Of a DNA stretch of 36,191 bases, positions 1-36,191 are shown one piece after another (position 1 is the stretch's first letter; each line of letters opens with the position of its first letter). The stretch lies in the NCBI GenBank assembly GCA_025980335.1, contig JAICXO010000010.1, positions 1-36,191 of the forward strand, given 5' to 3'. The stretch comes from Sphingomonas sp. (lineage in GTDB: Bacteria > Pseudomonadota > Alphaproteobacteria > Sphingomonadales > Sphingomonadaceae). Under the pieces are notes generated by a model, which was not told the DNA's origin, ran no database searches, and saw nothing but the letters and a program-made list of their open reading frames with translations. A program made the translations under genes and the position numbers.

Positions 1-2068
<2,068 letters not shown>

Positions 2069-2072
<4 letters not shown>

Positions 2073-2590
2073 CGCTGCGTGACCCCGATCGCGAGCGCGA
2101 GCAGCCGCGAACTGATCGTCAGCCCGCGCGCCTGCGCCTGGGCATTGTCGATGAAGAACCGGACCCGGCCGTCGACGACCGCGAAGTGGATCACGCCGTG
2201 CTGCGAGCTGCTGCGCGAGTCCGTGATGGTGAGGACCGGCTGATGCGCCAGCGCGGCGAGCGCTTCGCCGGCGTGCGAGCCGTCGACGAACGCGATTGCG
2301 CAATCCGATGCTCCCGACGCGGAAGACATCCGCTTGATGACGAACGGGTGCCCGTCGACCGACTGACCCGCGATCGCCTGGTTGAGCATGTTCCCGAACG
2401 GATCGTCGCCGATCACGCAAATCACGATCTGGCCACGTGCTGAAGCGGATGCGGGCCATGTCACATAGCGCGCGAACTTGGGAATGAAGGCGGCCTTCAC
2501 CGCGACGTCGCTGACCTCGGCGCGCGCCGGCACCCCCGCGAACAATGCCGCGGCAAGCGCGCAAAGGAGGAGGGGCACGCGCAATTGCAT
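2069..2590 (-). CDS. YfiR-family (DUF4154) periplasmic protein
   Basis: This 173-residue protein starts with a clear signal peptide (MQLRVPLLLCALAAALFAG, cleaved near PARA). The mature part reads VKAAFIPKFARYVTWP, then ICVIGDDPFG, then a stretch ending RGLTISSRLLALA, the pattern of the YfiR/DUF4154 family. In Pseudomonas, YfiR is a periplasmic repressor of the diguanylate cyclase YfiN. The much longer ORF-track version is rejected because the ATG at 2590 places the signal peptide at the N-terminus and overlaps the receptor stop by one base (TGATG). Its own stop overlaps the kinase start (ATGA). The tight coupling suggests that receptor, YfiR-like protein and kinase work as one sensing unit across the envelope. 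Confidence 0.9.
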
Positions 2591-4461
2591 CAGAACCGCA
2601 GGCGCGTGCCTGCATAGATGCTGCGCTTGATCAGCTGGGCCGCGGGGTCGCCGTTCTCGAGATGGGTGCGGTGCAGGAGGTTGCGCGCGGCGACGAACAG
2701 CTCGATTCGATCGCTGAGGCTGTAGCCGAGCTTGCCGCCCGCCTCGACGTAGCCGGGAACGTCCGGCGGGAGATCGAGCGCGCCGACTCCGCGCACGTCG
2801 AGCGTCAGCCTGAGCTTCGGCGTCAGGTCCAGGTCCGAGCTTCCGACGACCTGCCATTTCGGGTCGGCGCCGAGCGAGTTGCGCGGGATCAGGTCGACAC
2901 GGTGGTCGACCACGTGGAAGTCGTTGTGCAAGGTCGTCGCGCCGAGCGAAAGCCGCCACCACGGAGTCACCTGCGCCTTGCCCCACGCCTCGACGCCGTA
3001 GGTGGTGCCTTTGCGGCCGTTCAGCAGCTCGACCGGGTTTCCGGGCAGATCGGTGACCTCGGTCGTGCGCAAGTCGGTGTAGTAATTGTAGAACAAATTG
3101 ACCGAGAAGCTCAGCCAGCTCGACGGCTCGCCGCGATAGCCGGCCTCGAACGCCGTCACCTTTTCGCTGTCGAAATCGGTCGACGGCGCAACGAACGGCA
3201 GGAACTCGAGATCGCGGTCGATCCGCGACGGGGTGCGGACGGCGCGCGATACCGCGGCCCAGAACAAGGTGCGGTCGTTCGGCTGGTAAGAGAGGCGCAG
3301 GTTGGGCAGCACCTGCCAGCCGACGAAGCTCGACTTCTCGAGCTTGACGCCCGCGATCACCGCCAGCTCGGGCGTCAGGTTGAAGCGATCCTGGGCGAAC
3401 AGGTTATAGACCCACAGGCCTTCGCTCTCCGGCTCCAGCTCGAACGGATTGAGGTTGTTGACGAACAGGTCGTTGGTCCGGCGCGCGCCAACGCCTGCGA
3501 CGATCTCGTGCCCGCTGGTGGTGAGGTTGAGCTGCGCCTCATTGTCGAACGTGGTCAGCGCGCTGTGCACCAGCGTCACATCGGTGCTGTAGCGATCGTA
3601 ATAGCTTTGCAGCTGGAAGCTGGCCGACGGGCCGAGGACATGAGTCCAGCGCCCGAGAATGTTGTGCGCGTTCGCGTGATCGCCGGCGAACGCCGCATCG
3701 GTCGCGTGGAAGATGTCGCCCTGGACCGTAAAATTGTCCGCTTCACCGCCGAAGTCCGAGCGGAAGCCGCCCTGCCACGAACGGTAGGAATCGTCTATCG
3801 GCGGCCCTGAAGCGGACGGCAGTCCATCGCGGTCGTCGTAATCGGCATAGATGCGCATCGCGCCCGATCCGCCGAGCGAGAAGCCGTAGCGCGCCGCGGC
3901 CGTCCGCTCGCCTGTCCCTGCGGTGCCGCGCACGAAACCGCCGATGGTGTCCTGCGCGCTCTTGGTCGTGACGTTGATCACGCCGTTGACCGCATTGGGC
4001 CCGTAAAGCGTGCCGCCCGGACCGCTGATCACCTCGACCTGCTGAATGTCCTCGACCAGCGGCTGGTGGAGGTTCCAGATCACGTTGTCGGCAAGCGGCG
4101 TGTAGATCGAGCGGCCGTCGATCAGAACGAGCAGCTTGTTGCCGGCCTGGATTCCGTTGAACCCCCGCGCGGCGATCGCATACTGGCTGGCATCGATCTG
4201 CTGGACGTTGAGGTTCGGCGCGAGGCGCAGCGCCTCCGGCAGCGAGGTGACGCCGGAATCCTGGATGTCCTGATTGGTGATCACGTAGAGCGCCGCAGGC
4301 GCTCGGCTCAGCGGCTCAGCCTGCTTGGAAACGGACGTGACCTTGATCTGAGCGAGCTGCTCGATCGACAGATCGGAGAGGTCCGGCTGCTCTTCGGCGC
4401 TCGCCCGGCCCGCCCACAGGATGACCGACCCGAGCGCGACCGCTGCCATCGCTGTTCGCAT
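2590..4461 (-). CDS. TonB-dependent outer-membrane receptor
   Basis: This 623-residue protein has a signal peptide (MRTAMAAVALGSVILWAGRA). A short segment LSIEQLAQIKVTSVSK follows, typical of receptors encoded beside YfiR-like proteins. The plug domain covers roughly residues 50-160 (APAALYVITNQDIQDSG, LVLIDGRSIYTPL, EVISGPGGTLYGPNAVNGVINV), and a long beta-barrel ends in aromatic Phe (GTRLRF), as expected for BAM-dependent assembly. Receptors of this class move ligands such as siderophores, cobalamin or glycans across the outer membrane using TonB energy. The ligand cannot be told here. It is the first gene of an overlapping operon with the YfiR-like protein and hybrid kinase. An AGGAAG ribosome site precedes the ATG. 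Confidence 0.93.
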   Translation of the reverse strand: MRTAMAAVALGSVILWAGRASAEEQPDLSDLSIEQLAQIKVTSVSKQAEPLSRAPAALYVITNQDIQDSGVTSLPEALRLAPNLNVQQIDASQYAIAARGFNGIQAGNKLLVLIDGRSIYTPLADNVIWNLHQPLVEDIQQVEVISGPGGTLYGPNAVNGVINVTTKSAQDTIGGFVRGTAGTGERTAAARYGFSLGGSGAMRIYADYDDRDGLPSASGPPIDDSYRSWQGGFRSDFGGEADNFTVQGDIFHATDAAFAGDHANAHNILGRWTHVLGPSASFQLQSYYDRYSTDVTLVHSALTTFDNEAQLNLTTSGHEIVAGVGARRTNDLFVNNLNPFELEPESEGLWVYNLFAQDRFNLTPELAVIAGVKLEKSSFVGWQVLPNLRLSYQPNDRTLFWAAVSRAVRTPSRIDRDLEFLPFVAPSTDFDSEKVTAFEAGYRGEPSSWLSFSVNLFYNYYTDLRTTEVTDLPGNPVELLNGRKGTTYGVEAWGKAQVTPWWRLSLGATTLHNDFHVVDHRVDLIPRNSLGADPKWQVVGSSDLDLTPKLRLTLDVRGVGALDLPPDVPGYVEAGGKLGYSLSDRIELFVAARNLLHRTHLENGDPAAQLIKRSIYAGTRLRF

Positions 4462-4567
4462 TGATCTTCCTACTCACCGGTGGTCCCCCCGCCGGTCATG
4501 CGTTCTTCGGTGATGGGTTGTGGCAGGTCAAGTCAATGGCCGCCGGCGTGACCGAACTGGCGAACCG
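4462..4567. other. Intergenic region upstream of the TonB receptor operon
   Basis: This 106-base region lies between the asparagine synthetase stop and the receptor start, both on the minus strand, and should hold the receptor operon promoter. On the minus strand ACCGG and CCGGT flank an 11-base G-rich spacer just before the AGGAAG ribosome site. They could form a small hairpin near the start codon. I do not see a cobalamin riboswitch core or a convincing promoter box. Confidence 0.3.
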
Positions 4568-6487
4568 TCACGCTGCCTGTGCTCCATCGGCGCTGCAGGA
4601 CGAGGCGACGGCGGCGGGGGAGTCCGGCTGTTGCGCATTGCGAACCGCAGACGCGCCTTCGGCAACGAACATGTCGTGCAGCATATGCGCCTGCATCATG
4701 TACATGATGACCTTGTTCGCGTTGCGCCGCAGGCGCCGCATGCGGCGAGACGCCCTGGGTAGTCTCGCAAGCATGGTCGCTACCACATAGGCGCGATAGG
4801 AGAAGACGCCGGCGCTCTCGAACGCCTTTCTCGACAGGTGCCGGCGGTATTTCGCAGCGTGGTGCCGGTCGGCTCCGAACAGGTCGACGGCGTCGCTGGT
4901 CAGCATGAAGCCGCTTTTCGGCCGCAGGCGGATGTCGTCCGGCAAAACGCCTTTCGCAGCGTCTCGAAGGACCGCTTTCTCGACACCGCCGCGCATCTTC
5001 GAGTCGACGGGAATCCACTTCGCCGCGTCGTACAGTTTGTGGTCGAGGAACGGCAGTCTCGCTTCGAGCGAATGCGCCATTTCCTCCCGATCTCCGAGAT
5101 AGCAGAGAATGTCGAACGGCATCGCGGCAATCCGCGTTTCCTGAACGGCGTTGATCAGCGGCTTTGCGGAATTCTCGCGGCGAGCCGACCTGGCCCGCTC
5201 CACGCGGATCCGCGCGCGCTGATCCTTGTGGAAGATCAGTGCCGATGCCGATCGGCCAAAGCTTCCCAGCTTGAGCCGCCTGCCCTGCGCCACGAGCGTT
5301 CCGTGGTTTGCTCCCGGCGCTCGGGTCTCGCGGATCGCCTTCTCGAAGAAGCTGCGGTAGCCGAGGAACACTTCGTCCGCCCCTTCGCCCGTCAACACGA
5401 CGGTGACGAACTTGCGCGCCTCTTGCGACAGCAGGAACTTGCCGACGGGCGCGAGCGTGACGAACGGCAACTCCGACGACCACAAAGCATCGCCGAGATT
5501 GTCCCAAAGCATCCGCTTGGTCACCGTGAGCTCGTGATGTTCGGTGCCGACGAACTCCGCCGCACGCCGCGCGAATTCCTGCTCGTTGCGGCCGCTGCCT
5601 TCGAAAGCAATCGAGAAGGAGTGCGGCGGCGTGTTCATGTTGCGCTTCATCAGCGCGGCGATGAAGGCCGAGTCGATTCCACCGCTCAGATAGAGCCCCA
5701 CCGGAACGTCGGCCCGCAGCCGCAAGCGGACAGCGTCTTCGAGCTCGCTCAGCACCGTCTCCGCAGCGCCGGCCGAATCCTCGGCCGACGAACCAGGTTC
5801 AGCAATGATGGCGGGGATTTCGCTCGACCAATAGCGGATCAGCGTCGGCTCAAAGGTGTCGAGGTCGACCGACAGGCATGACGCCGGTGGAACATGCTCG
5901 ATCCCTTCGAACGGCAGCCGGACATTCTGCGGATCGTGGTCGATCAACGGGTCGAACCCAGCGACGTTGAGCTTCGGCTCGACCAGGCCGCTGGCGAAAA
6001 GCGTCTTCATTTCCGAAGCGAATGCGATGCCGCCGGGAAGGCGCGAGAAATAGAGCGGCTTGATTCCGAACCGGTCGCGCGCGGCGATCAGGCGGCGCCG
6101 GGGCTTGTCGTATAGCAGAAATGCGAATTCGCCTCTCAGCTGCTCGAAGCAGCCGAGTCCGAATTCCTGGTAAAGCGCGATGATGATTTCGGAATCGGAC
6201 TTGGTCCTGAAGCGGTGGCCCTTCGCCACGAGCGACTCCCTGATGCGCTCGAAATCGTAAATCTCGCCGTTGGCGGCGAGGATGATCGTGCCGTCGGCGC
6301 TTTCGAGCGGCTGGGCTCCAGTTTCGAGGTCGATGACCGCGAGCCGCGTGTGGGCGAGGAGGACCTTGGACGATTTGTCGATGTAGGTCCCACGGCCGTC
6401 GGGACCGCGATGCTCCAGAGTCTGGAACACGCGCTCGAGCGCCGGGCCCGGAACATCGCAGCCGGCCGCGCCGAAAATCCCACACAT
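4568..6487 (-). CDS. asnB: Asparagine synthetase, glutamine-hydrolysing
   Basis: This 639-residue enzyme has the AsnB architecture. The N-terminal glutaminase domain carries the nucleophile Cys2 (MCGIFG) and the glutamine-binding motifs EHRGPDG, TRLAVIDL, ANGEIYDF and SDSE. The C-terminal ATP-pyrophosphatase domain has SGGIDSA near residues 268-274 and GEGADEVFLGY. The reaction converts aspartate, glutamine and ATP to asparagine and glutamate in the cytosol. All visible key residues are present, so it should be active. The tail after about residue 590 is a low-complexity extension (PDSPAAVASSCSADGA). It stands alone, with no glycosyltransferase, lasso-peptide protease or precursor gene beside it, so ordinary asparagine synthesis is most likely. 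Some AsnB-like proteins modify peptides or surface sugars instead. Confidence 0.92.
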   Translation of the reverse strand: MCGIFGAAGCDVPGPALERVFQTLEHRGPDGRGTYIDKSSKVLLAHTRLAVIDLETGAQPLESADGTIILAANGEIYDFERIRESLVAKGHRFRTKSDSEIIIALYQEFGLGCFEQLRGEFAFLLYDKPRRRLIAARDRFGIKPLYFSRLPGGIAFASEMKTLFASGLVEPKLNVAGFDPLIDHDPQNVRLPFEGIEHVPPASCLSVDLDTFEPTLIRYWSSEIPAIIAEPGSSAEDSAGAAETVLSELEDAVRLRLRADVPVGLYLSGGIDSAFIAALMKRNMNTPPHSFSIAFEGSGRNEQEFARRAAEFVGTEHHELTVTKRMLWDNLGDALWSSELPFVTLAPVGKFLLSQEARKFVTVVLTGEGADEVFLGYRSFFEKAIRETRAPGANHGTLVAQGRRLKLGSFGRSASALIFHKDQRARIRVERARSARRENSAKPLINAVQETRIAAMPFDILCYLGDREEMAHSLEARLPFLDHKLYDAAKWIPVDSKMRGGVEKAVLRDAAKGVLPDDIRLRPKSGFMLTSDAVDLFGADRHHAAKYRRHLSRKAFESAGVFSYRAYVVATMLARLPRASRRMRRLRRNANKVIMYMMQAHMLHDMFVAEGASAVRNAQQPDSPAAVASSCSADGAQAA

Positions 6488-6682
6488 ACGAGTGCGCTGT
6501 GGCGCCTGCGGAGTTCGGCCACGGTTGCGGCAAGATTACCTTTTCCCAACATGACGCGGTGACGGCGGGTGCCCAATGCTCGGGTCGCGGGAGGTTGGCA
6601 GATTGTATAGGTCTCGCAATGGGCCGCCAACGCCGGGCGCGCGATATCGGCCGCTCCCCTGTAACCGAGTAAGGATCAGAAA
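6488..6682. promoter_or_regulatory. Divergent intergenic region, asparagine synthetase / PepSY operon
   Basis: These 195 bases separate two divergent transcription units and must contain both promoters. On the plus strand there is a TTGGCA near 6595 and a TATAGG just downstream, but their spacing is not that of a standard sigma-70 promoter, so neither is assigned. I see no small gene here: the one ATG near 6551 closes after three codons. Confidence 0.35.
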
Positions 6683-6967
6683 ATGAAAAAATTGCTCGTG
6701 ATCGTCGTGGCGGCATCGCTCGGAGCCGGAACCGCCGCACTCGCCGCCAAGGCACCCGCGCCGAAGATCTCGAAGGCGCGCGCCGAAGCGATGGCGCTGA
6801 AGCTCGCGCCGGGCAAGATCACCGATGCCGAGTATGAATATGAGAACGGCGGCTGGCGCTGGTCGTTCGATATCCAGCAGAAGGGCCACATCCAGGAGAT
6901 CGGCATCAACGGACTCACTGGAAAGGTCGTCGAGAACAAATCCGAGGGCAAGGTTGACCACGATTAA
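6683..6967 (+). CDS. Small secreted PepSY-domain protein
   Basis: This 94-residue protein has a signal peptide (MKKLLVIVVAASLGAGTAALA) followed by a single PepSY domain. The domain reads ISKARAEAMALKLAPGKITDAEYEYENGG in outline, then WSFDIQQKGHIQEIGINGLTGKVV, the usual PepSY pattern of a helix followed by strands. AAGGA lies seven bases before the ATG. PepSY proteins are thought to bind or inhibit partners in the periplasm, and several are encoded beside two-component systems that respond to metals or envelope stress. It is the first gene of a five-gene operon with a regulator, a kinase, a DUF347 membrane protein and an outer-membrane protein. A role tuning the kinase is inference from this context. 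Confidence 0.88.
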   Translation: MKKLLVIVVAASLGAGTAALAAKAPAPKISKARAEAMALKLAPGKITDAEYEYENGGWRWSFDIQQKGHIQEIGINGLTGKVVENKSEGKVDHD

Positions 6968-6985
6968 CCGAGGACATCCGCAAGG

Positions 6986-7663
6986 GTGAGGATTCTCGTC
7001 GCCGAAGACGACGCGGATACGGCCGAGTTCATCCGGCGAGGGCTGCGTGAGCTCGGCCACAATGTGCTGACGACCGGCGACGGGTTCGACGCCTTGCATC
7101 TGCTTTCCACCGAGCAGATGGAGGTCGCGGTCCTCGACCGGATGCTTCCGAACCTCGATGGTGTGTCGATCGTCCGCCGGGTGCGAGCAGCGGGCATCGG
7201 AGTCCCGGTCCTGCTGCTGACCGCGCTCGGACGGATCGAAGATCGCGTGACCGGCCTCGAAGCCGGCGCCGACGATTATCTGGTCAAGCCGTTCGCGTTC
7301 TCGGAGCTGGCGGCACGGGTCAATGCGCTCGGCCGGCGCAAGCCCGTCCATGCCGAGCCGACGCGGCTCGAGCATGGCGAGATCGTGGTCGACCTGCTGA
7401 AGCGGCAGGTGCTTCGCGGGGGCGCGGTGGTCCAGCTGCAGCCGCGCGAGTTCCGAATCCTCGAAGAATTGATGCGCGAGGAGGGCAAGGTCGTCACCCG
7501 GACGATGCTGCTCGAACGGGTGTGGAACTATCATTTCGATCCGCAGACCAATATCGTCGACACCCACATCAGCCGCCTGCGCTCCAAGCTCAACGAGGGC
7601 GGCCGGCCGGACCTGATCGAGACCGTTCGCGGCACCGGCTATCGCATGGGCGGCGATGCGTAA
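6986..7663 (+). CDS. OmpR/QseB-type response regulator
   Basis: This 225-residue regulator has a receiver domain (ILVAEDDADTAEF; phospho-acceptor Asp in VLDRMLPNLDG; Lys in LVKPFAF). A winged-helix DNA-binding domain begins near residue 128 and ends with the usual DTHISRLRSKLNEGG and VRGTGYRMG motifs. The start is GTG, preceded by GAGG at a suitable distance. The gap to the PepSY gene is only 18 bases, and its end overlaps the kinase gene by 8 bases, so the two are a cognate pair. It most resembles the QseB/CusR/PmrA group. The controlled genes are probably this operon itself, which is inference. Confidence 0.93.
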   Translation: MRILVAEDDADTAEFIRRGLRELGHNVLTTGDGFDALHLLSTEQMEVAVLDRMLPNLDGVSIVRRVRAAGIGVPVLLLTALGRIEDRVTGLEAGADDYLVKPFAFSELAARVNALGRRKPVHAEPTRLEHGEIVVDLLKRQVLRGGAVVQLQPREFRILEELMREEGKVVTRTMLLERVWNYHFDPQTNIVDTHISRLRSKLNEGGRPDLIETVRGTGYRMGGDA

Positions 7664-9053
7664 GTGGCGGTCCAGTGCGGCCTACCGCATCGCCTTCATC
7701 AACTTCGGCGCTTATGCGGTCGGGCTGGCGCTTCTCGGCATGATCGTGTTCGCGGTGATGCACGTCGCTTTCTCGCGTCAGCTGGATTCGATGGTGTCCG
7801 ATGAAGCGCAGACGCTTCAGGACGAATTTCGCAGCGGCGGCGATGGCGAGCTCGCCGAAGCCATCGCACAGCGCGAGGCGCTGAAGTCTCCGACACGGAT
7901 GGTCTATGCCGTGTTCACGCCGGCCGGGCGCAAGATCCACGGGTCGCTGCAGACCAGCAGGCCTCCGCTCGGGCTGCACCCGATCATCTTCCGCGACCCG
8001 AAGGAAGGACCCGACGAAGCGCGCGCGATGACGGTCGATCTGTCGCCGGGCGAGCGGCTCGTCGTCGCGGCCGACAGCGACTGGCTCGAAGGCATAGAGC
8101 GGATCGTGATCGTCATCTTCACGCTCGCGTTCGTCGGGTCGGTGCTCGTCGGCTTCGGCGGAGCGGTCGTGCTCGGCTCCTATCTCCAGCGGAGGCTGCA
8201 ATCGATCAGCAGCTCGGCCGAGGCGATCATCGGCGGCGACATCCGGCGGCGGATGCCCGTCGGTCCGCGCAGGGACGAGTTCGACCAGCTCGCGGCGACC
8301 CTCAACCGGATGCTCGACCGGATCGAAGGCCTGCTCGACAACCTCCGCCAGGTGTCGAGCGATATCGCGCACGACCTGCGCACGCCGCTCGCGCGATTGC
8401 GCAATCGGCTCGAGCGCGGGCTTGCCGATGAGCCGGAGGCGGATGCGCTAATCGCCGACGCGATCCGGCAGCTCGACGAGGTCCTGTCGCTGTTCGCTGC
8501 CATCCTCCGCGTGGCCGAGGTCGAGAGCGGCGAGACCAAGCGGTTCTTCGAGCCGGTCGACATCAGCGCGCTGCTCACCGAACTCGCCGAGAGCTATGCC
8601 CCGGCATTCGAAGACGAGGGGCGGATGTTCCTGTGGTCGGTCGAGCCGGACTTGTGGGTCGAGGGCGACCGAGAGCTGCTTGCGCAAGCGATGGTCAACC
8701 TGCTGGAGAATGCGCAGCGGCATACGCCGGTCGATGCGATCGTCAGGATGAGCGGATCGGCTGCGGCACGCGTCGTCTTCATGCACGTGGAGGATAACGG
8801 CCCGGGCGTTCCGAAGCGCGACCTCAGCCGGATCACCAAGCGGTTCGCGAGAGTCGAGAGCAGCCGCAACACGGCCGGCCACGGGCTTGGACTGAGCCTG
8901 GTCAGCGCCGTCGCCAAGCTTCACGGAGGTCAGCTAGCGCTCAAGAGCGGCCCCGGCTTTTCCGCGACGATCGCAATTGCACGAACCGGCGCTGGCGGGG
9001 AAGCGTTGGGCAGGAATTCCGAACAAGGCAGACAGGAAGAGGAGGCCGGATGA
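7656..9053 (+). CDS. Sensor histidine kinase, QseC/CusS-like
   Basis: This 465-residue membrane kinase has a first transmembrane helix near residues 15-37, a periplasmic sensor of about 110 residues and a second helix (IVIVIFTLAFVGSVLVGFGG). A HAMP linker follows, then HisKA with its histidine in SSDIAHDLRTPLARL, then HATPase with N box ENAQRHTP, DNGPGVP and GHGLGLSLV. All phosphorelay motifs are present. It overlaps the regulator by 8 bases and the DUF347 gene by 4 (ATGA), which supports one transcript. The signal is unknown. The periplasmic sensor has no motif I can name, and the PepSY protein encoded upstream could be its partner. Confidence 0.93.
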   Translation: MRKWRSSAAYRIAFINFGAYAVGLALLGMIVFAVMHVAFSRQLDSMVSDEAQTLQDEFRSGGDGELAEAIAQREALKSPTRMVYAVFTPAGRKIHGSLQTSRPPLGLHPIIFRDPKEGPDEARAMTVDLSPGERLVVAADSDWLEGIERIVIVIFTLAFVGSVLVGFGGAVVLGSYLQRRLQSISSSAEAIIGGDIRRRMPVGPRRDEFDQLAATLNRMLDRIEGLLDNLRQVSSDIAHDLRTPLARLRNRLERGLADEPEADALIADAIRQLDEVLSLFAAILRVAEVESGETKRFFEPVDISALLTELAESYAPAFEDEGRMFLWSVEPDLWVEGDRELLAQAMVNLLENAQRHTPVDAIVRMSGSAAARVVFMHVEDNGPGVPKRDLSRITKRFARVESSRNTAGHGLGLSLVSAVAKLHGGQLALKSGPGFSATIAIARTGAGGEALGRNSEQGRQEEEAG

Positions 9054-9874
9054 ACGACCGACAGTCGCTCAACGAGGTGCTGAGCAAGGTCCCGGCGGTC
9101 ACGCTTGGGTTCTGGATCATCAAGATCCTCGCGACCACGCTCGGCGAGACCGGCGGCGACACGGTGACCATGTCGTGGCTCGGCGAGACGACGAATCATG
9201 CGGTGCCCGGCGGCTATCTGATCGGCACCGCGATCTTCGGCGTTCTGCTGATCGTGCTGGTCTGGCTGCAGATCCGCGCGCGCAAGTTCAATGCGTGGCT
9301 GTATTGGGCGACGATCGTCGCTTCGACCACCTGCGGCACGACGCTCGCGGATTTCGCCGACCGGTCGCTCGGGATCGGCTATCCCGGCGGCTCGCTCGTC
9401 CTGCTCGCCTGCGTCCTTCTCTCCCTGTTCGCGTGGCACCGGACGCTCGGGAGCATCGACGTCAACCGGATCACCGCCCCGCGCGAGGAGACCTTCTACT
9501 GGATCACCATCACCTTCTCCCAGACCCTCGGCACCGCGCTCGGCGACTGGGCCGCCGACAGCGCGAGCGAAGGCGGCTGGGGCCTCGGCTATGGCGGCGG
9601 CGCGTTGCTGTTCGGCGCCGGCCTCGCGGTCCTCGCGATCCTCTATTTCACCACCCGGGCCAACCGCGTCGGCCTGTTCTGGGCGGCGTTCATCCTCACG
9701 CGGCCGCTCGGCGCGACCATCGGCGATTTCCTCGACAAGCCGGTCGCGAGCGGTGGGCTCGACTGGAGCCGCCCGCTTGCCTCGGCGGTGCTGGCGGCGG
9801 TGATCATCCTGTTGATCCTGATCCTTCCGCAGCGGCCGGGGCGCCATCCAGGGGAGGCGGACGCAGCGGCGTGA
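9050..9874 (+). CDS. DUF347-repeat (COG4705) integral membrane protein
   Basis: This 274-residue protein is almost entirely hydrophobic, with about eight membrane segments. It contains four copies of a short repeat: ILATTLGETGGD, VASTTCGTTLADF, TFSQTLGTALGDW and ILTRPLGATIGDF. Each has a TxGxxxxD-like core with a conserved acidic residue inside or next to a helix. This is the hallmark of the DUF347 repeat family, whose function I do not know. Four internal repeats with a buried acid suggest a pseudo-symmetric transporter, perhaps for cations. That is inference. It has a strong GGAGG ribosome site and a 4-base overlap with the kinase gene, so it is probably a target or effector of the two-component system. 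Confidence 0.88.
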   Translation: MNDRQSLNEVLSKVPAVTLGFWIIKILATTLGETGGDTVTMSWLGETTNHAVPGGYLIGTAIFGVLLIVLVWLQIRARKFNAWLYWATIVASTTCGTTLADFADRSLGIGYPGGSLVLLACVLLSLFAWHRTLGSIDVNRITAPREETFYWITITFSQTLGTALGDWAADSASEGGWGLGYGGGALLFGAGLAVLAILYFTTRANRVGLFWAAFILTRPLGATIGDFLDKPVASGGLDWSRPLASAVLAAVIILLILILPQRPGRHPGEADAAA

Positions 9875-10596
9875 AGCATCGGATCGCCATTGGGCTCGGG
9901 CTCGCCGCGGCGGCATCCTGCGCGTGGGCAGGGCCGCCGTACCTGACCGACGATCCGGTGCCGACCGACACCGGCGGGTGGGAGATTTACGCCTTCACTG
10001 CCGGCGAGGGGCGCGGCTCGACGGTAGACGCCGACGCCGGGTTCGACCTCAACTATGGCGCCGTGAAGGACGTGCAGCTGACGGCGACCCTGCCGCTCAG
10101 CTTTTCGCACGATCCGCTCGACGGCTGGCGAAGCGGAACCGGCGATGCCGAGCTCGCGGTCAAGTACCGCTTCATCAATGACGAAAAGCACGGCTTTTCG
10201 GCCGCAGTCTTTCCGCGCGCGATCCTGCCGACGTCGAGCATCGAATCGGGCGAGAAGACCCGATTCCTGCTGCCGGTCTGGATCGGCAAGGACTTTGCCG
10301 GCGGCACGAGCGTGTTCGGCGGCGGCGGGTACGAGATCAATCCGGGCGCGGGCAACCGCAATTTCTGGCAGGCGGGAATTGCGGTGACGCAGGACCTCAG
10401 CAGTAAGTTATCGGTCGGTGCGGAAGTGTTCCGTCAGGGCGCCGATGCGGTCGGCGGCACCGCGGAGACGAGCGCCGGCCTTGGCTCGATCGTCAAGCTT
10501 TCGGACCATTACGCGCTGCTGTTCTCGGGCGGCCCGACCTGGGCCGACCGCCGGACAAGCTATCACTTCTACGGCGCGCTCGGGCTGTTCTTCTAA
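9871..10596 (+). CDS. Outer-membrane beta-barrel protein, MetA-pathway/transporter-like
   Basis: This 241-residue protein starts with GTG at 9871, overlapping the DUF347 stop (GTGA). That start gives a clean signal peptide (VKHRIAIGLGLAAAASCAWA) before GPPYLTDDP. The ORF-track start far upstream lies inside other genes. The mature part alternates hydrophobic and polar residues and ends in aromatic Phe-Phe, as in outer-membrane barrels. The opening PPYLTDDPVPTDTGGWEIY is typical of a family often annotated as a transporter or phenol-degradation MetA-like outer-membrane protein. Its position at the end of the PepSY/two-component/DUF347 operon suggests it is the outer-membrane part of the same response. 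Confidence 0.8.
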   Translation: MKHRIAIGLGLAAAASCAWAGPPYLTDDPVPTDTGGWEIYAFTAGEGRGSTVDADAGFDLNYGAVKDVQLTATLPLSFSHDPLDGWRSGTGDAELAVKYRFINDEKHGFSAAVFPRAILPTSSIESGEKTRFLLPVWIGKDFAGGTSVFGGGGYEINPGAGNRNFWQAGIAVTQDLSSKLSVGAEVFRQGADAVGGTAETSAGLGSIVKLSDHYALLFSGGPTWADRRTSYHFYGALGLFF

Positions 10597-11585
10597 GGCG
10601 CGACGACGAGCACGCGGAAGGTGCCCGGGACCGCCTTGGGTCGCTCGCCGGCAGGCGCTGGGGCAAGCGTGGCGGCGGGCAGATAAGCGCGGCCGGTCGA
10701 CGGGTCCACGGCAATGGTGCGGGCGCTGACCGCCGTCGGGACGGTCCCGACCACCGCCGGCTTCGCACCCAGGCGGATGAGCGTGAGATTGCCGTCGCGG
10801 CCGCCGGGGACGAGCGCAAGCTGGTGAACGGGGTCGAACGCCGCGCCGTCGGCGCCCTTGCCAATCGGCAGCTTCGCGATCTGCCGCCCATCGGGTTCCG
10901 AGACGATCGCGACCGCATTGCCGCCGCAGGCGGAGACGATCTCGTTCGCGCGTCCATCGATCGCGATGCCGGTCGGTCCGTCGCAGCCGTCCAGCGGGAA
11001 GCGCCGAACGAGCTTGCGCGCGCGGGTATCGATGACGGCGACCTCGTTCTTGTCCTCGATATTGACATAAAGATGCCCGTGCCCGTCGGCTTCGCCCATC
11101 TCGAGCGAGCCGCCGACCGCGACCGTGGCGAGTACTTTCGCGCTTCGCGGGTCAACGACCGTGATGTCGCCGCTGCCCGGGTTCATGACCCAGATCGTGC
11201 GGGTCGCGGGATCGTAGGCGGCGGCGTCGGGTTTGGTGCCGGTCGGGATCGTCGCGCGGACGGTTCCTGTGCGGCCGTCGAACAGAACAGCATCGTTGCT
11301 CTCGCCGTTGGTCGAAAGCACCTCGTGCGTGCCGGGGATGGCGAGCGCCGCATGAATGCGCTGGCCGGAAAGGAGCTTGTCGGTCGCCTTGCCGGTGCGG
11401 AGATCGAACGCCGTCACGCGATCGCCGTGCGCGACGTACAGGCGACGGTCCGCGGATGCGACGCTGAGAAGGTCCCAGCCGCCGTCGCCGGCATTCAGTT
11501 GAGCAACGACGCGATACTGCGGCACCGGCGCAGCGGCTCCGGCGGCAGACGCGAACAGAGCGGCAAGGAACAAGATGCGCGGCAA
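10593..11585 (-). CDS. YncE-like secreted beta-propeller (YVTN repeat) protein
   Basis: This is a 330-residue protein if translation starts at the TTG at 11585. I choose it because a perfect AGGAGG lies seven bases upstream and it gives a signal peptide (LPRILFLAALFASAAGAAA). The longer ORF-track start would bury the signal peptide. The mature protein is a run of repeats with YVTN/YncE character, for example TRTIWVMNPGSGDITVVDP, GHLYVNIEDKNEVAVIDT and RKLVRRFPL, expected to fold as a seven-bladed propeller in the periplasm. Such proteins bind ligands or DNA, or serve as scaffolds; no function can be assigned. Its stop codon overlaps that of the convergent outer-membrane gene in CTAA. It follows the KdpD/KdpE fusion gene on the same strand after 85 bases. 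Confidence 0.88.
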   Translation of the reverse strand: MPRILFLAALFASAAGAAAPVPQYRVVAQLNAGDGGWDLLSVASADRRLYVAHGDRVTAFDLRTGKATDKLLSGQRIHAALAIPGTHEVLSTNGESNDAVLFDGRTGTVRATIPTGTKPDAAAYDPATRTIWVMNPGSGDITVVDPRSAKVLATVAVGGSLEMGEADGHGHLYVNIEDKNEVAVIDTRARKLVRRFPLDGCDGPTGIAIDGRANEIVSACGGNAVAIVSEPDGRQIAKLPIGKGADGAAFDPVHQLALVPGGRDGNLTLIRLGAKPAVVGTVPTAVSARTIAVDPSTGRAYLPAATLAPAPAGERPKAVPGTFRVLVVAP

Positions 11586-11595
11586 AGTCAGTCCT

Positions 11596-11614
11596 CCTGC
11601 AAACCGCCGGCAGG
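11596..11614 (-). promoter_or_regulatory. Possible hairpin overlapping the YncE-like ribosome site
   Basis: CCTGC and GCAGG flank a 9-base loop, and the stem covers part of the AGGAGG ribosome site of the TTG-started gene. If formed in the mRNA it would hide the ribosome site. Short stems of five pairs are common by chance, so this is weak. Confidence 0.25.
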
Positions 11615-11670
11615 GTAACGGCTGATGTTGAGAGTGGCCAATTACTTCCTTGCAATCCGGTGAGCGCAGC

Positions 11671-13023
11671 TCAGCCGGGAATGAGGCGGTAGCCGACGCC
11701 GGGCTCATTGACGATCAGCCGCGGCCGGCCCGGTTCCCTTTCGAGCTTCTGGCGGATCGAGCGTATGGCGACGCGCAGATATTCGGTCTGCCCTTCCTGC
11801 GCCGGTCCCCAGGCGGTTCGAAGCAGATGCTCGTGGGTGAGCACCCGGCCTGGATGCTTCGCGAGCTCTGCAAGGACGGTATATTCCTTGGGCGTCAGGT
11901 GGACGTCCTTGTCGTTCTTGAAGACTGCACGCTGGAACAGGTCGATGGTCACGTGATCCGCCCTGATCGGCCGCTGGTCTGCCGCCGGCTCCAGCTCGAG
12001 CAGGTTCGAGAGATAGCGGTCGAGCCTCGCGGATTCGGATCCGATCGCCGACACCAGCGCCTTGTCGCTCGAGCCGCTGCGCCGCAGGTCGCGAGCGGCA
12101 CCGGCGATCGCTTCGATCGGCGGCCTCAAGTCCTGCCCGATCGACGAGAGCAGCGCGGAGCGCAGCCGGTCCCGCTCGCGCAATGCTGCGAAGTTCCGCG
12201 CCTGATCGTCGAGGCGCGTCCGTTCGAGGGCGAGTGCCAGCTGGTCGAGGAGGTTTCCGACCAGCGGCAATTGCTCGTCGGAGACGGGCGGCATCCCGTC
12301 GTCGCGCGCGAGGCCGACCGCGGCGAGCACCGATTCCGCCGAGCCGACCGGATGGAAGACCCATTCTGCGGGCTGCATGCGGCTGGTTCCGCGGCCCGCC
12401 GGCATAGCGGATTCGATGCACAAGGCCGCAGCTGCGACATCGCTCGGCGTGAGCCGATTCCCGTCGGGGACGGCAGCGACGATCTGAGGTGAGGGAAGCC
12501 CACTGACCAGCAACGCGTTGCACTGCAGCAGGCGGCGCAGCTCCACGCATGCGCTGAGCGCAATCTCCTTCTCCCCGCTGCACGACAGCAGGCGGCCCGC
12601 GAATCCGGCAATCGTCGCGTTTCGCTCGCCGCGGGCGGCGGCAAGCCGCGCCTGGCTGCGCATCGCCGACGCAAGCCTGCTTGTGACGAGTGCGACGATA
12701 AGCAGGATCACGACCGTGACGACGTCGGCGACGCGGTTCATGCGAAAGGTGTGGACCGGCTCGGTGAAAAAGAAATTGTACGACAGAGCAGCGGCGATTC
12801 CCGCGACGAGGCCGGGCCCGATGCCCCACAGTGCCGCCGCCGCAAGTACGGCGGGGAGAAACAGCATGTCGACGGGCGCCGTTCCCCAGCGCGGAGCAAT
12901 CCACAGCCCGACCAGAGTCGACGCGGCGACCAACGCCAGCGTCCCGGCATAGGATTGAAAAGCACCCGCTACTGCGCGGCGTGGATGCGGCTCGACGACG
13001 TCGATCGGAAGCACGTCAGTCAT
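11671..13023 (-). CDS. Membrane-anchored KdpD/KdpE chimera: DUF4118-GAF-pseudoHisKA-winged helix
   Basis: This 450-residue protein joins parts of two proteins that are normally separate. Residues 28-118 carry four transmembrane helices of the DUF4118 type, including the KdpD signature SYNFFFTEPVHTF. Residues about 135-268 look like the KdpD GAF domain. Residues 283-345 align with the KdpD HisKA helices, but the phospho-acceptor His is Gln297 (SSIGQDLRPP instead of S-HDLRTP). No HATPase follows. Residues 357-450 are an OmpR-type winged helix very like the KdpE end (LTPKEYTVL, VLTHEHLL, SIRQKLEREPGRPR, GVGYRLIPG). No receiver, and no N-terminal KdpD ATP-binding part, is present. It should therefore be a one-step, membrane-bound transcription regulator without phosphotransfer. 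It is divergent from kup, its likely target. GGGAGG sits only one base before the ATG; the GTG at 13014 is better spaced and may be the true start. Confidence 0.92.
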   Translation of the reverse strand: MTDVLPIDVVEPHPRRAVAGAFQSYAGTLALVAASTLVGLWIAPRWGTAPVDMLFLPAVLAAAALWGIGPGLVAGIAAALSYNFFFTEPVHTFRMNRVADVVTVVILLIVALVTSRLASAMRSQARLAAARGERNATIAGFAGRLLSCSGEKEIALSACVELRRLLQCNALLVSGLPSPQIVAAVPDGNRLTPSDVAAAALCIESAMPAGRGTSRMQPAEWVFHPVGSAESVLAAVGLARDDGMPPVSDEQLPLVGNLLDQLALALERTRLDDQARNFAALRERDRLRSALLSSIGQDLRPPIEAIAGAARDLRRSGSSDKALVSAIGSESARLDRYLSNLLELEPAADQRPIRADHVTIDLFQRAVFKNDKDVHLTPKEYTVLAELAKHPGRVLTHEHLLRTAWGPAQEGQTEYLRVAIRSIRQKLEREPGRPRLIVNEPGVGYRLIPG

Positions 13024-13123
13024 ACCTCCCTAAGTGAGCGCGGATCGGGCGTGCGTCGAGAGGAGCCAGGCCGGAGTCACCCATTAATCCTATGCTGCGG
13101 CGCACAATACACATAGAATCTTT
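13024..13123. promoter_or_regulatory. Divergent region between the KdpD/KdpE chimera and kup
   Basis: These 100 bases should hold the promoters of both genes. Two near-identical direct elements are visible: AATCCTATGC at 13086-13095 and AATCTTTATGC at 13117-13127. Their centres are about 31 bases apart, close to three helical turns. An inverted pair CTATG/CATAG (13090-13094 and 13112-13116) overlaps them. OmpR-type winged helices usually bind direct repeats, so the first pair is a candidate operator, though the second copy runs into the annotated kup start codon. If it is an operator, the true kup start may lie downstream. Confidence 0.35.
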
Positions 13124-15070
13124 ATGCCCCTGCGATCCACATCGCGAGCCGTGGACGACATTCCAGCACACAAGGTCGAGCCCGCAGCTGCGACACCGGC
13201 GCCTCACAGCCCCGAGGAACCGCTGCCAAAGCTGATGCTCGGAGCGATCGGCGTCGTCTATGGCGACATCGGCACGTCCCCGCTTTACGCGATGAAGGAA
13301 AGCTTCCTCGGACCGCACCCGCTTTCGGTCGACCGGCTGCACATTTTCGGCGTGCTGAGCCTGATCTTCTGGTCGCTGATGGTGGTGGTGACCGCTAAAT
13401 ATGTGTTCGTCGCGATGCGCGCGGACAACAAAGGCGAGGGCGGCTCGTTCGCATTGCTGTCGCTGATCGCGCGCAACCTCGGCGAGAAGAGGTGGACGAA
13501 GACGCTGGTGCTGATGGGCGTGCTGGCGACCTGCCTGTTCTACGGCGACGCGATGATCACGCCGGCCGTGACGATGCTACCCGCGATCGAGGGACTGGCG
13601 GTGGTCGAGCCGCAAGTGCAGCCGCTGATCATCCCGATCACGATCGCCATTCTCATCGGCCTGTTCGCCATCCAGCGCCGCGGGACCGGTACCGTCGGCG
13701 GCTGGTTCGGGCCGATCATCCTCGCCTATCTTGCGAGTCTCGCCGGGTTCGGGCTGATGCGAATCCTCGAGCGGCCGGAAATCATCGCGGCGCTGAGCCC
13801 GAGCTGGGCAATGCGGTTCTTTCTCGTCAACCCGAAGCTGAGCTTCCTTGCGCTCGGGTCGGTGTTCCTCGCCGTCACCGGCGCCGAAGCGCTTTATGCC
13901 GACATGGGCCACTTCGGACGCCGCGCGATCGGCCTTTCCTGGCTGACGCTCGTCTATCCATGCCTGATGCTCAACTATCTCGGACAGGGCGCGCTTCTGC
14001 TCGAACATCCCGCAGCGGTCGCCAATCCGTTCTATTTGATGGCGCCGGACTGGGGCCGCTTGCCGCTGGTCGCAATTGCGACCCTGGCATGCATCGTCGC
14101 CAGCCAGGCGGTGATTTCCGGCGCCTTCTCCGTCACCCACCAGGCAATCCAGCTCGGCTATCTCCCGCGCCTCAAGACCGAGCACACGAGCGAGAAGGCT
14201 GCCGGGCAAATCTACATCCTTGCGGTCAACTGGCTGCTGCTCGCGATGGTGATCCTGCTCATCCTCGGCTTCAGGCAATCGACGCGCCTCGCGTCGGCCT
14301 ACGGCATCGCGGTCACGGGCACGATGCTGATTACGACGACGATGCTGGGCGTGCTCGTGTTCCAGGTGTGGCGGTGGAACCGGCTGCTGGCATTCGCAAC
14401 GATCGGCCTGTTCTTCGTCGTCGACAGCATCTTCTTCGCGTCGAACATCACCAAGGTCGCGGACGGCGGCTGGTTCCCGCTGCTGGTCGCGGCGATCAGC
14501 TTCATCATACTGACCACCTGGGCGAAGGGGCGGGCGCTGATGCGCCAGCGGCTGCAGGAATCGGCGCTTCCGCTTTCGGTGTTCATCAAGTCCACGGCCT
14601 CGTCGGTGCACCGGGTGCGCGGAACCTCGGTGTTCCTGTCGACCTCCGCCGACGTCGTGCCCGCCGCGCTGCTCCACAATCTGAAGCACAACCAGGTGCT
14701 CCACGAGCGCGTGCTGATCCTGAATGTGAAGGTCGAGGACGTGCCGCATGTGCCGGCGCGGAGGCGGGTCGAAATCCACGACTCCGGCGACGGGTTCTAC
14801 CGGGTCATTCTCCACTACGGCTTCATGCAGGAGGTCGACATCCCGGGTGACCTTGCCGGCATCAAGACCTGCGGCGAGCCGTTCAACATGATGCGCACGA
14901 GCTTCTTCCTGGGACGCCAGAAGCTGGTCGCTTCGAGCAAGAAGCCGGGCATGGCGGTGTGGCGCGAGAAGCTGTTCGCCTGGATGCTCAAGAATTCCGA
15001 AAGTGCGATGGAGTTCTTCAAGCTGCCGACCAACCGCGTGGTCGAGCTCGGCAGCCAGCTTCAGCTCTAG
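13124..15070 (+). CDS. kup: Kup-family potassium uptake transporter
   Basis: This 648-residue membrane protein has the Kup/HAK hallmark GAIGVVYGDIGTSPLYAMKESF in its first helix, about twelve transmembrane segments to around residue 460, and a cytosolic C-terminal domain. Kup imports potassium with protons. Motifs such as ADNKGEGGSFAL, FYGDAMITPAVTML and GAEALYADMGHFG are all present, so it should be functional. The N-terminal 35 residues before PLPKLML are poorly conserved in style, and the ATG at 13124 has no good ribosome site. A start at the GTG at 13151 is possible. The divergent neighbour is a Kdp-derived regulator, suggesting local control by potassium or turgor. Its stop codon lies inside the palindrome shared with the convergent regulator gene. 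Confidence 0.95.
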   Translation: MPLRSTSRAVDDIPAHKVEPAAATPAPHSPEEPLPKLMLGAIGVVYGDIGTSPLYAMKESFLGPHPLSVDRLHIFGVLSLIFWSLMVVVTAKYVFVAMRADNKGEGGSFALLSLIARNLGEKRWTKTLVLMGVLATCLFYGDAMITPAVTMLPAIEGLAVVEPQVQPLIIPITIAILIGLFAIQRRGTGTVGGWFGPIILAYLASLAGFGLMRILERPEIIAALSPSWAMRFFLVNPKLSFLALGSVFLAVTGAEALYADMGHFGRRAIGLSWLTLVYPCLMLNYLGQGALLLEHPAAVANPFYLMAPDWGRLPLVAIATLACIVASQAVISGAFSVTHQAIQLGYLPRLKTEHTSEKAAGQIYILAVNWLLLAMVILLILGFRQSTRLASAYGIAVTGTMLITTTMLGVLVFQVWRWNRLLAFATIGLFFVVDSIFFASNITKVADGGWFPLLVAAISFIILTTWAKGRALMRQRLQESALPLSVFIKSTASSVHRVRGTSVFLSTSADVVPAALLHNLKHNQVLHERVLILNVKVEDVPHVPARRRVEIHDSGDGFYRVILHYGFMQEVDIPGDLAGIKTCGEPFNMMRTSFFLGRQKLVASSKKPGMAVWREKLFAWMLKNSESAMEFFKLPTNRVVELGSQLQL

Positions 15071-15084
15071 GGTCCAGACCCTAG
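15067..15084. repeat. Palindrome CTAGGGTCCAGACCCTAG carrying both stop codons (copy 1)
   Basis: This is an 8-base inverted repeat with a 2-base centre. The stop TAG of kup (15068-15070) and the stop TAG of the convergent response regulator (15081-15083) are both inside it. A second copy of its 16-base core is at 24464-24479, in the same position between two convergent genes. It could act as a two-way terminator or RNA end hairpin. No T-run follows on either strand. Confidence 0.8.
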
Positions 15085-15698
15085 CCGCCGAGAAGGTCCG
15101 CGGCGCGCATCGCGAGCTCGGTGCGGTTGTCGACCCCGAGCTTGTCGAAAATCGCGTGCAGATACACCTTCACCGTGCCTTCGGTGACGCCGAGCTGCGC
15201 CGCGATGTCCCGGTTGCGAAGACCGTGGCGCACGAGATCGATCAACTCGCGCTCGCGCGGAGTCAGCGACGGCGCGCGCGCCGCCCGCTCTTTCGCATGG
15301 CGGGTTCGGTCGGCGATCTCGGGATCGACCCAGGATTCGCCCCTCCGCACCTGCTCCATGCATTCGAGCAGCAGCGCCGGGTCCGAAGTCTTGAGCACCA
15401 TGCCCTCGGGCGCGAGCCGGTCGGCGGTGAGGAGCTGGGTATCGTCCATGCCGGCCGTGAGGAGGATCACGGCGGGTGCACGGCGCGTGGAGCGCAGCTG
15501 GCGGAGCACGTCGAGGCCGCCCCCCTCGGGCATGTTGACGTCGAGCAGGAGCAGCTGAGGCTTGTACTGCTGCACCTGGTTCAATGCGTCTTCGCCACTT
15601 CGGGCGCGGCCGACCAGCTCATAATCGCTGCCGCGCAGAAGCACGTCGAGCGCGGCAGCAATCATCGGATGGTCGTCGGCCAAGAGAACGCGGATCAT
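15081..15698 (-). CDS. NarL/LuxR-type response regulator
   Basis: This 205-residue regulator has a receiver (RVLLADDHPMIAAAL; Asp in LLLLDVNMPEGGG; Lys in MVLKTSDPA). A LuxR-type helix-turn-helix covers about residues 143-200 (SLTPRERELIDLVRHGLRNRDIAA, then GVTEGTVKVYLHAIFDKLGV). It is the cognate partner of the kinase encoded just upstream, whose stop overlaps its start (ATGA). DNA binding and dimerisation after phosphorylation of the Asp are expected from the family. The target genes are unknown, and no obvious target lies next to it apart from the GGDEF-EAL gene upstream on the same strand. Confidence 0.93.
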   Translation of the reverse strand: MIRVLLADDHPMIAAALDVLLRGSDYELVGRARSGEDALNQVQQYKPQLLLLDVNMPEGGGLDVLRQLRSTRRAPAVILLTAGMDDTQLLTADRLAPEGMVLKTSDPALLLECMEQVRRGESWVDPEIADRTRHAKERAARAPSLTPRERELIDLVRHGLRNRDIAAQLGVTEGTVKVYLHAIFDKLGVDNRTELAMRAADLLGG

Positions 15699-17401
15699 AC
15701 TGGTGCCCCCGTCAGCGGCAGAGTGATGAGAATATAGGTGCTGCCCGGCTCCGAGCGCAGCGACAGCGAGCCGGCGGCGCGGTCGGCCCGCTCCTTCAGC
15801 GACCAGGGTTCGACCGGCGAGCCGCCGTTCGTCGGTGGAAACCCGGACCCATTGTCCAGAACTTCGAGCCGAAGCTCGTCATCGTCAACGCATACATCGA
15901 CCTCGACCACGCTCGCACGGCCATGGCGGACGGCGTTCGCGACCGCCTCGCGGAGAAGCTGCTGCAGATCGAGCTGAAGGCGGATGGGGATGGTTGTGTT
16001 CCCGCCGCTTCTGAACACCCGGCAATCGATCGACCATTGCCGGCTGAGCCGAAGCGCGAGCGCTTTCAGCTCCTCGACCGCTTCGCTCGACTCGAGCTCG
16101 CGGTGGCGGCGCAGCGCGGACACCAGAGCGCGAATTTCCGCCTGTTCCTCGATGAGCAAGCGCTTGAGCTCCTTCAACTCATCCTCGACCTGACCGCCGG
16201 TGCGGGGGCCGCGCATGATCGCCTCCACGCGGAACGCAGCCCCGGCCAGGAACTGGAGCACGCTATCATGCACATCGCGGGCGAGCGAAAGGCGCGTTCG
16301 GGCCGCCGCCCCCTCTTCGATCGCGGCGAGCAACGCATCGTGATCGAGGGCCGCGCCCGCCGTCCGGCCGAGCTCGGTGCCGACTTCCAGGAAATCGACC
16401 GAAAGCCCGGGAATGTCCCACAGGACGAGCCAACCCTGGCGTGTCCCGGTGCGGACCTCGGCCACCAGCCCCTCGCGGGCGCCGATCTCCGCAAGAGCGG
16501 CGTCGTCGAGAAGGCTCGATGCCGACCCGAACCGGTACCAACCGTCCCTTCGGGTAGCGAGCGAACGGTCGCGGGAGAGGTCGAACATCACCGAAGGCAG
16601 CGGTTCACTCATGAGCTGACCGTCGGTGGCGACCGATTTCGTGCCGCCGCGACCCATCGCAATGCCACTGAAACGCGTCTCGTCGGCCGATCCTACCAGG
16701 AGCGCGCCGGAGCGCGCGCGCGCTGCTTCCATTGCGAGGCCGAGCGCCCGCGGCAACGGATCCCCGTCCCGCCCGAGGCGCCGGTCGAGCTCGTCGAGGC
16801 CGAAGAACAGACGCGTGAACTGCTGATGGGCGCCGAACCAGATGAGCACCGCCGAGAGGATGAGGAGGTGGCCGCTGCGGACAACGAACTGCTGGATTTC
16901 GAACGTGTGGCTGCCGGCGACGAGAAGTCCCGCGGTCAGGTAGAAGAGGATGAGCGCGGCCGCGGTCATCGCTGTTTCGCGCCAATCCCACCGGATCGCT
17001 GCAGAAAGGAGCGGGAGAATGAAAAACAGGAAGTAGGGGCTGGTGTAGGCGTTGCCGGAAAAGACGGCGATGGTGAACACGCCCATGTCGATCAGGTGAG
17101 CAGGCGCCGCGAGCCGCGCATCGAGCCACCAGTTGCGCCAGGTGAGCGCAGCGATGCCGAACGCATAGAGCACGTAAAGCAAGAGCAGGACGTAGGTCAC
17201 GGCCGGCGCACCGGCGGACTGTCGGCCGTTGAGCGCAAGCGAGAGCAGGAACAGCAGAGCGAGCATCGCCCGGCCGAGCGCAATGACCCGTCCGCGCTGG
17301 TACCTGAACAGATTCTGCGGACGTGAGAAGTTCAGGGCACGCTCCCCCCTGAGCAATCGCCGGGGAAAGCTTAGACTGAACCGCGCCGCTGCGGAAGCCA
17401 C
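15695..17401 (-). CDS. Membrane sensor histidine kinase, HisKA_3 (NarX/DegS) type
   Basis: This kinase has 568 residues from the GTG at 17401. The N-terminal 190 residues hold about six transmembrane segments (MLALLFLLSLAL, YVLLLLYVLYAFGIA, YFLFFILPLLSAAI, LLILSAVLIWFGA). A GAF-like region follows, then a HisKA_3 domain with its histidine in SLARDVHDSVLQFLAG and an HATPase domain (REAVANAVRHG, LEVLDNGSGFP). These are the features of kinases that pair with NarL-type regulators, and the paired regulator is next. The start is uncertain: the GTG has no clear ribosome site, and later starts before residue 46 (AMLALLF) would keep all helices. The membrane sensor has no close family I can name. It lies 14 bases after the GGDEF-EAL gene and may share its transcript. 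Confidence 0.9.
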   Translation of the reverse strand: MASAAARFSLSFPRRLLRGERALNFSRPQNLFRYQRGRVIALGRAMLALLFLLSLALNGRQSAGAPAVTYVLLLLYVLYAFGIAALTWRNWWLDARLAAPAHLIDMGVFTIAVFSGNAYTSPYFLFFILPLLSAAIRWDWRETAMTAAALILFYLTAGLLVAGSHTFEIQQFVVRSGHLLILSAVLIWFGAHQQFTRLFFGLDELDRRLGRDGDPLPRALGLAMEAARARSGALLVGSADETRFSGIAMGRGGTKSVATDGQLMSEPLPSVMFDLSRDRSLATRRDGWYRFGSASSLLDDAALAEIGAREGLVAEVRTGTRQGWLVLWDIPGLSVDFLEVGTELGRTAGAALDHDALLAAIEEGAAARTRLSLARDVHDSVLQFLAGAAFRVEAIMRGPRTGGQVEDELKELKRLLIEEQAEIRALVSALRRHRELESSEAVEELKALALRLSRQWSIDCRVFRSGGNTTIPIRLQLDLQQLLREAVANAVRHGRASVVEVDVCVDDDELRLEVLDNGSGFPPTNGGSPVEPWSLKERADRAAGSLSLRSEPGSTYILITLPLTGAPV

Positions 17402-17415
17402 GGCGGAAGAGGGGC

Positions 17416-19752
17416 TTAGCCGGCCATCTTCCGCGCTCCGAGCCCGAGCACCATCTGGTTGGCGCGCTCGTAGGCGAGCGGCTTGCCGAACAGATAGCCC
17501 TGGATCGTGTCGCAGCCGAGGTCCCGCATCCGCTCGAAATCTTCGGCAGTCTCGACGCCCTCCGCGGTGATCGACATGCGGAAGCTCTTCGCGAGCTGAA
17601 CGATCGACTGGATGATGGCGACGTTTTCCGGACGCGACCCGGCTTCGCGGACGAAGCTGCCGTCGATCTTCAGCTTGTGGAACACGGCCTTGTTCAAATA
17701 GCCGATCGACGAATAGCCGGTTCCGAAATCGTCAAGTGCAATCCCGACGCCGAGCGCACGCAGGCGTTTGAGCACGTCGAGCGTCGACCCGTTGTCGCCG
17801 AGGAATACGCCCTCGGTCACCTCGAGCTCGATCCGGTTGCCCGCGAGCTTATAGCGGGCGAGCGCTTCGCTGACCGTATTCGGCAGGGCGGGCAGCACGA
17901 TCTGCTTGGGGCTGATGTTGAGTGCGACGGTGATCGGCTCCGGCCAGGTCGCGGCCGCCCGGCAGGCTTCGTCAATCACCCACTCGCCGATCGCGGGCAT
18001 GAGGCCCGATTCTTCAGCGACGGGAATGAAGACGTTGGGCGGGACGAACCCGCGCTTCGGGTGATTCCAGCGGATCAGCGCTTCGAAGCCGATGAGCTTC
18101 TGCGTCTTCGCGTTGATCAGCGGCTGGAACGCGAGGTGGAACTGCTTGGAGGCGATCGCGCTCCGCAAGTCCGCTTCGAGCCTGACGCGGTCCTCCTGCT
18201 CGGACTGGAGCTCGGACGAGAAATAGCGTGCGACGCCGCGGCCTGCGTCCTTCGCCTGGTAAAGCGCGAGGTCGGCCTTGAGGATGAGGTCGTCGACCGT
18301 GGCGCCGTCGATCGGACCGAAGGCGCAGCCGATCGACACGCCGATCCGGATCTCGGTCTGGTCGATCAGGTACGGCTCCTTGATCGCGGCGATGATCCGG
18401 TCGGCGAGTGTCTCGACCTTGCGCCGGCTCTGCGCGTCGGGGACGACGATCGCGAATTCGTCGCCGCCCATGCGGCCGACGTGGCCGTCCGCACCGACTT
18501 CATCGACGAGGCGCTTGGCGACCGCGCGAAGCACGGCGTCGCCCTTGGGGTGGCCGAAGGTGTCGTTGACCGGCTTGAACCCGTCGAGATCGAGAAACAT
18601 GATCGCGCAAGGCACATTGCCGGTCGTCGCTGCCCGAAGCGCTTCGCCCAGCAGCTGCCGCACCCGGCCGCGGTTGGGCAGGCCCGACAACACGTCCACG
18701 TTGGCGAGATGAGTCAATCGCTCCTGCGTCTGGCGAATCTCCGTGACGTCCGAACCGACGCCACGGAAGCCTTCGAACCGGCCGGCCGTGTCGACGATCG
18801 GGTCGCCGGCGATCGAGATCCATCGCGCACCGCGAGGCGTGCTGAGTTCCATCTCGAGCGAGTTGAACGGCTTCTTCTCGAGCAGCACCCGGCCGAGCTC
18901 GGCATGACCACCGAGCAGCGCCGGAAGCGAGTGACCGAGCAGCTGCCCCGCGGGCTTGCCGAGAAGCGCGCTCATGCGCGAGCTGATGTAGCTCACGCGG
19001 TTCTCGCCATCGACCTGCCACAGCCAGCCGACGCCGCGCTGCTCATACTCCTGGAGGAGGAGGCTGGCGCTCTCGCTCTGGCTTCCGACGTCCGCGTTGG
19101 TCTTCAACTGGTGGAACGCCCAGCGCGCCACTGTAAGGACGCCGAAAATCGATACGCCAAGCGTGAAGACGATCGACAGCATGTGCTGGAACGGAACCGT
19201 GTGACGCCCGAGCAGCAGCGCACCGGCGACGCCGCCGGTGAAGGCGATCATCCACGCATTGGCGCAGGGAGGGATGACGACGAGCCCGAGCGCGCCGATG
19301 CCGAGACCCGCCATGATCGAGGCGGCGATCACCTGCGTTCCGGGATCGAGCGTCGGGAACAGGTAGAGCGGCAAGCTGAGCCAGACGATCGCGCGGGAGG
19401 CGACCTCGCCGACCATGGTCCACATCGGCACGCGCCGGCCGGACCGCCCGACGCAGGTGACCGCCTGCGTGCGTGCGAGCTGCATCGCACCGAGGTTCAC
19501 GGCGCCGACGGCGGCGAGCCAGGGAACGACCCAGGCGGGGGACACAGACCCCCACAGGCCGCCGGCCATGATCAGCGCAGCAACGATGTTGGCAGCGGCA
19601 AAGAAGGGCGCAAGGTGCGCGCGCGAAATCAGCTGCACGTCCCTTAGCGGCGAACTTTCGGAATCCGCTTCGCTCGTAGCGAGACCCGCCGATTCCCCAC
19701 CGGGAAGTCGAGCTGAAATCAAGCGCTTGTATCGATCAGGAGCTTCGTACAT
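17416..19752 (-). CDS. Membrane GGDEF-EAL protein (cyclic-di-GMP turnover)
   Basis: This 778-residue protein has an N-terminal membrane region (about six helices, residues 45-210) and a PAS domain at about 238-345 (GVGWLWQVDGENRVSYIS). A GGDEF domain covers 346-512 with an intact GGDEF motif at 429-433, and an EAL domain covers 525-765 with EAL at 557-559. The catalytic-site motifs DDFGTGYSS and EGVET are complete. Both the cyclase and phosphodiesterase halves could be active. In such tandem proteins one activity usually dominates, which cannot be read here. It should sense through the membrane or PAS region and set cyclic-di-GMP, which controls motility and attachment. It lies 14 bases upstream of the NarX-like kinase gene on the same strand. 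Confidence 0.94.
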   Translation of the reverse strand: MYEAPDRYKRLISARLPGGESAGLATSEADSESSPLRDVQLISRAHLAPFFAAANIVAALIMAGGLWGSVSPAWVVPWLAAVGAVNLGAMQLARTQAVTCVGRSGRRVPMWTMVGEVASRAIVWLSLPLYLFPTLDPGTQVIAASIMAGLGIGALGLVVIPPCANAWMIAFTGGVAGALLLGRHTVPFQHMLSIVFTLGVSIFGVLTVARWAFHQLKTNADVGSQSESASLLLQEYEQRGVGWLWQVDGENRVSYISSRMSALLGKPAGQLLGHSLPALLGGHAELGRVLLEKKPFNSLEMELSTPRGARWISIAGDPIVDTAGRFEGFRGVGSDVTEIRQTQERLTHLANVDVLSGLPNRGRVRQLLGEALRAATTGNVPCAIMFLDLDGFKPVNDTFGHPKGDAVLRAVAKRLVDEVGADGHVGRMGGDEFAIVVPDAQSRRKVETLADRIIAAIKEPYLIDQTEIRIGVSIGCAFGPIDGATVDDLILKADLALYQAKDAGRGVARYFSSELQSEQEDRVRLEADLRSAIASKQFHLAFQPLINAKTQKLIGFEALIRWNHPKRGFVPPNVFIPVAEESGLMPAIGEWVIDEACRAAATWPEPITVALNISPKQIVLPALPNTVSEALARYKLAGNRIELEVTEGVFLGDNGSTLDVLKRLRALGVGIALDDFGTGYSSIGYLNKAVFHKLKIDGSFVREAGSRPENVAIIQSIVQLAKSFRMSITAEGVETAEDFERMRDLGCDTIQGYLFGKPLAYERANQMVLGLGARKMAG

Positions 19753-19851
19753 CCGCCCGCCGTTCCACGTCCAGGCGCCGGATTAGCCAAAGAGAGTTGA
19801 AGCACCGTTAAGCTCGACGAGGATTTCCGGGCGCCGCGGCGGAGTTTCGGC

Positions 19852-20067
19852 TCAGGCAGCTTTGAGCTTGACCAAGGGCAGTCCTTCGGTTTCGAGCGTC
19901 GCCAGATCGAGCCTCTGCGAAGCTCCGTCGATGTCGATCCCCACGACCGCTCCTTCGGAGCCTAGATCGACGTTCACGCCGTCCGCAATCTCTCTCGTCT
20001 CTACCCCTGCGGCAGGACTGAGTTCGATGTAGAGACTGTCAGTCTCGGCATAATAGTGCAGCTTCAT
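19852..20067 (-). CDS. DUF2283 family protein
   Basis: This 71-residue protein reads MKLHYYAETDSLYIELSP, then REIADGVNVDLG and VVGIDIDGAS, the standard DUF2283 pattern. The ORF-track version is extended upstream; the ATG at 20067 is chosen because the family begins there and because it overlaps the stop of a small upstream ORF (ATGA). DUF2283 genes often sit beside small DUF4258 genes that look like toxin-antitoxin pairs, but here the partner is too short to recognise. Function is unknown. The protein is small, acidic and probably cytosolic. Confidence 0.88.
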   Translation of the reverse strand: MKLHYYAETDSLYIELSPAAGVETREIADGVNVDLGSEGAVVGIDIDGASQRLDLATLETEGLPLVKLKAA

Positions 20068-20171
20068 GCCACATCCTCGATGAAGTCGCGGTCCAGAAAG
20101 GCGTTGTGCAATGTTTCGCCGTCCTCGAGCAGGACAACCCGCAAGATGCGCGCTTTCTCCTCGCCTGTCAC
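20064..20171 (-). CDS. Tiny ORF (35 aa) coupled to the DUF2283 gene
   Basis: This ORF is too short for the track. Starting at GTG 20171, it reads VTGEEKARILRVVLLEDGET, then LHNAFLDRDFIEDVA, and stops in an ATGA overlap with the DUF2283 start. A GGAGG lies six bases before the GTG, better than anything directly before the DUF2283 ATG. It could be a real small partner protein or a leader that couples translation. It may also be a remnant of a longer toxin-like partner. I do not recognise the sequence. Confidence 0.5.
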   Translation of the reverse strand: MTGEEKARILRVVLLEDGETLHNAFLDRDFIEDVA

Positions 20172-20236
20172 CCTGAGCCTCCAAGGGGCGCCGACGCAAC
20201 TCGCATTGCCGGGGAAGCGCCTCTATATGCGGGGGG

Positions 20237-21409
20237 ATGGCGACCGATAGCGCGACCCTCGAGCGGCGGGTGACGGCCCCGAGGCGCGTATCCGACAGTC
20301 CGAAGATTCAGTCTCCGGCGGACCCGATCGCCCGCGGCATCGGGCTCGATCGGCCCTTCTTCGACGACAAGAACCGCGCTTTCTGGATCCTCCAGTCCAT
20401 CGGCTGGACGGGCTATTTCTTCCTCAGGAGCCTGTCCGGCTTCGCCAACAGCATGGGCTGGATGCTGCTGGTGCACACGTTGCTGCTGACTGCCACCGGC
20501 TATTCGCTGACTCTGCTGATGGCATCGCTGTTCCGGCGGCTGATCAGGATGAAGCCGCTGTGGACCTTAGTCCTGTCGCTGGCGGCGGTCATCATCGCGT
20601 CGGGGGTGTTCTCCGCGATCGAGACCTGGAGCTATGCGACGTTCCTGAAGCCCGGCGCGCGGCCGGTCGGAGTGGAATATTTCGGAGCGATCCTGCTCGA
20701 TTTCGCGCTGCTCACCGCGTGGACCGCGCTCTACTACGCGATCAATTACTTCCTCGTCCTCGAGGACCAGATCCGTGCGCACGAGAAGCTGGAGAGCCAG
20801 GCTTCCTCGGCGCAGCTGGCAATGCTTCGCTACCAGCTTAACCCGCATTTCCTGTTCAACACGCTGAATTCGATCTCGACTCTCGTGCTGCTCAAGCACA
20901 CGGAACGCGCGAACGCGATGCTCGCGCGGCTATCGTCCTTCCTTCGCTACACCTTGGCGAACGAGCCCACTGCCAAGGTCACGCTGGCGCAGGAGGTCGA
21001 AACGCTGAAGCTGTACCTGGAGATCGAAAAGATGCGGTTTGAGGACCGATTGCGGCCGCACTTCAAGATCGACCCAGACACGATCGGTGCACGCCTGCCT
21101 TCTCTCCTGCTCCAGCCGCTGATCGAGAATGCGATCAAATATGCGGTGACGCCGGCGGAGAACGGCGCGGATATCTGGATCACCGCGACCCATGAAGGAC
21201 ACGCGGTCCGGATCGAGGTCGCCGACAACGGGAACGGCGAGGGGGGAGAGATTGCGGCGAGCCCGTCGACCGGGGTCGGCCTGGCGAACATTCGGGACAG
21301 ACTGTCGCAGGCCTATGGCGCGGCGCACCGCTTCCAGACGAAACAGAACGAGCAGGGGGGGTTCAGCGTTGTCGTCGAAATCCCCTACGAAACCGGAGAG
21401 AGTGCCTGA
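20237..21409 (+). CDS. LytS/YehU-type sensor histidine kinase
   Basis: This 390-residue membrane kinase has four transmembrane segments between about residues 45 and 170 (IGWTGYFFLRS, WMLLVHTLLLTATGYSLTLLM, WTLVLSLAAVIIASGVF, ILLDFALLTAWTALYYAIN). A coiled stretch follows, then the His_kinase domain with its histidine in RYQLNPHFLFNTLNSIS and an HATPase domain (PLIENAIKYAV, VADNGNG, GVGLANIRDRL). This family pairs with LytTR regulators, and the next gene is one, with a one-base overlap (TGATG). The ATG at 20237 is preceded by a G-run ribosome site. Signals of this class are mostly unknown; some sense extracellular pyruvate or peptides. Confidence 0.93.
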   Translation: MATDSATLERRVTAPRRVSDSPKIQSPADPIARGIGLDRPFFDDKNRAFWILQSIGWTGYFFLRSLSGFANSMGWMLLVHTLLLTATGYSLTLLMASLFRRLIRMKPLWTLVLSLAAVIIASGVFSAIETWSYATFLKPGARPVGVEYFGAILLDFALLTAWTALYYAINYFLVLEDQIRAHEKLESQASSAQLAMLRYQLNPHFLFNTLNSISTLVLLKHTERANAMLARLSSFLRYTLANEPTAKVTLAQEVETLKLYLEIEKMRFEDRLRPHFKIDPDTIGARLPSLLLQPLIENAIKYAVTPAENGADIWITATHEGHAVRIEVADNGNGEGGEIAASPSTGVGLANIRDRLSQAYGAAHRFQTKQNEQGGFSVVVEIPYETGESA

Positions 21410-22212
21410 TGACAATCCGGACCATTTTGGTCGATGACGAACCGCTGGCAACGCAGGGCCTGCAGCTGAGGCTTCAGGCATTCGACGACGTCGAGATCGT
21501 CGCCACCGCCGCCAACGGACGCGAAGCGATCCGCCAGATCAAGACGCACAAGCCGGACCTCGTCTTTCTCGACATCCAGATGCCCGGCTTCGACGGCTTT
21601 TCGGTCATCCAGGGGCTGATGGATGTCGAGCTCCCATTGTTCGTGTTCGTGACCGCGTACGGCGACCATGCACTCCGCGCATTCGACGCGCAGGCGGTCG
21701 ATTATCTGATGAAACCGGTCGACGAGGACCGGCTCGCCGCGACCATGGACCGCGTTCGTCAGCGGCTGCAGGAAAAAAGGAGCGCGGAAGAAGCCGGCCG
21801 CCTCAAGGAGGCGCTTGCCGAGCACGCGCCCGAAGCGGCCGAGGAGCTGGCGGAATCGGCCAACGACACGCCCGCCTCGAACCGCTACGAGAAGATGATC
21901 AACATCAAGGACCAGGGGCAGATTTTCCGCGTGGACGTCGACACGATCGAGCGGATCGACGCCGCCGGCGATTACATGTGCATCCAGACCGGCGACAACA
22001 CGTTGATCCTCCGCGAAACGATGAAGGACCTGGAAAAGCGGCTCGACCCGCGGCGCTTCCAGCGCGTGCACCGCTCGACCATCGTCAACCTCGATCTGGT
22101 CCGGCAGGTCAAGCCGCACACCAACGGAGAATGCTTTCTCGTGCTCGGTTCCGGAGCGCAGGTGAAAGTCTCGCGTTCATACCGCGATGTCGTCGCGCGA
22201 TTCGTCCACTAA
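21409..22212 (+). CDS. LytTR-family response regulator
   Basis: This 267-residue regulator has a receiver (RTILVDDEPLATQGL; Asp in LVFLDIQMPGFDG; Lys in YLMKPVDEDRL). An Ala/Glu-rich linker follows, then a LytTR DNA-binding domain from about residue 165 (FRVDVDTIERIDAAGDY, RRFQRVHRSTIVNLDLV, VKVSRSYRDVV). LytTR regulators commonly bind paired sites upstream of genes for secreted or membrane proteins. It is the cognate partner of the LytS-like kinase upstream. It ends inside the next gene, a lone receiver, with a 26-base overlap if that gene's annotated start is used. Confidence 0.94.
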   Translation: MTIRTILVDDEPLATQGLQLRLQAFDDVEIVATAANGREAIRQIKTHKPDLVFLDIQMPGFDGFSVIQGLMDVELPLFVFVTAYGDHALRAFDAQAVDYLMKPVDEDRLAATMDRVRQRLQEKRSAEEAGRLKEALAEHAPEAAEELAESANDTPASNRYEKMINIKDQGQIFRVDVDTIERIDAAGDYMCIQTGDNTLILRETMKDLEKRLDPRRFQRVHRSTIVNLDLVRQVKPHTNGECFLVLGSGAQVKVSRSYRDVVARFVH

Positions 22213-22591
22213 GACCCCTCACCGGAGCGCGAACGCCGGTTTGAAAGGGCGGCGCATCCTCGTCATCGAGGATTCGCCCGTCGTCGGGCCGTTCACGGTC
22301 GACGTGCTGGCGGATCTCGGCTGCGAGGTGGTCGGCCCAGCGCCCAACATGGCCGCGGCGCGCGAGCTTATCGAAGACAGCGACTTCGACGCGGCGCTGG
22401 TCGACGTGCATATCCGCGGCGAACGCGCGTTCCCGCTGTGCGAGCTGCTCTGCGCCAAGAACATCCCGTTCGTTCTCACGAGCGGTTATGCCGACTGGCA
22501 AATGCCGGACAAGTGGAACGAGCGGCCCCGCCTCAACAAGCCCTATACCGTCGAGCAGATCGAGGCAGCTTTGGGGCCGCTGTTCGACTGA
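22187..22591 (+). CDS. Single-domain response regulator (receiver only)
   Basis: This protein of at most 134 residues is a receiver domain alone: RRILVIEDSPVVGPF, Asp in AALVDVHIRGE, VLTSGYADW, and Lys in RLNKPYT. It has no output domain, so it may act as a phosphate sink, a shuttle, or a protein-protein switch for the kinase upstream. The ATG at 22187 lies inside the LytTR gene and has no clear ribosome site. A start near the TTG at 22241, right before KGRRILV, is also possible and would leave about 116 residues. Its stop and that of the convergent lipoprotein gene meet exactly in TGATCA. Confidence 0.88.
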   Translation: MSSRDSSTKTPHRSANAGLKGRRILVIEDSPVVGPFTVDVLADLGCEVVGPAPNMAAARELIEDSDFDAALVDVHIRGERAFPLCELLCAKNIPFVLTSGYADWQMPDKWNERPRLNKPYTVEQIEAALGPLFD

Positions 22592-23068
22592 TCACATCAT
22601 GTTGTTCGTCGTCGAATTGTTCGTCGTCGCCGGCGTTCCCATGGTCTGCGGGCCGCCGGTGACTGCACCACCCGAAGCGATCTGTTGCTGGACCGCCTGC
22701 GTCAGCTGCGGGGTGACGGTCGACGCCGTGCAGCCAGCCTGACCGCTGGCAATCGACGCTGCAAGCGCGCTCACCGAAACGCCGCAGACGCTCGCGGCGA
22801 CATCGATCGGCACCTGCGCATTCACCGGAATGTTGTCGCGGTTGACCTTCAGCGACACCGACAGGTTGTTGAGCACGTTCTGAAGATTGACGTTGACGAG
22901 CGTCGGGATGCTCGTGCCTCCCCCGGTGCTGCCGCCGCCGGTCGTGGTCGGCGTCCCTGCGGTCACTTCGCCGGCCGCGCTCGGAGCTGGCGGCTGGGTC
23001 GTCTTGCATGCGACGAGGCCAAGCGCGGCAATGGCTGCGGTCGCCCAGATGGCGGAGCGTCGGATCAT
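22592..23068 (-). CDS. Lipoprotein with chaplin-like core (paralogue 2)
   Basis: This 158-residue protein has a lipoprotein signal (lipobox LVAC, Cys21) and then a Gly/Thr/Pro-rich linker. A conserved core follows, IPTLVNVNLQNVLNNLSVSL, then NIPVNAQVPIDVAASVCGVSVSAL with a second Cys in AGCTAS. The tail is rich in Asn, Thr and Gln. The core is closely repeated in the neighbouring gene, so the pair arose by duplication. By eye it resembles the beta-rich, two-cysteine chaplin repeat of Streptomyces (VPVNVCGN pattern), an amyloid-forming surface protein. That link is inference. It should be anchored in the outer membrane or inner-membrane periplasmic face. No function is known to me. Confidence 0.82.
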   Translation of the reverse strand: MIRRSAIWATAAIAALGLVACKTTQPPAPSAAGEVTAGTPTTTGGGSTGGGTSIPTLVNVNLQNVLNNLSVSLKVNRDNIPVNAQVPIDVAASVCGVSVSALAASIASGQAGCTASTVTPQLTQAVQQQIASGGAVTGGPQTMGTPATTNNSTTNNMM

Positions 23069-23088
23069 CTGTTCCTCCTGTTCGAAGC

Positions 23089-23613
23089 TTAGGATTGCGG
23101 GGTGGTCTGCGGTTGCGGCGCCGGCTGCGGAGTTGTCGTCGTGGTCTGCGGCGTCGTCGTGGCGGCCGGTGTGGTGGTCGTTGTGGGGGTGGTCGTCGTG
23201 GACGACGTCGGCGTGGTCGTCTGGCTGCCGCCCCCGACGGAGCCGTTAGCCGCGAGCTGCTCCTGAATGTATTGCTTGAGCTCCGGCGAGATGCTGTTCG
23301 CCGTGCACCCGCTGCTCTTACCGCCGCCGGCGCCGATCGAGAGCACATTGATCGAGACGCCGCAGACATTGGCAGCGATCGAGATCGGGATCTGCGCGTT
23401 GATCGGAATGTTCGCCTTGTCGATCTTGAGGTCGAGCGCGAGGTTGTTGAGCACGTTCGAGAGATTGACGTTCACCAGCGAAGGAACGCTCGAGACCCCG
23501 GACGCGACCGCGGAACCGGCGCTCTTTACGCCCTCGGCGGCGGACGAAACGGTCTTGCAAGCGGCGAGTGGAAGCAGCGCGATCAGCACGGCTGAGGCAA
23601 TGACTTTACGCAT
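23089..23613 (-). CDS. Lipoprotein with chaplin-like core and Thr-rich tail (paralogue 1)
   Basis: This 174-residue protein has a lipobox (LAAC, Cys19) and a small Ala/Ser-rich region. The conserved core is VPSLVNVNLSNVLNNLALDL, then NIPINAQIPISIAANVCGVS, with a second Cys in SSGCTANS. The C-terminal 45 residues are nearly all Thr, Pro and Gln, a flexible low-complexity tail. It lies 20 bases upstream of the paralogue on the same strand, so the two are co-transcribed. The core has alternating hydrophobic residues typical of beta-strands. Surface exposure of the Thr/Pro tail is a reasonable inference from composition. The family is unknown to me apart from the resemblance to chaplins. Confidence 0.83.
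   Translation of the reverse strand: MRKVIASAVLIALLPLAACKTVSSAAEGVKSAGSAVASGVSSVPSLVNVNLSNVLNNLALDLKIDKANIPINAQIPISIAANVCGVSINVLSIGAGGGKSSGCTANSISPELKQYIQEQLAANGSVGGGSQTTTPTSSTTTTPTTTTTPAATTTPQTTTTTPQPAPQPQTTPQS
23101..23225 (-). repeat. Low-complexity tract encoding Thr/Pro/Gln-rich tail
   Basis: Imperfect repeats of GTC, GTG and GGT triplets on the plus strand (ACC/ACG/ACA threonine codons on the coding strand) fill this stretch, for example TCGTCGTGG and GTGGTCGT. Such tracts can change length by slippage. The number of copies may vary between strains. Confidence 0.6.
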
Positions 23614-23722
23614 GGCACGGTCCCTCTGTTTCGCCGGCCTAACGCGTCGAAACAGCGGATTGTTTCAGCTGCGCCGCGACTGCTTGCAGCCGCCGAGGTG
23701 CCGCCGTAGGGGCGGTGGGACA

Positions 23723-24466
23723 ATGGCGAGCAGGTTCGAAATATTTGCCGCGCTCCACGTGCCCGGCGATCCAATCATCCTCTACAACATCTGGGATGCC
23801 GGAAGTGCGCAGGCAGTGGTTGCCGCAGGCGCGAACGCGCTGGCGACCGGCAGCCATCCGGTGGCCGACGCGAACGGCTGGCCCGACGGGCAGCAGGTGC
23901 CGATCGATTTCGCGCTGGCCAATGCACGGCGCATCGTAGAAGCGGTCGCGCTGCCGGTCACGGTCGATTTCGAAGGCGCTTACTCGGCCGATCCGGAAGA
24001 AGGCGCCGCGAACGTTCTCCGCCTCAAGGAGACCGGGGCCGTCGGGTGCAATTTCGAGGACCAGATCGTCGGTGGAGAGGGACTTCACGCGCTCGACTTG
24101 CAGGTGAAGCGCATCGCTGCCATCCGCCGCGCAGTCGGGCCGGACTTCTACATCAACGCACGCACCGATTTGTTCCTCAAGACGCAGACCTACGACGAGG
24201 CGCTGGTCGACCAAGCGGTGGAGCGTGGCAAGGCGTTCGCGAATGCCGGCGCAAGCGGCTTCTTCGTGCCGCGGCTTTCGGACCCGAAGCAGATCGAGCG
24301 CGTCGTGCGCGAGGTCCCGCTGCCGCTGAACGTCATCGCCTTCCCCGGCGCTCCCGACAAGAAGGCGTGGGCCGAAGCCGGTGTCGCGCGGATCAGCCAC
24401 GGTCCCTTCCCGCACCGCGCATTGATGGCGAAGCTGACCGAAATGGCGCGCGAGGCGATCGGCTAG
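23723..24466 (+). CDS. PEP mutase / isocitrate lyase-family enzyme
   Basis: This is a 247-residue protein from the ATG at 23723; the ORF track extends far upstream across other genes. The fold family is shown by YNIWDAGSAQAVVAAGANALATGS, the metal-site region VDFEGAYS, NFEDQIVGG, INARTDLFL and RISHGPFP. Members split C-C or C-P bonds of small acids such as phosphoenolpyruvate, oxaloacetate, methylisocitrate or phosphonopyruvate. The length (about 250) fits the short uncharacterised subgroup rather than isocitrate lyase itself. The substrate cannot be told. It is a single gene with a G-rich ribosome site, ending in the double-stop palindrome it shares with the convergent ABC permease gene. Confidence 0.9.
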   Translation: MASRFEIFAALHVPGDPIILYNIWDAGSAQAVVAAGANALATGSHPVADANGWPDGQQVPIDFALANARRIVEAVALPVTVDFEGAYSADPEEGAANVLRLKETGAVGCNFEDQIVGGEGLHALDLQVKRIAAIRRAVGPDFYINARTDLFLKTQTYDEALVDQAVERGKAFANAGASGFFVPRLSDPKQIERVVREVPLPLNVIAFPGAPDKKAWAEAGVARISHGPFPHRALMAKLTEMAREAIG

Positions 24467-24480
24467 GGTCCAGACCCTAA
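24463..24480. repeat. Palindrome CTAGGGTCCAGACCCTAA carrying both stop codons (copy 2)
   Basis: This has the same 16-base core (TAGGGTCCAGACCCTA) as at 15068-15083. TAG of the PEP mutase-family gene is at 24464-24466, and TAG of the ABC permease gene is at 24477-24479 on the other strand. Two identical copies at two unrelated convergent junctions argue against chance. Confidence 0.8.
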
Positions 24481-25676
24481 GCCGGCTTGCGCCGCCACCA
24501 GCGCGTGCGCGGCCCCGATTTCAGCACCGTCTTGCGGAACAGCTTCGCGCCCATTCGGAGAATGAGGGCGACCCACAGCGCCTGCCAGCAAATCGCGACG
24601 AGGTGCGGCCACCATTCGGGCTCCTGTGCGGCGCGGGCGAGCATGGTCATCGGCGAGGACAGGGGAAAGATTGCGGCGGCGAGCGCGGTTGGCGAATTGG
24701 GCGCTCCGATCGCGGTCGAGGCAAAGCCGAAGAACAGCACCTGCGCGAAGGTGACCGGCATCGACATCGTCTGCACCTCGCGCGCGGTCGAGGCCTGCGC
24801 GCCGATGGTCAGGAATGCAGCGCCCAGGAGCATGTAGTTCATTCCGAAATAAACGATCGCGAGCCCGAGGAAGCCGGTCCAGCCGACTGCCGGCGGCGGC
24901 AGCGTCTGCACCCCGCCGTGCTTGACGAACTGAATGATCAGCGCGCCCGTGCAGATCCAGACGACGATGCCGAGCACCGACGCCGCGAGCATCGCGAACA
25001 GCTTGCCGACGAACATGGCATCGATCGGCACTGCCGCGGCGATCACCTCGATGATCTTGTTCGATTTTTCCTCGATCAGCTGCGACAGCACCATGCCGGA
25101 GAGCAGGATGGTAAGGAAGAACAGCAGCATCTGTCCGTAGAGCGCCGTCGCCTGCCGGTCCTTCGCGAGCGACGCCGGCGCGGTCGGCGCGCTGGTGACG
25201 TGGATCAACGACGGTTCGGGCTCCTGCGGCGCGCGCGCATTGGCGACGATCAGGCGAAGCTGCCCGAGTGTCGTCGGGTCGCCGGCGACCGATCCTGTCA
25301 GCTTGGGCTGATCGAGGCCGCCGCTCAGCACGGCGCGGATCGGCGGGTCGCGGCTCGCGAGCAGCTTCTGCTGCTGCGCGACCAGATCGCCGGACGGCGT
25401 GTAATGGACGAGCTTGACGACCGCTGCATCGGTCAACGCCTGGGCTAGCTGCTGCCGCGCGTCGGACAGCCGGTCGAAGTCGCTGTCGCTCGACACCACC
25501 GCGACGATGGGGCGCTCGGTCTGGGTCGCGACGCGCGCGCCGATCCCGCCGAACACACCGCCGAGAAGCAGCGGGAACAACGGTCCGAGCAGGAAGAAGA
25601 TGAACGCCTTCGACAGGACCGTCGCGCCGAAGTCGCGCCGGGCAATGACGAACGCGGAGCGGGCGAAGCGCATCAT
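24477..25676 (-). CDS. ABC exporter permease, NatB-like (ABC-2 type)
   Basis: This is a 399-residue protein starting at the first ATG of ATGATG (25676), which overlaps the ATPase stop (ATGA); the ORF-track start upstream is inside the ATPase gene. One helix near the N-terminus (AFIFFLLGPLFPLLLGGVFGG) is followed by a periplasmic loop of about 150 residues. Five or six helices follow (LFFLTILLSGMVLSQL, LFAMLAASVLGIVVWIC and others). The motif LIEEKSNKIIEVIAAAVP is typical of the NatB/COG1668 permeases, which export sodium, drugs or unknown substrates with an ATPase partner. The partner ATPase is the gene directly upstream. Confidence 0.9.
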   Translation of the reverse strand: MMRFARSAFVIARRDFGATVLSKAFIFFLLGPLFPLLLGGVFGGIGARVATQTERPIVAVVSSDSDFDRLSDARQQLAQALTDAAVVKLVHYTPSGDLVAQQQKLLASRDPPIRAVLSGGLDQPKLTGSVAGDPTTLGQLRLIVANARAPQEPEPSLIHVTSAPTAPASLAKDRQATALYGQMLLFFLTILLSGMVLSQLIEEKSNKIIEVIAAAVPIDAMFVGKLFAMLAASVLGIVVWICTGALIIQFVKHGGVQTLPPPAVGWTGFLGLAIVYFGMNYMLLGAAFLTIGAQASTAREVQTMSMPVTFAQVLFFGFASTAIGAPNSPTALAAAIFPLSSPMTMLARAAQEPEWWPHLVAICWQALWVALILRMGAKLFRKTVLKSGPRTRWWRRKPA

Positions 25677-26632
25677 TGCACCTTCTCCTGCCCCATTTCG
25701 GCAGCGGCCTTGTTCCCCGCGATCGCGACGAACGCATCGTGAAGCCCCGGCCGCTCGATCGCGAGCGTGTCGATCCCCGCATTGCCGTCGATCAGTGCCT
25801 TGAGCAGCGGCTCGGGGCCGCCTTCGGGAAGCTCGAACACCCATTCATCGCCTTCGCGGCGCGCGGTTGCCGGAATGGCCGAGCGCCACGGACCGTCGGT
25901 TGCCCGCGTGCGCAGCCGGACGATCGGGCGGAGCCGCGCGCGCGCCTCGTCGACCCGGCCGTCGAAGGCGACCCTGCCCTTGGCGACGATCGCCACCCGC
26001 TCGCACAGCCGCTCGGCATGGGCGATCACGTGCGTCGAAAAAATGACGGTCGCGCCGGCGCGCGTCTCCCGCCTGATCAGCTCCTCGAGCCGTCCCTGGT
26101 TGATCGCATCGAGTCCCGCGAACGGCTCGTCGAGCACGATCAGCCGCGGACGGTGGACGATGGTGCCGAGCAGCTGCACCGTCTGCGCCATGCCTTTCGA
26201 GAGCGAGCGGATCGGCTTCTTCGCCCAGTCGCTGAGGCCATGCTCTTCGAGCAGCGCGGCGGCGCGACGGCGTCCCTCGGCGAGCGGCAGCCCGCGGAGC
26301 GCGCCCATGAATGCGATCGCTTCGCGTGCATGCATCGCCGGGTAGAGCCCGCGCTCCTCGGGCAGGTAGCCGACCTCCGGGGCGGCATCGAGCGGGCGTT
26401 CACGGCCGAGCACGCAACGGCTGCCGCTCGACGGGTCGATGATCCCGATCAGCATCCTGAGCGTCGTCGTCTTGCCGGCTCCATTGGGGCCGAGCAGGCC
26501 GTAGATTGAACCGGTCGGAACGTTGAGGCTGACACCGTCGACCGCACGCGTTTCGCCGAAATCCTTGACAAGATCGACGGCTTCGACCGCGATCGCACCG
26601 GAGGCTGCGGAGTGCGAAACCTGCTGGAGCAC
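25673..26632 (-). CDS. ABC exporter ATP-binding protein, NatA-like
   Basis: This is a 319-residue ATPase if started at the GTG at 26632, which has AGGGA six bases upstream. The ORF-track start lies inside the divergent queG gene. It carries Walker A (GLLGPNGAGKTTTLRM), a Q-loop-like region (VGYLPEERGLYP), the signature LSKGMAQ, Walker B (LIVLDEPFAGLD) and the switch His (FSTHVIAHAE). The C-terminal 80 residues form the extra domain common in NatA-type subunits. It works with the permease encoded next. The substrate is unknown. The GTG start leaves only 44 bases between this gene and queG, where both promoters must lie or overlap coding sequence. Confidence 0.91.
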   Translation of the reverse strand: MLQQVSHSAASGAIAVEAVDLVKDFGETRAVDGVSLNVPTGSIYGLLGPNGAGKTTTLRMLIGIIDPSSGSRCVLGRERPLDAAPEVGYLPEERGLYPAMHAREAIAFMGALRGLPLAEGRRRAAALLEEHGLSDWAKKPIRSLSKGMAQTVQLLGTIVHRPRLIVLDEPFAGLDAINQGRLEELIRRETRAGATVIFSTHVIAHAERLCERVAIVAKGRVAFDGRVDEARARLRPIVRLRTRATDGPWRSAIPATARREGDEWVFELPEGGPEPLLKALIDGNAGIDTLAIERPGLHDAFVAIAGNKAAAEMGQEKVQ

Positions 26633-26676
26633 TGAAATCCCTACGAAAATCGCCGCCGCCGATGTAGAGGCACGCT

Positions 26677-27750
26677 GTGCATAGGGGGCAAAGCCTTGAG
26701 GAAGCAATAAGGGCCAAGGCGGCCGAGCTTGGCTTTTCCGCCTGCGGCTTCGCACGCGCCGATGCCGCGGACGCGGCAGGACTGGACCTGCGCCAATGGC
26801 TCGAGGCCGGGCACCACGGGACGATGGGCTGGATGGAGGAGCGCGCGCACCACCGCGTCTCGCCGTTCGCGCTGTGGCCCGACGCGAAGTCTGCGATCGC
26901 GCTCGGCATGAGCTATGCGCCCGCATCCAACCCACTGAAGCTCGCCGGCCATCCGGAGCTCGGACGCATCTCGGTCTATGCACAGGGCGGCGATTACCAC
27001 AAGACCGTCAAGAAGGCGCTGAAAGCACTCGGCCGCTGGCTGGCGGAGCAGTCCGGGTGCGCGCTCAAGGTGTTCGTCGACACCGCGCCGGTGATGGAAA
27101 AGCCGCTCGCTCAGGCGGCCGGCATCGGCTGGCAAGGCAAGCACACCAATCTCGTCAGCCGGGAGCACGGCAGCTGGATGTTCCTCGGCGTCATTCTGAC
27201 CGGCATCGAGCTGGAGCCGGACGCGCCCGCGGACCACGGCGAGCATTGCGGAACCTGCTCGCGCTGCCTCGACGCGTGCCCGACGAAGGCATTCATCGGC
27301 CCGCACCGGATCGATGCCCGGCGCTGCATCTCCTACCTCACGATCGAGCACGAGGGGCCGATCCCGAATGAGCTGCGGAGCGCGATGGGCAACCGCATCT
27401 ACGGCTGCGACGATTGCCTCGCCGTCTGCCCGTGGAACCGCTTTGCCGATGCGGCGGCGGCGAACCGCGCCTTTCTCCCACGCGCCGAGCTTGCGGCGCC
27501 GCGGCTCGCCGACCTGCTCGCGCTCGACGATGCCTCGTTTCGCGAGATGTTCGCCGGATCGCCGATCAAGCGCATCGGCGTGAAGCGGATGATCCGCAAC
27601 TGCCTGATCGCCGCCGGCAACAGCGGCGACATTGCGCTAATCCCCGGGATCGAGCGGCATCTCGGCGACCCCGATCCGGTGATCGCCGAAGCCGCCGAAT
27701 GGGCGCTTGCTCAGCTCGGATATTCGAGCGCGGAGATGCAGGTCGCCTGA
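26677..27750 (+). CDS. queG: Epoxyqueuosine reductase
   Basis: This 357-residue enzyme is QueG, which reduces epoxyqueuosine to queuosine in the wobble position of tRNAs for Asp, Asn, His and Tyr, using cobalamin and two 4Fe-4S clusters. The cluster motifs CGTCSRCLDACPTKAF and CDDCLAVCPWNRF are complete. The N-terminal cobalamin-binding part includes SACGFARADAAD, and the C-terminal end has HEAT-like helices (AEAAEWALAQLG). The start is GTG at 26677, preceded by AGAGG at six bases. Its last 40 bases overlap the convergent lipoprotein gene on the other strand. Confidence 0.95.
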   Translation: MHRGQSLEEAIRAKAAELGFSACGFARADAADAAGLDLRQWLEAGHHGTMGWMEERAHHRVSPFALWPDAKSAIALGMSYAPASNPLKLAGHPELGRISVYAQGGDYHKTVKKALKALGRWLAEQSGCALKVFVDTAPVMEKPLAQAAGIGWQGKHTNLVSREHGSWMFLGVILTGIELEPDAPADHGEHCGTCSRCLDACPTKAFIGPHRIDARRCISYLTIEHEGPIPNELRSAMGNRIYGCDDCLAVCPWNRFADAAAANRAFLPRAELAAPRLADLLALDDASFREMFAGSPIKRIGVKRMIRNCLIAAGNSGDIALIPGIERHLGDPDPVIAEAAEWALAQLGYSSAEMQVA

Positions 27751-28067
27751 TCCGTATCGGCCCCCGTCGGCAGCCGCGTGTCGACGTGGGTCACCACCAT
27801 CGCCCCGTTCTGGCCCGGGTAGAGGTAGGCGTCGAGCACGCAATAATTGCCGCGGAACTGGAGCTTGAGGCTGGTCCCCTCCTGAATCTGAAGTGCGGGA
27901 CGGCCGAAGTGGGCGGTGAGGTCGCGCGGGGTCATGCCGGTGAGGCGTGTCGCCTCGCGTCGCGGCGGTTGCGGCTGCGCCGGCTGTTCGGCGGTGGGAG
28001 GCGCCTGCTGCGGACGGGTCGCGCAGGCTGCGAGGAGCAGGGTCGAAGCGAGGATCAGGCGGCGCAT
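27711..28067 (-). CDS. Small lipoprotein, possibly SmpA/BamE-like fold
   Basis: This is a 118-residue protein from the ATG at 28067; the ORF-track start lies deep in the adenosine kinase gene. It has a lipobox (LLAAC, Cys15), a Pro/Gln-rich linker and a compact domain starting LTGMTPRDLTAHFGRPALQI. The phrase G-MT--DL---FGRP is common in SmpA/BamE-type small periplasmic domains, though I would not assign a role in outer-membrane assembly. Two cysteines (NYCVLDAYLY and ATCISALEY) may form a disulfide. The reading frame overlaps the end of queG by 40 bases. Sphingomonads often carry such short lipoproteins of unknown function. Confidence 0.83.
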   Translation of the reverse strand: MRRLILASTLLLAACATRPQQAPPTAEQPAQPQPPRREATRLTGMTPRDLTAHFGRPALQIQEGTSLKLQFRGNYCVLDAYLYPGQNGAMVVTHVDTRLPTGADTDQATCISALEYPS

Positions 28068-28163
28068 GTGCGGACGATGCCCGCGCCGCCCCGCCGAGGC
28101 AAGGTTGCCCGTCGCCCAATGCACCGCTAGGCGCGCGGCTCCCCCTGATTTTCCGGAGTGCTC

Positions 28164-29159
28164 ATGACCGACCGCTGCCTCGACGTGCTCGCCATCGGCA
28201 ATGCGATCGTCGACGTGATCGCCGACGCCGGCGACGATTTCCTCGCTCGCGAGGGCATGCACAAGGGCGCGATGCGGCTGATCGACGAGGCGGAAGCGAC
28301 GCGCCTCTACGAGGCGATGGGTCCCGGCCGCGAGCTCAGCGGCGGCTCGGCCGGAAACACCGTCGCGGGCGTCGCCTCGCTCGGTCTCCGCGCCGGCTTC
28401 ATCGGCCAGCTCGCCGACGACCAGCTCGGCGAAATCTATGCGCACGACATTCGCAGCCTCGGGATCGCGTTCACGACCCCGATGCGCAGCGACGTCGGCG
28501 CGAGCGCGCGCTGCCTGGTGCTGGTCACGCCAGACGCGCAGCGGACCATGAACACCTTCCTCGGCGCCGCGCAAAGGCTCGGGCCCGATGCGGTCGACCC
28601 AGCGGAAGTCGCCGATGCGCAGATCCTCTATCTCGAAGGCTATTTGTGGGACCCCGACGAGCCTCGACGGGCGATGATCAAGGCGATCGAGGCTGCGCAC
28701 GCGGCAGGAACGAAGGTCGCCTTCACCTTGTCGGACAGCTTCGTCGTGGACCGCCACCGCACCGACCTGTGGCAGCTGTTCCGCGAGCGCCGGGTCGACA
28801 TATTGTTCGCCAACGAGGCGGAGATCATGAGCCTCGCCGAACATGACAGCGCCGAGGATGCGGCACTTGCCGTCGCTGCGGAAGTCCCGACCGTCGTCGT
28901 TACCTGCGGCGAACAAGGTGCGTTCGCGCTGTCGAACGGCCATCGCTACGCCGCTGCCGCGGAGCCGATCCGCGCGCTCGTCGATACGACGGGCGCCGGC
29001 GACCTGTTCGCTGCGGGCTACCTCGCGGGCGAAGCGCGTGGGCTCGGACCCGAACGCTCGCTACGGCTCGGGGCCATCGCCGCAGCGGAAGTGATCCAGC
29101 ACTACGGCGCGCGCCCCGAGGCGGACCTCAGGACGTTTGCCGGCGACTTGCTCGGCTGA
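28164..29159 (+). CDS. Adenosine kinase (PfkB family)
   Basis: This 331-residue PfkB-family sugar kinase has motifs ELSGGSAGNTVAGVASLG (N-terminal signature) and DTTGAGDLFAAGYLAG (C-terminal signature with the anion hole and catalytic Asp). The family phosphorylates adenosine or related nucleosides and sugars with ATP. The N-terminal LAIGNAIVDVIADA and the overall length fit the alphaproteobacterial adenosine kinase group best. The ATG at 28164 is chosen over the GTG of the ORF track because GGAG lies five bases before it. It converges on the amino acid permease gene with a 9-base gap. Confidence 0.9.
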   Translation: MTDRCLDVLAIGNAIVDVIADAGDDFLAREGMHKGAMRLIDEAEATRLYEAMGPGRELSGGSAGNTVAGVASLGLRAGFIGQLADDQLGEIYAHDIRSLGIAFTTPMRSDVGASARCLVLVTPDAQRTMNTFLGAAQRLGPDAVDPAEVADAQILYLEGYLWDPDEPRRAMIKAIEAAHAAGTKVAFTLSDSFVVDRHRTDLWQLFRERRVDILFANEAEIMSLAEHDSAEDAALAVAAEVPTVVVTCGEQGAFALSNGHRYAAAAEPIRALVDTTGAGDLFAAGYLAGEARGLGPERSLRLGAIAAAEVIQHYGARPEADLRTFAGDLLG

Positions 29160-29168
29160 ACGCCAGCC

Positions 29169-30821
29169 TCAGTCGCGCTCGCCAATATCCGCCGGCGGCG
29201 CGGGCGCATTGGGCATCGGCGCCACGCCGATCGACCGGGGCGCGTCGGGCGAGACCTCCGGTACCTCGACGATCCCGCGCGCGACGTTGCTGTGGCGGTA
29301 GCCGTAGAGGAAGTAGATGATGAGGCCGAGCACCGTCCAGCTGACGAACAGCAGCTTCGATTCGATGTTCAAATTGACGAACAGCAGCACGCAGCCGGCG
29401 ATCGACAGCGGCGCGACGACGAACAGTGCGGGGGTGCGGAAAGGCCGCGGTCGGCTCGGGTCCTTCTTGCGCAATATCATCACGCCAAGCGACACCGCCG
29501 CAAAGGCGAACAATGTTCCCGCGTTCGAATAATCAGCGAGCGTGCCAACCGGAAGGAACGCCGCCGCAATCGCCACGAAGATGCCGGTGACGATGGTCAC
29601 GATGTAGGGTGTCCTGAAGCGGTCGTGGACCGTCGACAGCCGCTCCGGAAGCAGGCCGTCGCGTGCCATCACGAAGAAGATCCGGGTCTGGCCGTACATC
29701 ATCAGCAGCACGACCGAAGGAAGCGCGATGGCCGCGGCGAGACCGACCAGATTGCCGAAGATGGGACTCGAAACCTGGCGCAGGATGAAGGCGAGTGCTT
29801 CCTTCGAGCAGACGGTCGGCGCATTCGCGGCGTGGCAGGCGGCCGAGGCATAGAGCTCGGGCGAGCCCTCCTTGAACGCAAGGCCGGTCGCCGGGTTGAT
29901 GAGCGGCTCCGCGCCGTACGAGCCGACCACACCCGCGGACACGAGCAGGTAGAAAACGGTGCAGATGAGAAGGCTGCCGATCAGACCGATCGGCACGTTT
30001 CGCTGCGGGTTCTTGGTTTCTTCAGCCGCGGTCGAGACTGCATCGAACCCGACATAGGCAAAGAAGATCGATGCCGCAGCGCCGAGGATTCCTGTGCCCG
30101 ACGAGCTCAGCGGGTTGCCCCACCCACGCGGCGCGAACGGATGGAAGTTCGCCATGTGACCGGTGACCATCGGCAAGGTGATGACGAGGAACAGCGTCAG
30201 CGCCGCGATCTTGATGACCACCAGGACCGCATTGAAGGTGGCGCTTTCCTTGGTCCCGATGACGAGCAGGGTCGTCACAAGCGCGACGACGAGGACTGCG
30301 GGCAGGTTGAATATGCCGCCGACTTCGCCGCCCTGGAGAAAGCCCCACTGGATCGGGGGACCCACGGCCAGCGCATGCGGTATGTGGACGCCGATGGAGT
30401 TGAGCAGCCCGGTGATGAATCCGGACCATCCGACCGCGACCGCGCTGGCGCCCAGCGCATATTCGAGGATCAGCGCCCAGCCGACCAGCCACGCGACGAT
30501 CTCGCCCATGACAGCATAGGAATAGGTGTAGGCCGAGCCGGCGACCGGCACCATCGAGGCAAGTTCGGAATAGCAGAGAGCGGCAACCGCGCAGACTGCG
30601 CCCGCGACCATGAAGCTGACCATCATGCCGGGACCGGCCTTCTGCGCGGCCGTTGCCGTCAGCACGAAAATGCCGGTGCCGATCACCGCGCCGATTCCGA
30701 GCAAGGTCAGCTGGAAAGCGCCAAGCGAGCGCTTGAGCGCCTTCTTTTCGGCCGTCGCGAGGATTTCGTCGAGCGGCTTGATCCGGCCGCGGCCCGGGGC
30801 GCGCGGTGCTATGGTCGCCAT
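29169..30821 (-). CDS. Amino acid permease, APC superfamily (CAT type)
   Basis: This 550-residue transporter has 12 to 14 membrane helices and the APC hallmark GIGAVIGTGIFVLTATAAQKAGPG in its first helix. It also has YSELASMVPVAGSAYTYSY and FFAYVGFDAVSTAAEETKNPQRN. It is closest in style to cationic or branched-chain amino acid transporters such as YfnA/CAT. The start is taken at ATG 30821 (MATIAPRAPGR), because GAGGGG lies at a good distance. The ATG two codons upstream at 30827 is too close to it. The C-terminal tail is Pro/Ala-rich and cytosolic. Substrate specificity cannot be read here. Confidence 0.92.
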   Translation of the reverse strand: MATIAPRAPGRGRIKPLDEILATAEKKALKRSLGAFQLTLLGIGAVIGTGIFVLTATAAQKAGPGMMVSFMVAGAVCAVAALCYSELASMVPVAGSAYTYSYAVMGEIVAWLVGWALILEYALGASAVAVGWSGFITGLLNSIGVHIPHALAVGPPIQWGFLQGGEVGGIFNLPAVLVVALVTTLLVIGTKESATFNAVLVVIKIAALTLFLVITLPMVTGHMANFHPFAPRGWGNPLSSSGTGILGAAASIFFAYVGFDAVSTAAEETKNPQRNVPIGLIGSLLICTVFYLLVSAGVVGSYGAEPLINPATGLAFKEGSPELYASAACHAANAPTVCSKEALAFILRQVSSPIFGNLVGLAAAIALPSVVLLMMYGQTRIFFVMARDGLLPERLSTVHDRFRTPYIVTIVTGIFVAIAAAFLPVGTLADYSNAGTLFAFAAVSLGVMILRKKDPSRPRPFRTPALFVVAPLSIAGCVLLFVNLNIESKLLFVSWTVLGLIIYFLYGYRHSNVARGIVEVPEVSPDAPRSIGVAPMPNAPAPPADIGERD

Positions 30822-30902
30822 TTCCATTCCCCTCAGAAGGACATTTGCGCGCGACCCTAACGGCTGATGCCCCGAGGGCAATCCTCTTTCGATAGGCGGC
30901 GG

Positions 30903-31280
30903 CTATCGCGCGAGCATCGGTCCGAGCGGCCGGCCGGCGAAGATGTGCGCATGCAAGTGCGGCACTTCCTGGCCCGAGTTCATGCCGACATTGGCGAGCA
31001 CGCGATACCCTTCCCCGATCAGCCCCGCCTGCCGGGCGATGCGTCCGACGGCGCGGACGAACGCCGCGATCTCCTCGTCGGAGGCCTTTGCGGAAAAATC
31101 GTCCCACGAGACGTAGGGTCCCTTGGGGATCACCAGGATATGCGTGGGCGCGAGCGGGTTGATGTCGTGAAAGGCGAGCACATGCTCGTCTTCATAGACC
31201 TTGTTCGACGGGATCTCGCCGCGAAGGATTTTCGCGAAGATGTTGCTGTCGTCGTACGGCTGCGTTGCGTCGATCGGCAT
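30903..31280 (-). CDS. HIT-family (HINT-like) nucleotide hydrolase
   Basis: This 125-residue protein has the HIT family pattern: NIFAKILRGEIPSNKVYEDE at the N-terminus, PTHILVIPK, and the catalytic histidine triad PHLHAHIFAGRPLG. HINT proteins hydrolyse adenosine phosphoramidates and similar nucleotide conjugates in the cytosol. The length and motifs are standard and complete. It is divergent from sspB with a 46-base gap, and it lies about 80 bases upstream of the amino acid permease on the same strand. Just past its stop, CGATAG and CTATCG form a small stem (30890-30908) without a T-run. Confidence 0.94.
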   Translation of the reverse strand: MPIDATQPYDDSNIFAKILRGEIPSNKVYEDEHVLAFHDINPLAPTHILVIPKGPYVSWDDFSAKASDEEIAAFVRAVGRIARQAGLIGEGYRVLANVGMNSGQEVPHLHAHIFAGRPLGPMLAR

Positions 31281-31326
31281 GTCTGACTCCGCTTGACCGG
31301 CTTTCTGTGCCCGCTACCACGAAGCG

Positions 31327-31821
31327 ATGAGCGACGAGACTCCCGAAAGCCTGATCCCGTACGACGAAATCGTCCAGGACGCGCTTCGGGCCGTGGTCGG
31401 ACGGGTTCTTCGCGAAGTCGAGGAATCGGGCGGTCTTCCCGGCGAGCACCATTTCTACATCACCTTCAAGACCCGGCTTCCCGGCGTCTCGATCCCCAAG
31501 CACCTGCTCGAGCGCTTCCCCGACGAGATGACGATCGTCATCCAGCACCGCTTCTGGGACCTCAAGGTGGAGGAAGATTCGTTCACCGTCGGTCTGTCGT
31601 TCGGCGGCGTGCCGTCGACGCTTCATGTGCCGTTCGCGGCGGTCACCCAGTTCCATGACCCGGCGGTCGAGTTCGCCCTGACGTTCCACGCCGACTCCGC
31701 CGAAGCGCCCGCCGAGGAGCATGAGCAGGCGGAGAACGACGCGCCGGGGGACGACGCGGGCGAAGAGCCACGCGAGGACGGCTCGAACGTCGTCAGCGTC
31801 GACTTCACGCGGAAGAAGTGA
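31327..31821 (+). CDS. sspB: SspB, ClpXP adaptor (alphaproteobacterial type)
   Basis: This 164-residue protein has the SspB-alpha pattern: LIPYDEIVQDALRAVVGRVL, HHFYITFKTRLPGVSIP, MTIVIQHRFWDL and FGGVPSTLHVPFAAV. SspB delivers ssrA-tagged and some regulatory proteins to the ClpXP protease. A long acidic linker (EEHEQAENDAPGDDAGEEPRED) leads to a short conserved end, VVSVDFTRKK, which is the part expected to bind ClpX. All features are as in the family. It precedes fumarase on the same strand, with a palindromic repeat between. Confidence 0.94.
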   Translation: MSDETPESLIPYDEIVQDALRAVVGRVLREVEESGGLPGEHHFYITFKTRLPGVSIPKHLLERFPDEMTIVIQHRFWDLKVEEDSFTVGLSFGGVPSTLHVPFAAVTQFHDPAVEFALTFHADSAEAPAEEHEQAENDAPGDDAGEEPREDGSNVVSVDFTRKK

Positions 31822-31828
31822 CGCGGCA

Positions 31829-31903
31829 CCCCGGGCTTGACCCGGGGCCTGCCCTTTCTACTGCCGCTGACGAAGAAAACGCAGGTCCCGGCTCAGGGCC
31901 GGG
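31829..31903. repeat. Paired palindromes of a REP-like intergenic element
   Basis: Two hairpin arms lie between sspB and fumC: CCCCGGG-CTTGA-CCCGGGG (31829-31847) and CCCGGC-TCAGG-GCCGGG (31887-31903), with 39 bases between. Sequences of this kind are commonly scattered between genes in sphingomonads and relatives, which is established knowledge from memory. The ORF track reads through it in the fumarase frame, but it is outside the enzyme. It may end sspB transcription or stabilise the mRNA. Confidence 0.65.
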
Positions 31904-31923
31904 ATGACGAATTGAGGTCCTTC

Positions 31924-33318
31924 ATGCCCAATGACACCCGCACCGAAAGCGACAGCTTCGGGCCGATTGCAGTCCCTGCCGACGCCTACTGGGGGGCGCA
32001 GACCGAGCGCTCCGTGGAGAACTTCCCGTTCGGCCCGCGCGAGCAGATGCCGGTCGAGATCGTCCATGCACTCGGCATCGTCAAGCAGGCGGCGGCGCGG
32101 GTGAACGCCCGCATCGGCGGCCTCGACCCGAAGCTCGCCGAGGTGATCCAGCAGGCTGCCGGCGAAGTTGCGCGCGGGGACCTCGACAGCCAGTTTCCGC
32201 TGGTCATCTGGCAGACCGGGTCGGGCACGCAGTCGAACATGAACGCCAACGAAGTGATCGCCGGCCGCGCCAACGAGATCCTCACCGGCAAGCGCGGCGG
32301 CAAGGCACCGGTCCATCCCAACGACCAGGTCAACAAGAGCCAGTCGTCGAACGACAGCTTCCCGACGGCGATGCACATCGCTGCCGCGCTCGCGGTCCAC
32401 CACCGGCTCCTGCCGGCGCTGAGGACGATGCACGCCGAGCTCGCCAAAAAGGCCAAGGACTGGGACGAGATCGTGAAGATCGGGCGCACCCACCTCCAGG
32501 ATGCGACGCCGCTGACGCTCGGCCAGGAGTTTTCAGGCTACGCCGCGCAGCTGCAGGACTGCATCGAGCGGGTCGAAGGCACGCTTCCGCGGCTGATGCG
32601 CCTCGCCCAGGGCGGGACCGCCGTCGGGACCGGACTCAATACGCCGAAGGGCTTCGGCGAGGAGTTCGCGAAGGAAGTGTCGAACCTGACTCGGCTGCCG
32701 TTCGCCTCGGCGGCGAACAAGTTCGCCGAGCTCGCCGCGCACGACACGCTCGTCGAGCTTTCGGGCGTGCTCAACACGATCGCGGTGGCGGTGACCAAGA
32801 TTGCCAACGACATCCGCCTCCTGGGCTCGGGACCGCGCACGGGCTTCGGCGAGCTGAAGCTGCCAGAGAACGAGCCGGGAAGCTCGATCATGCCCGGCAA
32901 GGTCAACCCGACCCAGGCCGAGATGCTGACGATGGTCGCAGCGCAGGTGATGGGAAACCACGTGGCGGTGACCATCGGGGGGCTCCAGGGCCATCTCGAA
33001 CTCAACGTATTCAAGCCGCTGATCGGGGCAAACGTGATCCGCTCGATCAACCTGCTGTCGACGGGCATGGAAAGCTTCACCCAGCGGATGCTCGCGGGGG
33101 CGGAGCCGAACGTCGAGCGGATCATCGACCTGATGAACCGCTCGCTGATGCTCGTCACCGCGCTCGCGCCGGAGATCGGCTATGACAATGCTGCAGCCAT
33201 CGCCAAGCACGCGCACAAGACCGGCCAGACGCTCAAGGAAGCGGGGCTGGAGCTCGGCCTCGTCGACGAGGAGACCTTTGACCGGGTAGTGAAACCGGAG
33301 ACGATGGTCGGGCGCTAG
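31924..33318 (+). CDS. fumC: Fumarate hydratase, class II
   Basis: This 464-residue enzyme has the fumarase/aspartase signature [13 protein letters not shown] and the motifs [29 protein letters not shown] and [17 protein letters not shown]. It interconverts fumarate and malate in the citric acid cycle without an iron-sulfur cluster. The ORF-track start at 31837 adds 29 residues encoded by the palindromic repeat. The ATG at 31924 ([13 protein letters not shown]) is correct, with GAGG six bases upstream and the usual family N-terminus. Its stop overlaps the stop of the convergent PagL-like gene in CTAG. Aconitase, another cycle enzyme, begins 2.6 kb downstream. Confidence 0.95.
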
Positions 33319-33833
33319 AGCGCGAGGTTCAGCCGCACGCCGAGATTGTCGATTCCGGGGTTCTGGCGGGCGAACAGCTGCGCGTGGCTCATGTGGACCC
33401 AGCTCGCCTCGATGCTGAGTCGGGAATTGACCTGTGTGCCGATGGCAAGCTCCGGTTCGAACAGGACCCGGCTGCCGAAGTCGATCTCGTCGTTCGTGGG
33501 ATCCTGAAACTTCTCTGCCGATCCTGTGTGGATCGCGATCCCGAGCCCGGGGCGGATGTAGATCGCACGGCCGAACTTCGCGGACAGGCCGACGGCCGCA
33601 TAGCTCGTCTTCCCCGCGCTATTCAGCGCGCCGAAAACGTAGGGCTGCAAGGGCGTGTGCGCGATGCTGCCGCCGCGATAGCCGAGCTCGACGTCCATGC
33701 CGTTTTCGATGCCGCTCTTGTCGGTCGGCAGCTTGACGTCATGGACGTAAAGGCCGCCGAACAGTTCGCCGGCGTTCGCCGGCGCGCTCGCGAGCAGGAG
33801 CAGGACTGGACACAACAGGGCTGCGGACTTCAC
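33315..33833 (-). CDS. PagL-like lipid A deacylase / acyloxyacyl hydrolase family protein
   Basis: This 172-residue protein has a signal peptide ([21 protein letters not shown]) and a small beta-barrel pattern. It ends with [29 protein letters not shown] in outline. PagL enzymes cut the 3-O acyl chain of lipid A at the outer membrane with a His-x-Ser active site near the C-terminus followed by NPG. Here HMS followed by QNPGIDN fits, and FEPELAIGT gives the expected upstream region. The Asn that usually follows the Ser is His, so activity is not certain. Its stop overlaps that of fumC. No regulatory neighbour is visible. Confidence 0.78.
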
Positions 33834-33890
33834 CGGCGATACTCCTACATGGTCGGGCGGTAGAATGCTTCGGACCCCGAATCGTGCCGT

Positions 33891-34448
33891 TCACCTACCG
33901 GCTTGCCACGCGGCAATGTGCGGGTTCGGCGCAAGCAGGTTCCAGACGTTCAGAGTCAGATTGTCGCGGATCGTGAACAGCGGGATCAGCTCGAGCGCGA
34001 TCAGGAGCAGCACCGAAGCCCATGCCGGCAGCTTGCGGGCAGCGAGGAATCCGACCGTCATCATCAGCATGTCCGAAACCGAGTTGACGATGCTGTCACC
34101 GCTGTAGCCGAGTGCTGCGGTCGTTTGGCGATAGCGATCGATCACCAATGGAGTGTTCTCGACCACTTCCCACGCCGCTTCGACGATCAGGGCGGCAATG
34201 AAGCGCTGCCCGACCGGCCAGCGGCGCAGCAGCAGCCAGAGCGCCGCGTAGAAGAGCAGTCCGTGGACGATGTGACTGAGGCTGTACCAGTCGGCGAGCA
34301 TTTGGCTCGTCTTCGGGCTGTCGCGCGCGCCGACCCATAGTTCGATCGAGCCGCAGGTGCAGATCGGGTGCCGTCCCATCGCCAGCTCGATCGCAGCGGC
34401 GACCGCAACGATGAGCAAAGCGAGCGCGGCGGTTCGGCGGCCAGTCAT
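33891..34448 (-). CDS. DUF2585 / UPF0314 membrane protein
   Basis: This 185-residue protein has about five hydrophobic segments and the UPF0314 pattern GRHPICTCGSIELWVGA, then SQMLADWYSLSHIVHGLLFY, EAAWEVVENTP and RYRQTTAALGYSGDSIVNSVSD. The conserved Cys-x-Cys, His and acidic residues near the membrane surface suggest metal or substrate binding. Function is unknown to me. It is a single gene upstream of the PagL-like gene on the same strand, with a 57-base gap, and divergent from the CorA-like gene with a 66-base gap. Confidence 0.9.
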   Translation of the reverse strand: MTGRRTAALALLIVAVAAAIELAMGRHPICTCGSIELWVGARDSPKTSQMLADWYSLSHIVHGLLFYAALWLLLRRWPVGQRFIAALIVEAAWEVVENTPLVIDRYRQTTAALGYSGDSIVNSVSDMLMMTVGFLAARKLPAWASVLLLIALELIPLFTIRDNLTLNVWNLLAPNPHIAAWQAGR

Positions 34449-34514
34449 TCCACCCGGGCTTAGCAGAGCGAAGCGGCTTGCAAAGATCGGCAGTTGGCCC
34501 GATCACCCGCCGCC

Positions 34515-35492
34515 ATGCTGCGCGCCTACGGCCCCGGATGCGATGGAAGCATCGTCGACCCGAAGCTCGAGAAGATTCCCGACGGCGCGACCTGGATCGA
34601 CCTCGAGGAGCCGACGCCGGACGAGGAGCGGCTGGTCGAGCGCTGCATCAAGGTCAATGTCCCGACCAAAGCCGAGATGCAGGAGATCGAGCCGTCGAGC
34701 CGCCTGTATGAGAAGGACGGCGCGCTCTATATGACCGCGAGCGCGCTCCGCGGCCTCGAGGAGCACCACCCGACCACCACGCCGATCGGGTTCGTGCTCG
34801 CCGGCAACCGGCTGGTCACGATCCGCTATGCGACCCCCAAGCCGGTCCGCACGTTCGAGAACCACGCGCGGCGCGATCCCGAACTGGTTCGCGACGGGCC
34901 GACCGCGCTCGTGCGGCTGCTGGACGCGATCATCGACCGGCTCGCGGACGAGATCGAGACCGTCAGTGCGCGCATGGAGCAATTGTCCCACGAGATTTTC
35001 CAGGAGCAGCAGGACGAGCGGCGGATCCCGGCGACCAAGCTGACGGCGCTGCTGACGAGCATCGGACAGACGCAAACGGTGCTCACGAAAATCCGCTATT
35101 CGGCGGTGAGCACCCTGCGCCTGCTGAGCTTCTTCGCCGCGTCGAACCTCGTCCACGAGGAGGAGAGGAAGGAGCTTCGGCACCACGTGACCAGCCTCAC
35201 CTCCGACGTGATCTCGCTGGGCGAGCATGCGAGCTTCCTGTCGGACAATCTGACTTTCCTGCTCGACGCGTCGCTGGGGCTGATCAGCATCGAGCAGAAT
35301 GCGGCGATGAAGCTGTTTTCATGGGCCGCGGTGGTGTTCCTTCCGCCGACCCTGATCACAGGCTTTTTCGGCATGAATTTCCATTACATGCCGGAGCTGG
35401 GCTGGCGCGACGGGCAAGCGCTCTCGCTCGCACTGATAATCGCAAGCGCGGTCGGGCCGTATCTCTATTTCAAGAGGCGCGGCTGGATCTAG
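34515..35492 (+). CDS. CorA-family divalent metal transporter
   Basis: This is a 325-residue protein starting at ATG 34515 (MLRAYGPGCDG); the TTG of the ORF track is seven codons earlier and has no advantage. A large cytosolic N-terminal domain with long helices (DAIIDRLADEIETVSARMEQLSHEIF) leads to two C-terminal transmembrane helices. The signature GMN is present in ITGFFGMNFHYMPE. CorA forms pentamers that import magnesium, cobalt or nickel; the ZntB branch moves zinc. The GMNFHYMPE loop fits CorA-type magnesium transport best. Its stop overlaps that of the convergent small gene in CTAG. Confidence 0.92.
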   Translation: MLRAYGPGCDGSIVDPKLEKIPDGATWIDLEEPTPDEERLVERCIKVNVPTKAEMQEIEPSSRLYEKDGALYMTASALRGLEEHHPTTTPIGFVLAGNRLVTIRYATPKPVRTFENHARRDPELVRDGPTALVRLLDAIIDRLADEIETVSARMEQLSHEIFQEQQDERRIPATKLTALLTSIGQTQTVLTKIRYSAVSTLRLLSFFAASNLVHEEERKELRHHVTSLTSDVISLGEHASFLSDNLTFLLDASLGLISIEQNAAMKLFSWAAVVFLPPTLITGFFGMNFHYMPELGWRDGQALSLALIIASAVGPYLYFKRRGWI

Positions 35493-35692
35493 GAGAGTTC
35501 GGCGGCCGCGGCGATTTCGACGACGACCTTGTCGGCATTCGCGGCGGCGTGGCGGCGGGCAAGCGCGGCATAGGCAAGCGCCAGCTCGCCAGCGATCGCC
35601 GCTTGCTCGCCCCGCCCTTTCGAGCAGGCTGCAGAACGCGCCTCGGCGGCGCGCTGGCGGAAATAATCGCTGTCGTGGGCCTTGCCCGTCAC
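35489..35692 (-). CDS. Short hypothetical protein, helical
   Basis: This 67-residue protein starts with GTG at 35692, preceded by AGGGAG at seven bases. It reads MTGKAHDSDYFRQRAAEARS at the start and is Ala-rich and helical throughout (GELALAYAALARRHAA). Proteins of this form (YFRxRAxxAR followed by LAxxYxxLA) are frequent in sphingomonads and have no known function. The clear ribosome site and the neat CTAG overlap with the CorA-like gene support it being real. Confidence 0.7.
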   Translation of the reverse strand: MTGKAHDSDYFRQRAAEARSAACSKGRGEQAAIAGELALAYAALARRHAAANADKVVVEIAAAAELS

Positions 35693-35917
35693 TATCCGGC
35701 TCCCTTTCGAAAATGTCGCGGAAATCCAACATTATTGCACATGCGAGATGATGTGTAGGGCGGGCCCGTCGGCCTGCCCCGACGGCTGTTCATTTCACCG
35801 CAAATTAAACAGCGGGAATGGCGATTTGCGGGCATCGGAGCGGGTTGCTAAGGGCTCGGTCGCCCCCGCCAGCGGCAGAACTCCCGTGCCGCTCGCCCGA
35901 AGATTCGAAGGACAGCG
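35693..35917. promoter_or_regulatory. acnA: Intergenic region upstream of aconitase
   Basis: This is the longest gap in the window (225 bases). It holds a 7-base stem CCGTCGG-CCTGCC-CCGACGG (35766-35785), then an AT-richer part (CATTTCACCGCAAATTAAAC). A possible plus-strand promoter follows, TTGCGG at 35826-35831 and CTAAGG at 35848-35853 with 16 bases between, about 65 bases before the aconitase start. The promoter call is weak. No ORF with a ribosome site was found. Confidence 0.35.
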
Positions 35918-36191
35918 ATGATCCCCACCGGCCAGGACAGCCTCCGCACCCGTTCGACTTTTGAAGTCGAAGGAAAAACTTACGCTTATTATTCGCTCGC
36001 CAAGGCCGGACAGGCGCTCGGCGACGTGTCCCGGCTGCCCTTTTCGATGAAGGTGCTGCTCGAGAACCTGCTCCGGTTCGAAGACGGCGAGACGGTCACG
36101 GGCGACGACCTCCAGGCGATGGTTGACTGGCTCAAGGAACGGCGGATCAACCGCGAGATCCAGTACCGCCCGGCGCGCGTGCTGATGCAGG
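35918..36191 (+). CDS. acnA: Aconitate hydratase A, N-terminal part (3' end off window)
   Basis: This gene is missing from the ORF track because it runs off the right edge. From ATG 35918, with GAAGGA five bases upstream, it reads MIPTGQDSLRTRSTFEVEGK, then YAYYSLAKAGQALGDVSRLPFSMKVLLENLLR, the standard start of AcnA-type aconitase. The last residues visible are REIQYRPARVLMQ, leading into the RVLMQDFTG motif. The enzyme converts citrate to isocitrate using a 4Fe-4S cluster; the cluster cysteines lie beyond the window. Confidence 0.95.
   Translation, partial: MIPTGQDSLRTRSTFEVEGKTYAYYSLAKAGQALGDVSRLPFSMKVLLENLLRFEDGETVTGDDLQAMVDWLKERRINREIQYRPARVLMQ

Follow-up and report, generated by a model that had tools for sequence, protein, structure and literature searches.

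The window analysed here is a 36,191-nucleotide stretch of Sphingomonas sp. DNA, in which a regulator gene on the reverse strand lies head to head with a K+ transporter gene of the kup type. KdpD and KdpE are normally separate proteins that signal by phosphotransfer in response to potassium, and KdpE activates kdpFABC promoters; at this locus, a KdpD-like sensor half and a KdpE-like DNA-binding half are encoded in a single reading frame. The features of the locus are as follows (window positions, strand in brackets, fractions referring to the relatives described below).

11671–13023 (−): chimeric regulator gene, 450 aa, KdpD sensor half and KdpE DNA-binding half; intact open reading frame, Pfam and NCBIfam
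12631–12951 (−): DUF4118 four-helix membrane region, residues 25–131, with NFFFTEP; Pfam PF13493, 1.5e-25, in 32/32 members
12280–12636 (−): GAF domain, residues about 130–248; Foldseek against 4y2f/4qpr, GAF_3 matches in 14/32
11995–12279 (−): signalling helix and HisKA/DHp-like hairpin, helices 249–315 and 321–343, presumed dimerisation part; HisKA 1.9e-6 and model
12133–12135 (−): codon 297, the phospho-acceptor His position, Gln here; residue tally
11683–11967 (−): KdpE-type winged helix, residues 353–447; Pfam, NCBIfam and structure match
13055–13060 (−): CTCGAC, -35-like element in the promoter of the regulator gene itself; present ahead of that gene in 25/36 loci
13106–13126 (+): putative operator box AATACACATAGAATCTTTATG (kup sense), family consensus AATCCACATGGAATCTTTATG, a KdpE-type 11-bp direct repeat with one half-site altered; conserved gap element, no binding data
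13137–13142 (+): CCACAT, conserved -10-like element of kup; CA invariant in 34 gaps
13151–15070 (+): kup K+ transporter; Pfam K_trans 1.3e-180, predicted leaderless

In addition to DUF4118, Pfam matched HisKA (residues 288–345) and Trans_reg_C (residues 372–447, 1.9e-21) above the cut-off, with a weak match to GAF_3 (0.008). NCBIfam aligned residues 24–343 with positions 401–723 (of 895) of KdpD and residues 350–449 with positions 126–225 of KdpE, such that a central section of KdpD is followed by the C-terminal section of KdpE. An AlphaFold model based on an alignment of 32 homologues (mean pLDDT, 87; pTM, 0.55) placed four helices in the membrane, ahead of a GAF fold and a helix of 67 residues that continues into a helical hairpin, with a winged helix at the C-terminal end; the arrangement of the domains is unsure, given the pTM of the whole model. 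Using Foldseek, the modelled winged helix matched E. coli KdpE (3zq7; TMt, 0.91) and the GAF part matched the crystal structures of the E. coli KdpD GAF domain (4y2f/4qpr; TMt, 0.79–0.80). An earlier sequence-only reading of this DNA had described one 450-residue frame with a KdpD membrane part, a GAF-like part, a HisKA-like helix pair and a C-terminal KdpE-like winged helix, but neither HATPase nor receiver, and these searches and the model confirm that description. Across the family, domain searches placed DUF4118 and Trans_reg_C in one chain in 32/32 members, with hydrophobic helices seen, and detected HATPase_c in 0/32 and Response_reg in 0/32; the N-terminal Usp region of KdpD is likewise missing from the chimera. 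Relatives with HATPase and receiver restored would have refuted the reading, and none of the 32 restores them. A frameshift or assembly error was rejected as an explanation, as the same architecture occurs at 33 distinct loci, with the regulator frame open in 32/33. One relative (L014) is apparently frameshifted.

An alignment tally revealed that the phospho-acceptor His is missing in 31/32 chimeras, and that the residue in its place is variable (Q, 11; E, 6; D, 5; S, 3; N, 3; T, 2; R, 1; H, 1), with 12 changes on the regulator tree. The proposed replacement of His by Gln297 thus holds as a loss of His, while conservation at the site, which the earlier reading had suggested checking together with the absent HATPase, extends to the latter and not to Gln. 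Gln297 as a functional replacement was rejected, given that the site varies among Q, E, D, S, N, T and R. The sole chimera with His at this position (L095:1498–2826; SIGHDLRPP) also lacks a HATPase and is nested within the family. At the other end of the protein, R417 and R424 correspond to R193 and R200 of KdpE, both of which contact DNA (PMC3264566), and are invariant in 32/32 members; the position of KdpE T215 is Asn in every member. The membrane region is conserved as much as the GAF part in the family alignment, with nearly invariant motifs at W46 G47, N83, and F86 T87 P89.

Scanning GTDB contigs yielded 15 relatives, and among 401 genomes surveyed within the order 20, counting the window, were carriers; combined, these amount to 33 distinct full-length relatives with the chimera architecture. 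Culturable carriers include Sphingomonas hankyongi SE220 and Novosphingobium fuchskuhlense FNE08-7. The relatives span at least nine genera, and those with known placement belong to the Sphingomonadaceae or to the window's own family (apparently all Sphingomonadaceae), a family of soil and water bacteria. No chimera was detected in the other families of the order in the 401-genome survey, nor, apart from the window, in 289 genomes drawn from the class; listed plasmid matches were rejected as chimeras outside the family because they are canonical kdpDE pairs. The sensor halves form one clade among sphingomonad KdpDs (support, 100/100) and the winged-helix halves form one clade among KdpEs (support, 99/97). 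Judged from these comparisons and the model, the membrane and GAF regions and the winged helix share descent with KdpD and KdpE. Counts within the family are inflated by shared descent, though the sequence flanking the box is not conserved.

The 21-bp box was present in 33/33 gaps between kup and the regulator, with 16–21 of 21 matches compared to a maximum of 14 in shuffled gaps, and reads CAT(A/T)AAG(A/T)TTCCATGTGGATT on the regulator strand. A pattern search across the 401 genomes, with a reversed-pattern control, identified exactly one box per carrier (20/20), always in the gap between the regulator and the transporter, compared to a box at kup in 1/290 other kup-bearing genomes (Fisher p = 1.4e-30). 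The box was therefore rejected as a general feature of kup promoters, being absent from 289/290 of those genomes. The single case (genome G251, locus L128) is a second kup with the box and no adjoining regulator; an AlpA-like small ORF beside it suggests a mobile element. The remaining matches, in five distant genomes, had no adjoining kup and occurred at the frequency of the reversed-pattern control. In E. coli, the KdpE half-sites are TTTATA-N5-TTTACA (PMC3264566), and canonical sphingomonad kdp loci possess CTTTAYG-N4-CTTTATG boxes (CATAAAGATTCCATAAGG or CATAAAGATTCCGTAAAG). The chimera box retains a TTTATG half-site and the 11-bp period, while its other half-site is CCACAT, without the TT that opens each 6-bp half-site of a KdpE-type promoter, a difference which suggests a binding specificity shifted relative to KdpE. 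Further, KdpE of Sinorhizobium fredii does not bind the kup or trkA promoters (PMC9239096), so kup does not appear to be a general KdpE target.

Downstream of the box, the position of a CCCACNT element is constant and its CA does not vary; the start codon of kup falls 23 or 24 nt past the box in 29/33 loci, from which a leaderless kup transcript is predicted. In the window, the ATG at 13124 sits within the conserved operator and the start shared with the relatives is the GTG at 13151; the automatic annotation of kup is thus probably too long. No sigma-70 consensus promoter was found in the gap between the regulator and kup. A promoter matrix trained only on chimera-kup promoters was applied to 13 canonical kdp loci, and in eight of these the best site was the kdpFABC promoter, in the kdp direction (3.6–25.5 bits; seven >13 bits, one at 3.6), compared to a maximum of 0.1 for 81 simple shuffles. 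The other five canonical kdp promoters had no match to the matrix, and in Halomonas and Marinobacter loci weaker matches lay close to the start of kdpFABC. The spacing from the box to the -10-like element is identical in the chimera-kup and the matched kdpFABC promoters. Based on these matches and this spacing, the kup promoter resembles a kdp promoter that has come to drive kup.

The sequence-only reading had placed the regulator divergent from kup and would have been undermined by homologues that are never near potassium genes. Every homologue adjoins one or more potassium-uptake genes, and kup is the head-to-head neighbour in 32/33 loci, but this adjacency is not universal: at one locus (L006) trkA-trkH (trkAH) takes the place of kup beside the regulator, with the box kept. 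All 20 survey carriers possess at least two Kup genes, compared to mostly one in other genomes. The kdpFABC genes are not the partners of the chimera, as kup or trkAH adjoin it instead and kdpA is absent from 19/20 survey carriers (15/16 in a partly overlapping set). In the Kup tree, two unrelated types occur beside the chimera, 21 forming the sister group to Kups linked to kdp operons and 11 belonging to a distant group. The neighbouring transporter changes five times on the regulator tree, indicating that the regulator remained constant while the K+ transporter was exchanged.

Several other arrangements of kdp genes were observed beside kup. In six relatives (L158–L163), a complete kdpFABC-kdpDE operon lies divergent to kup, and two KdpE-like boxes stand in tandem in the gap, of which the second has almost the layout of the chimera promoter. 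By inference, this arrangement suggests that the chimera may have arisen when kdpFABC was lost and kdpDE collapsed next to kup. In seven further genomes (L142–L148), kup is divergent from a short KdpD (DUF4118-GAF-HisKA-HATPase, no Usp) followed by KdpE, with the His present wherever the site is readable and a CATAAAG-N4-CATAAAG type repeat in the gap, the box pointing away from kup. Though these pairs share with the chimera the divergent position, a KdpE-type box in the gap and the lack of a Usp domain, they are two proteins, retain the HATPase, and fall into a clade of their own, close to other canonical KdpDs. They were rejected as an evolutionary intermediate and, because the clade is separate, appear to be an independent, parallel rewiring of KdpDE next to kup. 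At another locus (L149:10813–11773, reverse strand), a 286-aa chimera-like DUF4118-GAF fragment without DHp or winged helix is encoded ahead of a canonical kdp operon and is itself preceded by a kdp-type promoter (19.4 bits).

Compared to known systems, the chimera shares with KdpD/KdpE of E. coli and Sinorhizobium the GAF, DUF4118 and winged-helix folds, a box of the 11-bp direct-repeat type (in the chimera with one half-site altered), and the promoter spacing, and differs in being one protein without Usp, HATPase, receiver or (in 31/32) His, and with kup or trkAH rather than kdpFABC as its output. It is not a KdpDE system, as the kinase, receiver and kdpFABC features are not met. Transmembrane one-component regulators are common, and it has been suggested that such proteins derive from two-component systems (PMC10269533). 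Like ToxR and CadC (PMC10269533), the chimera would combine sensing and DNA binding from the membrane, but with a four-helix membrane region at the N-terminus, a C-terminal DNA-binding domain behind GAF and DHp, and a two-component origin. Bacteroides hybrid histidine kinases likewise unite a sensor with a DNA-binding domain in a single membrane protein, but retain HisKA, HATPase and receiver (PMC10269533). The earlier reading knew of no described system of this kind. This is upheld for the specific case, in that a search of the open-access literature, with most subscription papers outside its scope, returned no description of a KdpD/KdpE chimera or of this family. It is not upheld for the kind, since Rsp of Neisseria gonorrhoeae is a chimera of a PilS/Nps-like receptor and the PilR/Npa DNA-binding domain (PMC10269533, PMC6528607), likewise fusing a sensor-kinase receptor to the DNA-binding end of a response regulator. 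Rsp, which apparently has no role at pilE (PMC6528607), belongs to unrelated families and has been described for one species, while the chimera has 33 relatives in at least nine genera and a dedicated operator.

Taking the observed architecture, family-wide loss of the catalytic parts, operator, promoter similarity and transporter linkage together, we consider it probable that the chimera is a one-component, membrane-bound activator of the KdpE type that places a second K+ transporter under a kdp-type promoter. The loss of phosphotransfer, the combination of sensor and DNA-binding functions in a single membrane protein, and the control of kup are strongly supported by comparison, given the missing HATPase and receiver, the His lost in 31/32, the nearly invariant kup, and the dedicated box; regulation and K+ sensing are without experiment. 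For the family, the comparative evidence is unusually strong, and the biochemistry is without data. The membrane, GAF and DHp parts of a sphingomonad KdpD would have been joined to the DNA-binding domain of KdpE, with the Usp N-terminus, HATPase and receiver lost. The catalytically dead DHp hairpin would presumably form the dimer in place of the KdpE receiver dimer, and the low-K+ state of the KdpD-derived input (membrane part and/or GAF) would presumably set the winged helices, a change in the membrane or GAF region passing through the long helix to the paired winged helices. These may bind the 21-bp box head-to-tail, approximately 10 bp upstream of the kup -10-like element, and the bound chimera would recruit RNA polymerase to the leaderless kup promoter, such that Kup (TrkAH in one case) would replace the Kdp pump as the output of a kdpFABC-type promoter. 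Dimerisation, DNA binding, activation rather than repression, and low K+ as the signal are all inferred, with no experiment. On its own, the DNA-binding domain of E. coli KdpE binds the two half-sites independently and fails to promote expression in vivo (PMC3264566); a further part thus appears necessary for activation, which DHp dimerisation could supply. We lean, if only slightly, towards the dead hairpin being a mechanical coupler of the KdpD input to the KdpE winged-helix pair, and towards the regulator and its kdp-type promoter being a portable K+-responsive module whose transporters have been exchanged (two unrelated Kup types and TrkAH).

The input may be K+, to which KdpD responds, or else EIIA-Ntr acting on the GAF domain, a route described for S. 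fredii (PMC9239096). That the same protein and box serve a GAF domain reading EIIA-Ntr (PtsN) or another ligand, with the membrane region mainly an anchor, is unlikely but deserves serious attention: in S. fredii the pathway is activated when PtsN in its unphosphorylated form binds the GAF domain of KdpD (PMC9239096), and the chimera has kept a GAF domain that fits the KdpD GAF structures. However, a membrane region conserved to the same degree as the GAF part carries nearly invariant motifs that a plain anchor would not need. The proximity of the box to the promoter is also compatible with a chimera that represses kup by blocking RNA polymerase as long as K+ is not low. Membrane regulators are able to act in this way, with Rsp reported to repress pilA (PMC10269533). 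Repression is nevertheless improbable, as the box, its orientation and its -10 spacing are those of kdpFABC promoters, which KdpE activates, and no sigma-70 consensus promoter was found that would need repression. We give very little credence to the box being bound by another factor beside a linked but unrelated or decaying kdpDE remnant, for which the absent catalytic parts and the G251 kup without an adjoining regulator might be cited, because the frame is open in 32/33 loci, the DNA-contact residues are invariant, box and chimera co-occur in 20/20 carriers, the box resembles a KdpE site (the expected target of the winged helix), and regulator and box persist through transporter exchange.

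Under the preferred reading, a one-component activator, the family would be a clear, old and conserved example of the collapse of a two-component into a one-component system, in which a promoter type was taken over and the transporter was exchanged repeatedly. It also suggests that a DHp hairpin can pass on a signal without catalysis. In the two-component system, sensing by KdpD is entangled with its kinase and phosphatase activities. The stimulus of KdpD has been called a long-standing puzzle (PMC5458449). The chimera seems to use the input domains of KdpD to drive transcription with no phosphotransfer, and with one protein and one operator the KdpD input may be readable directly by a reporter.

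Elsewhere in the window, scans for tRNA and Rfam families returned nothing, and three ordinary two-component pairs are present at 6986–9053 (OmpR-type), 15081–17401 (NarL-type), and 20237–22212 (LytTR-type).
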